Below, one piece after another: positions 1 through 61,421 of a stretch of 61,421 nt of DNA. The translations under genes and the position numbers were made by a program. The notes beneath the pieces were generated by a model. It made no database searches and had not been told where the DNA came from. It worked only from the letters and a program-made list of their open reading frames with translations. This DNA comes from Lachnospiraceae bacterium (GTDB lineage Bacteria > Bacillota > Clostridia > Lachnospirales > Lachnospiraceae): positions 1-61,421 of the forward strand of contig JAAWCJ010000004.1 in assembly GCA_022793195.1 (NCBI GenBank), written 5' to 3'. Position 1 is the stretch's first letter; each line of letters opens with the position of its first letter.

Positions 1-210
1 GAAGCCACGGCGAACGCTGAAAAGTTTATGAAAGTGGTACGCAAGTACACCAGCTTTGAGGAACTCACCCCTACCCTGTTGCGGGAGTTTGTGGAGAAAA
101 TCGTAATCCACGAATCGGAAGCCCTTGACGGGAAACGCCGGAGGAAGCTCCGCAGACAGGAAATCGAAATCTATTACTCTTTTGTCGGCAAGGTAGAGCT
201 GCCCGACTAA
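1..210 (+). CDS. Large serine recombinase, C-terminal end (partial)
   Basis: The frame is open from base 1 and ends at TAA 208-210, so only about the last 69 residues are visible. The text (FVEKIVIHES, then a basic RRRKLRRQEIEIYYSFVG stretch) matches the C-terminal DUF4368-type tail of large serine recombinases carried by Tn4451-like and other clostridial mobile elements. The catalytic domain is off the window. Such proteins excise and integrate the element that encodes them and usually sit at one of its ends. That fits the broken host permease gene starting just downstream. The family call rests on a short tail, so it is good but not certain. Confidence 0.72.
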   Translation, partial: EATANAEKFMKVVRKYTSFEELTPTLLREFVEKIVIHESEALDGKRRRKLRRQEIEIYYSFVGKVELPD

Positions 211-220
211 AGCCCGACCC

Positions 221-239
221 GTCCGGCAGTCAGCCGGAC
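221..239 (+). terminator. Hairpin after recombinase tail
   Basis: GTCCGGC (221-227) and GCCGGAC (233-239) form a 7-bp stem with a 5-nt loop 10 bases after the recombinase stop; a T-run follows at 254-259. It probably ends the recombinase transcript. The right end of the mobile element should lie between here and about 290. Confidence 0.45.
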
Positions 240-285
240 AGGGAACGGCAAAATTTTTTACACTTCTTTTACTTCTTTATCTCAC

Positions 286-627
286 ATGAGCAAAGGCCAG
301 TGGGAGGCGGCAAAGGCGATGGCCCTTCCTCTTCCCTATACAGTGATACGTATTATTCTGCCTCAGGTGCTTTTAGTATGTTTTCCGGCTATTATCGGTG
401 AGATCGTATTACTGGTAAAGGGTACTGTTGTAGCATCGACAGTTGGATGTATGGAGATGACGAGGGAGGTTTCCTACTTGCTGCCGATTTTTGCCCACCC
501 GCTGCTCCTGTACGGACTCGTACTAGTTGTCTTCTTTATTATCTGCCGGATCGTTACGATAATCGGTACGAAACTCGAGAAGAATGTTGTAAGTAAAATT
601 ATGGGGGATATTCATGGGACAAAATAA
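286..627 (+). pseudogene. Amino-acid ABC transporter permease, 3' fragment
   Basis: The 113 residues correspond to the C-terminal half of a His/Glu/Gln-type amino-acid ABC permease. The EAA-loop signature (GQWEAAKAMALPLPY, then IILPQ) sits at residues 4-28 and is followed by two hydrophobic segments. Family members are about 210-230 residues, so the N-terminal half is missing. The sequence immediately upstream belongs to the mobile-element end, so the gene was probably split by insertion. The frame is open back to 211 but carries no permease-like sequence there. The stop overlaps the ATPase start by 14 bases, which preserves the original operon coupling. Without its first half the fragment is unlikely to work. 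Confidence 0.75.
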
Positions 628-1357
628 AGAAGCGATTCTTTCATTGAATCATGTGGCTAAACGTTTTGGGGACTTAACGGTCTTAGACGATGTCAGCTTA
701 GACGTTTGTGAACATGACATCATTGTGTTATGCGGCCCCAGCGGTGGCGGAAAGAGCACGTTGTTGCGCACGATTAATGGACTTGAATCCATTCAATCTG
801 GTGAGATTATTTACCGCGGGACACCGGTAACACAAAAAAATATCCGTGAAGTAAGAAAACATGTGGGAATGGTATTTCAGCAATTTAATCTTTTTCACAA
901 TCTGACGGTGCTGGACAATCTGACCATCGCGCCGGCTAAAATATTGGGGCGCAACAAAAAAGAGCTGGCCGTGCGGGCGAAAGAATATTTGGAGGCCTTT
1001 AATGTGGCGGACAAGGCGAACGTATATCCACATGCTCTTTCCGGAGGGCAAAAGCAAAGAATAGCTATCATACGCTCAATGATGATGGATCCGGATATTA
1101 TCCTGTTTGATGAGCCTACATCTGCCCTGGATCCGGAAATGATAAAAGAAGTTTTGGATGCGATGCGGCGTCTCTCAAAAATGGGAATGACGATGCTGAT
1201 TGTGACACATGAAATGGGGTTTGCCAAAGAAGTGGCTACCAGGATTTGTTTTTTGGAGAATGCGAAGATTTTGGTGAATGCAGAGAAAAAAGAATTTTTT
1301 GCGGATAATCAGAATGAACGCCTTAAACAGTTTTTGTCAGTAATTTTAAAACACTAG
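614..1357 (+). CDS. Amino-acid ABC transporter ATP-binding protein (GlnQ/HisP type)
   Basis: The 247-residue protein is a full-length polar-amino-acid ABC ATPase. Walker A GPSGGGKST is at residues 41-49, a Q-loop (VFQQFNLF) follows, the signature LSGGQKQR is near 142, Walker B DIILFDEPTSALDP is near 161 and the switch His is in VTHEM. It would power uptake with the permease encoded by the overlapping upstream gene, but that gene lacks its 5' half here. No substrate-binding protein is visible in the window. It looks intact although its partner is broken, so the loss may be recent or a second permease may substitute. Confidence 0.88.
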   Translation: MGQNKEAILSLNHVAKRFGDLTVLDDVSLDVCEHDIIVLCGPSGGGKSTLLRTINGLESIQSGEIIYRGTPVTQKNIREVRKHVGMVFQQFNLFHNLTVLDNLTIAPAKILGRNKKELAVRAKEYLEAFNVADKANVYPHALSGGQKQRIAIIRSMMMDPDIILFDEPTSALDPEMIKEVLDAMRRLSKMGMTMLIVTHEMGFAKEVATRICFLENAKILVNAEKKEFFADNQNERLKQFLSVILKH

Positions 1358-1398
1358 TTAAAAAACCTGAAAGAAAAATCATTGAATGGGGAGGCACT

Positions 1399-2592
1399 AT
1401 GGAACATCAGACGATTGTTAAAACCTATAGAGAAAACAAAGGGATTTTTAAGCTTATTCCAGTTTTTGTACCACGTCCGTTTTCTACTCCGGGTTATCGC
1501 TTAAGGTTACATCCGGATGATTACTTTGCTTTTGGTACGAAAAGAGGGGCGATTAAAGAGCGGTGGTTTTCCAGTACAATTAAATGCAATAATGGGCCTT
1601 TGGCAATGGAGGATGAAGGCCTGAGCTATGTGGCGTTTGGGCCGGAGGCAGAAGATAAATTTTTGTTTAAAGATGCGGTAGAAGTACTGGGGGCCAGCTT
1701 GATTGGAGAAGATATGATGGAGAGATACGGGACATGGCCCATGTATTCCAAATTTTTTGATTATGATGTGCCGTTATTCCATCATCTGCATTTGGGATTT
1801 AATGATGCGGCTAAAGTGGGGGTATTAGGGAAACCAGAAGCATATTATTATCCGCCGCAGTATAATAATTATCCTGGTAACATGCCCGTTACTTATTTTG
1901 GGTTTGATCCGGACTGCAGCAAGGCGGAGGTTAGAAAACGCTTGGCATAATATGAAAGTGCGGATAACCGAATTACAGAGTTATCGCGCGCATACAGAAT
2001 TCAATTAGGAACCGGATGGTATACTGCTCCAGGCGTATTACATGCGCCTGGTTCCTACCTTACTTATGAACCACAGTGGAACAGTGATGTAAACTCAGTT
2101 TACGAAAACGTGGCTTCCGGAGAAGTGTATGACCGGCATTTTCTGGTGGAAAATATGCCGGAAGAAGAACAGGATAATCTGGATGCAGTTATGGATTTAA
2201 TGGATTGGGATAAAAATGTAGATCCCCATTACTGTGAACATTATTTCTGCCCGCCGCTTCAGGCGTCCGCGGAAGAAAATGTATATGAGGAAAAATGGAT
2301 CGTTTATGGAAATCCATACATCGGAGCAAAAGAACTGACAGTATTTCCTGGAAAAAGGATTACCATAAAAGATACCGGCGCATATGGCTGTGTTTTGACA
2401 CAGGGACATGGAATGATTGAAGGCTATGAGTGTGAGGCGGCAGGAATGCTTCGGTTTGGCCAGAGAAGTGCGGACGAGTTTTTTGTGGGGGCCGAAGCGG
2501 CGCATAAAGGAGTTACTATTGTGAATAGGTCGTCCTGTGAACCCTTGGTGATGTTGAAACATTTCGGCCCTAATCACCCGGAGATGCCTTAG
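1399..2592 (+). pseudogene. Cupin-type (phosphomannose-isomerase-like) protein, in-frame nonsense
   Basis: Two pieces (1399-1950, 183 residues, and 1951-2592) lie in the same frame, separated by one TAA at 1948-1950. Translation reads straight through with protein-like sequence: RKRLA, stop, then YESADNRITELSRAYRIQLG. A single C-to-T change from CAA would restore about 397 residues. The first part has HHLHLGFND and GKPEAYYYPPQYN; the second has GTGWYTAPGVLHAPGSY, a cupin metal-site-like segment. This resembles cupin sugar-isomerase-like proteins, but I cannot name the substrate. It follows the ABC ATPase by 41 bases and probably belonged to the same decaying operon. Rescue by readthrough is possible but unsupported. 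Confidence 0.7.
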
Positions 2593-2702
2593 AAACCAGA
2601 TACATAACAGAATAGAACCTGAAAGCAGGGATGATTACAGGGGCGGCACTGGCACGAAAGCTGATGTTGCCTCTGATTTTTGTGAAGTGTTTTTGTACCG
2701 GC

Positions 2703-2731
2703 TTGCTATCCAGCCTTTATCCGGGTATACT
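2703..2731 (+). promoter_or_regulatory. Sigma-A-type promoter
   Basis: TTGCTA (2703-2708), a 17-bp spacer and TATACT (2726-2731) lie about 70 bases upstream of the glycerophosphodiesterase start. The gene therefore appears to be transcribed independently of the decayed operon before it. Confidence 0.5.
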
Positions 2732-2799
2732 GGTGTAAAGAGAGGGGGATAATCAAAGGAATCCCTGATGGAACATTTTGACGTGGAGGATTAGAGACT

Positions 2800-3618
2800 T
2801 TGACTGGATGGAGCGCGGTTTTTTTGCTGGCAATGGTTATACTTTTGTATTTTCTTATGATTATGCCCCATATGTTCGGAAAACCGGATGTTTCCCGGTT
2901 TTTCGGGGTACATTACGCCCACCGGGGGCTGCACGACAATGGTTCCGGTGTGCCGGAAAATTCGCTGCCCTCGTTTTTGCGGGCGGTGGAAGCGGGATAT
3001 GGGATTGAACTGGATGTGCAACTTACAAAAGATGAACAAGTGGTAGTGTTTCATGATAATACGTTAAAAAGGGTTTGCGGTGTGGACGCTCCTGTCAATT
3101 CCATGACCTACAGGGAGCTTAAAAGCCTCTGTCTGCTGCATACGGAGGAACGGATTCCATTACTTTCAGAGGTACTAAAGGCAGTGGGTAGCCGTGTTCC
3201 CCTGATTGTGGAAATCAAAATGGTAGATTCCAAAACCAGAGTCTGTGTTTTGGCAGACCAGATACTCCGGAACTACCGGGGGATTTATTGTGTGGAATCG
3301 TTTCATCCCCTGGCGGTTTACTGGTATAAAAAAAACCGGCCGGAAATAGTAAGGGGACAGCTTTCCGCCGACTTTAAAAAAGAAGGGGAAAGAGAGACAT
3401 TCCCCATGTGGATTGCACATCATCTTTTGACGAATTTTATCACAAGGCCGGATTTTATTGCTTATTCCCACAAAGGCGCAGGCGTACCGGCCAGGCGGAT
3501 TTGCCGCCGTCTTTACCGGAACCTGTCGGTGGCCTGGACCATTCGGTCGGAGGCAGAACTGGAGGCGGTGAAAGATCAGTTTGATTTATTTATTTTTGAA
3601 GGGTTCCGGCCCAAATAA
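2800..3618 (+). CDS. Glycerophosphodiester phosphodiesterase
   Basis: The 272-residue protein has an N-terminal membrane segment (VFLLAMVILLYFLMIM) and then a GDPD TIM barrel. The catalytic signature is present: YAHRGLHDN, ENSLPSF, IELDVQLTKDEQVVVFHDNTLKRVCG. It should hydrolyse glycerophosphodiesters to glycerol-3-phosphate plus an alcohol, tethered at the membrane. The start is TTG at 2800, because GGAGGA ends 9 bases upstream and the next Met codons lie inside the hydrophobic segment. It stands alone between its own promoter and the sigma-G-like promoter of spoVAD. Confidence 0.88.
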   Translation: MTGWSAVFLLAMVILLYFLMIMPHMFGKPDVSRFFGVHYAHRGLHDNGSGVPENSLPSFLRAVEAGYGIELDVQLTKDEQVVVFHDNTLKRVCGVDAPVNSMTYRELKSLCLLHTEERIPLLSEVLKAVGSRVPLIVEIKMVDSKTRVCVLADQILRNYRGIYCVESFHPLAVYWYKKNRPEIVRGQLSADFKKEGERETFPMWIAHHLLTNFITRPDFIAYSHKGAGVPARRICRRLYRNLSVAWTIRSEAELEAVKDQFDLFIFEGFRPK

Positions 3619-3655
3619 ACGGGTGGATGAAAAATTGTTTTCCCTCTTTTTCTGG

Positions 3656-3684
3656 GAATAATGCCGGTGAAACGGTACATACTG
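3656..3684 (+). promoter_or_regulatory. Sigma-G/F-like forespore promoter for spoVAD
   Basis: GAATA (3656-3660), a 17-bp spacer and CATACTG (3678-3684) lie about 50 bases before the spoVAD start. They resemble the forespore sigma-G/F consensus (GMATR, then CATANTA). In Bacillus the spoVA operon is sigma-G dependent, so the match fits the gene. The last -10 base deviates. Confidence 0.5.
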
Positions 3685-3731
3685 ACTGTAAATGCCGATA
3701 TTGAAAGAAACTGAAGAAAGAGGGAAGATCC

Positions 3732-4751
3732 ATGACAGGAAGAAAATTTCAGAGGGGAAAAGCCAGCATTGAATTTTCAGACGGCCCTAAAATCATCGGA
3801 CGGGCTTCTGTGGCCGGAAAGAAAGAGGGAGAAGGTCCGCTTGCCGAGTATTTTGATGTGATCGAGTGGGATCCCATGGTGGGATGTGATAACTGGGAAG
3901 CCGCAGAAAGTGCGCTTCAGAAGAAAGCAGCGGATTTGGCCATTGAGAATGCCGGACTGGTGAGAAATGAAGTTCGTTACTTATTTGCCGGGGACTTGCT
4001 GGGGCAGCTGATAGCCACATCTTTCGGTACTGTAGACTTGGAAATCCCGGTTTTCGGGCTGTATGGAGCCTGCTCTACCATTGGGGAGGCCCTTTGCCTG
4101 GGAGCCATGACTGTGGAAGCAGGATATGCCGATTATGTGATGTCTATGGCTTCCAGCCATTTTGCCAGCGCGGAAAAGCAGTTCCGTTTCCCGCTGGAAT
4201 ATGGAAACCAGAGGCCGTTGTCCACCACCTGGACCATTACCGGCTGCGGCTCCTTTATTTTGGGAAATCAGGGAGGAAACGTCAGGATATGTGGTATTAC
4301 ACCGGGAAAAATTGTGGATATGGGACTAAAAGATTCCATGAATATGGGTGCTTGTATGGCTCCGGCGGCCTGCGATACCATATGCCGGAACCTGGAGGAT
4401 TTCGGAAGAAAACCGGAAGACTATGATAAAATTATCACTGGGGACCTGGGAGAAGTGGGACAGAAAATCCTTCTGGATTTTATGCGGAGCCATGGTTACG
4501 AAATAGAAGGGCGCCATATGGACTGCGGCATTGAAATTTTTGACAAAGAAAGTCAGGATACTCATTCCGGGGGAAGCGGCTGCGGTTGTTCGGCCATTGT
4601 GCTTGCTGCTTATATCCTACCGAAGCTGGAATCGGGAGAATGGAACAGAGTGCTGTTTTTGCCTACCGGAGCTCTGCTTTCCAGCACCAGTTATAATGAA
4701 GGGCAGAGTGTGCCGGGAATTGCCCATGGGGTGGTGCTGGAGCACTGCTAG
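3732..4751 (+). CDS. spoVAD: Stage V sporulation protein AD
   Basis: The 339-residue protein matches SpoVAD along its length, with the thiolase-like fold core GLYGACSTIGEALCLGAM and later GSGCGCSAIVLAAYILPKLE. SpoVAD binds dipicolinic acid and is part of the inner-membrane channel system that loads it into the developing spore. The gene usually sits between spoVAC and spoVAE; here neither neighbour is present, so it is a solo copy with its own forespore-type promoter and a terminator. The start is ATG 3732 after AAGAAAGAGGGAAG. It is the clearest sign that the host forms spores. Confidence 0.93.
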   Translation: MTGRKFQRGKASIEFSDGPKIIGRASVAGKKEGEGPLAEYFDVIEWDPMVGCDNWEAAESALQKKAADLAIENAGLVRNEVRYLFAGDLLGQLIATSFGTVDLEIPVFGLYGACSTIGEALCLGAMTVEAGYADYVMSMASSHFASAEKQFRFPLEYGNQRPLSTTWTITGCGSFILGNQGGNVRICGITPGKIVDMGLKDSMNMGACMAPAACDTICRNLEDFGRKPEDYDKIITGDLGEVGQKILLDFMRSHGYEIEGRHMDCGIEIFDKESQDTHSGGSGCGCSAIVLAAYILPKLESGEWNRVLFLPTGALLSSTSYNEGQSVPGIAHGVVLEHC

Positions 4752-4830
4752 AGTGTTGACGCGTTAGTTTGTAAAAAAATGGAATTTTAGCTAAAATGGT
4801 TGACATTTAGAAAAAGATAAGTTAAAATAA

Positions 4831-4861
4831 AAGCACCGTCGGATCTGGCGGTGCTTCTTTT
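4831..4861 (+). terminator. Intrinsic terminator after spoVAD
   Basis: AAGCACCG (4831-4838) pairs with CGGTGCTT (4849-4856), followed by CTTTT. It ends the spoVAD transcript 80 bases after the stop and separates it from the kinase gene. Confidence 0.8.
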
Positions 4862-4918
4862 CGGGGATTCTCCCGATGATTCCATGAAATTAAAAGGGAT
4901 AATGTATGAGGTGAGTAT

Positions 4919-6634
4919 ATGGCCTGTATGGTCGGAGACATCCTTTATGGGACTTACCGGATTCTGGACGTGCTGGGAAAGGGTGGAAACGGTACGGTGT
5001 ATTTGGCGCGCCATGAACGTGGAGGCAGGCTTTGGGCAGTCAAGGAAATAGCCGGTGAGAAAAACCATCTGATTATGGAAGCAGAGCTTTTGAAAAAACT
5101 GCACCATCCGGGACTTCCGGTGGTGGGGGATGTTTTAGAGCAAAACGGAATGTTATATTTGGTCATGGATTATATAGAAGGGCGTTCTCTGAAAGAAATT
5201 CTGGATGAGGAGAAAATATGTAGCCAGGCTCAGGTGGTTGATTGGGGACTTCAGCTTTGTGCAGTGCTTTCCTACCTGCATACACGAAAACCCCCGGTGA
5301 TCTACCGGGATATGAAACCATCCAATGTCATGCAGAGGGAGGACGGGAGTCTTGTGTTGGTGGACTTCGGGACGGCCAGAGAACAGAAGGAGGAGGCGGA
5401 CGGGGACACGGTCTGTTTGGGAACCAGAGGATATGCGGCGCCGGAACAGTATGGGGGATACGGACAGACAGGACCCCAGACAGATGTGTATGGGCTTGGC
5501 GCAGTCCTCTACCATTTACTGACCGGATACAGCCCAGCAGCTCCACCATACTGTTTTTTATCCCTCAGGAGTATACGGCCGGAGCTTTCGGGAGGACTGG
5601 AAAAAATTCTTCAGTGCTGTACCAGGGAGGATCCGGGGACACGGTACTCTTCCTGTAAAGAGCTGGCCTGGGCTTTAGAGCATTACAGAGAACTGGATGA
5701 GGAATATATCAGACAGAGGAAAAGAAAAAAGAGGATTTTTACTATATGTATGGCTATTACGGCCATGTCATTTGCAGGAAACCTGGTGATGGAGTTTTTG
5801 GAGCGACAGGCGATTGCCAATACGTATCAGGCACGGATTTCGGAAGCGCAGTGGGCCATTGGAGCAGAAAACAGGCTGGCTGCCTGCCGCAGGGCCATCG
5901 GCCTGGAGCCGGGGCTGGCTGTAGGGTATGAGCGCCTGTTTAAGATTTTTCTGGAGGACGGAGGATTTTCTGCAGAGGAGGAGAGGATTTTTCGCGAAAT
6001 TTTAAATGAGCGGAAGGCGGGGGGAAGTACTTTTCTGGAATATTTGGAGTCTGAAAAAGAGCAGTACAGGAGGGTTGCTTATGAAGTGGGACAGGTATAT
6101 TTTTATGATTATGAGGAAGTGGATGGAAAGAGGGCGTCGTTTCGATGGCTTTTGGCGGCAGCTGAGGCGAAACCGGGAGAAGGGCTTTCTGAAAGGGAAA
6201 TTTTCCGGGCCAGGATTTTGAGTAAAATTGCGGAGTATTATGACGGACTGGATATTCAGAGGAAAAATGGGGATACGGAAGCTTCTTATGGGGAGTACTG
6301 GGACGATTTAAGGGCGCTATCAGATCAGGAGATCGAGGAAGTGGACAACAGGACAACAGCTCTTTTGGCAGACCGGGAACTGACAGTTCAGCTGGCGCTC
6401 CGTGTGGAACAGTTTAAAAGGGCCGGTGTCAGCCGGATTTCTATGGAGGAGGCCCTTTCCGGCGTGGAAAAACGAATGGAAAAATGGGAGCAGGAGAAAG
6501 AAGGGTCGGAATATGAAGTACGTTTAAGGCGGGAAGTTAAAGATGGGGTTTTGACTGCAGAACGGGCATTGGAAGCAGCTTTTCCGGCCCGGGAGGAGGA
6601 GAATGGAACAGGAAACAATCAGGATATTTCATAA
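4919..6634 (+). CDS. Membrane Ser/Thr protein kinase (Hanks type)
   Basis: The 571-residue protein has a complete N-terminal kinase domain: Gly-rich loop GKGGNGTVYLA (20-30), ATP-site Lys42 (AVKEI), catalytic loop VIYRDMKPSN with Asp131, DFG at 149-151 and GTRGYAAPEQY at 168-178. A basic stretch (RQRKRKKR) precedes one membrane helix at about 273-292. The outer part (about 295-571) is charged and helical and has no PASTA repeats, unlike PrkC. The active loop reads YRD rather than HRD. The gene overlaps the following Ig-like surface protein, which suggests co-expression and a sensor/partner relation; that relation is inference. The start ATG follows GAGGTGAG. Confidence 0.88.
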   Translation: MACMVGDILYGTYRILDVLGKGGNGTVYLARHERGGRLWAVKEIAGEKNHLIMEAELLKKLHHPGLPVVGDVLEQNGMLYLVMDYIEGRSLKEILDEEKICSQAQVVDWGLQLCAVLSYLHTRKPPVIYRDMKPSNVMQREDGSLVLVDFGTAREQKEEADGDTVCLGTRGYAAPEQYGGYGQTGPQTDVYGLGAVLYHLLTGYSPAAPPYCFLSLRSIRPELSGGLEKILQCCTREDPGTRYSSCKELAWALEHYRELDEEYIRQRKRKKRIFTICMAITAMSFAGNLVMEFLERQAIANTYQARISEAQWAIGAENRLAACRRAIGLEPGLAVGYERLFKIFLEDGGFSAEEERIFREILNERKAGGSTFLEYLESEKEQYRRVAYEVGQVYFYDYEEVDGKRASFRWLLAAAEAKPGEGLSEREIFRARILSKIAEYYDGLDIQRKNGDTEASYGEYWDDLRALSDQEIEEVDNRTTALLADRELTVQLALRVEQFKRAGVSRISMEEALSGVEKRMEKWEQEKEGSEYEVRLRREVKDGVLTAERALEAAFPAREEENGTGNNQDIS

Positions 6635-9600
6635 TTGGTCAAAAATATTGAAGGCTGGCTGGATTTTGGGGTTGATAATTTTAATTATTTTATTCCGTCG
6701 GTTTCAATATGGGAAAATATGCATGAGGGCGATTAAGGGGTGGAGGGGGAAACAGGTGAGAAAAAAAGATGAAAAGAAAAGGAAAGGGAGAACTTCAAAA
6801 AGGAAACTGTGTAGGAGCATTGTGGCGGTCTGCCTGGCAGTTTTCATTCCGGCGCCGGCAGTTTCTTTTGCAGAACAAGGCCCTATCCCATATTTACAGA
6901 CTGAAAAAGCGGAAGTGGTGTCCGCGGGACAGGAGAATATTACCGTGGAGGTTAAGGGGGACAGCCTTCGTCCCAATGTTTACCGGGATACGGCAGTGGC
7001 AGAAATTACATATTATGAAAAGAATTTTGACTGTGAAAGCATTGTGATAAAAATTGGCGATGAGACAGGGAAAGAAACAAGGCTTACCTTTGAAGGCGGA
7101 GTATGGAAAGGGGAAACAGGGCTGGGAGAGGGAGTTTTGGAAGTGATTCCTTATATACGGGAGGATGATGACGGAGAGAGCCGGAAATACTGGATTTTGG
7201 ACAGCGAAGAGGGGAGACCGGAACATACCGAAAACAGGACCGTGAAAATGAGGTTCCGATTTCCAAAAGAGGGGAGTTTTACAATCCGTGAAGTGTCCGG
7301 AAGGGATTTAGCCGGAAATATTTCCAGCCTTTCGGAACCTGTTTTTGTAACTGTTGACCGGACGCCGCCGGAGTTTCAGATTTCCCTTCCCGAAGAGAAA
7401 CTGAACCATGAGGGATATTACAGCCATCCGATTACGGTCTGGCTATTTTTGAAGGAACATAATTTCAATCCTGAGGAGAAAGACAACCTTCCCCAGGTTA
7501 TATTAAAAACTGGGGAAGGGGATGTGGCCCCGGTGGAAAAAGCAGAAAATATGTGGAAAATGGCCCCGGAAAAAGGGAAGGACTGGTATAAGTTTCCACT
7601 CAATGTGGGAGAAGATGCGAATTACCGGATCCAGGTTTCCTATGAAGATCCGGCAGGATGGCCCCTCACAGAGAAAAGTGAAAAGGAAAAAGTATTTACA
7701 GTGGATATGACAGAACCGGAGTTTGGCACCATTACATCCATGGGAGAGAGTTGGAATATGCTGATGGAGCAGATCACTTTTGGAAAGTATTCGTCAAAGG
7801 CAGAACCGGTGGTTTTTGAAGGACGGGACAGTATCTCCCCGGTAGAGCCGTTACAGTATTTTTGTTCGGAACGGGAAATGACGAAAGCAGAGCTTAAGGC
7901 CCTTCCGGAGAAATACTGGCAGACAGGAAACACTCTGCTTCTTGTCCCGGATACAAAGGCGGTGGTTTATCTGAAAGTGACGAACTATTCAGGCCTCAGC
8001 AATTATTTCAGTTCATCTGGTTTCATAGTAGAAGATAAAGGGCCTGTTATTACACTGGAGCCGAAGGGGAATCGTTTTCCAGAAAGCGGAATCTACCGTG
8101 GTGATGTGGAGATTGAGGTTTCTTTGGAGGAGCCAAAAGAAACGGGGGTTGTTTCCGGTATTAAACGGGCGGAATATCTGCTGGAGGCGGAAAGGGGAGA
8201 TGGAAGAGAACTTTTGAGGAGGGAAACACTGATGGAATCCGACGATTCGGAGGGAATGAATTCTGATATAAACGAAAGGTGGCAGGAGACGATTTTTCTG
8301 GCAGCAGGAGATTATGACGGAGAGAAGCTCTGGCTTACGGTACGGGCGGAGGACAGGGCTGGAAATCAATCGGAAAAAAGTGTTTTTTTGGCCATTGATG
8401 TGACAGCGCCAAAGCTGGAGGTCATCTACGGGGAAGAGAAACCTGAAAATGGCATGTATTACAATCAGGAAAGAAAAGTACGTCTCATTGTCCGGGAATC
8501 CAATTTTTCCGAAGATCATCTGTGGCTGTTTATCACAAATACAGAAGGGGATTTACCGGAAATTTCGGAATGGAGCCACAATGGAGCGGTACATAGCTGC
8601 CAGCTTACATTTTTTGAGGATGGAGATTATACGTTTTCTGTAAAATGCGAGGATTTAGCAGGATATGTGTCAGAAACAACCCCCAACTCTTTTACCATAG
8701 ACCGGACGCCACCGAAAATTTCCGTAGTATTTTCAGAAGAAGCAAAGGCCCAGAACGGCCAATATTATGCTTCTGAAAGGGAGGCGGAGATTACCATTGA
8801 GGAGCATAATTTTTGGAAGGATGGAGTACAGGATGAGATTAAGGCATTGTTTGACGACGGGGAATCCGGAGGTTTGGACGTAGGGGAATTTGACAACCGG
8901 GGGGATATCCATACGGCCAGGGTTGTGTTTCGGAAAGACGGGGATTATCATTTTCAGCTTGGATGCGCGGATATGGCTGGAAACAGGGAAAAAGAGCATT
9001 TTGAAGAAAAGTTTTCCATAGACTGTACTCCGCCGGCAATACAGGTTTCCGGGATTGAGAATGAATCGGCCAATAGAGGAACTGTGGAAGCAGTGGCAGT
9101 CTGGGAGGACAAACGCCTGCGGAAGGAAAGTGTAAAACTGGAAGTGCTGCGTTTAGATCGTATGGTGGAAAGCAGGGATTATCAATACCGGGAACTTGCA
9201 GGGACAGAGGAAAAGACAGTGAAGGAATTGCTTTCGGACAGCTTTCCCAACAGGGAGGAAGTGGACGGGCTGTATCTTTTAAAGGCGTTTGCAGCCGACC
9301 GGGCGGGAAACAGGGCAGAAAAGGAAGTGTTTTTTTCAGTCAACCGCTATGGTTCTGTTTATGAAGTGGCAGGAGAATCGAAAAAATGGCTGGGGACAGG
9401 GGAATATCCCTATTTGCAGAAAGAACAGGATGTAATCCTGCGGGAATATAATGTAGATCCGGTGGAGGATTATCACGTGGCAGTAAATCGGAATGGGATG
9501 ATTTTCCCATTGGCGGAGGGGAAATCATTCAGCCGTGAAAAAGTTTCGACGCAGGGTTCCGATTCCGGCTGGATGGCGTATGAATATAAAATTAACAAAG

Positions 9601-10205
9601 AAATTTTTGAACCGGAAGGGGACTATGAAATTCTTTTGTATTCTGAAGATAAAGCCGGAAATAAAATGGGAAATGTGTCGGCAAAAAATATGGAGCGGTC
9701 GGTCTCTTTTGCTTTTTCCATAGATAAAACAGGTCCATCGGTGCTTCTTTCAGGGGCGGAAGACGGAGGCAGGTATAAAACGGATAAGCTCCGGCTTTTT
9801 CTGGATGTCCGTGACAATATGTTTTTACAGAAGGTGGAAATACGGACACAGGGAAAAAAGTATTGTTATGAGGGAGCAGAAATTGAACAGAGTTTTTCGC
9901 AAAGGGGACTGGAGATAGTGCTTTCAGGGGCGGATGACTGGCAGGCTTTGGAGATCTATGCGGAAGATAAGGCTGGAAACCGTCTGGAGACAGGGAATGG
10001 GCACGGAACAGGGGCAGACGGATGTTTGGAATGGCAGTTTCTTGTGACTTCAGACTGGTGGATACAATTATACAGGAATCCTTTCAAACTCTTTTTGGTG
10101 GCAGTATTTGCCGGAGGGATTCTGGCAGCAGGATTTATTTTCATTATTTACAGGAGAAAGAAAAATCAGAGATGGGGAACCGTAGGCAAAAGAAGACATT
10201 TGTGA
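6603..10205 (+). CDS. Large Ig-like repeat surface protein, C-terminal membrane anchor
   Basis: The frame encodes 1200 residues. Its main body is a series of Ig-like beta modules, each ending in a linker such as VTVDRTPPEF, FTIDRTPPKIS, FSIDCTPPAIQ or FSIDKTGPSV, preceded by an EDxAGN-type motif. A C-terminal helix (about 1159-1183) followed by a basic tail anchors it in the membrane, with the repeats outside. Two starts are possible: ATG 6603, overlapping the kinase end with GGAGG 6 bases upstream, or GTG 6756 with GGAGGGGG upstream. The latter gives a classic signal peptide (basic, then SIVAVCLAVFIPAPAVSFA). I list the longer frame but think 6756 plausible. The function is unknown; adhesion or wall sensing is a guess. 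Confidence 0.78.
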   Translation: MEQETIRIFHNWSKILKAGWILGLIILIILFRRFQYGKICMRAIKGWRGKQVRKKDEKKRKGRTSKRKLCRSIVAVCLAVFIPAPAVSFAEQGPIPYLQTEKAEVVSAGQENITVEVKGDSLRPNVYRDTAVAEITYYEKNFDCESIVIKIGDETGKETRLTFEGGVWKGETGLGEGVLEVIPYIREDDDGESRKYWILDSEEGRPEHTENRTVKMRFRFPKEGSFTIREVSGRDLAGNISSLSEPVFVTVDRTPPEFQISLPEEKLNHEGYYSHPITVWLFLKEHNFNPEEKDNLPQVILKTGEGDVAPVEKAENMWKMAPEKGKDWYKFPLNVGEDANYRIQVSYEDPAGWPLTEKSEKEKVFTVDMTEPEFGTITSMGESWNMLMEQITFGKYSSKAEPVVFEGRDSISPVEPLQYFCSEREMTKAELKALPEKYWQTGNTLLLVPDTKAVVYLKVTNYSGLSNYFSSSGFIVEDKGPVITLEPKGNRFPESGIYRGDVEIEVSLEEPKETGVVSGIKRAEYLLEAERGDGRELLRRETLMESDDSEGMNSDINERWQETIFLAAGDYDGEKLWLTVRAEDRAGNQSEKSVFLAIDVTAPKLEVIYGEEKPENGMYYNQERKVRLIVRESNFSEDHLWLFITNTEGDLPEISEWSHNGAVHSCQLTFFEDGDYTFSVKCEDLAGYVSETTPNSFTIDRTPPKISVVFSEEAKAQNGQYYASEREAEITIEEHNFWKDGVQDEIKALFDDGESGGLDVGEFDNRGDIHTARVVFRKDGDYHFQLGCADMAGNREKEHFEEKFSIDCTPPAIQVSGIENESANRGTVEAVAVWEDKRLRKESVKLEVLRLDRMVESRDYQYRELAGTEEKTVKELLSDSFPNREEVDGLYLLKAFAADRAGNRAEKEVFFSVNRYGSVYEVAGESKKWLGTGEYPYLQKEQDVILREYNVDPVEDYHVAVNRNGMIFPLAEGKSFSREKVSTQGSDSGWMAYEYKINKEIFEPEGDYEILLYSEDKAGNKMGNVSAKNMERSVSFAFSIDKTGPSVLLSGAEDGGRYKTDKLRLFLDVRDNMFLQKVEIRTQGKKYCYEGAEIEQSFSQRGLEIVLSGADDWQALEIYAEDKAGNRLETGNGHGTGADGCLEWQFLVTSDWWIQLYRNPFKLFLVAVFAGGILAAGFIFIIYRRKKNQRWGTVGKRRHL

Positions 10206-10247
10206 TAAAATAACCGTAATCTATAGAATGTCTGGAGGGAATACGGA

Positions 10248-11771
10248 GTGAATTACTTAATTGGTATTGATTTGGGAACTTCTGCCACAAAAACAGTATT
10301 GTTTGATGAAGAGGGGAATGTGATTTCATCGGCTTCAAAGGAATATCCTTTGTACCAGCCCCAGAACGGATGGGCAGAACAGGAACCGGAGGATTGGAAA
10401 AACGCGGCTCTGGAAACAATCGCAAGAGTGGTGAAGGAATCCGGTGTGGACAAAGAAGCAATTAAAGGGCTGGGGATTTCAGGACAGATGCACGGCCTTG
10501 TTATGCTGGATGAGGAGAATCGGGTCATCCGCCCTTCCATCATCTGGTGTGACCAGAGGACGGCCAGGGAATGTGAGGAAATCACGGAGAAAGTAGGGGC
10601 AAAACGTATTATCGAGATTACGGCGAATCCGGCGCTGACCGGATTTACAGCTTCCAAGATTCTCTGGGTAAGGAATCACGAGCCGGAGAATTATGCCAAA
10701 TGCCGTCATATTTTGTTGCCAAAAGATTATGTCCGTTTGATTCTGACAGGAGAATATGCAACAGAGGTATCGGATGCTTCCGGTATGCAGCTTTTGGATG
10801 TACCTAACCGCTGTTGGTCCGATGAGGTATTGGAGAAGCTGGAAATCGATAAGGGGCTTTTGGCAAAAGTCTATGAGTCCCCTGAAATAACAGGGACGAT
10901 TTTGCCGGAAATAGCAAAACTGACAGGGCTTTCTGAAAAGACGGTTGTAGTGGGCGGAGCAGGAGATAATGCAGCGGCAGCGGTGGGGACAGGAGTTGTC
11001 AGAGATGGAAAAGCATTTACCACCATTGGAACCAGCGGAGTCGTATTTGCCCATAGCAAAAACGTAACCATTGATCCCAAAGGCAGGGTACATACTTTTT
11101 GCTGTGCGGTTCCCGGTTGCTGGCATGTGATGGGCGTGACCCAGGGGGCGGGGCTATCTCTTCAATGGTTCCGTAATAATTTCTGCCAGGATTATATGGA
11201 GCGGGCAAAGGCAGAAAATTGTGACGCCTATGATTATATTAACCAGGATGTGGAGAGTGTGCCTCTTGGGGCAAACCGCCTGATTTACCTTCCGTATCTG
11301 ATGGGAGAGCGCACACCCCATTTAGACCCGGATTGCCGTGGTGTATTTTTTGGACTCTCTGCCATCCATACGCGTAAAGATATGCTCCGTGCCGTGATGG
11401 AAGGCGTCTCCTACTCTATGAAAGACTGCAATGATATTTTGAAAGAGATGGGAGTGGAGGTTGCAGATATGATGGCCTGCGGCGGCGGTGGAAGAAGCGC
11501 TGTGTGGCGTCAGATGCTGGCGGATATGTACGGCTGCACTGTGAAAACTGTGGCTGCCAAAGAAGGCCCCGCTTTAGGTGTGGCAATCCTGGCAGGTGTA
11601 GGCGCCGGGATTTATGAAAGCGTGGAGGCGGCCTGTGACCGGATGATTCATACGGACAAGTCCTGCAGCGCCATTGCGGAAAACACGGAGAAATATAATG
11701 AGTACCACAAGATTTATAAAAACCTGTACGGTTGCCTAAAGGGACAGTACAAAGAACTTGCGAAACTGTAA
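10248..11771 (+). CDS. xylB: Xylulokinase
   Basis: The 507-residue FGGY carbohydrate kinase phosphorylates D-xylulose to xylulose-5-phosphate for the pentose phosphate pathway. The N-terminal phosphate loop GIDLGTSATKTVLFD, the substrate motif GQMHGLV with WCDQRT, and the C-terminal ACGGGGRSAVWRQMLADM fit XylB better than glycerol or ribulose kinases. The start is GTG 10248 behind TGGAGGGA. No xylose isomerase or transporter is adjacent, so it is a stand-alone gene. Its 3' end faces argH across a strong hairpin. Confidence 0.9.
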   Translation: MNYLIGIDLGTSATKTVLFDEEGNVISSASKEYPLYQPQNGWAEQEPEDWKNAALETIARVVKESGVDKEAIKGLGISGQMHGLVMLDEENRVIRPSIIWCDQRTARECEEITEKVGAKRIIEITANPALTGFTASKILWVRNHEPENYAKCRHILLPKDYVRLILTGEYATEVSDASGMQLLDVPNRCWSDEVLEKLEIDKGLLAKVYESPEITGTILPEIAKLTGLSEKTVVVGGAGDNAAAAVGTGVVRDGKAFTTIGTSGVVFAHSKNVTIDPKGRVHTFCCAVPGCWHVMGVTQGAGLSLQWFRNNFCQDYMERAKAENCDAYDYINQDVESVPLGANRLIYLPYLMGERTPHLDPDCRGVFFGLSAIHTRKDMLRAVMEGVSYSMKDCNDILKEMGVEVADMMACGGGGRSAVWRQMLADMYGCTVKTVAAKEGPALGVAILAGVGAGIYESVEAACDRMIHTDKSCSAIAENTEKYNEYHKIYKNLYGCLKGQYKELAKL

Positions 11772-11830
11772 ATGAAATCATCATAAGCGTCAGGCAGCAT
11801 CCGCAAAACCCCGGTTTTATATATTAAACG

Positions 11831-11879
11831 CCCCGCCGGTTTCATCCTGTTTTTGCCAAGCAGGCTGAAACCGGCGGGG
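11831..11879. terminator. Bidirectional hairpin between xylB and argH
   Basis: CCCCGCCGGTTTCA (11831-11844) pairs perfectly with TGAAACCGGCGGGG (11866-11879), and an inner CCTG/CAGG helix extends the stem. It lies between converging genes and likely stops transcription from both sides, although neither flank has a strong T-run. Confidence 0.65.
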
Positions 11880-11917
11880 GCAACTGGTGGAACAGCGAAG
11901 CTGCTTCTGTCATATGG

Positions 11918-13291
11918 TTATTCTTCCAGTAGTTTTTTATATTCCACGACTACTTTTGCCATGGCAGAAGGCCCGGGTGCTCCCAAAACAGTACGTTTCT
12001 CCACACATGTCTTCAGGCTGATGGCATCGTAAATGTCTTCTTCAAAGACAGGGCTGATGGCCTTATATTCTTCGAGACTCATATCGTCCAGGGCAATTCC
12101 CCTATCAAGACAATAGAGAACCAGACGGCCGACGATACCGTGGGCATCACGGAAAGGAATCCCGTGGTTTACCAGATAGTCTGCGGCGTCAGTGGCATTG
12201 GTAAAACCATTTGCAGCGCTTTTTTCCATGATTTCTTTGTTAAACTTCATGGTTTCCAGCATACCGGTGAAGAGGGCGATACAGCCTTTGGTGGTATCAA
12301 TGGCATCAAATACCAGTTCTTTGTCCTCCTGCATATCTTTATTGTAAGCGAGAGGGATTCCTTTCATGGTTGTCAGAATAGAGACGAGGGCGCCATATAC
12401 CCGGCCTGTTTTTCCTCTCACCAATTCAGCAATATCCGGATTTTTTTTCTGGGGCATAATGCTGCTTCCGGTACTGTAGGCGTCATCCAGTTCCACAAAC
12501 TGATACTCATTGGAATTCCAGAGAATCATTTCTTCACAAAAACGGCTCAGATGCATCATGACAGTGGCCATGGCGCTGCAAAGCTCGATCAGATAATCAC
12601 GGTCTGACACAGAATCCATACTGTTTCTGGTGGCACAATCAAAACCCAGAAGGGATGCGGTATATTCCCTGTCCAGAGGATAGGTAGTTCCGGCCAGGGC
12701 TCCTGCGCCGAGAGGGCAGGTATTCATTCTCTTTCGGATATCGGAAAGGCGGCTCCTGTCACGGAGGAACATCTCAAAATATGCACCAAAATGATGAGAA
12801 ACAGTCACAGGCTGGGCTTTTTGGAGATGGGTAAAACCAGGCATGTAAGTTTCCAGATTTGATTCTATGATGGTTAAAAGTGCGTGGAGGAGATTTTTAA
12901 GGAGGGAATCAAGCTGGCTGATTTCATCCCGGATATAAAGTTTCATATCCAGGGCTACCTGGTCATTTCGGCTCCTGCCGGTATGAAGCTTTTTCCCCAC
13001 ATCGCCTATACGCTGTGTGAGAACGGCTTCCACAAAGCTGTGGATGTCTTCTGCGGCGGGATCAATTTCCAACGTACCGTTTTCCACATCTGTCAAAATC
13101 CCCTCCAGCCCCTCTACAATTTGCTGTTTTTCGGAATCAGTCAGGATTCCCTGCTTTGCCAACATGGTCACATGGGCGATACTTCCGTGGATATCCTGGC
13201 GGTAAAAACGCTGGTCAAAAGAAATGGAAGCATTGAATTGATTGACCAGAGAGTTCTCTTCTTTAATAAAACGGCCTCCCCATAATTTCAT
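11918..13291 (-). CDS. argH: Argininosuccinate lyase
   Basis: The 457-residue protein splits argininosuccinate into arginine and fumarate, the last step of arginine synthesis. It has the fumarase/lyase superfamily signature TGSSIMPQKKNPD, the N-terminal MKLWGGRF and TGRSRNDQVALD. Its length is normal. It is the last gene of a leftward series with yfhO 38 bases upstream. argG is not in the window, so it may be read from the yfhO transcript or from its own unseen promoter. The functional link to the membrane genes is unclear. Confidence 0.95.
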   Translation of the reverse strand: MKLWGGRFIKEENSLVNQFNASISFDQRFYRQDIHGSIAHVTMLAKQGILTDSEKQQIVEGLEGILTDVENGTLEIDPAAEDIHSFVEAVLTQRIGDVGKKLHTGRSRNDQVALDMKLYIRDEISQLDSLLKNLLHALLTIIESNLETYMPGFTHLQKAQPVTVSHHFGAYFEMFLRDRSRLSDIRKRMNTCPLGAGALAGTTYPLDREYTASLLGFDCATRNSMDSVSDRDYLIELCSAMATVMMHLSRFCEEMILWNSNEYQFVELDDAYSTGSSIMPQKKNPDIAELVRGKTGRVYGALVSILTTMKGIPLAYNKDMQEDKELVFDAIDTTKGCIALFTGMLETMKFNKEIMEKSAANGFTNATDAADYLVNHGIPFRDAHGIVGRLVLYCLDRGIALDDMSLEEYKAISPVFEEDIYDAISLKTCVEKRTVLGAPGPSAMAKVVVEYKKLLEE

Positions 13292-13329
13292 GGTATAATC
13301 CTCCCTTTTTGTATCTTTTCTGTCTTTTT

Positions 13330-15972
13330 CTAATTCTTTGTTTTTGAGGCTTCCTGCGTATTTGCCTGTATATTTTTATCTATATTGCTGTTCTGTGCCG
13401 TATCCGTTGAATCCATCTTTTCCTGTTCTACGCGTTTCAAATTTAATTTCTTTTGCCCAGAGGGTAAGGGGGCTTCAGATTGAAGTTGCCTTGAAGGCTT
13501 ATGATACATCCGCCCAATCAATATGGAGAGAATCAGAAGAAGTGCGGACACTACTGAAATCATTACTCCAAGTAAAAGACCGTCAGGTCTGTAGGAAAGT
13601 TCTATGGAATGGGCGCCCGCAGTTACCGGAATCGCCAGCATGGTATCGGCAAAAACAACAGGTTCTGTTTCTACATTGTCTACTTTGACAGTCCACCCTT
13701 TTTCATAGGGGATGGAAGTATAAAGGAGCCCGTCATAGGGGGCGGTAATACGCCCGGTTACGGAGGTGTCCGTATAGTGATCTGCGATAAAAGGAGTTTT
13801 ACCCAGAGTGTCCACCAGGGTTTCAAGTTGTGTAAGGTCAAGCCGGTAAGCTTCGGCAGTGAAATTTTGATCATCCTGTTCTGTGGTTAAAGAGACAAAT
13901 GTTCCCGCTTCCAGTTTTCCAAGGTCCAGGAAAAATCCACGGTTTACATTGGAAAAATCCTTTGTGATATCTCCGGTAGAAAGAGTGACATTTTTAATGG
14001 AGGAATTTGTGACATCGATGTAATAAAAACCTGTTTCCGGTATGGTGAGGGTATATTCTCCGATGGAAGAGGAGGTATCCACAACAGGAATGAGGATATT
14101 ATCGCATCCTGCGGCGCCGGCAAAGGTGTTTTGGCATACAGCAGGGCTTGCAGCCTGGTAATTCCAGCGTTTTTCCATGTCGGAGGGAAGCAGAAAACCG
14201 ATGGGGAGACTGAAACGGTTCTCATAAAGGTTCACGTTTCCGTCGGTCTTTCGCAGCGTATATAACTCGCTGTCAAGCTGATCGGTAGATAAGGTATATT
14301 TTACACCGAATAAAGCTGAGACGAAAGGCGTTGCCCCTGTAAAACTATAAGCATTTGTATTTCCCTCCAGTCCAAGAGCCTTATATAAATCAGTCAGGTG
14401 GGAGTTGGCAGTGGAGGAAAACAGGGATGCAGAATGATACCCGGCCAGAGCCGCATCATTTTTTGTTTTCCGTGGTTCTTTTTCCATGCGGAACAGGCTT
14501 GTGTCTTCCTGCTCGATGGAACTGGCCAGGGCCCGGAAAGAGTTCTGGTTTTCCAGGTAAGAGCTGCGGCTTACGGTGGTAACACTGGTGATGGCAGTAT
14601 TCATGCTGGCTTCTATGGCAATGAGCGCAACAGCTAAGATAGCCAGGGCGGGCGCGTAGGCCTTGCGGTTTTTGTGGTAATAAAGCAACAACGCATAAAG
14701 CCCCACAAAAAGAAGGGTTACATAGTAGATTTTGAAAGAAAAAGTTTCTTCCGTGATAATGACTTCACACAGAAAGATAAAAGCAACAACACCCCAAAAA
14801 GAGCCGGAAAACTGTGCCCTGGTATTGGCCTCCAGCTTTCTGTAGGCTTCATAACACATGGTAAGAATCAAAATAATATAAAGGAAGGACTGGCGGGCAG
14901 GAAGGCTGTTGGGGAAATGGAATCCGTGCCATACAAAATTGGGGAGATTCAGGGAAAATCCAATGAGCATAACAAAAAGCAGGATACCTTTGACGGTTTT
15001 TTCCCTGAGAGAAATTTTGCTGTTTGCCATATAAAGAGGGAGGAGCATCAGTATTCCAACTCCACAGTAAATATTGGGGTGGTGATCAAGGCCGATTTCC
15101 ACTTCCACGTTGACAAAATGCCGGGCCAGCATTTCAAAACACGAAAAATAGGATGTCAATGTTTTAGGAATATTGACATTTCCTGAAGCAGTCAGTTGCA
15201 AAGCAAAAAACACGGGAACTAAGAGACAGGCAGCCAGGCCGCCGGCCAAAAAAGAATAAATTACAAAGTTTGCACATCGCTTAAGGAAAAGGCGACGGTC
15301 AGACTCCATCACCAGCAGGGCAATGAAGTACAGCACCATAAAAATGCACATCATAATAGAAATATAATAATTGCTTAAAATTGAAAGGGCCAGAGCCAGG
15401 CAGTAAAGCAGACACTTCCCCTCCTTTACCAGCTGTTCCAAACCGAGAATCACCAGGGGGGCCAAAATCAGGCAGTCCAGCCACATGATATTCCAGCTGT
15501 AGGCAGCCATATAGGCGGACAATGCGTAAAAAATGGCGAAAAAAGAAATCCCCAGATCTCTTGTTTTAAAATGCCTGCTTAAATACCAACAGAAAGAAAG
15601 GCCGGAAAGGCCGATTTTCAGAACCACCATGTAGGTCATAAATTCAATGACCAGATTTTGGGGAATGAGGGCAACCAGCCAGTTTATGGGACTGGCCAGA
15701 TAATAGGCATAAAGTGCCACAAAGTTGGAACCCATACCAATGTTCCAGGAATAGCTCAGGCTGCCGCCATGCTTTAGCTTGTCCATGAATTCATTCATAA
15801 ATGGAGCATACTGATGATACATGTCTGTCCGGAGGAAACTGTTATCACCGAAAGGAAAGATTTGTCGCTGTATAAAAATGCCGATCATAATTATGACTGG
15901 GATAAAAAAGGAGAGGAGAAACGGAGCTTTCTCCAATAAGGTTGTTTTCTGTCGGGAAATTTTTAGTGTCAT
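13330..15972 (-). CDS. yfhO: YfhO-family membrane protein (GT-C-like glycosyl transfer)
   Basis: The 880-residue polytopic protein begins with a membrane helix and shows about a dozen hydrophobic segments in the first 450 residues, with conserved YfhO features (FLRTDMYHQYAPFMNEF, SLSYSWNIGMGSNF). A large extracytoplasmic region follows, then a last helix and a charged tail. In B. subtilis YfhO acts with the glycosyltransferase CsbB to decorate lipoteichoic acid using an undecaprenyl-phosphate sugar. The gene 33 bases upstream here encodes just such a glycosyltransferase, which supports the same role. The actual sugar and polymer are unknown. Confidence 0.88.
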   Translation of the reverse strand: MTLKISRQKTTLLEKAPFLLSFFIPVIIMIGIFIQRQIFPFGDNSFLRTDMYHQYAPFMNEFMDKLKHGGSLSYSWNIGMGSNFVALYAYYLASPINWLVALIPQNLVIEFMTYMVVLKIGLSGLSFCWYLSRHFKTRDLGISFFAIFYALSAYMAAYSWNIMWLDCLILAPLVILGLEQLVKEGKCLLYCLALALSILSNYYISIMMCIFMVLYFIALLVMESDRRLFLKRCANFVIYSFLAGGLAACLLVPVFFALQLTASGNVNIPKTLTSYFSCFEMLARHFVNVEVEIGLDHHPNIYCGVGILMLLPLYMANSKISLREKTVKGILLFVMLIGFSLNLPNFVWHGFHFPNSLPARQSFLYIILILTMCYEAYRKLEANTRAQFSGSFWGVVAFIFLCEVIITEETFSFKIYYVTLLFVGLYALLLYYHKNRKAYAPALAILAVALIAIEASMNTAITSVTTVSRSSYLENQNSFRALASSIEQEDTSLFRMEKEPRKTKNDAALAGYHSASLFSSTANSHLTDLYKALGLEGNTNAYSFTGATPFVSALFGVKYTLSTDQLDSELYTLRKTDGNVNLYENRFSLPIGFLLPSDMEKRWNYQAASPAVCQNTFAGAAGCDNILIPVVDTSSSIGEYTLTIPETGFYYIDVTNSSIKNVTLSTGDITKDFSNVNRGFFLDLGKLEAGTFVSLTTEQDDQNFTAEAYRLDLTQLETLVDTLGKTPFIADHYTDTSVTGRITAPYDGLLYTSIPYEKGWTVKVDNVETEPVVFADTMLAIPVTAGAHSIELSYRPDGLLLGVMISVVSALLLILSILIGRMYHKPSRQLQSEAPLPSGQKKLNLKRVEQEKMDSTDTAQNSNIDKNIQANTQEASKTKN

Positions 15973-16005
15973 GTTATCAGTTGCCTTTCATAGTATCAGA
16001 GTTTT

Positions 16006-16974
16006 TTATTTGAATGTTTCTTTATGACCGGATCCTGTCTCTTTTTTGGGCAGGTTGGTGGTTTTTAAAATATAAATGGGCCGGTCTTTTGCTTCCATAT
16101 AAATATGGGCAATATATTCCCCCAGTATACCGATAGAGAGTTCGATAATGCCGCCAAGGAACAGAACGGCACACAAAGTGGTCACATAGCCGGGCACGTC
16201 GATTCCGAAAACGAGGGTCTGGATAAGGGTGGCAATAATATAAATAAACGCAACGATAGAAATTAAGAACCCCATACCGGACACCATACGAAGCGGTGAA
16301 ATGGAAAAGGAGGTGATCCCGTCAATGGCATATTTCAAAAGTCCGCGGAAGCTCCATTTGGTAGTGCCCAGAGTACGCTCTACATTTTCGTAAGGATACC
16401 ATTTGGTTTCATAACCGACCCAGGCGAAGATTCCTTTGGAAAACCGTTCCACTTCAGAAAGCTCCAGAATGGAATTTACCATTTGCCTGGTCATAATACG
16501 AAAATCCACGGCGGCCTGGGGCATTTTTACATCAGACATCCGGTTGCTTAACCGATAAAAAAGGCTGGAAAAGGCACTCCGTATACGGGATTCCCCGGCA
16601 CGGGTTGTCCTTCTTGCGGCGGCACAGTCGAAACCCTCTTCAATACCTTTCATCATCTGCGGAATCATAGACGGAGGATGTTGCAAATCAGCGTCCATGA
16701 TAATTACAAGATCACCGGAAGAGTAGGAAAGTCCGGCATACATAGCGGCTTCCTTACCAAAATTTCTGGAGAAAGAAAGATAACGGACATTTTCATGGGC
16801 CTGTGCCAGACCGTATAGTTTTTTTAGAGTGGAATCGCGGCTTCCGTCATCTACAAAAATATAAGTAAAATGATACCCTGCCATGGAAGCGACCACTTCT
16901 TCCGTAACCTGGTAAAAGGTTTCAAGAACCTCTTCCTCATTGTAACAGGGGACAACAATATCAACAGAATTCAT
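16006..16974 (-). CDS. Polyprenyl-phosphate glycosyltransferase (GT2, CsbB/GtrB-like)
   Basis: The 322-residue protein has an N-terminal GT2 domain (VVPCYNEEEVL, FVDDGSRDST, IIMDADLQHPP) and two C-terminal membrane helices (residues about 230-255 and 265-290), the CsbB/GtrB layout. It should load a sugar onto undecaprenyl phosphate on the cytoplasmic face. YfhO, 33 bases downstream, would use the flipped product. A GtcA-type flippase, normally the third component, is not adjacent. It is the first gene of the leftward unit and has a good promoter at 17011-17039. Confidence 0.88.
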   Translation of the reverse strand: MNSVDIVVPCYNEEEVLETFYQVTEEVVASMAGYHFTYIFVDDGSRDSTLKKLYGLAQAHENVRYLSFSRNFGKEAAMYAGLSYSSGDLVIIMDADLQHPPSMIPQMMKGIEEGFDCAAARRTTRAGESRIRSAFSSLFYRLSNRMSDVKMPQAAVDFRIMTRQMVNSILELSEVERFSKGIFAWVGYETKWYPYENVERTLGTTKWSFRGLLKYAIDGITSFSISPLRMVSGMGFLISIVAFIYIIATLIQTLVFGIDVPGYVTTLCAVLFLGGIIELSIGILGEYIAHIYMEAKDRPIYILKTTNLPKKETGSGHKETFK

Positions 16975-17010
16975 GAGAGTTTTTCCTATTCATAAAAAAT
17001 ACTATTTTAT

Positions 17011-17039
17011 ATTGTAGTATACACCTTTATAAAAGTAAA
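17011..17039 (-). promoter_or_regulatory. Promoter of the leftward glycosylation operon
   Basis: On the minus strand TTTACT (17039-17034), a 17-bp spacer and TACAAT (17016-17011) lie about 40 bases before the glycosyltransferase start. A second -10-like TATACT overlaps the spacer. Confidence 0.5.
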
Positions 17040-17151
17040 TGAAGAAAAATTAAAAAAATATGTAATAAAACCGATAGAAGGCGAATACACATAGTATTAG
17101 CCTAAAAATGACGGTCGGAAAGACGAAGCATAAGTGAAAGGAGAAATACCA

Positions 17152-17778
17152 ATGTCAGAGAAAATTATGGAAAACAACAAGGTGACAGTAATCGGGGAAA
17201 TCATATCAGGGTTTACTTTCAGCCACGAGGTGTTCGGAGAGGGATTTTATTTAACGGAAATATCCATTAACCGCCTCAGTGAACAGACAGATATTATTCC
17301 CCTTCTTATTTCGGAAAGGTTGATTGATATTACCGGGGATTACACGGGAATGTTGGTGGAAGCTTCCGGCCAGTTCCGGTCTTATAATCGCCATGAAGGA
17401 ACGAAAAACCGGTTGGTATTGTCTGTATTTGTGAGAGAAATTGCTTTTTTGGAGGAGTTTGGAGATTACACGAAAACGAACCAGATTTTTCTGGATGGAT
17501 ACATATGTAAAACTCCCATTTATAGAAAGACTCCTCTGGGAAGGGAAATTGCAGATCTTTTGGTGGCGGTAAACCGTCCCTATGGAAAATCTGATTATAT
17601 ACCTTGTATCGCCTGGGGACGTAATGCCAGGTATGCTTCCGGATTTGAAGTGGGAAGCCGTATCTGCGTATGGGGAAGGGTACAGAGCAGGGAATACGTA
17701 AAACGTCTCAGTGAAACAGAAAGCGAAAGGCGGGTAGCTTATGAAGTTTCCGTCAGCAAATTGGAGTGGATGGAATAA
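17152..17778 (+). CDS. Single-stranded-DNA-binding protein, two OB folds
   Basis: The 208-residue product looks like a tandem of two OB-fold halves. The second (LDGYICKTPIYRKTPLGREI, then YIPCIAWGRNARY and GSRICVWGRVQSREY) is clearly SSB-like. The first (NKVTVIGEIISGFTFSH to LVEASGQFRSYN) is a diverged copy. It lacks the long acidic tail of housekeeping SSB, so it is a clostridial SSB paralogue that may act in recombination or repair. The start is ATG 17152 because AAAGGAG lies 8 bases before it; an earlier GTG at 17134 would place that site inside the gene. Confidence 0.75.
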   Translation: MSEKIMENNKVTVIGEIISGFTFSHEVFGEGFYLTEISINRLSEQTDIIPLLISERLIDITGDYTGMLVEASGQFRSYNRHEGTKNRLVLSVFVREIAFLEEFGDYTKTNQIFLDGYICKTPIYRKTPLGREIADLLVAVNRPYGKSDYIPCIAWGRNARYASGFEVGSRICVWGRVQSREYVKRLSETESERRVAYEVSVSKLEWME

Positions 17779-17846
17779 AAGTTGCATTATTCGGTAAACA
17801 ATGGTAGAATAACAGAAAATACGATGGTAGAATCTGGAGGATGGCC

Positions 17847-18356
17847 ATGAAAAAAGGAATTGTTCAGGTGGTGTGCGGAGAAAGTAAAGGAAAAAGCGCC
17901 TGCGCTGTAGGAATGGCGGTAAAGGCGGCCGGACGCAGCAAGAACATTGTTATCATCCAGTTTTTGAAAGGAAAAAATGAGGAAACTGAGATCAGCAAAC
18001 GGCTGGAGCCTGAGATTAAGGTATTTTCATTTGAGAAATCGGAGAAGCATTATTGCGACTTGAGCACGGAAGAGAGGCAGGAAGAAGCGGCAAACATGAA
18101 AAATGGCGTGAATTTTGCCAAGAAAGTGCTTTCTACCCGCGGCTGTGATATTCTGGTTCTTGATGAAATATTGGGATTGGTGGATTGCGGAATCATTGAG
18201 GCTTCGGATATTGAACGGCTTTTGGAAGCCAGGGCTGAAGATGTGGATGTAATCTTGACCGGGATTGTGTTTCCGAAAGAACTGAGTGGCTGTGTGGATC
18301 GGGTTTCCAGGATTGAGTCTGTGGATATTGGGAGCAGTTGCCAGAAATATAGTTAA
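17847..18356 (+). CDS. Corrinoid adenosyltransferase (CobA/BtuR type)
   Basis: The 169-residue P-loop protein matches the CobO/BtuR adenosyltransferases, which transfer the adenosyl group of ATP to cob(I)alamin. The P-loop CGESKGKSACAVGMAVKA is at the N-terminus and CDILVLDEILGLVDCG in the middle. The length is slightly short for the family. GGAGG at 17836-17840 gives 6-base spacing to ATG 17847, which is preferred over ATG 17841. No other cobalamin genes are adjacent, so it probably serves corrinoid salvage. Confidence 0.8.
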   Translation: MKKGIVQVVCGESKGKSACAVGMAVKAAGRSKNIVIIQFLKGKNEETEISKRLEPEIKVFSFEKSEKHYCDLSTEERQEEAANMKNGVNFAKKVLSTRGCDILVLDEILGLVDCGIIEASDIERLLEARAEDVDVILTGIVFPKELSGCVDRVSRIESVDIGSSCQKYS

Positions 18357-18375
18357 AAGTTTTGCAGATCGGCGG

Positions 18376-18404
18376 TTGACAATATGGAATAATAGTGTTA
18401 TGAT
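18376..18404 (+). promoter_or_regulatory. Promoter of the lysine-riboswitch dap operon
   Basis: TTGACA (18376-18381), a 17-bp spacer and TATGAT (18399-18404) lie just upstream of the riboswitch. It is a strong housekeeping promoter. Confidence 0.75.
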
Positions 18405-18425
18405 GTCCGAAAGAATTGAATAACT

Positions 18426-18592
18426 AAGGTAGAGGTCGCGTTTTTCATCAGTATTCCGGCTGATATGCACAGGCATAGAGGAGGACGGGAGAAAGGGGAA
18501 AGCGCCGAAGGGACGAATAGCCTGGATAGGAGTTCCTGGGCATATGGTGAAAAACCATATGACTGTCATCCAGCCGGATGGAGCGCTACTAA
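18426..18592 (+). ncRNA. Lysine riboswitch (L box)
   Basis: The conserved pieces appear in order: AGGTAGAGGTCGCG (18427-18440), the AAAGCGCCGAAGGGACGAAT core, a CTGGG element, a hairpin with CATATGGTGAAAAACCATAT, then GACTGTCATC and GGATGGAGCGCTACT closing the multi-helix junction. It precedes dapA-dapB of lysine synthesis and is followed by an intrinsic terminator at 18641. Lysine binding should therefore favour premature termination. Confidence 0.9.
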
Positions 18593-18640
18593 AAAGATTT
18601 TTCGGCATGTGTTTTTATATGGTGTCGTCATTGAATTTAG

Positions 18641-18667
18641 AGAGCTGACTTCCGGTCAGCTCTTTTT
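18641..18667 (+). terminator. Attenuator terminator of the lysine riboswitch
   Basis: AGAGCTGAC (18641-18649) pairs perfectly with GTCAGCTCT (18655-18663) around a TTCCG loop, followed by TTTT. Its T-tract is also the first arm of the repeated hairpin at 18663. Confidence 0.85.
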
Positions 18668-18715
18668 GTTGTATAGGGAACTTTGCTCCCCATACGACAA
18701 AAAGCCCTTCGGGGG
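18663..18715 (+). repeat. Post-attenuator hairpin repeat, copy 1
   Basis: TTTTTGTTGTATAGGGA pairs with TCCCCATACGACAAAAA through a stem of about 17 bp with G-U pairs, and is followed by GCCCTTCGGGGG, a UUCG-tetraloop hairpin. It begins on the T-tract of the lysine attenuator. Related copies are at 32010, 44866, 52366, 52663 and 60467, all on the same strand. Confidence 0.85.
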
Positions 18716-18764
18716 ATCAAAAGTTTTTTGTAAAATGTGTTATATTTTAGAAGGAGGAAAACAA

Positions 18765-19655
18765 ATGGCAGTATTTAAAGGTGCAGGTGTGGCGATTGTC
18801 ACTCCGTTTTGTGAGGATGGGGCTGTAAACTATGATAAACTGACAGAGATTTTAGAGGAGCAGATTGCGGGAGGCACGGACAGTATTATTATATGTGGTA
18901 CGACAGGGGAGGCTTCGACTTTAAGCCATGAAGAACATTTAGATGTGATCGGGCATACGGTAAAGGTGGTAAATGGCCGGATTCCCGTGATCGCAGGAAC
19001 TGGTTCCAACAGTACGGAAACAGCAGTGTACCTTTCCGTGGAGGCGGAGAAACTGGGGGCAGATGCGTTACTTCAGGTGACTCCTTATTACAATAAAGCA
19101 ACACAGAAAGGCCTGATTGCCCATTTTAGTGCAGTGGCAAATGCGGTGAAGATTCCTGTTATTTTGTATAATGTGCCCAGCCGTACCGGTTGCAACATTC
19201 TTCCCGAGACGGCAGTTTACCTGGCAAAAAATGTTCCCAATATTGTGGGAATTAAAGAAGCCTGCGGGAATATTTCCCAGATTGCAAAATTAGCACAGCT
19301 GGCGGACGGTTGTATTGATATTTATTCAGGGAATGACGATCAGGTTGTACCGATTCTTTCGCTGGGTGGCCTGGGTGTGATTTCTGTACTTTCCAATGTA
19401 GCTCCGAAGCAGACGCACGATATGGTGATGTCTTATTTAGAAGGGAATGTGGCAGAAAGTAGAAAAATGCAGCTGGAGGCCCTTCCGCTTATTGATGCCT
19501 TATTCTGTGAGGTAAATCCGATTCCTGTCAAGACGGCCATGAACCTTATGGGGAAGGAATGTGGCCCTTTGCGTGGTCCGCTGTCACCGATGGAACCTCA
19601 GAATGTGGAACGGTTAAAGGCAGCCATGGAAGGTTACGGACTTCAGGTGGTATAG
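18765..19655 (+). CDS. dapA: 4-hydroxy-tetrahydrodipicolinate synthase
   Basis: The 296-residue TIM-barrel enzyme condenses pyruvate and aspartate semialdehyde, the first committed step of the lysine/diaminopimelate pathway. Its dipicolinate branch also feeds the spore. Signatures are GTTGEASTLSHEEH, YYNKATQKGL with the catalytic Tyr, and NIVGIKEACGN with the Schiff-base Lys. The start is ATG 18765 behind AGAAGGAGG; a longer upstream frame runs through the riboswitch and is not coding. It is the first gene of the riboswitch-controlled operon and dapB follows after 34 bases. Confidence 0.95.
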   Translation: MAVFKGAGVAIVTPFCEDGAVNYDKLTEILEEQIAGGTDSIIICGTTGEASTLSHEEHLDVIGHTVKVVNGRIPVIAGTGSNSTETAVYLSVEAEKLGADALLQVTPYYNKATQKGLIAHFSAVANAVKIPVILYNVPSRTGCNILPETAVYLAKNVPNIVGIKEACGNISQIAKLAQLADGCIDIYSGNDDQVVPILSLGGLGVISVLSNVAPKQTHDMVMSYLEGNVAESRKMQLEALPLIDALFCEVNPIPVKTAMNLMGKECGPLRGPLSPMEPQNVERLKAAMEGYGLQVV

Positions 19656-19689
19656 ATAAAAAGGAAAAATTACGGGAGGTTTCCAAATC

Positions 19690-20445
19690 ATGATACGAGC
19701 GATTATGCATGGATGCAATGGCCACATGGGGCAGGTAATTACCGGTTTGGCGGCAGAAGACGGTGAACTTGAGATTGTGGCAGGGATTGATTTATCGGAT
19801 CATATTAAAAATGCGTATCCGGTTTTTAAGACCCTGGAAGAATGTGATGTGGAGGCAGATGTGATTATTGATTTCTGTTCCGCAAAGGCGGTGGATGGTT
19901 TGCTTGCCTACAGTGTGGAAAAGAAAATCCCGGTGGTAGTGTGCACGACCGGCCTTTCGGAAGCACAGGTGGAAAAGGTCAGGGAAGCTTCGGCCTCTGT
20001 GGCGGTTCTTAAATCAGCTAATATGTCTCTGGGAATCAATATGCTTTTGAAACTTTTAAAAGAGGCAGCGCTTACACTGGCCCCCGCCGGTTTTGACATG
20101 GAGATTGTAGAGCGCCACCACAATCAGAAGGTTGATGCACCCAGCGGAACAGCGCTGGCCCTGGCAGATTCCATGAATGAAGCGCTGGATCATGGATATT
20201 CGTATAAATATGACCGTTCAAAAGAACGGATGAAACGTTCCAAAGCGGAGATCGGCATCAGCGCTGTCCGCGGTGGGAATATTGTGGGAGAACATGAGGT
20301 TATCTTTGCGGGGACGGATGAAGTGATCGAATTTAAGCATACGGCATATTCCAAAGCGGTATTTGCAAAAGGAGCCCTTGAGGCGGCAAAATTTTTGGCC
20401 GGGAAGCCTGCCGGATTTTATGATATGAGCGATGTAATCGGTTGA
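19690..20445 (+). CDS. dapB: 4-hydroxy-tetrahydrodipicolinate reductase
   Basis: The 251-residue enzyme reduces the DapA product with NAD(P)H. The nucleotide-binding start IMHGCNGHMGQVI and the catalytic ERHHNQKVDAPSGTAL are intact, and the length is typical. It lies 34 bases after dapA with GGGAGG before its ATG, so both genes share lysine-riboswitch control. Confidence 0.95.
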   Translation: MIRAIMHGCNGHMGQVITGLAAEDGELEIVAGIDLSDHIKNAYPVFKTLEECDVEADVIIDFCSAKAVDGLLAYSVEKKIPVVVCTTGLSEAQVEKVREASASVAVLKSANMSLGINMLLKLLKEAALTLAPAGFDMEIVERHHNQKVDAPSGTALALADSMNEALDHGYSYKYDRSKERMKRSKAEIGISAVRGGNIVGEHEVIFAGTDEVIEFKHTAYSKAVFAKGALEAAKFLAGKPAGFYDMSDVIG

Positions 20446-20540
20446 TATCCCCAGTCTTTATATGGAAAAATTTTACAAATTAGTTTTCGTGCTTCCTGCA
20501 CATATTATAAGTAGAAAATGTGTAAGAAGGAGAGAAAGCT

Positions 20541-20921
20541 ATGAAAACAAAACGTTTTTTGACTGCAGCGGCGCTGCTTTTGCTGACGGCTGTTTTGCTG
20601 CTTGCCGGCTGTGGCTGGGGAAAGAAAGACGACAAAGAAACCACCAATGGCGCTGAGACCCATGAGTCAGCCAGTGGCGAAAGTGGAAGCAACGGCACTT
20701 CAGACAAGAATGATGGCCAAAGCGGTGCAGAGACGAAGAATGACAACAGTACCAGTGCAACAAGTGGAGCCGGAACCACCGGAACAAGTGGAGCCGGAAC
20801 CACCGGTACAAGTGGAGCTGGAACAAGCGGAGCTTTGGACGATGTCGGCGATGACGTCAGCAAGGCCATTGATGATGTGGGCAATGATTTGAGCCGCGGC
20901 CTTGAGGATGCCACAGAGTAA
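20541..20921 (+). CDS. Small low-complexity lipoprotein
   Basis: The 126-residue protein has a lipoprotein signal peptide (MKTKRFLTAAALLLLTAVLL, then LAGC with the lipidated Cys24). A Gly/Ser/Thr/Asp-rich linker with three copies of an 8-residue TSGAGTTG-type repeat follows, and it ends in an acidic helix (DDVGDDVSKAIDDVGNDLSR). Only the export signal can be assigned; it may be a surface spacer. It has its own AGAAGGAGAG site 96 bases after dapB and is followed by a terminator. Confidence 0.75.
   Translation: MKTKRFLTAAALLLLTAVLLLAGCGWGKKDDKETTNGAETHESASGESGSNGTSDKNDGQSGAETKNDNSTSATSGAGTTGTSGAGTTGTSGAGTSGALDDVGDDVSKAIDDVGNDLSRGLEDATE
20760..20831 (+). repeat. 24-bp tandem repeat, three units
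   Basis: Units at 20760-20783, 20784-20807 and 20808-20831 begin ACAAGTGGAGC. The first two are identical except for the last base and the third has diverged. They encode the TSGAGTTG repeats of the lipoprotein and could change number by slippage. Confidence 0.85.
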
Positions 20922-20985
20922 CCATATCAGGAAAAGGAACCATGCAGAAATATTTGCTGCATACGGCCCGAAAAGACAGGATAAA

Positions 20986-21036
20986 AATAAAATTGGCTGC
21001 ATCTGCTGATGGGATGCGGCCAATTTTATTGAATTT
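20986..21036 (+). terminator. Terminator after the lipoprotein gene
   Basis: An 18-bp stem pairs 20986-21003 (AATAAAATTGGCTGCATC) with 21013-21030 (GATGCGGCCAATTTTATT), with a 9-nt loop. The A/T-rich stem base lets it act in both directions. Confidence 0.8.
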
Positions 21037-21100
21037 TGCGGTTGCGTTATCAATGGCCTTATATTATAATTTACTCGTGTTTTAAGGAAAGGATGGCCTT

Positions 21101-22540
21101 ATGAGAGAACAGCCCTGGGGGGAAGATGAGAAGTTGCGCGAAGAGTGCGGCGTGTTTGGCATTTATGATTTTGACGGAAATGATGTGTCTCATACCATTT
21201 ATTATGGCCTTTTATCTCTTCAGCATCGCGGGCAGGAAAGCTGCGGCATCGCTGTCAGTGACACGGCAGGCCCCAAAGGCAGGGTGAAGACTTATAAAGG
21301 AATGGGGTTAGTTGGAGAGGTCTTTACGGCGGACAACCTGGCAGGGCTTGGCCATGGAAATATCGGCGTTGGCCATGTCCGTTATTCCACGGCAGGGGCC
21401 AGCATCAGGGAGAATGCACAACCGCTGGTTCTAAATTATATCAAAGGAACGCTGGCCCTGGCCCACAATGGAAACCTGGTAAATACGCCGGAGCTTAAAC
21501 GGGAGCTGGAGCACGACGGAGCGATTTTCCAGACCACCATTGACTCTGAGATAATGGCATACCATATTGCCAGGGCGAGGGTTCATTCCGGGAGTGCGGA
21601 GGAAGCCGTGAAACTGGCAATGAGGAAAGTGGTGGGGGCATATTCCCTGGTGATTATGAGTCCGCGGAAGCTGATAGGAGTCCGTGACCCTTTTGGGTTT
21701 AAACCTCTGTGTATCGGAAAAAGAGGTAATGCCTATCTTCTGTCCTCAGAGTCTTGCGCCCTGGATACGGTGGGGGCAGAGTTTGTGCGGGATGTGCGCC
21801 CGGGAGAGATTGTGTGCATTACCAGGGACGGAATTCTTTCTGATAGTAGTCTATGTCTTCCGCCGGAGCGGGAGGCAAGGTGTGTTTTTGAATATATTTA
21901 TTTTGCAAGGCCGGATACGAAAATTGACGGAGTCAGTGTGTATCATGCCAGGGTGGCAGCAGGCCGTTTCCTGGCCAAAGACCATCCCGCAGAGGCTGAT
22001 TTGGTGGTCGGCGTCCCGGAGTCAGGAAACGCGGCGGCACAAGGGTATGCCCAAGAGTCCGGTATTCCGTATGGAACGGCTTTCGTAAAAAACAGCTATG
22101 TGGGACGGACCTTTATTAAGCCCAGCCAGGAAAGCCGGGAATCCGGCGTACAGGTAAAGCTCAATGTGTTAAAAGAAGCCGTCGTGGGAAAACGGGTGGT
22201 AATGGTGGATGATTCCATTGTCAGGGGAACGACTTGCAGGCGGATTGTGAAGATGCTGAGGGCCGCCGGGGCGAAGGAAGTGCATGTGAGGATTTCTGCG
22301 CCGCCCTTTCTCCATCCCTGCTATTTTGGCACAGATATCCCGTCGGAAGATCATCTGATTGCCCATGGAAAAAATGTGGAAGAGATCAGGGAAGCGCTGG
22401 AAGCGGATAGCCTGGGGTATCTGGAAATTCCGAGACTTTCTCAGATGGCAGACGGCCTTCCGGTGTGTAGCGCCTGTTTCAGTGGAAAATATCCCATTGC
22501 GCCTCCCGGGGAGGATATCCGCGGGGATTACATAAAATAA
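21101..22540 (+). CDS. purF: Amidophosphoribosyltransferase
   Basis: The 479-residue enzyme makes phosphoribosylamine from PRPP and glutamine, the first step of purine synthesis. A short propeptide precedes EECGVFGIYDF, where Cys16 is the Ntn-hydrolase nucleophile. GLLSLQHRGQESCGI follows, and the PRPP loop VVMVDDSIVRGTT is near residue 367. The C-terminal VCSACFSGKYP fits the Fe-S-type B. subtilis-like form. It heads the purF-purB-purA series, with purB starting 54 bases later. Confidence 0.95.
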   Translation: MREQPWGEDEKLREECGVFGIYDFDGNDVSHTIYYGLLSLQHRGQESCGIAVSDTAGPKGRVKTYKGMGLVGEVFTADNLAGLGHGNIGVGHVRYSTAGASIRENAQPLVLNYIKGTLALAHNGNLVNTPELKRELEHDGAIFQTTIDSEIMAYHIARARVHSGSAEEAVKLAMRKVVGAYSLVIMSPRKLIGVRDPFGFKPLCIGKRGNAYLLSSESCALDTVGAEFVRDVRPGEIVCITRDGILSDSSLCLPPEREARCVFEYIYFARPDTKIDGVSVYHARVAAGRFLAKDHPAEADLVVGVPESGNAAAQGYAQESGIPYGTAFVKNSYVGRTFIKPSQESRESGVQVKLNVLKEAVVGKRVVMVDDSIVRGTTCRRIVKMLRAAGAKEVHVRISAPPFLHPCYFGTDIPSEDHLIAHGKNVEEIREALEADSLGYLEIPRLSQMADGLPVCSACFSGKYPIAPPGEDIRGDYIK

Positions 22541-22594
22541 CTGTAAAAACGCAGAAGATGTTGTGTGAACGGTGAATTTGGAAAGGAAACCATT

Positions 22595-24025
22595 ATGTAC
22601 GACAGATATCAAAGCCCTTTATCGGAGCGCTATGCCAGTAAGGAAATGCAGTATATTTTTTCACCGGACAAAAAATTCCGGACATGGAGGAAACTTTGGA
22701 TTGCCCTTGCGGAGGCAGAGCATGAGCTGGGGCTTCCTGTGACCAGGGAGCAGATTGAGGAGCTTAAGGCTCATCAGGATGATATCAATTATGAGGTGGC
22801 GAAACAGAGGGAAAAAGAGGTGCGCCATGACGTCATGTCCCATGTGTATGCATATGGAGTCCAGTGTCCCGGTGCAAAGGGAATCATCCATTTGGGTGCC
22901 ACATCCTGCTATGTGGGGGACAATACGGACATCATTATCATGACAGAAGCCCTCAGGCTGGTTCGGAAAAAACTGGTCAATGTTATCCATGAGTTAGCCG
23001 CGTTTGCAGACCAGTATAAAGCTCAGCCCACCCTGGCGTTTACCCATTTCCAGCCGGCCCAGCCAACTACGGTGGGGAAGCGGGCCTCCCTGTGGCTGCA
23101 GGATTTGACCATGGATTTGGAAGATGTGGATTACGTGCTGGGAACCATGAAGCTTTTGGGCTCCAAAGGGACCACCGGGACCCAGGCCAGTTTCCTGGAG
23201 CTTTTTGACGGCGATCATGAAAAAGTAAAACAGGTGGATAAAAAGATTGCTGAGAAAATGGGCTTTGACGGCTGCTACAGCGTGTCAGGTCAGACTTATT
23301 CCCGAAAAGTGGACAGCCGGGTACTGAATGTGCTGGCGGGCATTGCCCAGAGCGCCCATAAGTTTTCCAATGATATCAGGCTTTTGCAGCATTTGAAGGA
23401 GGTTGAAGAACCTTTTGAGAAAAGCCAGATCGGCTCGTCGGCCATGGCTTATAAGCGAAACCCCATGCGCAGCGAGCGGATGGCATCTTTGGCGGATTAT
23501 GTGATGGCGGATGCCATGAATCCCATGCTGGTGGCGTCAACCCAATGGTTTGAGCGGACTTTGGATGATTCCGCAAATAAACGCCTCAGTATTCCGGAAG
23601 GCTTTTTGGCCGTGGACGGAATTCTGGATTTATACTTAAATGTGGTGGACGGACTGGTGGTTTATCCCAAGGTCATTGAAAAAAGGCTTCAGTCGGAGCT
23701 GCCTTTTATGGCTACGGAAAACATCATGATGGATGCCGTGAAGGCCGGAGGAGACAGACAGGAGCTTCATGAGAAAATCCGTACCTTATCTATGGAAGCA
23801 GGGCGGAATGTAAAAGTCAACGGCCGGGAGAACAATTTGTTGGAGCTGATTGCGGCTGACCCCGCTTTTAATATGAGCCTTTCGGAACTTGAAAAGACCA
23901 TGGACCCTTCCCGGTATGTGGGACGGTCTGCAGAACAGGTGGAAGAGTTCCTGTCAGAGGTGGTTGCGCCGATTCTGGAAGCAAATAAAGAGGTTCTCGG
24001 CGTTAAAGCGGAAATCAATGTATAA
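22595..24025 (+). CDS. purB: Adenylosuccinate lyase
   Basis: The 476-residue enzyme releases fumarate from SAICAR and from adenylosuccinate. The superfamily signature reads SSAMAYKRNPMRSERM, and the catalytic region HLGATSCYVGDNTD is present. ATG 22595 follows GGAAAGGAAAC at a normal distance; the frame extends 10 codons upstream but without a ribosome binding site. It lies between purF and purA, with purA 17 bases downstream. Confidence 0.94.
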   Translation: MYDRYQSPLSERYASKEMQYIFSPDKKFRTWRKLWIALAEAEHELGLPVTREQIEELKAHQDDINYEVAKQREKEVRHDVMSHVYAYGVQCPGAKGIIHLGATSCYVGDNTDIIIMTEALRLVRKKLVNVIHELAAFADQYKAQPTLAFTHFQPAQPTTVGKRASLWLQDLTMDLEDVDYVLGTMKLLGSKGTTGTQASFLELFDGDHEKVKQVDKKIAEKMGFDGCYSVSGQTYSRKVDSRVLNVLAGIAQSAHKFSNDIRLLQHLKEVEEPFEKSQIGSSAMAYKRNPMRSERMASLADYVMADAMNPMLVASTQWFERTLDDSANKRLSIPEGFLAVDGILDLYLNVVDGLVVYPKVIEKRLQSELPFMATENIMMDAVKAGGDRQELHEKIRTLSMEAGRNVKVNGRENNLLELIAADPAFNMSLSELEKTMDPSRYVGRSAEQVEEFLSEVVAPILEANKEVLGVKAEINV

Positions 24026-24042
24026 TTGCAGGAGGAGAAAAA

Positions 24043-25332
24043 ATGGTAAGAGCGGTTGTAGGGGCCAACTGGGGCGATGAGGGAAAAGGCAAGATTACGG
24101 ACATGCTGGCTGAGGAATCTGATATTATAATCCGGTTCCAGGGCGGCAGCAATGCGGGCCACACCATTGTCAATGATTATGGCAAATTTGCATTGCATTT
24201 GCTTCCTTCCGGCGTTTTTTATAATCATACCACCAGTATTATCGGTAACGGTGTGGCATTAAATATTCCTTATCTGCTAAAGGAGATTAAAGCCCTGGAG
24301 GAAAAAGGCGTACCTACTCCGAAGGTTCTTGTATCCGACAGGGCGCAGATCATGATGCCTTACCATATGCTTTTAGATGCCTGTGAGGAGGCGCGTCTGG
24401 CAGGAAAATCTTTCGGTTCCACCAAATCGGGAATCGCGCCTTTTTACTCTGATAAATATGCGAAAATCGGTTTTCAGGTAAGCGAGCTCTTCGGCTGCCC
24501 GGAGGCATTGAAAGACAAGGTAAAAAATGTCTGTACTTTGAAAAATGTAATGCTTGTGAACCTGTATAACCAGCCGGCCCTGGATCCGGAAGAGGTTTTT
24601 GGAACTTTGATGGAATATAAGGAGATGATAGCTCCTTACGTCTGCGATGTTTCCGCATATCTTGACAAGGCCATAAAAGAGGGGAAAAATATCCTTTTAG
24701 AAGGGCAGTTGGGTTCCCTGAAAGATCCGGATCATGGCATTTATCCCATGGTGACATCCTCATCCACACTGGCTGCTTATGGCGCCATTGGGGCGGGGAT
24801 CCCCCCTTATGAGATTAAAAACATTACAACAGTTGTAAAAGCTTATTCCAGCGCTGTGGGTGCAGGAGCCTTTGTCAGTGAGCTTTTCGGAGAAGAAGCA
24901 CAGGAGCTTCGCGACCGGGGTGGAGACGGAGGAGAATACGGCGTCACCACAGGGCGTCCCAGAAGAGTGGGGTGGTTTGATGCAGTGGCCAGCCGCTATG
25001 GATGCCGGGTACAGGGAGCGACGGAAGCTGTTTTGACGGTCCTGGATGTATTGGGGTATCTGGATGAGATTCCCATCTGTGTGGGATATGAGTTTGACGG
25101 GAAAATCACCAAAGATTTCCCGGTTACGTCCATGCTGGAATACTGCAAGCCGGTTTATAAGACCCTTCCCGGCTGGAAATGCAATATCCGCGGGATTCGC
25201 AACTATGAGGAACTTCCGGAGAACTGCCGGAATTATATCGAAGAGATCGAAAGGGAGCTTGGTGTGCCTGTGACGATGGTGTCCAACGGCCCCGGAAGAA
25301 ACGAGATCATAAAGAGGACTCCCCTCATCTGA
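24043..25332 (+). CDS. purA: Adenylosuccinate synthetase
   Basis: The 429-residue enzyme joins IMP and aspartate with GTP to give adenylosuccinate. The N-terminus has the P-loop-like GANWGDEGKGKITD and GGSNAGHTIV, and the later TTGRPRRVGWFD is the usual signature. The length is full. It starts 17 bases after purB behind GCAGGAGG, so translation is likely operonic. A terminator follows at 25355. Confidence 0.95.
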   Translation: MVRAVVGANWGDEGKGKITDMLAEESDIIIRFQGGSNAGHTIVNDYGKFALHLLPSGVFYNHTTSIIGNGVALNIPYLLKEIKALEEKGVPTPKVLVSDRAQIMMPYHMLLDACEEARLAGKSFGSTKSGIAPFYSDKYAKIGFQVSELFGCPEALKDKVKNVCTLKNVMLVNLYNQPALDPEEVFGTLMEYKEMIAPYVCDVSAYLDKAIKEGKNILLEGQLGSLKDPDHGIYPMVTSSSTLAAYGAIGAGIPPYEIKNITTVVKAYSSAVGAGAFVSELFGEEAQELRDRGGDGGEYGVTTGRPRRVGWFDAVASRYGCRVQGATEAVLTVLDVLGYLDEIPICVGYEFDGKITKDFPVTSMLEYCKPVYKTLPGWKCNIRGIRNYEELPENCRNYIEEIERELGVPVTMVSNGPGRNEIIKRTPLI

Positions 25333-25354
25333 AGGCAGGAGCCAAAGGAGGCAT

Positions 25355-25383
25355 AAGCGTCGGGAAACATTCCGGCGCTTTTT
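25355..25383 (+). terminator. Terminator after purA
   Basis: AAGCGTCGGGA (25355-25365) pairs with TCCGGCGCTT (25371-25380), including G-U pairs, followed by TTTTT. It ends the purF-purB-purA unit just before the HAD gene. Confidence 0.7.
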
Positions 25384-25406
25384 CCACACAAGACGCAGGA
25401 GGAACT

Positions 25407-26024
25407 ATGGTACATACATTGATTTTTGATATTGGAAACGTGCTGGCGGATTTTAACTGGAGATCTTATCTGAATAGCTGGAAACTTCCGGCCAAAGAAC
25501 ATGAGATTGTGGAGCAGGCGTTATTCCTGAGTCCCATGTGGAAAGAAGTGGACCGGGGACAGTTACCGGATGAGGAAATTTTATCCATCATATGCAGGGA
25601 AGCGCCAGGATATGAAAACCTGATCCGCGAAATTTACGCAGGGGCGGCTGTGGCAGTCAGTGAAAATGATTATGCGCCGGGACTTTTGAAACAGTTAAAA
25701 GAACAGGGATATCGGATTTATGTCCTTTCCAATTATGGAAAAACTTTTTATGAACAGCGCTTATCCAGTTTTAAGTTTTTGGAATACACAGACGGGCAGG
25801 TGATTTCTTATCAGGAGAAGCATATTAAGCCGGAACCGGAGATATATAAAACGCTGCTTTCCAGATATGGAATCATTCCGGAAGAAGCGGTCTTTTTTGA
25901 CGACCTTCCGGCAAATCTGGAAGCAGCGAAAAAGTTTGGTATTCATACGGTTCAGGTGACGGGGTATGAATCCATTGTGAAAGGCTTAGGGCAGTTTGGA
26001 ATCAGGTTGTCAGACTGCTTTTAA
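25407..26024 (+). CDS. HAD-family phosphatase
   Basis: The 205-residue HAD subfamily IA hydrolase starts with motif I FDIGNVLADF. In that motif the second Asp of DxD is replaced by Asn in the common DIGNV form. Motif II is YVLSNYG, and HIKPEPEIYKTLLSRYGI and FFDDLPANLEAAKKFG carry motifs III and IV. It probably dephosphorylates a small sugar phosphate or nucleotide; the substrate is unknown. It starts after AGGAGGAACT and its 3' end overlaps mecA by 15 bases in convergent orientation. Confidence 0.85.
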   Translation: MVHTLIFDIGNVLADFNWRSYLNSWKLPAKEHEIVEQALFLSPMWKEVDRGQLPDEEILSIICREAPGYENLIREIYAGAAVAVSENDYAPGLLKQLKEQGYRIYVLSNYGKTFYEQRLSSFKFLEYTDGQVISYQEKHIKPEPEIYKTLLSRYGIIPEEAVFFDDLPANLEAAKKFGIHTVQVTGYESIVKGLGQFGIRLSDCF

Positions 26025-26702
26025 AATCTGTAAAGCCAGCCCTTCGATGATCAGGTCAAAATGCTCCTGGTAATAAGCCTCACTGGCATAGGTGCCCTTT
26101 ATGCGGGAACCAAATTCCGAAAGAGTATTGAGCACCCTGGCAAATTCATCCTCTTTGTAGCCCTGGCGGCTGATCACCAGAAAATATTCCTTCGTTGCCG
26201 GATTCCGGTACAGGGAATTGTGGCCATCAAAAGAAGCTTCCAGCACTTCGGCAGCCTGGGAGACGTGATCCAGAGAACGAAAATGGAAAATACGTAAATC
26301 CTCGGAAGAAGACGCCTCTTTTGGTTCGTCAGAAGGAGCGGCAAGATCCGGGGCCGACGCGCCTTCCAAAGTAAAAGGAATGGAAGGATCATCTCCTGCA
26401 CCATCCTCCTCGGAACCAGGAGAAAATTTGGCAAATCTGGTGTCCAGTTCTTCCGGGTCATCCACTTTTGTGATAATCAGCATGATGCTGTCGGTGGACA
26501 GCGGGATGGCTTCTACCATCAGAGGGTTATCTTCGGCATCAAAGCCAAAATCATTGAAGGCCTGCTGCATCATTTCCCGAAACAGGTTGCGGGCCTTTGT
26601 ACTGCCGTAGGCCAGTTCCCCAAGGTTGAGCTGGCGGTCGGTCAGGTCATTGCTATTGAGAGTACAGCGTATTTGGTTTTCACTGATTTTTTCTATTTTC
26701 AA
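26010..26702 (-). CDS. mecA: Adaptor protein MecA
   Basis: The 230-residue protein has the N-terminal MecA domain (MKIEKISENQIRCTLNSNDL, then RNLFREMMQQAFNDFGF), an acidic Pro/Ser-rich linker (about 95-140) and the C-terminal domain (RIFHFRSLDHVSQAAEVL). MecA adaptors deliver substrates to ClpC/ClpP and regulate competence in Bacillus. Here it is a single gene, divergent from purL and convergent with the HAD gene. Confidence 0.92.
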   Translation of the reverse strand: MKIEKISENQIRCTLNSNDLTDRQLNLGELAYGSTKARNLFREMMQQAFNDFGFDAEDNPLMVEAIPLSTDSIMLIITKVDDPEELDTRFAKFSPGSEEDGAGDDPSIPFTLEGASAPDLAAPSDEPKEASSSEDLRIFHFRSLDHVSQAAEVLEASFDGHNSLYRNPATKEYFLVISRQGYKEDEFARVLNTLSEFGSRIKGTYASEAYYQEHFDLIIEGLALQILKAV

Positions 26703-26946
26703 TCGTATTCACTTCCTGTCTGAAATATATTATGGCTGGCTTTAGTATATACAATACGGCCGCAGATGTAAAGTGTGATTTTCCTGATTGCAGAAAGAAT
26801 GTGGAAACTTAAATGGCGGCAGAATTGACTTTCCATAAAAAATGAAATATGATATGGAAGAAGCGGTCAGGCGCCACTGACGCGCGGCGATTGCGTGGCA
26901 GGATTCTGTTTATATAAAGTATAAAGCACAATACATGGAGGTATCT

Positions 26947-29900
26947 ATGAGCGTAAGACGGATCTATGTGGAGAAGAAAAAACCTTTTGCTATCCAGGCA
27001 AAGGAGCTAAAGGAAGAAATCAGTAGTTATCTGGGTATTGAGACAGTGAAAGACGTGCGGGTTCTCATCCGCTATGATGTGGAAAACTTGTCTGAAGATA
27101 CGTATGAAAAGTCAAAAGGGACCATCTTTTCCGAACCGCCGGTGGACATCCTTTATGAAAGCGATTTTGAGAGAAAAACAGGGGATGTGATATTTTCCGT
27201 GGAATACCTGCCGGGCCAGTTCGACCAGCGGGCAGATTCTGCCGAACAATGTGTGAAGCTTTTAAATGAAAACGAGGAGCCGGTGATCCGAAGCGCTACC
27301 ACTTATGTCCTGGAAGGGGATTTGACAGAAGCAGAGAAAGCAGCCATAAAAGAGCACTGCATCAATCCTGTGGACAGCCGGGAGGCGGCAGAGGAAATCC
27401 CCGATACGCTCATTACGAAATTCAGCGAGCCGGCTGATGTAAAGATTTTAGACGGATTTTGCAGCATGGGAGAAAAGGAGTTTCAGGCTCTTTACGATTC
27501 CCTGAATCTGGCCATGACGTTCAAAGATTTCCTCCACATCCGGAATTATTTTAAAAATGAAGAGCACAGAGAACCATCCATGACGGAAATCCGGGTATTG
27601 GACACTTACTGGTCCGACCACTGCCGCCATACCACCTTCCAGACGGAGCTTAAAAACGTGGCTTTTGGAGATGGGGATTACAGAAAGCCTATGGAGGCTT
27701 CCTATGAAAAATATATGGCCGACAGGGCCGAAATATTTGGGGACAGAGAGGACAAGTTTGTCTGCCTGATGGATTTGGCGCTGATGGCCATGAGAAAGCT
27801 GAAAAAAGAGGGAAAGCTGCAGGATCAGGAAGAATCAGATGAGATCAATGCCTGCAGCATCGTGGTGCCGGTGGAGATTGACGGCGCCACTGAGGAATGG
27901 CTGGTGAACTTTAAAAATGAGACCCACAACCATCCCACGGAGATTGAACCTTTCGGCGGGGCGGCCACCTGTCTTGGCGGGGCCATCCGCGATCCGCTTT
28001 CGGGCAGGACTTATGTGTATCAGGCCATGCGCGTGACCGGAGCAGCAGATCCGACTGTGCCTGTATCGGAAACCATGAAAGGCAAGCTTCCCCAGAAAAA
28101 GCTGGTACGGGGAGCAGCTCATGGCTATAGCTCTTATGGAAACCAGATCGGCCTGGCAACCGGTTATGTGAAGGAAATATACCATCCCGGCTATGCGGCG
28201 AAGCGGATGGAAATCGGCGCTGTCATGGGGGCGGCCCCCAGAAGGGCAGTGATCCGTGAGACTTCCGACCCGGGGGATATCATTATCCTCCTTGGCGGGC
28301 GGACAGGCCGCGACGGCTGCGGCGGGGCCACAGGCTCTTCCAAAGTCCATACGGAGAAATCCATTGAAACTTGCGGGGCTGAAGTGCAGAAGGGAAATGC
28401 GCCCACAGAGAGAAAGCTGCAGAGGCTTTTCCGCAGGGAAGAGGTCAGCCATATCATTAAAAAATGTAATGATTTTGGCGCAGGCGGGGTGTCGGTGGCC
28501 ATTGGTGAACTGGCAGACGGCCTGATGATTGACCTGGACAAGGTTCCGAAGAAATATGCCGGACTGGACGGTACGGAGATTGCCATTTCCGAATCCCAGG
28601 AGAGGATGGCGGTGGTTGTTGACAAAAAGGATGTGAACCAGTTCCTTGACTTTGCAAAAGAAGAGAATCTGGAAGCCATCCCTGTGGCAAAAGTGACGGA
28701 AAGCCCCCGCCTTGTCATGTCCTGGAGGGGAAAGGTTATTGTGGATTTAAGCAGGGCCTTTTTGGATACCAATGGTGCCCACCAGGAGGCAGACGTGGCT
28801 GTGAAGGTGCCGGGCCGTGCAGGGAATCCTTTTGATAAGAAAGCAGTGGCGGACGTTTCCGCCAAATGGAAGGAAACCATGGGAGACTTAAATGTCTGTT
28901 CCCAAAAAGGGCTGGTGGAAATGTTCGACGGTTCCATTGGCGCAGGTTCCGTCTATATGCCATACGGCGGAAAATACCAGATGACGGAAACCCAGTCCAT
29001 GGTGGCGAAGCTTCCGGTGATGGAAGGGAAAACAGATACCGTCACGATGATGAGCTATGGGTTTGACCCGTATCTTTCATCCTGGAGCCCGTACCACGGG
29101 GCAATCTATGCTGTGGTTTCTTCAGTGGCAAAAATTGTGGCGGCCGGAGGGGACTACCGGAAAATCCGTTTTACATTCCAGGAATATTTCCGCAGGATGA
29201 CAGGGGAGGCGGAACGCTGGGGCGAACCTTTTTCCGCGCTGCTGGGGGCTTATGATGCCCAGCTGGGCCTCGGCCTCCCTTCCATTGGAGGGAAAGACAG
29301 TATGTCAGGTTCTTTCAATGACCTGGATGTGCCGCCTACACTGGTGTCTTTCGCGGTGGACATTGCCAGCGGAAAGGACATTATCACGCCGGAACTGAAA
29401 CATGCCGGAAACAAGCTGGTGCTCTTTACCATTGACAGGGATGAATACGATATGCCTGTTTATGAGCAGGCCATGAGTCAGTATGGAAAATTCTTTGACG
29501 ACATCAGGGCCGGAAAAATCGTATCTGCTTATGCGGTGGAAAGAAACGGCATTGCGGAAGCTGTGACGAAGATGGCTTTCGGCAACAGGATGGGCGTGAA
29601 GATTGAACATGACGTGGCGGCAGAAGATTTATTTGCGGCAGGCTGGGGCAACCTGGTGGCTGAAGTGCCCGGAGAAAAGGTTTCGGAGCTTTCAGGCCGT
29701 TACCGTATCATCGGTGAAGTGACTGACAAAGAGGCGGTGGAATACGGCTCTTTGAGCCTTGGCCTTGCAGATCTTCAGACAGTTTGGGAAGCGCCCCTGG
29801 AGAAAGTATTCCCTACGGTATCCGGCACGGAACAGGCGATTTTGAGAGACAGCGTTTCTAAGGCGGACAATGTTTATGTATGCAGGCATAAAGTGGCAAA

Positions 29901-30696
29901 GCCTACGGTATTTATCCCTGTGTTCCCCGGGACCAACTGCGAATATGACAGTGGGAAAGCTTTTGCGGCGGCAGGGGCAAATGTGGTGACGAAGGTTCTT
30001 AAAAATATAACGGCAGAGGATATCCGTGATTCGGTGGAGATTTTTGAAAAGGCCATTTCCCAGGCGCAGATCATCATGTTCCCCGGTGGTTTTTCCGCAG
30101 GCGATGAGCCGGAGGGCTCCGCAAAGTTTTTTGCCACCGTATTCCGAAACGGGCGGATGACGGAAGCTGTAAATAAGCTTTTAAATGAGAGAGACGGGCT
30201 GATGTTGGGAATTTGCAATGGTTTCCAGGCTCTCATCAAGCTGGGCCTGGTGCCTTATGGAGAAATCCGGGAACAGACGGCGGATTCCCCCACGTTGACT
30301 TATAATACCATCGGGCGCCATGTTTCCAAGATGGTGTATACGAAGGTAATGTCCAATAAATCACCCTGGCTTCAGAAGGCAAAACTGGGAGGTGTTTACT
30401 GTACGGCGGCATCCCACGGGGAGGGACGTTTTGTGGCAAATGAAGAATGGCTTGGGAAGCTTTTTGAGAATGGGCAGGTGGCGACTCAGTATGTCAATGA
30501 ATTCGGCGTACCTACCATGGATGAAGCATGGAATCCCAACGGTTCCTACCAGGCGATCGAAGGAATCACAAGCCCTGACGGCCGTATTTTCGGAAAGATG
30601 GCCCATATTGAACGAAAAGGTGAGTTTGTGGCCGTCAATATATACGGAGAACAGGATATGCAGGTGTTTGAGTCTGGGGTAGAATATTTCAGGTAA
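26947..30696 (+). CDS. purL: Phosphoribosylformylglycinamidine synthase, single chain
   Basis: The 1249-residue enzyme fuses FGAM synthetase with its glutaminase, as in Gram-negatives and some Clostridia, instead of the split PurS/PurQ/PurL form. Visible landmarks are LDTYWSDHCRHTTF, NETHNHPTEIEPFGGAATC and GGKDSMSGSF in the synthetase. The C-terminal amidotransferase has VFPGTNCEYDS and the nucleophile in GICNGFQAL. It catalyses the fourth step of purine synthesis. The start is ATG 26947, 5 bases after GGAGG; ATG 26935 would overlap that site. It is separate from the other pur genes. Confidence 0.95.
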   Translation: MSVRRIYVEKKKPFAIQAKELKEEISSYLGIETVKDVRVLIRYDVENLSEDTYEKSKGTIFSEPPVDILYESDFERKTGDVIFSVEYLPGQFDQRADSAEQCVKLLNENEEPVIRSATTYVLEGDLTEAEKAAIKEHCINPVDSREAAEEIPDTLITKFSEPADVKILDGFCSMGEKEFQALYDSLNLAMTFKDFLHIRNYFKNEEHREPSMTEIRVLDTYWSDHCRHTTFQTELKNVAFGDGDYRKPMEASYEKYMADRAEIFGDREDKFVCLMDLALMAMRKLKKEGKLQDQEESDEINACSIVVPVEIDGATEEWLVNFKNETHNHPTEIEPFGGAATCLGGAIRDPLSGRTYVYQAMRVTGAADPTVPVSETMKGKLPQKKLVRGAAHGYSSYGNQIGLATGYVKEIYHPGYAAKRMEIGAVMGAAPRRAVIRETSDPGDIIILLGGRTGRDGCGGATGSSKVHTEKSIETCGAEVQKGNAPTERKLQRLFRREEVSHIIKKCNDFGAGGVSVAIGELADGLMIDLDKVPKKYAGLDGTEIAISESQERMAVVVDKKDVNQFLDFAKEENLEAIPVAKVTESPRLVMSWRGKVIVDLSRAFLDTNGAHQEADVAVKVPGRAGNPFDKKAVADVSAKWKETMGDLNVCSQKGLVEMFDGSIGAGSVYMPYGGKYQMTETQSMVAKLPVMEGKTDTVTMMSYGFDPYLSSWSPYHGAIYAVVSSVAKIVAAGGDYRKIRFTFQEYFRRMTGEAERWGEPFSALLGAYDAQLGLGLPSIGGKDSMSGSFNDLDVPPTLVSFAVDIASGKDIITPELKHAGNKLVLFTIDRDEYDMPVYEQAMSQYGKFFDDIRAGKIVSAYAVERNGIAEAVTKMAFGNRMGVKIEHDVAAEDLFAAGWGNLVAEVPGEKVSELSGRYRIIGEVTDKEAVEYGSLSLGLADLQTVWEAPLEKVFPTVSGTEQAILRDSVSKADNVYVCRHKVAKPTVFIPVFPGTNCEYDSGKAFAAAGANVVTKVLKNITAEDIRDSVEIFEKAISQAQIIMFPGGFSAGDEPEGSAKFFATVFRNGRMTEAVNKLLNERDGLMLGICNGFQALIKLGLVPYGEIREQTADSPTLTYNTIGRHVSKMVYTKVMSNKSPWLQKAKLGGVYCTAASHGEGRFVANEEWLGKLFENGQVATQYVNEFGVPTMDEAWNPNGSYQAIEGITSPDGRIFGKMAHIERKGEFVAVNIYGEQDMQVFESGVEYFR

Positions 30697-30704
30697 ATAC
30701 GCCT

Positions 30705-30964
30705 TTTATGAATCGCCGTCAAATTTTACAAGAAGGTTCGTATCCGGTACTGACGCCCTGAATCTTGAAGTTCTAAAATGTTCTGATTTAGATAGCGTAA
30801 CCTCCTGCAACCGGCTTATAATCCGCCGTCCATGGCGGTATAAGCCTTTTTCGGACATCCTGTCCGAAAATTGCAATGTTTTTACAGAACATTAAGAACT
30901 TCTAATATTCAGGGCAAGGTACCGGATACGAACCTTCTGCAAAATTTGATGACACTTTCATAAA
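30705..30964. repeat. Inverted-repeat element 1 (260 bp), MITE-like
   Basis: Long imperfect arms run from 30705 to about 30782 and from about 30890 to 30964. Shared blocks include TTTATGAA, TCAAATTTT, AGAAGGTTCGTATCCGGTAC, GCCCTGAAT and ATGTTCTG. The centre holds a hairpin GGCTTATA/TATAAGCC with T5 (near 30811-30850) and TCGGACA/TGTCCGA. The ends match those of element 2 at 34696. It starts 9 bases after the purL stop and has no coding content. It could be a miniature transposon or a large 3' RNA structure. Confidence 0.8.
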
Positions 30965-30974
30965 TTTAGACTCG

Positions 30975-31031
30975 ATATACGGCGTCCTTTCTGTACCGGC
31001 CAAAAACCAGTACAGAAAGGGCGCCGTATAT
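30975..31031. terminator. Bidirectional terminator between purL and hydrolase
   Basis: ATATACGGCGTCCTTTCTG (30975-30993), extended by TAC, pairs with GTACAGAAAGG and GCGCCGTATAT (to 31031), with a loop near CCAAAAACC. TTTCATGGCATTTTTTT follows on the plus strand. It serves converging transcripts. Confidence 0.85.
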
Positions 31032-31049
31032 TTCATGGCATTTTTTTGT

Positions 31050-31934
31050 TTACAAATATTCCCGAAGGGCCATTACAATCTGGCGGAGGGCAGTCCGCCC
31101 TTCAGGTATCCGGTCAAACATCCAGTTGTGGACCATATGGGGATAAGTGTAAATATGGTAGGGGGTATGGGCTTTTTGCAGGGCTTCTTTTAATAGAAGG
31201 GTATCTGCATAGAGAATATCATTGTCCCCGGTCCATACGCTGACCTTGGGAAAGCCTTTCATGGAACCAAAAACGGGGCTGATCAAAGGGTCGTTTAGAT
31301 GGAGGCTCCCTGCATAGAGGAGGGCGGCTTCCCGCTGGCTGTCTGGTTCCAGTACAGGATCTCTGTGGGCCAGCACATTTTTGATGGGGTTGGCGCCTGT
31401 GAGATCCAGGTAGGGGGACAAAAGGAGGAGCTGCCTGGGGGCGGGGAGGCCTTCCTGAATGACTTGCTGAACCGTCGTCATGGCCAGGTTTGCCCCGGCG
31501 CCGTCTCCGATAACCACGATGCCCTGGGGACATTTTGGAATCAGGGACAGGTAAATTTCCATGCAAAAGGTGAGAATTTTCTTATGGGTATGCTCAGGAA
31601 TCAGGGGATAGTCAGGGACGACCACCGGACAGCCAGTACCGAAAAGAAGTGTCTTTATGAATCGCCAGTGCTTTTTTTTAAGGCCCGTCAGAAACGTACC
31701 GCCATGAAAATACAAAATACAGGGCTTATCTTCCGTGTTTTCAAAATCCATGTAATAAACCGGCCTTCCCAACAGGGAATCGGCCTGAACATGGTAACGC
31801 TTTTCTATGGATTTGGAAGGCGTCATATCTTTCAGACTGCCATGGGTGCGGGTGGAAAGCTGCTTTTTTAACCCCCTTCGGGCATTGGTCTGCATTTTAT
31901 ATTGATAAGACAGTGAACTTATAATGCTGGGCAT
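31050..31934 (-). CDS. Alpha/beta hydrolase (HSL-like) with Ser-to-Gly at nucleophile
   Basis: The 294-residue protein has the hormone-sensitive-lipase layout: oxyanion motif ILYFHGGTFLTG, then a nucleophile elbow that reads VIGDGAGANLA where the family has GDSAG. The later WTGDNDILYAD and HMVHNWMFD supply the usual acid and His. The Gly codon is GGC, one base from AGC, and the rest of the gene is intact. It is therefore either inactive as an esterase or adapted to another role. The start is taken at ATG 31934, which has AAAGGAG upstream, rather than 31961. Confidence 0.8.
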   Translation of the reverse strand: MPSIISSLSYQYKMQTNARRGLKKQLSTRTHGSLKDMTPSKSIEKRYHVQADSLLGRPVYYMDFENTEDKPCILYFHGGTFLTGLKKKHWRFIKTLLFGTGCPVVVPDYPLIPEHTHKKILTFCMEIYLSLIPKCPQGIVVIGDGAGANLAMTTVQQVIQEGLPAPRQLLLLSPYLDLTGANPIKNVLAHRDPVLEPDSQREAALLYAGSLHLNDPLISPVFGSMKGFPKVSVWTGDNDILYADTLLLKEALQKAHTPYHIYTYPHMVHNWMFDRIPEGRTALRQIVMALREYL

Positions 31935-32009
31935 AAAGAAAACTCCTTTCAGTCGTATCACGTTCTTTTTCGGGTATTATAACACATATTTTCCCGCATG
32001 TCCTCATAG

Positions 32010-32042
32010 TTTTTACCGTACAGATAAAAAGCCCTCCGGGGG
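32010..32042 (+). repeat. Post-attenuator hairpin repeat, shrunken copy
   Basis: TTTTTACCGTACAGATAAAAA is followed by GCCCTCCGGGGG. Compared with copies at 18663 and 60467, the loop and inner stem are deleted but the flanking T/A arms and the UNCG hairpin remain. It lies 29 bases before the Ca2+ ATPase start, and no terminator is evident before it. Confidence 0.65.
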
Positions 32043-32071
32043 TTTGGCAGTATGAAAACGGGAGGAATAAA

Positions 32072-34681
32072 GTGGCGGAGAAAAAAGTCAAATCGGCCGG
32101 ATACAGACGCGGCATGAATGTATTGGATGAGGAAAAGAGGGATTCTGTGATTGTTCGTTTTATAGAACAATTAAACAGTCCCTTGATTTATATTCTGATG
32201 GTGGCAGCGGCCATTTCTGCACTCTTAAAGGAATATGGCGATATGGCCATTATTCTCGTGGTTATCAGCCTCAATTCCTTTGTGGGGGTAATTCAGGAGG
32301 GAAAGGCGGCAAGGGCCCTTGACGCATTAAAGAAAATGTCCAGTCCCAAAGCGCTTTTAAAGGAGGGGGAGCGGGTCAGCGAAGTCCCTGCTGCCAGCCT
32401 GATACCAGGAGACATTGTCTGTCTGGAGGCGGGACGCCAGGTTCCGGCAGATTTACTTTTAAAGACAGCGGTAAACCTGAAAATTGAAGAGTCGGCCCTG
32501 ACAGGGGAGTCTGTTCCGGTGACAAAGGATACGGGAATCAATAACCGGGCTTATATGTCTACAAATGTCACCTATGGACGAGGCGAAGGGATTGTAACGG
32601 CCATTGGGATGGATACGGAAATTGGGAAAATTGCCGGAATGTTGCAGAATACAAAGGCCGAAAAAACCCCGCTTCAGAAAAGGCTGGCGGATTTAGGGAA
32701 AGTTTTAAGTATTGTTTCGGTAATTCTCTGTGTGCTTTTGTTTTTGGTGGCAGTGTGGCAGAAACGGGATATTCCCGAAATGCTGATTACGGCCATTTCC
32801 CTGGCAGTGGCGGCAGTGCCCGAAGGGCTTCCGGCGATTGTCACCATGGTTCTGGCTTTGAGCGTTTCACGGATGGTGAAGGTCAATACCATCGTAAAAA
32901 GGCTTCCCAGTGTAGAAACTTTGGGGTGTGTCAGCGTGGTCTGCTCCGATAAGACGGGGACTTTGACGCAAAACAGGATGACAGTGGCAAAGTGTTATAC
33001 AGGAGGACGGATTTGTGGGCCGGAGGAATTGAGAGGCGATTCGGACCGGCATTTTCTCCAGGGATTCACTCTCTGTAACGATGCGGAAGTTTCCAGGGCA
33101 GGGGCGGTTTCCAGGGGAACGATAAAAGGCCGCGGCAAGAAAAAGGGACAAGAGGAACCGGACGGACGTTTGGGAGATCCCACAGAGCTGGCGCTTCTTG
33201 ATATGACAGCGCCCCACGGCCTGTACAGGCGGGAACTGGAGCGGAGTATGCCGCGAAGAAATGAAATCCCCTTTGATTCGGACAGAAAGATGATGACGAC
33301 TTATCATGCCGACCGCGGAAGCCGGATTTCCTATACAAAAGGCTCACCGGATGAGGTGCTGGAACGTTGCCGCTTTGTATGGAAGGAAGGCCATCCCATT
33401 TTGATGAGCTGGCAGGAGAGGGAGGAGATACGGCAGGTTCTCAAAAGCTTTACAGGAGCCGCCCTCCGTGTGCTGGCGGTTGCCATGTGCCGGGACGTGG
33501 AAGCGCCAAGAGAACGGGATATGATTTTTGTGGGAATGGCAGGCATGGCAGATCCAATCCGGCCGGAGGCGGCAGAAGCAGTGATACAGTTTCGCCGCGC
33601 CGGGGTAAAGACAGTCATGATAACCGGTGACCGGACGGATACGGCTTTCGCCATAGCGAAAGAGCTTTGCATTGCTGACCGGTCGGAAGAGTGTATTTCC
33701 GGTGAGGAGCTGTCCGCACTTTCCGACGAAACACTGAAAAATCGCCTTCCCTGGCTGCGGGTGTTTGCCCATGTGGCCCCGGAACATAAAGTACGGATTG
33801 TATCTGCTTATAAGGCGGCAGGAGAGATTGTCGCCATGACCGGGGACGGCGTCAATGACGCTCCGTCCCTCAAAGCAGCCGATGTGGGAGTCGCCATGGG
33901 AATGGCAGGGACAGATGTGGCAAAAAATGCGGCTGACCTGGTACTGACGGATGACAATTTCGCCACCATTACAAAAGCGATTGCCCTGGGGCGGGGGATT
34001 TATGAGAACATTAAAAAATCAGTGCTTTTTCTGTTGTCTTCCAATTTTGGGGAGATCATTACCATGCTGGCTGCCATCAGCCTGGGGCTTCCCTCGCCGT
34101 TAAAACCGAGCCACATCCTCTGGATTAATTTAATTACAGATTCCCTTCCGGCTCTTGCTTTGGGAGTGGATGTGAATGGAAACAGGAACTACATGAAACG
34201 GCCGCCAAGACCAAAGAATGAAAGTCTTTTTGCCCATGGAGGGCTTGGCTGTACCGTACTTTACGGCCTACTCATTGCAATCATCAGCACGACGGCGTTT
34301 TTACAGATTCCCATTGGGCAGCTTATGAGGGCGGGACAGCCGGTTACTCTGGAAAATCTCGGGATTTTAATGGCGGACGGCGCGCTTCTTGGCCGTTGCC
34401 AGACTTATGCCTTTACCGTACTGGGCATTTCTCAGCTTTTTCACGCCATAGGAATGAGAGATGTGGAGACTTCCATATTCCGCATGAATCACCTGCGCAA
34501 TAAACTGATGATATTGGCCGTCACAGTAGGTATCCTTCTACAGCTCCTTGTGACGGAAATCCCCTATTTTATCAGGGTGTTTGGAACAAGCCCGCTTGCA
34601 GTGAAGGAATGGCTGATGCTCCTTGTGCTGTCGGCCATGCCGCTTTTGGCCCACGAGATCATGGCCCTTTTTACCAGGTGA
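32072..34681 (+). CDS. Calcium-type P-type ATPase
   Basis: The 869-residue P2-type ATPase has actuator motif ALTGESVPV, gating-helix AAVPEGLPAIVTMVLALSV, the phosphorylation site SDKTGTLTQNRM (Asp293), MITGDRTDTA and the hinge AMTGDGVNDAPSLKAADVG, and about ten membrane helices. Its set of motifs fits SERCA/PMCA-like bacterial Ca2+ exporters. The N-terminus is shorter than usual: the typical GLTxxEA segment is missing and the protein begins near the NVL motif. The start is GTG 32072 after GGGAGGAATAAA. A hairpin repeat remnant lies just upstream and an inverted-repeat element just downstream. Confidence 0.9.
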   Translation: MAEKKVKSAGYRRGMNVLDEEKRDSVIVRFIEQLNSPLIYILMVAAAISALLKEYGDMAIILVVISLNSFVGVIQEGKAARALDALKKMSSPKALLKEGERVSEVPAASLIPGDIVCLEAGRQVPADLLLKTAVNLKIEESALTGESVPVTKDTGINNRAYMSTNVTYGRGEGIVTAIGMDTEIGKIAGMLQNTKAEKTPLQKRLADLGKVLSIVSVILCVLLFLVAVWQKRDIPEMLITAISLAVAAVPEGLPAIVTMVLALSVSRMVKVNTIVKRLPSVETLGCVSVVCSDKTGTLTQNRMTVAKCYTGGRICGPEELRGDSDRHFLQGFTLCNDAEVSRAGAVSRGTIKGRGKKKGQEEPDGRLGDPTELALLDMTAPHGLYRRELERSMPRRNEIPFDSDRKMMTTYHADRGSRISYTKGSPDEVLERCRFVWKEGHPILMSWQEREEIRQVLKSFTGAALRVLAVAMCRDVEAPRERDMIFVGMAGMADPIRPEAAEAVIQFRRAGVKTVMITGDRTDTAFAIAKELCIADRSEECISGEELSALSDETLKNRLPWLRVFAHVAPEHKVRIVSAYKAAGEIVAMTGDGVNDAPSLKAADVGVAMGMAGTDVAKNAADLVLTDDNFATITKAIALGRGIYENIKKSVLFLLSSNFGEIITMLAAISLGLPSPLKPSHILWINLITDSLPALALGVDVNGNRNYMKRPPRPKNESLFAHGGLGCTVLYGLLIAIISTTAFLQIPIGQLMRAGQPVTLENLGILMADGALLGRCQTYAFTVLGISQLFHAIGMRDVETSIFRMNHLRNKLMILAVTVGILLQLLVTEIPYFIRVFGTSPLAVKEWLMLLVLSAMPLLAHEIMALFTR

Positions 34682-34695
34682 AACTGAGGCGGTCG

Positions 34696-34804
34696 TTTAT
34701 AAAAACGTAGTCAAACTGTACGGAAAGGGGTGCCGGGCATATATAACTTCTGATATTTTGTAACATCTGTTTCCTCCCGCACAGTTTGACGGCATTTTTA
34801 TAAA
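34696..34804. repeat. Inverted-repeat element 2 (109 bp), same family as 30705
   Basis: The left end TTTATAAAAA plus GTCAAACTGTACGG (to 34723) pairs with CCGCACAGTTTGAC (34777-34790) plus TTTTTATAAA (to 34804). The termini match those of element 1 in the same order (TTTATRAA, then RTCAAAYTKT). It begins 15 bases after the ATPase stop and can also act as a terminator. Confidence 0.75.
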
Positions 34805-34874
34805 TCAACAACTTGAAAAGCATCCATGAAAAAGGTATGATAGAGCCGTATAGGAAAAATCTGGAGGTATAAGA

Positions 34875-35819
34875 ATGGAGATAAAGTATGCGGCGCTGAT
34901 CGGACTTGGAGCCATGGGTTCTTTTTTTGCACCCAGGATGGAGGCATACCTTGGCCGGGAACATTTTCAGGTGATAGCGGCAGGAAAAAGGAAAGAACGG
35001 CTGGAACAGCAGGGGATCACTGTCAATGGCGTAAATTACAAATTTTCCGTCCGGACACCGGAGGAAGAAGGCCCCAAGGCAGATCTGGTTATCATGGCGA
35101 TGAAAGATATGGGACTTGCCCAGGCCATAGAGGACATTCGGAATCTTGTGGGAAAGGATACGCAGATTCTCTGTGTCATGAACGGTATAGACAGTGAGGA
35201 AAAAGTGGCGGCAGCTTATGGATGGGAGCATGTGCTTTATTCCTTTATGCGGATGTCCATTGTGATGAAAGATGGTGTGGCTGATTTTGATCCCCACTGG
35301 GGGACTGTCCATTTCGGAGAAGCCAGAAATGAGGTACTTTCACCCAGGGTGGCGGCAATTAAAACATTTTTTGAAGCCTGCGATATCCCTTATGTGATTG
35401 ACGGCGACATGAAACACGGACTTTGGTTCAAATATATGTGTAACGTGGGGGAAAACATGACCTGTGCCCTTCTTGGTATTCCTTTCGGCGCTTTTCGTAC
35501 CAGTGATTCTGCCAATGAAATCCGCCGGGGGGCCATGCGGGAAGTCATGGCCATTGCCAACAGGCTGGGAGTGGATTTGAATGAGTCGGACATTGAAACA
35601 CAGGAGGAAACCCTGAAGCATGTTCCTTATAGAAACAAGCCATCCACCCTGCAGGATTTGGAGAATGGGAAAAAGACGGAGGTAGAACTGTTTGCCGGAA
35701 CCGTACTGCGCCTTGGGAAAGAACTTGGTGTTCCTACTCCCATAAGCTATATGTTTTACCATGGAATTCGCGTATGTGAGGAGAAAAATGCAGGGGAATT
35801 CTGCGTGGAAGATAAATAA
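34875..35819 (+). CDS. 2-dehydropantoate 2-reductase family protein
   Basis: The 314-residue protein has the N-terminal NADP-binding motif ALIGLGAMGSFFAPRMEA and the ApbA/PanE C-terminal domain with KHGLWFKYMCNVGENMTCALLG, which contains the conserved Lys and Asn. Ketopantoate reductase makes pantoate for coenzyme A. No pan genes are nearby, and several paralogues per genome are common in Clostridia, so the true substrate may differ. It starts after GGAGGT and is followed by a strong hairpin. Confidence 0.8.
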   Translation: MEIKYAALIGLGAMGSFFAPRMEAYLGREHFQVIAAGKRKERLEQQGITVNGVNYKFSVRTPEEEGPKADLVIMAMKDMGLAQAIEDIRNLVGKDTQILCVMNGIDSEEKVAAAYGWEHVLYSFMRMSIVMKDGVADFDPHWGTVHFGEARNEVLSPRVAAIKTFFEACDIPYVIDGDMKHGLWFKYMCNVGENMTCALLGIPFGAFRTSDSANEIRRGAMREVMAIANRLGVDLNESDIETQEETLKHVPYRNKPSTLQDLENGKKTEVELFAGTVLRLGKELGVPTPISYMFYHGIRVCEEKNAGEFCVEDK

Positions 35820-35827
35820 GATTTTGA

Positions 35828-35870
35828 GTTTCCATATTTTTCTTCCTGCCGGGATGAAAAATATGGAAAC
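35828..35870. terminator. Hairpin after the reductase gene
   Basis: GTTTCCATATTTTTC (35828-35842) pairs perfectly with GAAAAATATGGAAAC (35856-35870), loop 13 nt. It lies between converging genes. Confidence 0.7.
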
Positions 35871-35904
35871 TTAAGAAATAAGAAATCCGGCCTGTTATTT
35901 ACCA

Positions 35905-36492
35905 TTAAAGAATTCTGGTGACCGTATATGGTCCGGCTTTTTCTGTATGCTGCCTCAAAGCCTCATCTTCAATTTCGTTCTGCAGATACACCTCGACATA
36001 ATCTCCAGAGAAAACCACATCTGTAACACCATCTATCTTTTTCAGACAGTCTTTGATTTTATTTTTACACTTATCGCAGTTTATGCCGTCAATATAGAGA
36101 ACTTTATAATCCATCCTTTCAATTTTAAAAATAACCGGCCTTGTACCGTCGGAACAACAAGCGATCATCACCCGTTCATCATTCATCCACCCGCGCATAA
36201 TGGAACCACCTTGCAGTCCGGCGTAAATATAGCGGGAAATGGCATCCCATGCCTCAGAACAATGGGGAAAAACAGAGCCTCCGGCGGTGCCTTCTGCCGT
36301 ATGTACCGTTTGTTTTAACGTATTTAATCCCATATGCCAGAAATCATCGGCCGTACCGTAACGCTCAAACACAAACTCATCCCCCACATTGTAACAGGGA
36401 CACATGCCGGAATTGGGATCCGCACAATATTTTGCCTGAAGCTCAAGATACAATTTTTTATCAATTACCGTTAATTTCACTTTGTGCTGCAT
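35905..36492 (-). CDS. TIGR04076-type protein fused to a heavy-metal-associated domain
   Basis: The 195-residue protein has a TIGR04076-like N-terminal domain (KVKLTVIDKKLYLELQAKYC, then CPCYNVGDEFVFER and FPHCSEAWDAISRYIYAG). A C-terminal HMA-like module follows (VLYIDGINCDKCKNKIKDCL, IDGVTDVVFSGDYVEVYL), whose CxxC could bind a soft metal. The TIGR04076 function is unknown to me. The start is ATG 36492 behind AAGGAG; the frame extends 12 codons further without a site. It may chaperone or sense copper or another metal, which is inference from the CxxC only. Confidence 0.75.
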   Translation of the reverse strand: MQHKVKLTVIDKKLYLELQAKYCADPNSGMCPCYNVGDEFVFERYGTADDFWHMGLNTLKQTVHTAEGTAGGSVFPHCSEAWDAISRYIYAGLQGGSIMRGWMNDERVMIACCSDGTRPVIFKIERMDYKVLYIDGINCDKCKNKIKDCLKKIDGVTDVVFSGDYVEVYLQNEIEDEALRQHTEKAGPYTVTRIL

Positions 36493-36595
36493 AAAATTCT
36501 CCTTAACTATGTTTCTCTCAAGCGACAACCTGCATACTTAAAGACTGACCGAAGGATGTGTGCTGTGCCAGAAAAACGAACTACTGCGATAATAA

Positions 36596-36627
36596 GATAA
36601 GAGTTCCGCATACACGGAACTCTTATC
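36596..36627 (-). terminator. Terminator of tRNA-Val
   Basis: GATAAGAGTTCCG (36596-36608) pairs perfectly with CGGAACTCTTATC (36615-36627). It lies four bases downstream of the tRNA on the minus strand and is followed by a T-rich run (TTATTATC). Confidence 0.75.
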
Positions 36628-36630
36628 TAC

Positions 36631-36703
36631 TGGAGACAACAGGGCTCGAACCTGCGACCTTCTACACGTCAAGCAGACGCTCTCCCAGCTGAGCTATGTC
36701 TCC
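36631..36703 (-). tRNA. tRNA-Val (anticodon GAC)
   Basis: The minus strand folds as a 73-nt tRNA. Acceptor GGAGACA pairs with TGTCTCC, the D arm is GCTC..GAGC, the anticodon stem TCTGC/GTAGA holds the loop TTGACGT (anticodon GAC), and the T arm carries GGTTCGAGCC. The 3' CCA is not encoded and the discriminator is A. Confidence 0.95.
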
Positions 36704-36818
36704 GATACATAAAACAGTATAACGGAAAATGGAAAAAAAAGCAAGAGGGAAAGTACCCGCTTTTACAAAGCTGCTTCATTTGGGAAAAATTGGTTGGATA
36801 AATATTGATTAACACCAG

Positions 36819-36847
36819 TTGACAACATAGACGGAAATATCTATAAT
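36819..36847 (+). promoter_or_regulatory. perR promoter
   Basis: TTGACA (36819-36824), a 17-bp spacer and TATAAT (36842-36847) form a consensus promoter. The following A/T-rich palindrome-like ATAATAAAAATAGTATTTAT could be a PerR/Fur box for autoregulation; that is inference. Confidence 0.7.
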
Positions 36848-36884
36848 AAAAATAGTATTTATTATTGTTTTTGGAGGAGATGAT

Positions 36885-37337
36885 ATGAAAACTCTGAAAT
36901 ACAGCCGGCAGCGTGAAAGTATCAAAGAGTTTCTGGCTGGCCGCCTGGATCATCCGACGGCAGATATGGTATATACAAATATCCGCAGGTCTTATCCCAA
37001 TATCAGTCTGGGAACTGTTTACCGAAATCTTTCTCTCCTGGCCTCTTTGGGAGAGGTGCGGAAAATATCCTGTGGCGACGGGGTAGAACGATTTGACCCA
37101 AATACAGAATCACATTATCATTTTGTCTGCAGGGGCTGCGGTTGCGTACAGGATGTTCCCATGATACCTTCGGGAGACCTGGAGGCTATGGCGGCAGCGG
37201 TTTTTGAAGGTTCCATAGAGAGTCATACGGCGATGTTTTATGGGCTTTGCCGAAATTGCCAGAATGAAGGAGCGTCGGAAAATGCCGACAGTGATAAAAA
37301 AAACAGAAACTTAAAAAAACAACTTGACAAGCAATGA
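36885..37337 (+). CDS. perR: Fur-family regulator, PerR-like
   Basis: The 150-residue protein has the Fur winged helix (LDHPTADMVYTNIRRSYPNISLGTVYRNL) and metal sites: SHYHFVCRGCGCVQDV and the C-terminal LCRNCQ, the two CxxC pairs of the structural zinc. Linkage to rubrerythrin 84 bases downstream argues for a peroxide-sensing PerR over an iron-sensing Fur. PerR derepresses peroxide-defence genes when its bound iron oxidises. It starts after TTGGAGGAGAT. Each of the two genes has its own promoter. Confidence 0.85.
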   Translation: MKTLKYSRQRESIKEFLAGRLDHPTADMVYTNIRRSYPNISLGTVYRNLSLLASLGEVRKISCGDGVERFDPNTESHYHFVCRGCGCVQDVPMIPSGDLEAMAAAVFEGSIESHTAMFYGLCRNCQNEGASENADSDKKNRNLKKQLDKQ

Positions 37338-37352
37338 ACGATGTGATAATCT
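37324..37352 (+). promoter_or_regulatory. Rubrerythrin promoter
   Basis: TTGACA (37324-37329), a 17-bp spacer and TAATCT (37347-37352) overlap the last codons of perR, so rubrerythrin can be induced independently. The A/T-rich imperfect repeat around 37345-37380 is a candidate PerR site. Confidence 0.6.
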
Positions 37353-37421
37353 TTCAATAACAGGAATCATTACTATTTTTGAGACCTTAAAAATTATATA
37401 TAAGAAAAGGAGAATACAAAA

Positions 37422-37964
37422 ATGAAAAAGTTTGTATGTGACGTATGTGGCTATGTACATGAAGGCGATGCTGCTCCTGAGAAATGTCCTCAGTGCGGAG
37501 CTCCCGCAAGCAAATTTTCCGAGCAGTCCGGCGATATGGCATGGGCAGCAGAACATGTGGTAGGCGTAGCACAGGGCGCCAGCCAGGATATCATGGATGA
37601 TCTGAGAGCAAACTTCAACGGTGAGTGCTCTGAAGTTGGTATGTATCTGGCTATGGCGAGAGTTGCACATAGAGAAGGCTATCCTGAAATCGGCCTTTAC
37701 TGGGAGAAAGCTGCTTATGAAGAAGCAGAACATGCTGCGAAGTTTGCAGAGCTCCTCGGAGAGGTAGTGACCGACAGCACCAAGAAGAACCTTGAGATGC
37801 GTGTGGCTGCTGAGAACGGCGCAACTGCCGGCAAATTTGACCTGGCCAAGAGAGCAAAAGCTGCTAACCTGGATGCAATCCATGACACCGTACATGAGAT
37901 GGCAAGGGATGAAGCCAGACACGGCAAAGCCTTCAAGGGCCTGTTAGAGAGATACTTTGGTTAA
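37422..37964 (+). CDS. Reverse rubrerythrin
   Basis: The 180-residue protein has the rubredoxin iron site at the N-terminus ([12 protein letters not shown], then CPQCGAP) and the diiron ferritin-like domain after it ([53 protein letters not shown]). This order is the reverse of classical rubrerythrin. Reverse rubrerythrins of Clostridia reduce H2O2 and O2 with electrons from NADH-linked rubredoxin partners and are PerR controlled, which fits the neighbour. Codon usage is strikingly biased toward AAG, GAG and GCA/GCT, as in highly expressed genes. Confidence 0.92.
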
Positions 37965-37980
37965 GCTACAAGCCATGCAA

Positions 37981-38039
37981 AAATAAAGGGATGCGCCCTC
38001 CGGGAGCTTGCTCACGAGAGGGCGCATCCCTTTATTTTT
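37981..38039. terminator. Strong bidirectional terminator after rubrerythrin
   Basis: AAATAAAGGGATGCGCCCTC (37981-38000) pairs with GAGGGCGCATCCCTTTATTT (38017-38036), loop about 16 nt. A/T tracts on both sides suit termination in both directions. Confidence 0.9.
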
Positions 38040-38147
38040 ATACGGCGCCAGCCGTCCAGCGAAAATCCGAAGGATTTGAGCGGGCATGGCTTTTTGCATA
38101 GGATTTATAAGGGTTTCTGAGTATCAATTTCAGATTGAAAAAGCATA

Positions 38148-38176
38148 TTGAAAAAAGTTTTTGCATATGCTATAAT
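38148..38176 (+). promoter_or_regulatory. Promoter of the candidate antitoxin RNA
   Basis: TTGAAA (38148-38153), a 17-bp spacer and TATAAT (38171-38176) point rightward into a region without an ORF. They predict an RNA start near 38183. Confidence 0.7.
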
Positions 38177-38182
38177 GCCAAT

Positions 38183-38268
38183 AGGCAAAAAGAAATCACA
38201 AGTCCATGCGGACAAGAGTGAATCCCCAAACCGTGTTGCCGCACAGTTTGGGGATTCTTCTTTTCTTT
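38183..38268 (+). ncRNA. Candidate antitoxin small RNA (par/Fst-like)
   Basis: A promoter and an intrinsic terminator delimit a transcript of about 85 nt. It contains AAAAAGAAATCACAA and then TCCATGC (near 38187-38209). The same bases occur antisense across the start codon of the small toxin frame (about 38370-38393). The RNA can thus pair with codons 1-7 and the start of the toxin mRNA. Convergent transcription with a direct repeat providing complementarity is the design of the par (Fst) locus. The exact ends are predicted. Confidence 0.6.
38220..38268 (+). terminator. Terminator of the small RNA, possibly shared with toxin mRNA
   Basis: GAATCCCCAAAC (38220-38231) pairs with GTTTGGGGATTC, loop about 14 nt, followed by TTCTTTTCTTTT. 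The leftward toxin transcript would also run into this stem. Confidence 0.8.
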
Positions 38269-38292
38269 TATAGTGGCAAAGCACCCACTAGG

Positions 38293-38391
38293 TTAGTTGT
38301 TGCTCTTGTCGTCACTGTCTAACCATTTGATGATGTAGTGGCAGGCTACACCAGCCAAAACAGCAACTAAAAAAGAAATCACAACTTCCAT
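38293..38391 (-). CDS. Fst-like small membrane toxin candidate (32 aa)
   Basis: The frame encodes MEVVISFLVAVLAGVACHY, then IIKWLDSDDKSNN. One membrane helix followed by a WLD motif and a short charged tail is the pattern of the Fst/Ldr type I toxin superfamily, except that Ala stands where many members have Pro. An excellent site (GGAGGAGGT) lies 7 bases before the ATG. A TATAAT-like -10 occurs at about 38440 on this strand. The convergent small RNA carries a copy of its start region. Such toxins damage the membrane when their antisense RNA is lost. The gene is too short for usual gene finders. Confidence 0.7.
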   Translation of the reverse strand: MEVVISFLVAVLAGVACHYIIKWLDSDDKSNN

Positions 38392-38447
38392 GCAAACACC
38401 TCCTCCCCGTTGCGGGTGTCGGTGAGCAACACATAAATTATAACATA

Positions 38448-38826
38448 CTATCTGATATTTTTATACTTTTGTCTTACAATGTCTAAATCTTCATCCGTTT
38501 TCATTTTCGGCATTTTTATTCTGCCTTCTTTTGTGACACATAACTTGTTATAGGTATCTATGTCAAGATAATTGCGGGAATAGGCTTGCCCGAAAATCAG
38601 ATAAAACATTTTCAAAAATCCTTCCACATACTTATAAGCGCGGCCCTTATAGTAAAGCGTTTCAAGATAATCATTTACCTCTGCCACGCTGATTTCATCA
38701 ATAAAGCGGTTTCCAAATTTTTCTTTTAAATGATTCTCCCACAAACTGTCTTGTTTTTTGATTGTCGTATAGGCTTTGCCGCTCATTACCTAACTGATAG
38801 ATACCTGCGTTTTCTTTTTCATTCAT
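38448..38826 (-). pseudogene. Tyrosine integrase relic
   Basis: A start like MNEKENAGIYQLGNE (from 38826) resembles the N-terminus of Tn916-type tyrosine integrases. After a frame change and an apparent internal deletion, the other frame continues with KKQDSLWENHLKEKFGNRFI and FLKMFYLIFGQAYSRNYLDID, which is a SAM-like core-binding domain. The catalytic domain is absent. It is a decayed remnant of an integrative element next to the type I toxin and the DUF4258 pair. Confidence 0.65.
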
Positions 38827-38986
38827 GGATTCGTCCTCCTGGTGGAAATTTAGTGGACCTTTTACAGCCTCATTGTAACGCATATTGAACCATACGAAAG
38901 CTCTCTGCCGCAGAAAAATCTCCTTATTTTATTTGCGGCTTAAATGGTGTATAATATCTGTAAACAAGGGAAAAGGAAGTACGGAT

Positions 38987-39304
38987 ATGGACATAAAACA
39001 GCTTCAACGGCTATATAATGTTTCTGGTTCTAATATAAAATGGGCGAAGCATTGCTTAGAACGACTGCAGGAAAGAGATATAAGCATAAATGATGTAGAA
39101 TCCTGTTTACAAACAGGGGAAATTATAGAGGAGTATCCGGACGATTTTCCTCATCCCAGTTGTCTTATTTTCGGATATACGAGAGGAAATAAAGTATTGC
39201 ATATTGTTGTTGATTTAGACGGTAATACCATATTCTTTATAACTGCTTATTATCCTGACACGGCTAAATTTGAAACAGATTTAAAAACAAGAAAGGGGCA
39301 ATAA
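38987..39304 (+). CDS. DUF4258-domain protein, probable toxin
   Basis: The 105-residue protein matches DUF4258: HCLERLQERDISINDVESCL, then EEYPDDFPHPSCLIFGYT, LHIVVDLDGNTIFFITAYYPD. This family has a RelE/BrnT-like fold and is commonly paired with a YgiT-type zinc-finger protein, as here, two bases downstream. The pair is therefore a likely toxin-antitoxin module acting on RNA, which is inference from family and linkage. The start is ATG 38987 after AAAAGGAAG; the longer upstream frame lacks a site. Confidence 0.72.
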   Translation: MDIKQLQRLYNVSGSNIKWAKHCLERLQERDISINDVESCLQTGEIIEEYPDDFPHPSCLIFGYTRGNKVLHIVVDLDGNTIFFITAYYPDTAKFETDLKTRKGQ

Positions 39305-39306
39305 CT

Positions 39307-39534
39307 ATGTGTATGTATTGTAAATGTAAAACCACCATTCCGTCTTTCACAACCCATGTAGTTAATTATAAAAATTGTATTATTATTATTAAGAATGTTC
39401 CCTGCGAAGAATGTGAACAATGTGGAGAGAAATATTATTCCAATGAAGTTGCAAAACAACTTGAAAATCTTGTCAATACCGCAAAACAGCTTATGCAGGA
39501 AATCGCCATTATTGATTATTCAAAAGCTGCATAA
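39307..39534 (+). CDS. YgiT-type zinc-finger protein, probable antitoxin
   Basis: The 75-residue protein has the MqsA/YgiT N-terminal zinc finger with two CxxC-like pairs (MCMYCKCK and CEECEQCGEKYYS) followed by a helix (EVAKQLENLVNTAKQLMQEI). It lacks the HTH domain of full MqsA, so autoregulation would need another factor. The start lies two bases after the DUF4258 stop, which indicates tight coupling. It is the presumed antitoxin of the pair. Confidence 0.72.
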   Translation: MCMYCKCKTTIPSFTTHVVNYKNCIIIIKNVPCEECEQCGEKYYSNEVAKQLENLVNTAKQLMQEIAIIDYSKAA

Positions 39535-39570
39535 CCACACCATATAATAACGGGCAGCAACATTCTTTAT

Positions 39571-40761
39571 CTACTCTCTGAAATGCACATCAATTTCCAC
39601 GATTTCACTGTCAGTTCCGACGCGCATATCAGGCCCCCAGATACCGACGCCGGAGGTGACGATGGAATACATGGAGCCTTTTTTCACGAGGCCATAGGGA
39701 TTTTCCCAGAAAAGCTTGATTAACAAATTTCCGGGGAACATCTGGCCGTTATGAGTGTGCCCGCAAAGCTGGACGTCTGCACCTGCTGCCGCCAGCCGGT
39801 CAAGCTGCTTGGGCTGATGTTCCAAAACAAAGACAGGCTTATTTAAATCAAGCCCTGCCGTCAGTTCTTCAGGAGGCTTCCTTGAGTGTTCAATCTTTTT
39901 TACCCGGTCTATATCTTTCCGGCCCACCAGGTAGAAAGCGTCGTCAATACAGACTGTTTCATCATTGAGCAGGACAATACCTGCATCTTTAAGAAGACCG
40001 GCCATACGGGCATCATCCACCAGATCTTTGCCGGAACCGAATGTGAAGCCAGCCAGAATCTTTTCATCAATGTCGTGATTCCCCCAGCATGCATAGACGC
40101 CATAAGTGCTTTTCATATTCTTTAAGGCAGCGGTAATGGCCTCCGGGTCATCCAGGGCGCCATAATCATTGTCAAAAATATCTCCGGCGATACAGATTAA
40201 ATCCGGCTCCAGGGCATTGACCTTTTCCACCATGTGTTCAATATAGCTGTGGTCAATGCTGTATCCCATATGGAGGTCGGCAATAAGCACCACTTTCAAG
40301 TCCCCGGTTTCACAGGCTTTGTCGATGGTGATATCATAGTGCTTGATTTTTAAAGCCCTGGCATGGATAATGCCGTAAGCGCTGAGGGAAAGAATCACTG
40401 CGATGACAATTCCGCCGCTTATGAGAAAGGTTTTCCTGGAACGGAGCTTGATCTTGTTGACGCGGTCGCAGTGGAGGAGGATGATACGGATGAGGTCGCC
40501 GCTAATCACAGCCAGCACAATGTATAAAAGGGTTCCCAACCAGTAATTGCTCAAATGTTTGAAAAACCATTTGAGAGAAGGCTCTTTTATAAAAAAGGCG
40601 ATGACAAGAGAAAGGGAGATAAAAAGAAAGAATATGGAATAAATGATACGGAACCAGGTTTTTCTGAAAAAGGCGCCGCAGGCCGAAAACCACCAGAGAT
40701 TCCAACGGAGCAGATAAAGGGTCACAAGAATATATAAAGGAGACAGTAAAACGGCAATCAT
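39571..40761 (-). CDS. Membrane metallophosphoesterase (YaeI-like)
   Basis: The 396-residue protein has about four membrane segments in the first 140 residues and a calcineurin-like phosphoesterase domain after them. The dimetal motifs are VLIADLHMGYS, CIAGDIFDND, ACWGNHD and LCGHTHNGQMFPG. Members act on phospholipid-like or nucleotide substrates; the specificity is not visible. It is divergent from the response regulator. Confidence 0.87.
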   Translation of the reverse strand: MIAVLLSPLYILVTLYLLRWNLWWFSACGAFFRKTWFRIIYSIFFLFISLSLVIAFFIKEPSLKWFFKHLSNYWLGTLLYIVLAVISGDLIRIILLHCDRVNKIKLRSRKTFLISGGIVIAVILSLSAYGIIHARALKIKHYDITIDKACETGDLKVVLIADLHMGYSIDHSYIEHMVEKVNALEPDLICIAGDIFDNDYGALDDPEAITAALKNMKSTYGVYACWGNHDIDEKILAGFTFGSGKDLVDDARMAGLLKDAGIVLLNDETVCIDDAFYLVGRKDIDRVKKIEHSRKPPEELTAGLDLNKPVFVLEHQPKQLDRLAAAGADVQLCGHTHNGQMFPGNLLIKLFWENPYGLVKKGSMYSIVTSGVGIWGPDMRVGTDSEIVEIDVHFRE

Positions 40762-40915
40762 TGGTAACAGTCCTTTTCAAAATTTTATCTTGCTGTCTAA
40801 GTATAACACGAAGAAAAGAAATATCGTCATTATTTTTCTTAATTTTTATGAAAAATTCTTGTACCATTTATGGTAAAATAAACAGAAAAGATGAATGGGA
40901 AGAGAGGGCGGACAG

Positions 40916-41593
40916 ATGAAGGTTTTATTTGTAGAAGATGACCACAGCATTGCCTTGGGGCTGGAATATTCCCTGAAACAGGAGGGATATGATGTCCGTA
41001 CCTGCCATACGGTGGCAGAAGCAAAGAAGGCCCTGGGGGAGGCACGTTTTGATTTGTGCCTTTTGGATGTGACGCTGCCGGATGGAAACGGTTATGAAAT
41101 TTGTAAAATGGCAAAACGGCGGGATGATGTGGCGGTGATTTTCCTGACAGCCTGTGACGATGAGGGGAATGTGGTCATGGGGCTTGATATGGGGGCGGAT
41201 GATTACATTACAAAACCCTTTCGGATCAGGGAACTTTTGTCCAGGATGAAATCCGTACTGCGCCGTTATCAGAAAATGGATAGCGGGGGACAGGTCTTCC
41301 ATATCGGGGATATTACTGTTTATCCGCTGCAGGCCAAAGTGTATAAAGGGGAGTCGGAGCTTAGCCTGACTGCCATGGAATACCGCTTGTTTCTTACCCT
41401 GGTGCAGGCAGAAGGCAGGGTACTCAGCAGAAATCAGCTTTTGGAAAGCCTGTGGGATATTGGCGGGGATTATGTCAATGACAATACGCTGACCGTGTAT
41501 ATCAAACGGCTCAGGGAAAAACTGGGCGGTGAAAACGGTGAAACAGAACTGATCAGGACGGTGCGGGGCCTGGGGTATCGACTGGGGGAATAA
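40916..41593 (+). CDS. OmpR-family response regulator
   Basis: The 225-residue protein has a receiver domain (VLFVEDDHS, phosphoacceptor Asp51 in CLLDVTLPDG, Thr in FLTAC, Lys in DYITKPF) and an OmpR winged helix (LSLTAMEYRLFLTL, NTLTVYIKRLREKLG). The start is ATG 40916, chosen over an ATG seven codons upstream. The histidine kinase follows directly, with one base between stop and start. The regulon is unknown; the 3D-domain protein downstream of the kinase is a candidate target. Confidence 0.92.
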   Translation: MKVLFVEDDHSIALGLEYSLKQEGYDVRTCHTVAEAKKALGEARFDLCLLDVTLPDGNGYEICKMAKRRDDVAVIFLTACDDEGNVVMGLDMGADDYITKPFRIRELLSRMKSVLRRYQKMDSGGQVFHIGDITVYPLQAKVYKGESELSLTAMEYRLFLTLVQAEGRVLSRNQLLESLWDIGGDYVNDNTLTVYIKRLREKLGGENGETELIRTVRGLGYRLGE

Positions 41594-41594
41594 T

Positions 41595-42596
41595 ATGTTT
41601 CGGAACAGAGAGCTGAAATACGGATGTGTGGCTTATACTGCGGCAGGAGTGATTTGCGGCAGTGCGGTGTTTGCGGAATCCGGAGAGGGTTTTCTCTGGT
41701 TTCTTTTGTTTTTCGTGGCGGGGCTTTTTATTTTCCTGGCAGGAGGGGCGCTGCGTTACCGGAAGATCGCTTCTTTATCCGTATATTTACGGAGGGTGTT
41801 AAACGGAGAAAAGAAACTGGATATTCCTGATAATGTGGAAGGGGAGCTGAGTATCCTGCGAAATGATATTTATAAGTTGGTGACAAAGATGGAAACCCAG
41901 GCAGAGCTTTTGCTGGATGATAAAAGATATCTGGCAGATTCCCTGTCGGATATTTCCCACCAGTTGAAAACGCCGATGACTTCCATGATGGTGATGACCG
42001 ACATTCTGCGGGAAGAAAACCTTCCGGCTGAGAAAAGGGAAGTTTTTGTGCGTTCCATCCGCTCCCAGTTAAAACGGATGGAATGGCTGCTGAGTTCGCT
42101 TCTTAAAATGTCTAAACTGGATGCGGGGACCATCCAGTTTAAGAGGGAAGAGGTTTCTGTGAAAGCTCTGGTGGAAAAGGCTGTGGAGCATCTTTTGATT
42201 CCCATGGAACTTAAAAACCAGACATTTGTGGTAAATATCCCTGAGGGGCAGAGCCTGGTCTGCGATTTTCAATGGACGGCGGAGGCCATTTCCAATATTG
42301 TGAAAAACTGTATGGAACACACGCCGGAAGAGGGCAGGATTATGATTTACAGTGAAAACAAGGGGATTTATACGCAGCTTGTGGTGGAGGACACCGGAGA
42401 AGGCATTGCGCCGGAAGACCTGCCCCACATTTTTGAGCGTTTTTATAAAGGGAAGAATGGCGGAAAAGACAGCGTTGGCATTGGGCTGGCCATGGCCAAG
42501 CACATTCTCAGTATTCAAAACGGGCAGATTGAGGCGCTGAGTGAGCCGGGGAAAGGGAGCCGGTTTATCCTCCGTTTGTACCATCTGGTTTTATAA
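41595..42596 (+). CDS. Sensor histidine kinase
   Basis: The 333-residue protein has two closely spaced helices (about 11-28 and 33-51) with almost no outside loop, the layout of intramembrane-sensing or partner-dependent kinases. A HAMP-like linker follows, then the H-box SDISHQLKTPMTSMM with His122, the N-box (ISNIVKNCMEHTP) and G-boxes (VEDTGEGI, SVGIGLAMAKHI). It pairs with the adjacent response regulator. The lack of a sensor loop suggests it reads membrane or envelope stress. Confidence 0.92.
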   Translation: MFRNRELKYGCVAYTAAGVICGSAVFAESGEGFLWFLLFFVAGLFIFLAGGALRYRKIASLSVYLRRVLNGEKKLDIPDNVEGELSILRNDIYKLVTKMETQAELLLDDKRYLADSLSDISHQLKTPMTSMMVMTDILREENLPAEKREVFVRSIRSQLKRMEWLLSSLLKMSKLDAGTIQFKREEVSVKALVEKAVEHLLIPMELKNQTFVVNIPEGQSLVCDFQWTAEAISNIVKNCMEHTPEEGRIMIYSENKGIYTQLVVEDTGEGIAPEDLPHIFERFYKGKNGGKDSVGIGLAMAKHILSIQNGQIEALSEPGKGSRFILRLYHLVL

Positions 42597-42667
42597 TCTG
42601 GAATAATCAGGAAAAAACAGGGCAATACTATGACAAATCCATATCATAAATAGAAAGGAAGATTTTT

Positions 42668-43267
42668 ATGAGAACACGATTTGTCGTAGGACTGGGAATG
42701 GCCCTCCTGTTGCTTGGTACGGAAACTCCCGCACTGGCACAGGTAGGTAATCATATTGCCGGATTCGATATCCGGTGGATTCGTGAATACGAACCGTCAA
42801 AAGAGGATGGTGTGTCCATGGTGGGCGAGCCTGACTGGAATGCGGAGCTGGAACTGAATATGGCGGCGGAATCTGACGCGGAAAGTGATGCAGAATCCGA
42901 ACCGGTGGAGGCCCAGACGGAAGAAACGAAAGAAGAGGAAGAAGCACTGGAGGCAGATGGAGAATGGGTAAGCCTGGGGGATGACTGGGTTATCACGTAT
43001 TATTGTCCTCTTTCCTGCTGCAATGACCAGTGGGCATGGAAAACAAGTACCCAGGAACCTATGCAGCTCCATCATACCATTGCCGTAGACCCGTCGGTGA
43101 TTCCCTATTATACCCATGTGCGCATCGGAGGGCTGGACTACGAATATGTGGCCGAGGACTGCGGGGGCGGAATCAAGGGAAAACGGATTGACGTGCTGGT
43201 GGACAACTGTTCCATAGCCAACAAAATGGGTGTGGACAGAAATGTGGAAGTATGGGTGAAAAAGTAA
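42668..43267 (+). CDS. Secreted 3D-domain protein
   Basis: The 199-residue protein has a signal peptide (MRTRFVVGLGMALLLLG, then TPALAQ), an acidic Glu-rich linker (about 50-98) and a C-terminal 3D domain. The three characteristic Asp residues are in IAVDPSVIPYY, AEDCGGGIKG and KRIDVLVDN. 3D domains occur in MltA-like and Rpf/stationary-phase cell-wall hydrolases, so it probably acts on peptidoglycan. A Cys pair (CPLSCCND) may form a disulfide. It lies 71 bases after the kinase gene. Confidence 0.82.
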   Translation: MRTRFVVGLGMALLLLGTETPALAQVGNHIAGFDIRWIREYEPSKEDGVSMVGEPDWNAELELNMAAESDAESDAESEPVEAQTEETKEEEEALEADGEWVSLGDDWVITYYCPLSCCNDQWAWKTSTQEPMQLHHTIAVDPSVIPYYTHVRIGGLDYEYVAEDCGGGIKGKRIDVLVDNCSIANKMGVDRNVEVWVKK

Positions 43268-43270
43268 TCA

Positions 43271-43299
43271 TTGACAAATACTTTGATTGTCGATACAAT
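43271..43299 (+). promoter_or_regulatory. degV promoter
   Basis: TTGACA (43271-43276), a 17-bp spacer and TACAAT (43294-43299). A GC hairpin CCGGGAGG/CCTCCCGG (43313-43331) follows in the 5' UTR without a T-run, so it is more likely a stabiliser than a terminator. Confidence 0.65.
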
Positions 43300-43380
43300 T
43301 AATGGAACAGTGCCGGGAGGAGGCCTCCCGGTTACATAGAAAGTACGGATTTTAGGACGCGAAAGCGCAGGGAGGATAAA

Positions 43381-44259
43381 ATGGCTGACTATGTACTTGT
43401 AACGGACGGCACAGCAGATTTGCCGGGCGGGCTTTTTGCAAAGCTGGGGGTCGAGGTTGTTCCCATGGAGTTTTTGGTGAACGAAAAGCCTTACCAGCAC
43501 TATGCAGACGCCCGGGAGATGAGCTTTGACGAGTTTTATAAGAGAGTGAAGGCCGGAGACAAGGTCAGTACCAGCCAGATCAATTATTTTACTTATGAAA
43601 AAGTGTTTACGCCGATTCTGGAGAAAGGACTGGATATTCTGTATGTCTGCTTTTCCTCAGGATTAAGCGGCACATATCAGGCGTCCCTTCTGGCGGCAGA
43701 TACTTTGATGGAAAAATATCCGGAGCGGAAGATTGTCAGCGTGGACTCTCTCTGTGCATCCATTGGGGAAGGGCTTTTGGCGTACAGGGCGGCTCTTTTG
43801 AAGGAACAGGGGATGTCCATGGAAGAACTGGAAAAATGGATTTATGAAAACCGCCTGAAAGTGCGCCACTGGTTTGTGGTGGATGATTTGGATCATCTGA
43901 GGCAGGGAGGAAGGATTTCTGCGGCGGCGGCTATTTTGGGGACGGCCCTTGGGGTGAAGCCTCTGTTGAGCGTGGACGCAGAAGGAAAACTGGTGACAGC
44001 GGCCAAGCTGCGGGGACCGAAAAAAGTATTGGAAACTTTCTGCCAGAAAATTGAGACGGAAGGGTATGAAAGCAGCAGCCAGACTGTTGTGATCGGCCAT
44101 GCGGCCAATCCTGAGCTTGCAGGAAAGCTGAAAGAGACGCTTTTAGCACGGGGGCTTATTAAGGATGCCATCATTGCGGACATCGGCCCGGTCATCGGCG
44201 CCCATGTGGGGGCTGGTATGTGCGCCCTGGTCTATACCAGTGACAAAGACTTGCAGTGA
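43381..44259 (+). CDS. DegV-family fatty-acid-binding protein
   Basis: The 292-residue DegV protein shows VTDGTADLPG at the N-terminus, STSQINYFTYEKVF, CFSSGLSGTYQASL and LGTALGVKPLLSVD. DegV proteins bind fatty acids and present them to the FakA kinase. No fakA is adjacent. It starts after GCAGGGAGG and is followed 19 bases later by a small conserved-looking frame. Its own promoter is at 43271. Confidence 0.92.
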   Translation: MADYVLVTDGTADLPGGLFAKLGVEVVPMEFLVNEKPYQHYADAREMSFDEFYKRVKAGDKVSTSQINYFTYEKVFTPILEKGLDILYVCFSSGLSGTYQASLLAADTLMEKYPERKIVSVDSLCASIGEGLLAYRAALLKEQGMSMEELEKWIYENRLKVRHWFVVDDLDHLRQGGRISAAAAILGTALGVKPLLSVDAEGKLVTAAKLRGPKKVLETFCQKIETEGYESSSQTVVIGHAANPELAGKLKETLLARGLIKDAIIADIGPVIGAHVGAGMCALVYTSDKDLQ

Positions 44260-44278
44260 GGATATGGAGCCATAATTT

Positions 44279-44506
44279 ATGAAAGAATATGAAATTGTAT
44301 GGGAAATATTTAACCAGTGTGCCAACAATCAGATGAGGGATGTGTTTATCGAAGAGGCAGAGGTTTCCGACCCGGAGGAATATGTGAAAAATAAATTTAA
44401 AGGAAAAGCCGTTACCTACGAAAAAGAAATTCTGGCGGACGGGACGGTGATGTTCCATATTGACGCTTCGGGCATCAGGGAGCGGTGCACCTTCACGGAG
44501 ATTTGA
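44279..44506 (+). CDS. Small hypothetical protein (75 aa)
   Basis: The frame (MKEYEIVWEIFNQCANNQMR, ending IRERCTFTEI) is acidic and has two Cys. It is soluble by composition and shows no signal peptide or recognised motif. It follows degV closely and precedes the T-box promoter by 20 bases. The amino-acid composition and position argue for a real gene. I do not recognise the family. Confidence 0.6.
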   Translation: MKEYEIVWEIFNQCANNQMRDVFIEEAEVSDPEEYVKNKFKGKAVTYEKEILADGTVMFHIDASGIRERCTFTEI

Positions 44507-44526
44507 AAACTCAGGTTAATCCGGGG

Positions 44527-44555
44527 TTGACAAATAGCTTCGGATTCATTATAAT
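44527..44555 (+). promoter_or_regulatory. Promoter of the T-box operon
   Basis: TTGACA (44527-44532), a 17-bp spacer and TATAAT (44550-44555) form a perfect consensus promoter. Confidence 0.85.
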
Positions 44556-44579
44556 GTAACAGAACTGAATAATTGAAAC

Positions 44580-44870
44580 CTGTGACGGAGAGAAGTATCC
44601 GGTATATGAACTTTCAGAGAGTCCCCGGTTGGTGTGAAGGGGACAGGGAATAGCTGGTGAATGGACTTCGGAGGGCGGACCGAAAGGCAAAAAGCGGAGA
44701 CTGTGATTGGTCATCTGCAGAGGGCCAAGTAGGGACCGACGGGCATCCCACCCGTTATCCACCGGGACGCGTATAGATGGTACGTGTAGCGAGAGGACGT
44801 ATGACGTCAATTTGGGTGGTATCGCAGAAGCAGAAGCTTTTGTCCCATGTGGGGACAGAGGCTTATTTTT
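44580..44870 (+). ncRNA. T-box leader, probably tryptophan-specific
   Basis: Stem I elements are visible: AGAGAGTCCCCGG, GGTGTGAAGGGGAC, then GAATGGACTTCGGAGGGC. The specifier is probably the TGG at 44662-44664. The T-box sequence TGGGTGGTATCGCA at 44813-44826 would pair with the tRNA 3' end, and the terminator follows at 44834. The operon encodes a TrpX-type transporter, which agrees with a Trp codon. Uncharged tRNA-Trp would allow readthrough. The specifier is assigned by eye, and another TGG occurs at 44655-44657. Confidence 0.85.
44834..44870 (+). terminator. T-box attenuator terminator
   Basis: AAGCTTTTGTCCC (44834-44846) pairs with GGGACAGAGGCTT (44852-44864), followed by ATTTTT. The T-run is reused as the first arm of the repeat at 44866. 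Confidence 0.85.
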
Positions 44871-44917
44871 GTTGTATGGGGAACGTAGTTTCCTGTAGAA
44901 CAAAAAGCCCTTCGGGG
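44866..44917 (+). repeat. Post-attenuator hairpin repeat, copy 2
   Basis: TTTTTGTTGTATGGGGAA faces TTTCCTGTAGAACAAAAA with some mismatches, and GCCCTTCGGGG follows. It begins on the T-tract of the T-box terminator, exactly as copy 1 does after the lysine riboswitch. Confidence 0.8.
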
Positions 44918-45000
44918 AAGATGCGCAAAAGTTTTCCGTTTTGGCGAGGCGGAAAGGCCATCTGCCGCCTGAAATTATATGGTATATGGAGGACATCAAA

Positions 45001-46107
45001 ATGAAAAAACACAGCATGGTAAAAAAAGTAATCGCTATGACAGCAGCTATCGCTATGAGCCTTTCTTTACTGGCCTGCGGAGGAAGCAAAGACGAGACGA
45101 AGGCGCCGGAGACAAAAAAGGAAGAATCAGGTGAAACACAGAAAGAGGGAGACAAAGACGAGACGACACAGGTAAAGGAGACATCTCAGGCAGGAGACAC
45201 GGAAAAGAAAACCTTGAAGGTTGCCATTGTGAAGCAGATGGATCATGCATCCCTGGATGAGATTGCAGAGTCCGTGGCAGCGGAGCTTGATGCGCTGGCG
45301 GAGGCCAATGGCATCACCATTGAATATGAAATTTATTCCGGACAGGGGGAGCAAAATACCCTGAAACAGATTGGCGACCAGGCCATTGCCGATGGGGTGG
45401 ATGTGATCATTCCCATCGCTACCCTGGCAGCCCAGGTCATGACCGTATGTGCGGAGGATACAAAGACACCTGTTATTTATGCAGCGATTTCCGACCCGGA
45501 AGCGGCGGAAGTGACAGGGATTGATTATGTCAAAGGAACAAGTGATGCACTGAATACGGAATTCATTATGGATATGATGTTTGCCCAGAATCCCGATATC
45601 AAAAAGGTGGGACTGCTTTATTCCCTGTCGGAGGCCAATTCCGCGACACCCATTGCCGAGGCAAAGGCCTATCTGGATGCAAAGAATATTCCTTATACGG
45701 AAGCAACGGCCAATACAAATGATGAAGTGATTGCAGCGGCCAGCGTCTTAGTGTCGGAAGATGTGGATGCCATCTTTACGCCCACAGATAATGTGATCAT
45801 GTCGGCGGAGCTTGCCATTGCCGATACGCTGATTGAGGCAGGTATCCCCCATTATACAGGGGCAGATTCTTTTGTGAGGAACGGGGCGTTTGTCACCTGC
45901 GGTGTCAATTATACGGATCTTGGGACCAAGACAGCGGATTTGGCTTATGAAGCTTTGACAGAAGGAATGGACGGCATGGAGGATTATTACAAAGTGGACG
46001 GCGGCATCATCACCGTCAATACGGAAACGGCAGAAGGGCTTAACATAGATTACTCCCTGTTTAAAGACATGGGAGATCTGGTGGAGGTCCAGACCACCGA
46101 AGAATAA
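45001..46107 (+). CDS. trpX: ABC transporter substrate-binding lipoprotein (TrpX type)
   Basis: The 368-residue protein has a lipoprotein signal (IAMSLSLLAC, Cys26), a Lys/Glu-rich spacer (about 30-75) and a periplasmic-binding-like fold of the ABC_sub_bind family (VAIVKQMDHASLDEIAESV, TDNVIMSAELAIADTLIEAG, TGADSFVRNGAFVTCGVNY). The family includes tryptophan and tyrosine binders. The T-box in front, with a likely UGG specifier, favours tryptophan. The start is ATG 45001 after TATGGAGGACATC. Permease and ATPase genes follow in order. Confidence 0.82.
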   Translation: MKKHSMVKKVIAMTAAIAMSLSLLACGGSKDETKAPETKKEESGETQKEGDKDETTQVKETSQAGDTEKKTLKVAIVKQMDHASLDEIAESVAAELDALAEANGITIEYEIYSGQGEQNTLKQIGDQAIADGVDVIIPIATLAAQVMTVCAEDTKTPVIYAAISDPEAAEVTGIDYVKGTSDALNTEFIMDMMFAQNPDIKKVGLLYSLSEANSATPIAEAKAYLDAKNIPYTEATANTNDEVIAAASVLVSEDVDAIFTPTDNVIMSAELAIADTLIEAGIPHYTGADSFVRNGAFVTCGVNYTDLGTKTADLAYEALTEGMDGMEDYYKVDGGIITVNTETAEGLNIDYSLFKDMGDLVEVQTTEE

Positions 46108-46180
46108 TTTGTAACAGAAAACGCCGGAAATCAGGGGGCCATTGGCCCCCTGAAGGTTATGGCAGGAAAGGGGAATTCTC

Positions 46181-47092
46181 ATGGTTTTTGTTATTCAGAC
46201 AGCCCTGGAGCTGGGCTTTATGTATGCGCTTGTGTCCATGGCTCTGTTTTTAAGCTACCGGGTGCTTGATATTGCGGATTTGACCACGGATGGGGCCTTT
46301 GTGTTGGGAATGGCGGTATCTGTTTCGCTGGCAGCGATGGGACATCCGTTTCTGGCGGTTCCTGCGGCTATGGCAGCAGGGGCGTTGGCCGGTTTTGTCA
46401 CTGCTTTTCTTCAGACAAAAATGGGTGTCCCGTCGATTCTGGCAGGTATTGTCACCAATACGGGGCTTTACACGGTTAATCTGATGGCCATGGGATGGAG
46501 TTCCAATGTGAACCTGTTAAAACAGGAAACGATTTTCAGCCTGTTTAAAAAGACAGGGATTGGTGGCGGATGGTATGAGCTTTTGCTGGCGGCGGTGATT
46601 ACCATAGTAGCCGGCCTGTTTCTCATCTGGTTCCTCGGAACCAGGCTGGGGCTTTCCATCCGTGCCACCGGGGATAACCGGGATATGGTGCGGGCTTCTT
46701 CCATTAATCCGGTGTTTACCGTGACAGTGGGCTTATGTATCGCAAATGCATTTACCGCCCTTTCCGGGGCAGTGGTGGGCCAGCTTCAGAAATCGGCGGA
46801 CATCAACGGCGGTACAGGAATCGTGGTGATCGGCCTGGCCTGCCTGATCATCGGTGAGACAGTGATCGGCCGGGGCTCTGTGAGGCGGGGCGTCCTTGCG
46901 GTTCTTGCCGGAAGCGTCATTTACCGTTTCATTTATGCCGTTGTCCTGAAAACGAAGGTGGTTCCCATTGAATGTCTGAAACTGGTGACAGCTGTTATTG
47001 TGGCCCTTGCCATTGCCATGCCCACACTGAAGGCTTACGGCGCCCTGAGGAAACGCAGATGGGCGGCTTCCAGAAAGAAAGGGGGACGTTAA
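46181..47092 (+). CDS. trpY: ABC transporter permease (TrpY type)
   Basis: The 303-residue protein has eight or more membrane helices and the branched-chain/sugar permease fold (LSYRVLDIADLTTDGAFVLG, GVPSILAGIVTNTGLYTVNL, then GTRLGLSIRATGDNRDMVRA). It is the membrane partner of the upstream binding protein and the downstream ATPase, whose start is one base after its stop. It starts after GGAAAGGGGA. Substrate specificity is inherited from the operon context. Confidence 0.82.
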   Translation: MVFVIQTALELGFMYALVSMALFLSYRVLDIADLTTDGAFVLGMAVSVSLAAMGHPFLAVPAAMAAGALAGFVTAFLQTKMGVPSILAGIVTNTGLYTVNLMAMGWSSNVNLLKQETIFSLFKKTGIGGGWYELLLAAVITIVAGLFLIWFLGTRLGLSIRATGDNRDMVRASSINPVFTVTVGLCIANAFTALSGAVVGQLQKSADINGGTGIVVIGLACLIIGETVIGRGSVRRGVLAVLAGSVIYRFIYAVVLKTKVVPIECLKLVTAVIVALAIAMPTLKAYGALRKRRWAASRKKGGR

Positions 47093-47093
47093 T

Positions 47094-47912
47094 ATGCTTC
47101 TTGTTGAATCAATATCCAAGACTTTTAACGAAGGTACGGTCAATGAGAAAAAGGCTCTTTTGGGCTTGTCCCTTCATCTGGCACCTGGGGATTTTGTCAC
47201 CATTGTGGGCTCCAACGGAGCGGGCAAGTCGACGCTTTTTAACGCGGTTGCCGGGAGCTTTTATGTGGACGAAGGTTCCGTTGTCCTGGATGGGGAAGAT
47301 ATTACTTTTGCACCGGAGTATAAGCGCAGCCGTGTGATCGGACGGCTGTTCCAGGATCCGCTGAGGGGAACGGCCCCCCATATGACCATAGAGGAGAATC
47401 TGGCCCTGGCGTATCTGCGCACCTCCAGGGGGAAGGCTCCCTTCAGCAGAATTTCCAAAAAAGACAGGATATTTTTCAAGGAAAAGCTTGCGCTTTTAGA
47501 TATGGGGCTGGAGCAGAGGATGAGTCAGCCGGTGGGGCTTCTTTCCGGAGGACAGAGACAGGCGCTGACTCTTTTGATGTCAACCATCGTGCCTCCGAAG
47601 CTTTTGCTGCTGGATGAGCATACGGCGGCCCTGGATCCGGCCGCTGCCGAAAAAATATTGGAGCTGACGAAGGAAATCATCGCTTCCAATGGAATTACCT
47701 GCATGATGGTGACTCACAATATGAACCAGGCGTTAAGTGTGGGAAACCGTACTCTGATGATGGCGGACGGGAAAATTGTGCTGGATATTTCCGGGGAGGA
47801 ACGAAAGGGTATGACGGTCGACGGGCTTTTGGCACAGTTTAAGGACAGTGCGGGCCATGCCCTGGATAATGACAGGATTCTTTTATCCACCCAGACAGGA
47901 AAAGAGCATTGA
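47094..47912 (+). CDS. trpZ: ABC transporter ATP-binding protein (TrpZ type)
   Basis: The 272-residue ATPase has Walker A GSNGAGKST, Q-loop RLFQDPLRGTAPHMT, signature LLSGGQRQALTL, Walker B KLLLLDEHTAALDP and VTHNMNQAL. The His after the Walker B Glu (DEH) is typical of this transporter group. It completes the trpXYZ-like operon under T-box control. Its initiation codon overlaps closely with the permease end. Confidence 0.85.
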   Translation: MLLVESISKTFNEGTVNEKKALLGLSLHLAPGDFVTIVGSNGAGKSTLFNAVAGSFYVDEGSVVLDGEDITFAPEYKRSRVIGRLFQDPLRGTAPHMTIEENLALAYLRTSRGKAPFSRISKKDRIFFKEKLALLDMGLEQRMSQPVGLLSGGQRQALTLLMSTIVPPKLLLLDEHTAALDPAAAEKILELTKEIIASNGITCMMVTHNMNQALSVGNRTLMMADGKIVLDISGEERKGMTVDGLLAQFKDSAGHALDNDRILLSTQTGKEH

Positions 47913-48034
47913 AAATCTGTTTTTCCTGAGTTATACTTGATACTAAGGCCGGGTGGCCATAGCGGGACAGCCGAATGGCATATGGGCCCGAACAGATAAA
48001 ACATGGCTGGCAGACAGCAGAATGGAGAATCATA

Positions 48035-49060
48035 ATGGAAAAGAAAAATATCGACTGGGGAAATCTTGGGTTTGCCTACATGGAAACAGATAAAAGGTTT
48101 GTTTCCAATTACAAGGACGGCGCATGGGATGAGGGAGGCCTGATCTCTGATGCCAATGTAACCATGAGCGAGTGTGCTTGTGTCCTTCAGTATGCCCAGA
48201 CTTGTTTCGAGGGGCTTAAGGCGTATACGACGGAAGACGGACATATCGTGACTTTCCGTCCCGACCTCAACGCAGAGCGGATGGAGAATTCCGCAAAGCG
48301 TCTGGAAATGCCTGTGTTCCCGAAGGAAAGGTTTATCGATGCAGTGGTTCAGGTGGTGGCGGCCAATGAGGCTTATGTGCCTCCCTTTGGTTCCGGTGCG
48401 ACTTTGTACCTGCGACCTTATATGTATGGAAAGAATGCGGTCATCGGCGTAAAGCCTGCGGATGAGTTTGAATTTCGGGTGTTCTGTACACCGGTAGGCC
48501 CTTATTTTAAAGGCGGCGTGAAGCCCCTGACAATCTGTGTCAGTGATTTTGACCGTGCGGCGCCCTGTGGCACCGGCCATGTCAAAGGCGGCCTCAATTA
48601 TGCCATGAGCCTGCATGCCATTGTATCTGCTCACGCAGCCGGGTTTGATGAGAATATGTACCTGGATCCGAAAACCAGGACAAAAGTAGAAGAAACCGGC
48701 GGGGCCAACTTCCTGTTTGTCACCAGGGACAATAAAGTGGTGACGCCCAAGTCCGACAGTATCCTGCCTTCCATCACCCGCCGCTCCCTGGTACATGTGG
48801 CGAAGGAATATCTGGGCCTTGAGGTGGAGGAGAGGGAAATCTATCTGGAAGAAGTGAAAGATTTCGCAGAGTGCGGCCTTTGCGGTACGGCTGCAGTTAT
48901 TTCTCCCGTAGGCAAGATCGTGGATCATGGAAAGGAAATCTGCCTGCCCAGCGGCATGACGGAGATGGGTCCCATCACCAAGAAGCTTTATGATACGTTG
49001 ACTGGTATTCAGATGGGACGGATTAAGGCGCCGGAAGGATGGATTAAAGTAATTAAATAA
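48035..49060 (+). CDS. ilvE: Branched-chain amino acid aminotransferase
   Basis: The 341-residue class IV PLP aminotransferase shows MEKKNIDWGNLGFAYMETD, CLQYAQTCFEGLKAY, GHVKGGLNYAMSLHA with the PLP-binding Lys, and EETGGANFLFV. It interconverts Leu, Ile and Val with their keto acids. The start is ATG 48035 after GGAGAATC; an upstream in-frame ATG (47975) lies in an intergenic region without a site. It heads a loose branched-chain group with ilvN and ilvC, separated from them by a GntR regulator. Confidence 0.93.
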   Translation: MEKKNIDWGNLGFAYMETDKRFVSNYKDGAWDEGGLISDANVTMSECACVLQYAQTCFEGLKAYTTEDGHIVTFRPDLNAERMENSAKRLEMPVFPKERFIDAVVQVVAANEAYVPPFGSGATLYLRPYMYGKNAVIGVKPADEFEFRVFCTPVGPYFKGGVKPLTICVSDFDRAAPCGTGHVKGGLNYAMSLHAIVSAHAAGFDENMYLDPKTRTKVEETGGANFLFVTRDNKVVTPKSDSILPSITRRSLVHVAKEYLGLEVEEREIYLEEVKDFAECGLCGTAAVISPVGKIVDHGKEICLPSGMTEMGPITKKLYDTLTGIQMGRIKAPEGWIKVIK

Positions 49061-49130
49061 AAAGGTCAGTGCAGGTTGGCTGGCATAAGGGGCCGCCCGA
49101 GCGCTCCCTGGCAGAGAGGAAAAATGTAAG

Positions 49131-49841
49131 GTGCATGCATATAAAAATTCCAGAAAAAGGCTTTTTCAATATATAACCGAAAACAAGATGAAAAGGGGAG
49201 ACCGGTTTCCGGCTGAAACAGAGCTGGCCGAGATTCTGGGAATCAGCAGGTTGACTTTGCGGGAAGCCATGAATGCATTGAAGCAGGAGGGGGTTATTTC
49301 TGCCATTCAGGGAAAGGGGACTTTTGTAAGCTTTGACTATCACTACATACCAAATTTCCTGAATTTGAATAAGAGTGTGACAGAGATGATCGTGGACAAT
49401 GGTTACACCTGTTCTACATCCCTGTTTCAGAAAAAGCTGGTGAAAGCAGGTCAGGATGCAGCGGAAGGGCTGGATATCCCGGAAGGCTCCGATGTGTTGG
49501 TATGCGAGCGGATCCGTCTTGCCGACGGCGTTCCTGTTGTGTATTCTTTCGACCATCTGGGGGCGCAGCTTGCCAGCCATTTTCTGGAGATTACAGATAT
49601 GGAGTTTTCCCTGTACAACTTTGTGGAGGAAAAATGCGGGATTGAAATCGGACTTTGTATGACGGAGATCCTGCCGGTGGCGGCAGATGAAAATTTGGCA
49701 GAAAAACTGGAAGTGTCTCTGCACACACCACTTTTGAAATTTAAAGTAAGAGTACAGGATGTATACTGCAATCCGCTCATTTATGCTGAGGAATATCTGA
49801 GAGCAGACAAATTCAAATTTATTGCAAACCGGAGAAGATAA
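49131..49841 (+). CDS. GntR-family (HutC/UTRA) transcriptional regulator
   Basis: The 236-residue protein has an N-terminal winged helix (GDRFPAETELAEILGISRLT, LREAMNALKQEGVISAIQGK) and a UTRA effector domain (LVCERIRLADGVPVVYSFDHL, LLKFKVRVQDVYCNPLIYAE). It binds DNA and responds to a small molecule, unknown here. Position between ilvE and ilvN suggests control of neighbours, but transporters or sugar genes are the more usual targets. A terminator follows within 50 bases. Confidence 0.85.
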   Translation: MHAYKNSRKRLFQYITENKMKRGDRFPAETELAEILGISRLTLREAMNALKQEGVISAIQGKGTFVSFDYHYIPNFLNLNKSVTEMIVDNGYTCSTSLFQKKLVKAGQDAAEGLDIPEGSDVLVCERIRLADGVPVVYSFDHLGAQLASHFLEITDMEFSLYNFVEEKCGIEIGLCMTEILPVAADENLAEKLEVSLHTPLLKFKVRVQDVYCNPLIYAEEYLRADKFKFIANRRR

Positions 49842-49845
49842 AAAA

Positions 49846-49890
49846 GGGAGCGGCTTCTGATATGGTTGTCAGAGGCCGATCCTTTTTTAT
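49846..49890 (+). terminator. Terminator after the GntR gene
   Basis: GCGGCTTCTGA pairs with TCAGAGGCCG across a TATGGTTG loop, followed by ATCCTTTTTT. Confidence 0.75.
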
Positions 49891-50092
49891 AGGCAGAGGA
49901 GTGGCCGGTGCACTGCACCGACCGAGTATGAAAAAGACAATCTATATAAATGGTAATTGTTGTTTGGCGAAGCTGACAACGGTTGCGCGCTTTATTTGTC
50001 ATCAACTTCATTTGATGGTTTTAGTATACAAGGTAATTGTGACAAGAGTTTGTATGATTTCTAAAAAAAACGTGAAGATTATTAGGGAGATT

Positions 50093-50278
50093 TTAATTTC
50101 CTTTGGAACTTAACGGATTATGCCCGTTTTCCCAGAAGGGGTTGTTGTCTGGGACGGGGCGGTCTGTGTCAGTATAATCGGAAAACTGACGGATGGCCCA
50201 GTCCGGTTCTTCAAAATGGTCCCCCGGGATATTATTTTTCGGTTTCCCGGTGAGGGAATCACTTTTTACTTTGTCCAT
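50093..50278 (-). CDS. Small hypothetical protein (61 aa)
   Basis: The frame begins MDKVKSDSLTGKPKNNIPGD and ends NGHNPLSSKGN. It is hydrophilic and rich in Asp, Asn and Pro, with no membrane segment or Cys. A GAGGT site lies nine bases before its ATG. It is on the strand opposite its neighbours, with about 250 non-coding bases on each side. I do not recognise it. The composition is protein-like and the coding call is moderate. Confidence 0.5.
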   Translation of the reverse strand: MDKVKSDSLTGKPKNNIPGDHFEEPDWAIRQFSDYTDTDRPVPDNNPFWENGHNPLSSKGN

Positions 50279-50548
50279 AAATCAGTACCTCGCTTTTTGA
50301 GAGGAAAAGGGGGCCGAAGATGAAGATAATATTGTGAAAAGGCCCGTTCTTTCTGTTTTTAGGTTTCCGGGATTTAGTATACGGAAAAAACCAGGAATTA
50401 TGCGCACCACGAATAAAAGACATAACTAATAGATATGGAAATAGAGGGGGAATATAACAAAAAAAGGGGAACAGCGATTGAAATTCCGAAAATGGTGTGA
50501 TATTATGGGGATAATCCGTTGGAAGACGGGAGTGGAAGGAGGACGCTT

Positions 50549-51046
50549 ATGAAAGGAGCAGTATTCTCACTTTTAGTGGAAAATACACCTGGCACCTTAA
50601 GCAGGATTTCAGGGCTTTTCAGCCGCAGAGGCTATAATATCGACAGCCTTACCGTGGGAGAAACGGAGAATCCCGCGTATTCCAGAATGACGGTGGTTGC
50701 CAGAGGGGACAATGAAATTTTGGAGCAGATTCGCAGGCAGTTGGACAAGCTGGTGGATGTCATTGAGATTAAAGAGCTAAAATCTCATACCACGTCCGTA
50801 TGCAGGGAATTGGTGCTTCTTAAAGTGGAAACGGCGCCGGAAGAAAGAGACCAGCTTCTTTCTATTGTAAATATTTTCCGGGCGAAGGTCATTGATGTGG
50901 CGGAGGATTCTCTGATCATTGAGCTGACCGGAAACCAGGCGAAGGTGGAGGCGTTCCTTCGTTTGATTAAAGGTTTTACAGTTCGGGAAATGGCAAGGAC
51001 AGGTCTTACGGGTCTTGAAAGAGGCAGCGTATCACCCATAGATTAA
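50549..51046 (+). CDS. ilvN: Acetolactate synthase small (regulatory) subunit
   Basis: The 165-residue protein has the N-terminal ACT domain (FSLLVENTPGTLSRISGLFS, RRGYNIDSLTVG) and the C-terminal regulatory domain (ELVLLKVETAPEERDQLLSI, FRAKVIDVAEDSLIIELTG). It confers valine feedback on the catalytic subunit, which is not in the window. The start is ATG 50549 after GGAGGACGC; the in-frame ATG at 50519 lacks a site. ilvC follows after 31 bases. Confidence 0.92.
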   Translation: MKGAVFSLLVENTPGTLSRISGLFSRRGYNIDSLTVGETENPAYSRMTVVARGDNEILEQIRRQLDKLVDVIEIKELKSHTTSVCRELVLLKVETAPEERDQLLSIVNIFRAKVIDVAEDSLIIELTGNQAKVEAFLRLIKGFTVREMARTGLTGLERGSVSPID

Positions 51047-51074
51047 TTTTATTACGATATTCTTGGAGGAATGA

Positions 51075-52088
<1,014 letters not shown>

Positions 52089-52186
52089 AACAGTCAGATA
52101 CATTTTAAACAGATTGACGCAAAGGCCCGCTATGTAGTATCATTTATTCCATAATTAGGGCAGAGAAAAATGAGGAGGAAAGTGAT

Positions 52187-52309
52187 ATGCAGACAAATCG
52201 CAAAAGCACAATAGAACTGCTTTGTTGTTGTACGTTTGATTCCCGGGCTTGTTATATTATGGCTGGGTATATCTGCATGTCAGATTCCGTATCCAGGGCT
52301 GTCGGGTAG
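52187..52309 (+). CDS. Cys-codon leader peptide 1 (40 aa)
   Basis: The short frame begins MQTNRKSTIELLCCCTFDSR and contains three consecutive Cys codons (TGT TGT TGT) at residues 13-15 plus two more later. The site GAGGAGGAAAG is ideal. An intrinsic terminator lies 27 bases after the stop. This is the layout of ribosome-mediated attenuation, where stalling on Cys codons at low Cys-tRNA would alter RNA folding. The peptide itself need not have a function. It has no alternative homology that I can see. Confidence 0.65.
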   Translation: MQTNRKSTIELLCCCTFDSRACYIMAGYICMSDSVSRAVG

Positions 52310-52336
52310 AACGACGGCGACGTCATAGAAGAAACA

Positions 52337-52369
52337 GGACCGGGCGATTGGAAAATCCCCGGTCCTTTT
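52337..52369 (+). terminator. Attenuator terminator after leader 1
   Basis: GGACCGGG (52337-52344) pairs perfectly with CCCGGTCC (52358-52365), loop 13 nt, then TTTT. The T-run also begins the repeat copy at 52366. Confidence 0.85.
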
Positions 52370-52405
52370 ATCGTATGGGAAACTTCGTTTGCCCATACGA
52401 CAAAA
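52366..52405 (+). repeat. Post-attenuator hairpin repeat, copy 3
   Basis: TTTTATCGTATGGGAAAC pairs with GTTTGCCCATACGACAAAA around a TTC loop, with one bulged base. The UNCG mini-hairpin seen in other copies is missing. Confidence 0.85.
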
Positions 52406-52493
52406 CGGAGAATGTTGCCATGCGGCCCGCCCTGGCGCGGCAAATAGGGGAAGACGGCCCTTCCCTACTGAATTCGTACAAGGAGACAAAACC

Positions 52494-52607
52494 ATGAGAA
52501 ACTTTGATCATGTAACCGCAAAGAGAAGCTGTTGCTGTTGTTGTTTGATTCCCGGGCATTTTATGTGGTCAGGCGGCTTATGGTGTGCTTCTTTGAGGAA
52601 ACAGTGA
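52494..52607 (+). CDS. Cys-codon leader peptide 2 (37 aa)
   Basis: The frame begins MRNFDHVTAKRSCCCCCLIP and has five consecutive Cys codons at residues 13-17, with AAGGAGAC upstream. A terminator with an 11-bp stem follows 29 bases after the stop. The sequence TTTGATTCCCGGGC after the Cys run is identical to that of leader 1 but is read in another frame, so the RNA rather than the peptide is conserved. CCCGGGC can pair with the first arm of terminator 2. It is probably a second attenuator in series. Confidence 0.72.
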   Translation: MRNFDHVTAKRSCCCCCLIPGHFMWSGGLWCASLRKQ

Positions 52608-52636
52608 AGTGATACATAACAGGCTGATGGCTGACA

Positions 52637-52666
52637 GGCCCGGGAGCGAAAGCTTTCGGGCCTTTT
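52637..52666 (+). terminator. Attenuator terminator after leader 2
   Basis: GGCCCGGGAGC pairs with GCTTTCGGGCC (two G-U pairs) around a GAAA tetraloop, then TTTT. It is very stable. Confidence 0.9.
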
Positions 52667-52696
52667 GCTGTTGTATAGGACAAAAAGCCGCCGGGG
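52663..52696 (+). repeat. Post-attenuator hairpin repeat, shortened copy 4
   Basis: TTTTGCTGTTGTATAGG is followed directly by ACAAAAAGCCGCCGGGG. The second arm of the main stem is mostly deleted, but the order and the position on the terminator T-tract are kept. Confidence 0.65.
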
Positions 52697-52733
52697 ATTG
52701 TACTGGGCAAAGCGATATAAGAGAGGAGAAAGA

Positions 52734-52967
52734 ATGGATTTATTAATCAAACATGTAATGGTGAAGGAAAGCGAAGGGGAAGAAGGTTATTATGGCCATG
52801 TGGGGATCCAGGATGGAAAGGTTTCAGGGATATGGACGGGAGATGAGAGCCGGTTGCCTGTGGCTAAAGTCAATGTGGAGGCAGCCGGAAGAAGTTTCAA
52901 TCTTGCGTCTGTGGAAACTGTGCTCCAGGAATTTGGGCATGAAATACTTGCAAAAGGGGAAGAATAA
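52734..52967 (+). CDS. Small protein resembling an amidohydrolase N-terminus (77 aa)
   Basis: The frame starts MDLLIKHVMVKESEGEEGYY and continues GHVGIQDGKVSGIW and VEAAGR. This is the beta-sandwich N-terminus typical of dihydroorotase and D-aminoacylase-type amidohydrolases. After AAGR the expected metal-binding PGxIDxHxH is absent, and a short unrelated tail ends the protein. GAGAGGAGAAAG precedes the ATG. It is either a remnant of a larger gene or a small protein reusing that fold. It is the first frame after the two cysteine attenuators. Confidence 0.55.
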   Translation: MDLLIKHVMVKESEGEEGYYGHVGIQDGKVSGIWTGDESRLPVAKVNVEAAGRSFNLASVETVLQEFGHEILAKGEE

Positions 52968-53017
52968 TAAACGATGCCTTTATAGAAACCAGGACGGGAA
53001 AGGAAATTTATGATATA

Positions 53018-53488
53018 ATGAAAGCGCCACGGGAAGAGAGTTTTTTTGGATATGCAGAAGGAGAATTCACGGCCCTGGAGGGCGTCGGGGATGGCATTTT
53101 CGCAGGCAGGATGCTGGGAGACGGAATAGCAGTCCTTCCGGCGTCAGGAAAGATTTATGCCCCGGCTGATGGAGCGGTTGCCGGTATTTTTGATACGAAG
53201 CATGCCATCTGCTTTGTCAGCAATTATGGGACGGAAATTCTCATTCATATTGGAATGGATACAGTAAAGTTGCGGGGAGAATATTTCACAGCACATGTAA
53301 AAAGCGGCGCTGCGGTAAAAAGGGGGCAGCTTTTAGTTGAATTTGACCAGGAGCAGGTGAAAAATGCCGGATATGATACAGTGACCATGATGATATTCAC
53401 AAATCTTCCCAAGGGACGGAGGATTGAGACTTTGGCGTTCGGAAGGATGACCCCGAAGACCGTGGCGGCGGTGGTTTACAGGTCATAG
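53018..53488 (+). CDS. PTS glucose-type EIIA domain protein
   Basis: The 156-residue protein is a complete EIIA-Glc domain: DGIAVLPASGKIYAPADGAV, DTKHAICFVS and the phosphorylation motif GTEILIHIGMDTVKLRGEYF with His77, then DTVTMMIFTN. It relays phosphate from HPr to a sugar permease. The ATG lacks a close Shine-Dalgarno (AAAGGA is 12 bases away), and the frame is open for about 15 codons upstream, so the start is uncertain. PTS enzyme I follows after 25 bases. Confidence 0.88.
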   Translation: MKAPREESFFGYAEGEFTALEGVGDGIFAGRMLGDGIAVLPASGKIYAPADGAVAGIFDTKHAICFVSNYGTEILIHIGMDTVKLRGEYFTAHVKSGAAVKRGQLLVEFDQEQVKNAGYDTVTMMIFTNLPKGRRIETLAFGRMTPKTVAAVVYRS

Positions 53489-53513
53489 GGCAACTGGCAA
53501 AAGGGAGAGGCAT

Positions 53514-55151
53514 ATGGTGCAGTTTTCGGGAAAGTCTGTGTATAAGGGAATCGTATTGGGAACGGTCGCGGTATTTAAAGACCGGGAGGAGCCAGTCAGG
53601 AGAAAAAGGATTGAAGACGCGGCCGCAGAAATATTGCGGATAGAAGAAGCTGGTTTGGAGGCCAAAGCACAGCTTAAGGCGCTGCATGACGAAGCCCTGA
53701 GTGCGGTGGGAGAGGTCAATGCCGCTGTTTTTGAGGCATACCAGATCATGGTGGAGGATGAAGATTACCGGAAATCTATTTACAATATGATTCGGACAGA
53801 AATGGTAAACGGGGAGTATGCAGTTGCAGTGACAGGGGATAATTTTTCCCGGATGTTTTCTGCCATGGATGATGATTATATGAAGGCGCGGGCCGCCGAT
53901 GTCAGGGACGTCTCCAATCGTCTGATTCGTATTTTGGAAGGACGGGAGGAAACCAGCCGGTTTTTGGAGGAACCGGCAGTGATTGTGGCAGAAGATCTGA
54001 CTCCCGGAGAGATTGTTAAACTTGACAGAAAAAAAATTTTGGCTTTTGTAACCGTAGAAGGCTCTTCCAGTTCCCATGCGGCTATTTTGGCACGGATGAT
54101 GAATATTCCGGCAGTGGTTGGAGTCCCTGTAAACTTGGAAGAAATACATGATGGAATGAAAGCGGTGGTGGATGGCTTTCAGGGGACGGTTATTTTTAAC
54201 CCGGATGAGGAAACGTGTATACAGGCAGAGCGGAAAATAGCAGAAGAGCTGGAGAGGCGGCGCCTGTTGGAAAATTTGAAGGGGAAAGAAACCATAACTC
54301 TTGACGGGAAGAAAATCAGGCTATGTGCCAACATCGGGAGCGCCAGCGATGTGGGGTATGCCATGGAGAATGATGCGGAGGGGATTGGCCTGTTCAGAAG
54401 TGAGTTTTTGTATCTGGGCCGGAAGGATTTCCCCACAGAAGAAGAGCAGTTTCAGGCGTATCGGCAAGTGGTACAAACCATGGGCGGGAAAAAGGTGGTT
54501 ATCCGTACTTTGGACATGGGCGCGGACAAACAGGCGGATTATTTTAACCTGGAAAAAGAAGAAAACCCCGCCCTGGGTTTACGCGGCATCCGTATCTGCC
54601 TGAGGCGGCATGATATTTTTAAGACACAGCTTCGGGCCATATTCCGTGCAACGATATACGGAAATATTTCAGTCATGTATCCAATGATTATTTCCGTGGA
54701 AGAAGTACAGGAGATTTTTAAAATTGTGAGAGAGGTTCAGGAAGAACTGGACAGGGCAAAAGTCCCTTATCAATACCCGGAGCAGGGGATTATGATTGAA
54801 ACTCCGGCAGCGGCCCTGATAAGTGATGAGTTGGCAAAAATGGTGGATTTTTTCAGCATAGGGACCAATGACCTCACCCAGTATACACTGGCCATAGACC
54901 GGCAGAACCAGGGATTGGATGATTTTTACAATCCATATCACAAGGCGGTTTTGAGGATGATACGCATGACGGTAGAAAATGCCCATAAACATGGAAAATG
55001 GGTGGGAATCTGCGGAGAACTGGGGGCAGATACGGCTCTCACGGAAAAGTTTGTCCAGATGGGGATGGATGAGTTTTCGGTGGCGCCGTCCATGGTGCTG
55101 CGGCTCAGAAAGAAAATCAGGGAATCTACATGGAACCACATCAGACAGTAA
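53514..55151 (+). CDS. ptsI: PTS enzyme I (phosphoenolpyruvate-protein phosphotransferase)
   Basis: The 545-residue enzyme takes phosphate from PEP and passes it to HPr. The swivelling-domain motif GSSSSHAAILARMMNIPAVV holds phospho-His188. The C-terminal PEP site has GLFRSEFLYLGR, TLDMGADKQ, GLRGIRICLRR and GICGELGADT. The start is ATG 53514 after GGGAGAGG. It pairs with the EIIA gene and ends at a strong terminator. HPr is not present in the window, so it comes from elsewhere. Confidence 0.94.
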   Translation: MVQFSGKSVYKGIVLGTVAVFKDREEPVRRKRIEDAAAEILRIEEAGLEAKAQLKALHDEALSAVGEVNAAVFEAYQIMVEDEDYRKSIYNMIRTEMVNGEYAVAVTGDNFSRMFSAMDDDYMKARAADVRDVSNRLIRILEGREETSRFLEEPAVIVAEDLTPGEIVKLDRKKILAFVTVEGSSSSHAAILARMMNIPAVVGVPVNLEEIHDGMKAVVDGFQGTVIFNPDEETCIQAERKIAEELERRRLLENLKGKETITLDGKKIRLCANIGSASDVGYAMENDAEGIGLFRSEFLYLGRKDFPTEEEQFQAYRQVVQTMGGKKVVIRTLDMGADKQADYFNLEKEENPALGLRGIRICLRRHDIFKTQLRAIFRATIYGNISVMYPMIISVEEVQEIFKIVREVQEELDRAKVPYQYPEQGIMIETPAAALISDELAKMVDFFSIGTNDLTQYTLAIDRQNQGLDDFYNPYHKAVLRMIRMTVENAHKHGKWVGICGELGADTALTEKFVQMGMDEFSVAPSMVLRLRKKIRESTWNHIRQ

Positions 55152-55204
55152 ATCCTGCCCGGCGCCCCGCTGCCTCCGTCCCCGGGGCGCCAGGCAGGAT
55201 TTAC
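55150..55204. terminator. Terminator after ptsI
   Basis: AAATCCTGCC plus GGCGCCCCG pairs with CGGGGCGCC plus GGCAGGATTT, with one bulge on each side. It separates the PTS unit from the leftward ImmA/XRE genes. Confidence 0.85.
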
Positions 55205-55226
55205 TGGTTGTTGCGGTTCATTTTAG

Positions 55227-55694
55227 TTACACCATTTTACATACGGTCAGAGACGGTATAAAATAAACGATATAATTATTTACGGCGGTGCAGACGCCGT
55301 ATTTTTTACGGTAACAGCAAATACATTCTTCCAGATATTTTTCCGTCACTTCCAGGTATTCGGCCATCTCATAGCGGCTTTGGCAGCCATGTTCATAAGC
55401 CTCTACGATGCCGGTAAGGCCGATTCTTAGGTTATAGCCGTACAAGCGCGCACGGTATTCCTGTTTTCGGTTCCAATCACTCTTTTGATCCAGGATATTG
55501 CCGGTGGTCGTATAGTGGTGGCCCAACTCTTCGGCCAGAATACAGGATTTTTCCGCTTCCGTAGTGATATTCTGGTTAATTGCGATTGTTCCGTCACAAT
55601 AAAGCCCCCGTATTCTCTCACTTTGGAAGGGGCGGGAGATGATTTCTATATTGTCCTCTGCGGCAACCTGGCGCAGCTTTTCATAACTATTCAA
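55227..55694 (-). CDS. ImmA/IrrE-type metallopeptidase-like protein
   Basis: The 155-residue protein has the ImmA/IrrE core CILAEELGHHYTTTGNIL. It reads EELGH where canonical members have HExxH, a common variant of this subfamily. In ICEBs1-like elements ImmA cleaves the cognate XRE repressor to start induction. The start is TTG 55694 after GGAAG; the extension upstream overlaps the XRE gene. It directly follows the XRE repressor on the same strand, separated by four bases. Confidence 0.8.
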   Translation of the reverse strand: MNSYEKLRQVAAEDNIEIISRPFQSERIRGLYCDGTIAINQNITTEAEKSCILAEELGHHYTTTGNILDQKSDWNRKQEYRARLYGYNLRIGLTGIVEAYEHGCQSRYEMAEYLEVTEKYLEECICCYRKKYGVCTAVNNYIVYFIPSLTVCKMV

Positions 55695-55698
55695 ATGA

Positions 55699-56001
55699 TC
55701 ACTTCCTTTTGGCTTTGACAAATTCCGCAAACTGGCGGATTTCGGCCAATTCATCATCCGTATATTCATTGCCGTCAAAATGGGCGGCCACGGTGTATCT
55801 GTCGGAAATCCCGTCGTCAAAATCATTTAGGCTGAGCCCCAAAACCCTGGAGACTGCTTTTAAAGTCTCAAGTTTGGGGTCTTTTGTGGCGCCGCTTAAA
55901 ATTTTGTTTAAAGTGCCAACCGGAACACCTGACCGTTCGGATAGTTCTTCTGTCGTCAAATTGAGTTTCTTCTTATATTCTGCAATCTTTTCTAATCCCA
56001 T
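55699..56001 (-). CDS. XRE-family repressor
   Basis: The 100-residue protein has a helix-turn-helix (AEYKKKLNLTTEELSERSGV, PVGTLNKILSGATKDPKLET) and an acidic C-terminal part that may mediate dimerisation or cleavage by ImmA. ATG 56001 is preferred over 56013 because GGAG lies six bases upstream. It is divergent from the tail genes and likely binds the ACCGTT-type sites in the shared promoter region. Confidence 0.87.
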   Translation of the reverse strand: MGLEKIAEYKKKLNLTTEELSERSGVPVGTLNKILSGATKDPKLETLKAVSRVLGLSLNDFDDGISDRYTVAAHFDGNEYTDDELAEIRQFAEFVKAKRK

Positions 56002-56076
56002 GGGAGTCTCCATTTTATAAAAAGATAGGCAGCAGTGTGCATTTATCGCTGCCTGTACTTGAATTTTATATAATAT

Positions 56077-56105
56077 ATTTTACCGCTGTTTATCAATAAA
56101 GTCAA
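56077..56105 (-). promoter_or_regulatory. Leftward promoter of the repressor operon
   Basis: On the minus strand TTGACT (56105-56100), a 17-bp spacer and TAAAAT (56082-56077). An ACCGCTGTT sequence inside the spacer resembles half of the rightward operator. Confidence 0.6.
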
Positions 56106-56135
56106 CATAATTTCCCATTAAAGGAAAAAAATTTG

Positions 56136-56164
56136 TTGACATTAACCGTTAACGGATGTATAAT
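56136..56164 (+). promoter_or_regulatory. Tail-cluster promoter with palindromic operator in the spacer
   Basis: TTGACA (56136-56141), a 17-bp spacer and TATAAT (56159-56164) form a perfect promoter. The spacer holds the perfect palindrome CCGTTAACGG (56146-56155), and CCGTTAAGG repeats at 56178-56186 just after the start. Repressor bound there would block the polymerase. Confidence 0.75.
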
Positions 56165-56221
56165 ACAAGCGTTCCTACCGTTAAGGGGAAAGGGACAAAA
56201 ATTTATAAGGAGGAACGTATT

Positions 56222-56788
56222 ATGGCAGCATTTGGGGCAAAGTATATCAATTTTGCACCTGTGACAAAGGAACCGGAAAAGGGTCTTCCCCTTTATGGAA
56301 GAAGGATGGAGATCGGAGAACCGGTTAAAACGGAGTTGGCTGTAAAGGTCGTCACAGGAGAACTTTATGCCGACAACAGGCTGAAAGAGAGGGAGGATGA
56401 GTTTGTCAGCGGAAGCCTTGTAGTGGAAGTAGACGATATGACAAAAGAAACCGAAGCCGGAATTTACGGGGAGGCGTATGAGGCGCGGGAAATTGTGGAT
56501 CGGGACAGCAACCACACTCCTTACGGAGGGTTGGGCTACTACAAAACTTTACAACGAAATGAAGAAAGGATTTATGAAGCTCACTATTATCCGAAGGTGA
56601 AAGCCGTTTTGGGCATGGACAATGCAGGGACGGAAGGCAGCAGTGATTTTTTTACAACGAAGACCATCACTTTCATGATTTGTGAACCGGCTTCAGGAGA
56701 ATGGAGATACCGTAAGGAATTTACCAGTGAGGCAGAAGCGATTTCTTATATCAATAGAAAGCTGGCTGCTGCAAGAAGCGAAGGATAA
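56222..56788 (+). CDS. Phage major tail (tube) protein
   Basis: The 188-residue protein matches siphovirus phi13-type major tail proteins: AAFGAKYINFAPV at the start, then RMEIGEPVKTELAVKVVTGE, EDEFVSGSLVVEVDDM, and a late GSSDFFTTKTITFMICEP. It would polymerise into the tail tube. The start is ATG 56222 after AAGGAGGAACG. It is the first gene after the divergent repressor region, with no head, portal or terminase genes upstream. Confidence 0.8.
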   Translation: MAAFGAKYINFAPVTKEPEKGLPLYGRRMEIGEPVKTELAVKVVTGELYADNRLKEREDEFVSGSLVVEVDDMTKETEAGIYGEAYEAREIVDRDSNHTPYGGLGYYKTLQRNEERIYEAHYYPKVKAVLGMDNAGTEGSSDFFTTKTITFMICEPASGEWRYRKEFTSEAEAISYINRKLAAARSEG

Positions 56789-56855
56789 CAGGGAGAAGGA
56801 TTCTTTCAGAATTTTTGTGAAACAGTGAGTAAAAAAGGAAATAAGGAGGTTTATT

Positions 56856-57572
56856 ATGGAAGGAATTACAATTAAAAAGGTAAAAACAGGAGAGGAAAAA
56901 CATAGTTCCGACTGGGGCTTTATCCTGGAGAACTCTATGCCGCAGGAGACGCCGGCCCCCAAGGTGTATTATGTGGATATACCGGGGCGCCATGGAAAGC
57001 TTGACCTGACAGAAGATTTGTGTGGGCTTCGGTTTAATGGCAGGCACATTCCAATTTGTCTCGGAGGAATGAAAGAAAAAAGCAGCTGGCCGGATGCTTA
57101 TTCCAAATTTTTGAACGCATACCATGGACAGAAGGTGGAAATTACCCTGGATGTGGATCCGGAATGGTACTACAGGGGCAGATTCCTTGTGAAAGGTTCC
57201 CTGGAGCGGGTGGCCAGGCTCGGAAAGCTGGAGTGTGAACTGGATGCAGAACCTTTTAAATACAGAAAGGTATCTACTCTTGAACCATGGAAATGGGATC
57301 CCTTTTCTTTTGTGGATGGAATTATACGAAATTATGGGGATATTGCAGTGGATGGAAACCTGGAATTCAGAGTCGTCGGTGATGAGCACAACGTAGAGTT
57401 TGAGATTCTGCTTCTGTCCGGGGAAGTGAGCGTGTCGTTCCGGGGAGTGGAGCATCCGCTGAAGCCGGGAAGAAATGTGTTCTACGATTATGGCCTGAAT
57501 AAGGGAGACAACTGGCTTACTTTTACAGGCTCCGGCCATGTGGCCATTGATTATAAGGAGGTGAGCCTGTAA
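56856..57572 (+). CDS. Phage distal tail protein (Dit)
   Basis: The 238-residue protein has Dit-like features: DWGFILENSMPQETPAPKVY, VDIPGRHGKLDLTEDLCG near the N-terminus and SYFK-like LECELDAEPFKYRKV in the middle. Dit forms the hub joining the tail tube to the baseplate. The site AAGGAGG precedes the ATG. Its stop overlaps the ATG of the next gene (TAATG), so the two are translationally coupled. Confidence 0.8.
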   Translation: MEGITIKKVKTGEEKHSSDWGFILENSMPQETPAPKVYYVDIPGRHGKLDLTEDLCGLRFNGRHIPICLGGMKEKSSWPDAYSKFLNAYHGQKVEITLDVDPEWYYRGRFLVKGSLERVARLGKLECELDAEPFKYRKVSTLEPWKWDPFSFVDGIIRNYGDIAVDGNLEFRVVGDEHNVEFEILLLSGEVSVSFRGVEHPLKPGRNVFYDYGLNKGDNWLTFTGSGHVAIDYKEVSL

Positions 57573-58669
57573 TGTACCGTGTGCTTTATGAAGGGAACGT
57601 CATTTATTCTTCGGGAACCGAAGGGGGATTGGCCTTCCGGCTGCATTTGTCGGAAAAGGAGAACCGTCCGGCGAAGTTTTCTTTTTATCTTCCGGCTAAA
57701 AACCCTTATGTGAAAAGTCTGGAAACGGGAAAAGGGGAGATTGCCGTATATGAAATCAGAAACGAAGCCCCCGCAGATGAAACTGAAATTTTCCGTGGGA
57801 AGATCACGGAGATTAGGAGTGACTTCCAAAATACCAGGTATGTGGAATGTACGGGAGTTATGGGGTATTTAACCAACAGCCTTCAGAGGCCGCTGGAACA
57901 TATAAATCAGACCCCGTATCAGTTTCTCTCCGGCCTTTTGGAACGCCATAATGAACAGGCGCCGGAAGAGGAAAAGATTTATCCGGGTGAAGTGACAGTG
58001 GAGGGTAGTATAAGCTGCTTTACCGGTTATGAGACGACTCTGGAATGTATCAGGCAGGCATTACTTAAAAATATGGGAGGCAGGATTACTGTCCGCCGCC
58101 TGGAGGGGAAAAATTATCTGGATTATCTGGCCGGATATCAGAGCGTGGACAATCAGGCCATTGAATTTGGGAAAAATCTTCTGGATTTATCCGGTACGGT
58201 GGATATTTCTGAAACTTATACAGTATGTATTCCGCTGGGAATGGGGCAGGGAGAGAACCCTGTGGAAACCCAGGATACGTATCTGACCATTGAGTCTGTC
58301 AATGATGGAAAGGATTATGTGGAACATGAGACTGCCGCCGCCCTTTATGGGTACAGGCCGAAAGCTGTCTTTTTCCGGGATGTGACAGACCCGCTTCTTC
58401 TGAAGCAAAAGGGGGAGGCATGGCTTCAGGAAAATTCCGGTGAAAGATTTTCCCTGAAGGTCACGGCCCTTGATTGTTCTGGGGGCGATGGAAAATCCGG
58501 TGATTTTAAACCAGGAAATGAAATCATGGTGAGGAGTACAGGACATGGGATTGACGGACGCTTTCCGGTTACGGAAAGGGACTGGTATCTGGATGAGCCT
58601 GAAAATAATACCGTCATTATGGAAAAACGTTTGCTGCCGGAAGGCGGGGGAGAAACAGAGAATTTGTGA
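57572..58669 (+). CDS. Phage tail-associated (Tal) baseplate protein
   Basis: The 365-residue protein follows Dit and has the Gp37/Tal beta-rich hub fold (FSFYLPAKNPYVKSLETGKG, RSDFQNTRYVECTGVMGYL, PYQFLSGLLERHNEQ). It lacks an obvious peptidase or lysozyme domain, so it is the short structural form. Together with the tube and Dit it builds the tip. Start and stop are coupled to the upstream gene. Confidence 0.75.
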   Translation: MYRVLYEGNVIYSSGTEGGLAFRLHLSEKENRPAKFSFYLPAKNPYVKSLETGKGEIAVYEIRNEAPADETEIFRGKITEIRSDFQNTRYVECTGVMGYLTNSLQRPLEHINQTPYQFLSGLLERHNEQAPEEEKIYPGEVTVEGSISCFTGYETTLECIRQALLKNMGGRITVRRLEGKNYLDYLAGYQSVDNQAIEFGKNLLDLSGTVDISETYTVCIPLGMGQGENPVETQDTYLTIESVNDGKDYVEHETAAALYGYRPKAVFFRDVTDPLLLKQKGEAWLQENSGERFSLKVTALDCSGGDGKSGDFKPGNEIMVRSTGHGIDGRFPVTERDWYLDEPENNTVIMEKRLLPEGGGETENL

Positions 58670-58687
58670 TAGCGTAAACTTGAGACG

Positions 58688-59025
58688 ATTTAAGGAGGAA
58701 GAAAAATGGCAAATATTGATAAAGAATTAAAGGCAATCATGGATGCAGTATACGGGGAAGAGGTTCGCGGCTCCATCCACGACGCCCTGAAGGCGGGAAA
58801 TGATGAAATCAACCGGTACGGACTTCAGGAAAGTGCAAGGGTGGCGGCGGAACAGGCGCGGGCACAGGCAGAAAGCGCCAGGGCGACGGCGGAGAACGCC
58901 AGGGAAGCTGCGGAGCTTCTGCGGCAGCAGGGAGAAAGTGCCAGACAGCAGGCAACCCAGGCTGCAGTGACAGCAGCAGAAAATGCAGCTACTGCCGCCA
59001 ATACGGCGGCCGACCGGGCAAACGC
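58688..59025 (+). repeat. Fibre-anchor duplication, copy A
   Basis: This stretch, including the ATTTAAGGAGGAAGAAAA site, is nearly identical to 59450-59808. Copy B has extra codons (about 24 bases) in the helical part. It encodes the shared N-terminal anchor of the two tail fibres. Confidence 0.9.
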
Positions 59026-59392
59026 AGTGGCGGATGAGGATATATCCGACAAACAGGTTCAGTTTACGGAGGCAGCGGAGAAAAGTGAGATCGAATCCGG
59101 GGATACGTTAGGAACCATTTGCGGGAAGGTGAAGAAGAGCCTTGCGGAGATGGATGGGGAGATTGCGAAGGTAATCGACAATGTACAAAATAAGATTTCG
59201 TTTCGGGACATAAGCGAAAATATAGATGAGCTTACAAATCAGGCAATCGGAATGGGGATATCGAATGGAGGATTGTATATTACCATCGGATTTGATTATA
59301 TATGCCTACAGTTTAGATGTACTTATGAAATTGGATTATCATATAGGATTTATTACGGAAATTCACACTGGGGTGAATGGAAGGCTCTTTAA
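58706..59392 (+). CDS. Tail fibre-like protein A
   Basis: The 228-residue protein has a conserved N-terminal anchor (MANIDKELKAIMDAVYGEEV, RGSIHDALKAGNDEIN) and an Ala/Glu-rich coiled coil (about 45-115). A short C-terminal module follows (DISENIDELTNQAIG to SHWGEWKAL), encoded by visibly more A/T-rich DNA. The GEWKAL ending resembles pyocin-knob-type tips. The C-terminus differs completely from fibre B, so it may be an alternate receptor-binding end. Confidence 0.72.
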   Translation: MANIDKELKAIMDAVYGEEVRGSIHDALKAGNDEINRYGLQESARVAAEQARAQAESARATAENAREAAELLRQQGESARQQATQAAVTAAENAATAANTAADRANAVADEDISDKQVQFTEAAEKSEIESGDTLGTICGKVKKSLAEMDGEIAKVIDNVQNKISFRDISENIDELTNQAIGMGISNGGLYITIGFDYICLQFRCTYEIGLSYRIYYGNSHWGEWKAL

Positions 59393-59449
59393 ATTGTTTG
59401 ATAATCCAATAGCACAATAAAGAAACAAAAGAAAAATATGATAATAAAA

Positions 59450-59808
59450 ATTTAAGGAGGAAGAAAAATGGCAAATATCGACAAAGAATTAAATGCAATC
59501 ATGGATGCGGTATACGGGGAAGAGGTTCGCGGCTCCATCCACGACGCCCTGAAGGCGGGAAACGATGAAATCAACCGGTACGGACTTCAGGAAAGTGCAA
59601 GAGTGGCGGCGGAACAGGCGCGGGCACAGGCAGAAAGCGCCAGGGCGACGGCGGAGAACGCCAGGGTAGGAGCAGAAAGTTCCAGGGAAGCGGCAGAGCT
59701 TCTGCGGCAGCAGGGAGAAACCTCCAGGCAGCAGGCGACCCAGGCGGCAGTGACAGCAGCGGAAAATGCAGCCACTGCAGCCAATACAGCGGCCGACCGG
59801 GCAAATGC
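59450..59808 (+). repeat. Fibre-anchor duplication, copy B
   Basis: This is the partner of 58688-59025, with matching ribosome binding site, anchor and coiled-coil code. The identity ends at GCAAATGC (59801-59808), where the tips diverge. Confidence 0.9.
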
Positions 59809-60229
59809 GGCCGTGGATGGGCTTCCTGACTTATGCGCCAGCGTAATGTTGCAGGTTTATCCCGTTGGCTGCGTTTATCTGAGTACAAGCGAACAGAATC
59901 CAGGAACCCTTTTTGGCGGAACATGGATAGCCTGGGGCCAGGGAAGAGTACCTATCGGTGTGTCGGAAACCGATGCGGACTTTAACGGGGAAGGTAAAAC
60001 GGGAGGAGCAAAAACAATTTCAATCGCAAACAAAAACCTGCCGGCACACATATTTACATTATATAATGCTCCGGAGGGGACGCACGGAAATTATTCCGAG
60101 GTCAAGACCAATACTTCTATGGTGGGGTATGTGGCCACGCAGGTCAGTACAAGGGCAGGAGACGCTAATGTGCCATTGAATGTTATGCCGCCATATGTCA
60201 CATGTTATATGTGGAAACGTACGGCTTAA
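59468..60229 (+). CDS. Tail fibre / baseplate tip protein B
   Basis: The 253-residue protein shares its first ~115 residues with fibre A. It then has a tail-collar/baseplate-type C-terminus: MLQVYPVGCVYLSTSEQNPG, LFGGTWIAWGQGRVPIGVSE, NKNLPAHIFTLYN and the end MPPYVTCYMWKRTA. These motifs occur in phage receptor-binding collar proteins. Two fibres with one anchor and different tips suggest host-range variation. No reverse transcriptase or template repeat is near, so a diversity-generating retroelement is not indicated. Confidence 0.8.
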   Translation: MANIDKELNAIMDAVYGEEVRGSIHDALKAGNDEINRYGLQESARVAAEQARAQAESARATAENARVGAESSREAAELLRQQGETSRQQATQAAVTAAENAATAANTAADRANAAVDGLPDLCASVMLQVYPVGCVYLSTSEQNPGTLFGGTWIAWGQGRVPIGVSETDADFNGEGKTGGAKTISIANKNLPAHIFTLYNAPEGTHGNYSEVKTNTSMVGYVATQVSTRAGDANVPLNVMPPYVTCYMWKRTA

Positions 60230-60390
60230 TACCATGGCCTTAAAACAGCTCCCGGTAAAAGAAAGATTTAGCTGGAGTACTGTTAGATTGGAAAGAAAGA
60301 CCAATTATTAAAAGTCATGTTCTAAAATGAAATTTTTTGAATTAATTGGCGAATAGCATTTCAGATATAGTTGTGCCTTGAAAACCGAAT

Positions 60391-60470
60391 AACGAACAGA
60401 GGGCCATTACTGACACTTTAAAGGAAGATATACAAGTATCCTATTGTAATGATTTTCCTCTGTTCGTTTT
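60391..60470 (+). terminator. Large hairpin terminator between fibre B and the tape-measure gene
   Basis: AACGAACAGAGG (60391-60402) pairs perfectly with CCTCTGTTCGTT (60457-60468), enclosing inner pairings (ATTAC/GTAAT), and ends in TTTT. It ends the fibre transcript or attenuates the next gene. Confidence 0.75.
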
Positions 60471-60518
60471 ACCGTATAGGGAACTTGGTTCCCCATACGA
60501 CAAAAACCCTCCAGGGGG
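60467..60518 (+). repeat. Post-attenuator hairpin repeat, copy 5
   Basis: TTTTACCGTATAGGGAAC pairs with GTTCCCCATACGACAAAA around a short loop, followed by ACCCTCCAGGGGG. As at the other sites, it starts on the T-tract of a terminator. A tiny frame (MILRTALAL) after GGGGAGAAG at 60539 may be a leader. Confidence 0.85.
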
Positions 60519-60647
60519 TCGCACTGCAGGGGAGAAGAATGATCTTGCGTACTGCATTGGCATTATAGAGGCCCCCAACAGTATGGCATACAGCCCTTGG
60601 AGAAGGACTATAAACACTACTATTTTATAATGTGAGGAAAAATACAT

Positions 60648-61421
60648 ATGAATGATTTAAACCAAACGACATTAGATAAAACAAAATTAAAAGAAACCAT
60701 CAATGCGGAACTTAATCACATCCAGGGCCAGCTGGATACATTGAAACTTCAGGTGGAAATCGACCCCAAGGCGCTTTCCGGCCTCACAAAACAATTAGAC
60801 GCTATCCTTTCCGAAAGTTTCAAAGCCGCTGCCGGCCGGCTGGGTTCTTCCCTCCCTTCTGCAGGCAGCAAAGACCCGTTAAGGGGGTTAACGGCGCGGG
60901 CACAGGAACTGAAAGAGGAAGCGTCCGCCCTTTCCCAGGTCCATGAAATCCGGCTGTTATCCAATGGAGGGGTCCGAAACGATTATTCCACCCAGATCGC
61001 AAAACTGGAAGGCGGCTTCCGCTCCCTGGGGTTTACAGAGGACATGGTAAGCCAGAAAACCGCCGGCATCCTGGCTGCCTTTGATTCCCTGAAGGAACGG
61101 GTGGGCCAGCCCTTTGACCCAAACAGCTACCAGGAAATCCTCTCCCTCAATGATACCCTGAAAAAGGAACTGGATATGTCCGCCAACGAATATGACAAGC
61201 TCTGCGCCCATGCCGAAGGGGTGGCCCCTGTCCGGCAAAGGCTGGCTGAGGCCAATGCCATTGAGGCATGGAACCGGGAAAACAGCGCTGCCTCAAAGGA
61301 AGTCCTGGGCGCCAATGAAGCCTATATTGCCAGCCTCCGCGACCTGAATTCCCAGATGTCCATCATGCAGTTTGATGAAATTTCGGAAGGGTTTAAAAAA
61401 TCGGAAGCTTCCATGCGCGGC
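60648..61421 (+). CDS. Tape-measure-like coiled-coil tail protein (5' part)
   Basis: The frame is open from ATG 60648 to the window end (258 codons, no stop). It is helical throughout with heptad-like stretches (LNHIQGQLDTLKLQVEIDPK, LSGLTKQLDAILSESFKAAA, RLAEANAIEAWNRENSAASK), typical of the N-terminus of a phage tape-measure protein. Family proteins are usually 600 residues or more, so most is missing. TGAGGAAAA precedes the start. The codon use is much richer in C-ending codons than the fibre genes. In phages this gene normally lies before Dit; here it follows the fibres. Confidence 0.62.
   Translation, partial: MNDLNQTTLDKTKLKETINAELNHIQGQLDTLKLQVEIDPKALSGLTKQLDAILSESFKAAAGRLGSSLPSAGSKDPLRGLTARAQELKEEASALSQVHEIRLLSNGGVRNDYSTQIAKLEGGFRSLGFTEDMVSQKTAGILAAFDSLKERVGQPFDPNSYQEILSLNDTLKKELDMSANEYDKLCAHAEGVAPVRQRLAEANAIEAWNRENSAASKEVLGANEAYIASLRDLNSQMSIMQFDEISEGFKKSEASMRG

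Follow-up and report, generated by a model that had tools for sequence, protein, structure and literature searches.

Short hairpin-rich repeats on predicted terminator T-tracts of Lachnospiraceae and other Clostridia, a likely mobile element

The genome of a Lachnospiraceae bacterium carries many copies of a short, hairpin-rich repeat that begins on the T-tracts of predicted terminators, and which is likely to be mobile, inserting in one direction behind a hairpin and its run of T's. It was recognised in a window of 61,421 nucleotides, contig C3 of the source genome (G000; 2.69 Mb, 57 contigs, 90% complete), where a first-pass annotation had described a recurring hairpin on attenuator U-tracts and had suggested, as one of three interpretations, a mobile element drawn to terminators. 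The terminator association, the existence of empty sites and a left boundary shared among the copies support that suggestion. Since neither of the two enzyme families searched for, Y1 transposase and group II maturase, was found in the source genome, the word "mobile" rests here on distribution, sequence homogeneity and empty sites.

Copies were searched with a covariance model (R1) made from 30 element copies, none of them from the window, at E up to 0.1 in the source genome and up to 0.01 in 200 genomes of the family Lachnospiraceae (at most 28 candidates scored per genome). The R2 search of 291 genomes of the class Clostridia used E up to 0.0001 and at most 18 scored candidates per genome. 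Terminators are throughout predictions from folding, and the scans used (a simple one on positions 1-60000 of the window and a self-made one) are too unspecific to count terminators.

Copies of the element in the window

R1 recovers the annotated hairpin at 18662-18716, 44865-44919, 52364-52412 and 60465-60519, and the shrunken copy noted near 32010 as a weak match at 32009-32043 (E 0.0014); for each copy found, plus is the better-scoring strand, as annotated. The copy claimed at 52663 is present by sequence, as a deletion remnant out of the reach of R1. The features are as follows.

18422-18596, plus strand: lysine riboswitch aptamer upstream of dapA, given as context (Rfam RF00168, 104 bits)
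18639-18665, plus strand: predicted intrinsic terminator of the lysine riboswitch, on whose T-tract the element starts (terminator scan)
18663-18703, plus strand: element copy 1, hairpin H1, formed by a T-tract arm and an A-tract arm (R1, 57.8 bits)
18705-18713, plus strand: element copy 1, mini-hairpin H2, CCC-TTC-GGG (by sequence)
32009-32043, plus strand: shrunken copy with an internal deletion (R1, 20.9 bits)
44573-44850, plus strand: T-box leader ahead of the gene for a TrpX-like ABC substrate-binding protein, given as context (Rfam RF00230)
44866-44917, plus strand: element copy 2, H1 at 44866-44906 and H2 at 44907-44917, on the T-tract of the T-box terminator (R1, 44.9 bits)
52366-52405, plus strand: element copy 3, which consists of H1 alone and sits on the terminator that follows the first Cys-rich leader ORF (R1, 45.4 bits)
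52663-52696, plus strand: element copy 4, a remnant left by deletion, on the terminator that follows the second Cys-rich leader ORF (by sequence)
60467-60519, plus strand: element copy 5, H1 and H2 (R1, 60.2 bits)

Rfam confirmed both the lysine riboswitch and the T-box named in the first-pass annotation. The gene downstream of the riboswitch is dapA (TIGR00674 match), and the TrpX-like gene matches NF041285 with 156 bits, under its cut-off of 390, and also PF04392. The predicted fold of 18641-18668 has -14.6 kcal/mol and that of 18663-18716 has -22.1 (z -3.6), the hairpin upstream of copy 3 has -20.2 kcal/mol, and the terminator scan places the terminator under copy 4 at 52636-52663. Placement on a terminator T-tract, as annotated, holds for the copies after the lysine riboswitch, the T-box and both cysteine leaders and not for those at 60467 and 32010, where no compact hairpin is predicted (dG 0). 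Copy 5 is followed by a stretch which by eye resembles the beginning of the B-type body described below. Copies within genes would have spoken against the first-pass annotation; in the window, none of the six copies falls within the nine nearest long ORFs checked. The syntenic region of a relative, G009, has a match at copy 2 (L191:5226-5279) and a match similar to the shrunken copy (L190:13849-13883).

Short ORFs with runs of Cys codons were seen by eye ahead of 52366 and 52663, where cysteine leaders had been annotated. They are consecutive (about 52187-52310 and about 52494-52610), behind each of them come a strong predicted terminator and a copy of the element, and they look like cysteine attenuator peptides. 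Elsewhere in the window, two 227-base stretches within or beside consecutive ORFs (58688-58914 and 59450-59676) are 96% identical, probably through a tandem gene duplication.

Anatomy, abundance and spread of the repeat

In H1 the T-tract is followed by a lower stem (ATCGTAT/ATACGAC in the source genome), the conserved motif AGGAAA...TTYCCT, a short loop and an A-tract. H2 is CCCTCCGGGGG, and the tail is also seen in other copies; in longer copies it is followed by a bulged stem (H3) and a terminator-like hairpin with its own T-tract (H4). By their bodies, 13 of the source genome's copies are A-type and 13 B-type, and several are truncated, with a common left boundary at the T-tract, and the flanks of closely similar dispersed copies are unrelated. 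In class C, a further form, H1 encloses either fold-back arms or an entire TwoAYGGAY unit. Copies also occur in tandem, the second starting on the T-tract of the first (C25:67638/67764, C56:76172/76297, C38:105662/105791 and C13:68430/68553). Element bodies span about 40-165 nt, with no room seen for a transposase gene. Unlike a MITE, the element has no terminal inverted repeats by eye: in A and B bodies, H1 forms the first end and H4, of different sequence, the other.

With up to two mismatches, CCCATACGACAAAAA matches the source genome 97 times, against 22 for a reversed-pattern control, and a 29-base core matches 29 times against none; the core is present in 6 of the 11 genomes of the genus, the source genome included. 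The 117 R1 matches, many of them both strands of one palindrome, collapse to 69 places, of which 68 were used in the tests below. The annotation of all copies to the plus strand applies to the window only; genome-wide, 38 lie on plus and 31 on minus contig strands. A rough, self-made ORF finder, on whose gene context no claim rests, reports an ORF across 23 of the 68 copies, among them two copies in the window whose position is between recognised genes, which makes a genome-wide count of gene placement uninformative.

The element was found by R1 in 97 of the 200 Lachnospiraceae genomes, its own included, and by R2 in 33 of the 291 genomes of the class, 27 of which lie outside Lachnospiraceae and are spread across 11 other families. 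All five other-family loci inspected have a T-tract/ATAGGAAA palindrome, two of them with a clear upstream terminator (by eye). A B-type body is carried by one Roseburia plasmid record in the plasmid collection, and portions of an A-type copy, covering 27-50% of the query, by seven unannotated faecal "Bacteriophage sp." records in the phage collection. No Rfam family covers the element in the window or 100 scanned loci at the gathering score, or in seven loci at E up to 1, and no description of it was found among the matches listed in the open-access literature surveyed.

Terminators, stem covariation and empty sites

When a hairpin of -10 kcal/mol or better ending at the T-tract is taken as the criterion, 47 of 68 copies in the source genome have one, compared with 48 of 400 sampled other T-runs at the same loci; the remaining 21 copies lack a hairpin of that strength. 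A foreign set of 69 element copies from 32 other genera, all scanned with Rfam at the gathering score, gave 64 of 69 copies against 233 of 1509 control T-runs in a similar test. The test is not circular, since R1 includes the T-tract and not the upstream hairpin. Beyond attenuators, the occupied sites comprise ordinary terminators, terminators after tRNA genes and TwoAYGGAY hairpins.

Covariation of the stem, the lack of which would have told against the first-pass annotation, was found for H1 in alignments A2 and A3 and in a swap test. In A2, 8 of 17 pairs are changed on both sides, values that none of 500 shuffles reaches. In A3 (24 sequences, 18 genomes), 10 of 18 pairs are changed on both sides; columns 10/36 show all four Watson-Crick types, and double-change cells number 58 against 16.5 in shuffles, while further pair types in A3 are not above shuffles (444 of 500 as high). 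The lower stem, compared across 29 of 32 genomes, has 22 distinct 7-mers and is perfectly paired in 26 of the 29. Mean pairing in the swap test was 6.76 of 7, against 4.67 for swapped partners, with none of 10000 permutations as good; the low value of G184 reflects misregistration. Within the sequences compared, this covariation shows that the H1 dyad is kept, and would be compatible with pairing as DNA or as RNA. Where cells of H1 depart from Watson-Crick pairing, A-C predominates on the terminator strand, equivalent to G-T wobbles on the opposite strand; A-C and G-T cells on the terminator strand number 65 vs. 12 in A2 and 28 vs. 6 in A3. Because the copies are related, this excess is only a hint that the strand opposite the terminator strand may be the one that folds.

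The leader between the lysine riboswitch and dapA exists in both states. The element is present in G000, G009 and G005; in G002, G003 and G004 no more than a few tens of bases separate the T-tract from the ribosome site, with no element, and five other genomes have other sequence there. At about position 17000, G009 has a copy that is lacking in the otherwise alignable window. Its junctions, read by eye, are CTATTTTA|TCGCATAG and TTTGTTC|TATTGTAG, with no duplication visible in this one case, where T-rich ends leave the exact boundary ambiguous; about 75 further bases beside the insertion are also lacking in the window. At about 26800, the window and G009 have different remnants (by eye). In the source genome, 14 copies of TwoAYGGAY are uninterrupted, compared with two that are interrupted by the element at the hairpin T-tract (the latter by eye). 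TwoAYGGAY (RF01731), described as a structured RNA motif, is itself a dispersed fold-back repeat in this genome, at 30753-30917 on the minus strand of the window and at 13 other places, and its window copy is missing from the syntenic region of G009.

A mechanism can be proposed in which a trans-acting enzyme would recognise the H1 hairpin, probably as DNA, and place the element at targets made of a hairpin and a T-tract. Terminators may serve the element as a safe harbour, because the host terminator would remain intact and the insert would be transcribed for the most part through readthrough. Once inserted, a copy that has an H4 and a T-tract of its own would in turn offer a new target, which would give rise to the tandem copies seen.

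Attenuator leaders and alternative explanations

The enrichment after attenuators, on which the first-pass annotation depended, was found among the foreign loci as well as at the source genome's own T-boxes. At the 69 foreign loci, 10 of 12 Rfam matches to riboswitches or leaders precede the element on its strand. Nine of these (seven T-boxes, a NiCo and a TPP riboswitch) lie no more than 55 nt away and the tenth, a cobalamin riboswitch, lies at 138 nt; a THF riboswitch and an S10 leader make up the rest of the 12. The binomial p for the excess is 0.00009 to 0.003, depending on the choice of control, and the excess may be overstated since the control T-runs include false terminators. In the source genome, four of seven T-boxes are followed by the element (p 0.018 to 0.0006, assuming 400 to 1000 terminators in that genome). 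All four are among the five T-boxes over the Rfam cut-off, and three of the four copies have the class C form. Some copies in attenuator leaders lack H4, those of the window included, and others have it. H4-bearing copies stand between a T-box and proS (L124), leuS (L241, partial gene) and pheS (L116), and the copy ahead of valS (L213, partial gene) has no H4. The presence of a full element with H4 between a T-box and proS or leuS is not accounted for by a pure parasite.

One explanation of these leaders, unlikely on balance, is a cis-acting RNA module that is retained because it serves a function in readthrough mRNA, where H1 would re-pair the U-tract after readthrough and act as a processing site, a 5' stabiliser or an antitermination signal for attenuated genes. 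Besides the excess at T-boxes and riboswitches, it would fit the retention of the dapA copy in three species (G000, G009 and G005), which could mean a function, the folding of H1 better than nearly all of its shuffles (1 of 200 as good for the window copy, 0 of 200 for L124), the T-box copies upstream of TrpX-like genes in both G000 and G200 (both genes under the family cut-off), and the retention of H4 in 6 of 10 attenuator copies (by eye) despite a gene downstream. Against such a module, the element is found at ordinary terminators too, as well as behind tRNA genes and within copies of TwoAYGGAY; moreover, the dapA leader of three relatives and three of the seven own T-boxes are without it, and the copies in the window are truncated in differing ways.

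It is also conceivable, though improbable, that a Y1 (HUH) transposase moves the element, which would then be non-autonomous, REP/PATE-like and related to IS200/IS605. The hairpins near both ends, the lack of a visible target duplication and the single orientation behind a T-rich target agree with this, and like REP/RAYT systems the element is an extragenic palindrome with many copies per genome. REPs have a GTAG foot, however, and neither A2 nor A3 has one at the start of H1, which begins on a T-tract instead. Y1 transposases, present in 115 of the 200 genomes, gave no match in the source genome (90% complete), and their presence is not associated with that of the element across the 200 (Fisher p 0.25 for genomes with one or more copies, 1.0 for ten or more). 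Y1 was therefore rejected as the mobiliser, as copy number, counted up to 28 per genome, did not track it. No insertion sequence with H1-like ends was seen by eye among the half copies listed.

A remnant or satellite of group IIC introns is more remote, and we regard it as highly improbable. According to excerpts of three papers, these introns insert at the DNA motif of intrinsic terminators, behind the stem-loop (PMC4424553, PMC10190682, PMC7923331), which one of them describes as recognised in DNA form (PMC10190682); in the portion available of PMC4424553 the target class is the same as that of the element, which likewise lies directly behind terminator-like stem-loops. Unlike these introns, the element has only about 40-165 nt, its first hairpin is built from the T-tract, no group II intron RNA was matched in seven loci at E up to 1, and the longer copies have so far proved to be without any intron domain. 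The group II maturase (GIIM), present in 68 of the 200 genomes, had no match in the source genome (90% complete). Tried as the mobiliser, it was rejected on that ground and on copy number, which did not follow it over the 200 genomes with at most 28 copies counted in each (Fisher p 0.55 for one or more copies, 0.53 for ten or more).

Chance palindromes or ordinary bidirectional terminators, which the frequency of T-tracts and A-tracts near terminators might suggest, were rejected in view of the common core with no control matches, the reversed-pattern control and the covariation.

A mobile repeat docking on terminators is retained as the likely explanation. A bolder extension of it, improbable as matters stand, is a class-wide terminator-docking system with a lower stem rewritten in each lineage, whose copies would act as portable second-stage switches: the H1-H3 RNA would decide on passage through H4 after readthrough of the first terminator, so that an insertion would add a control step, with H4 bypassed by antitermination encoded in the element.

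We place the element among small interspersed palindromic elements, outside any named family, and it looks like a terminator-targeting repeat. The nearest kinds, as far as the excerpted sources describe them, are the BOX, RUP and SPRITE repeats of pneumococcus and the "mobile attenuators". The former are structured interspersed repeats of small size, with one BOX found between two T-boxes, and SPRITE is terminator-like with AAAA/TTTT ends (excerpts of PMC3049150). In contrast to the element, docking on existing terminator T-tracts is not mentioned in the available description of these repeats (PMC3049150). "Mobile attenuators" similarly link mobile elements with attenuation but, in the excerpted account, bring the terminator themselves (PMC2965389), whereas the element described here follows a terminator which occurs without the element as well. 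TwoAYGGAY RNA (RF01731) resembles the element in being a dispersed fold-back repeat of the same genome, and it or similar arms occur inside H1 of class C; it differs in sequence, and acts as both target and cargo of the element.

If this interpretation is correct, an abundant element of Lachnospiraceae and other Clostridia, undescribed in searchable papers, lands on the commonest transcription stop signal. It would account for a structure seen repeatedly in T-box and riboswitch leaders and complicate the annotation of terminators and attenuators. It would also raise the questions of which enzyme reads a rapidly rewritten hairpin and how synthetase genes are expressed behind an inserted terminator, e.g. 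proS behind the H4 of L124.

Two minor observations concern sequences adjoining or within the copies. Upstream of several copies without a clear terminator (L027, L066, L167 and L008) lies an AT-rich sequence ending in a TTTTGCAAC(A/C)GCCCC-like motif, which may be a second dispersed repeat. At L144 and L229, from different genera, a similar insert ending in CTCAGCAAC was seen by eye inside H3, which suggests another nested element.
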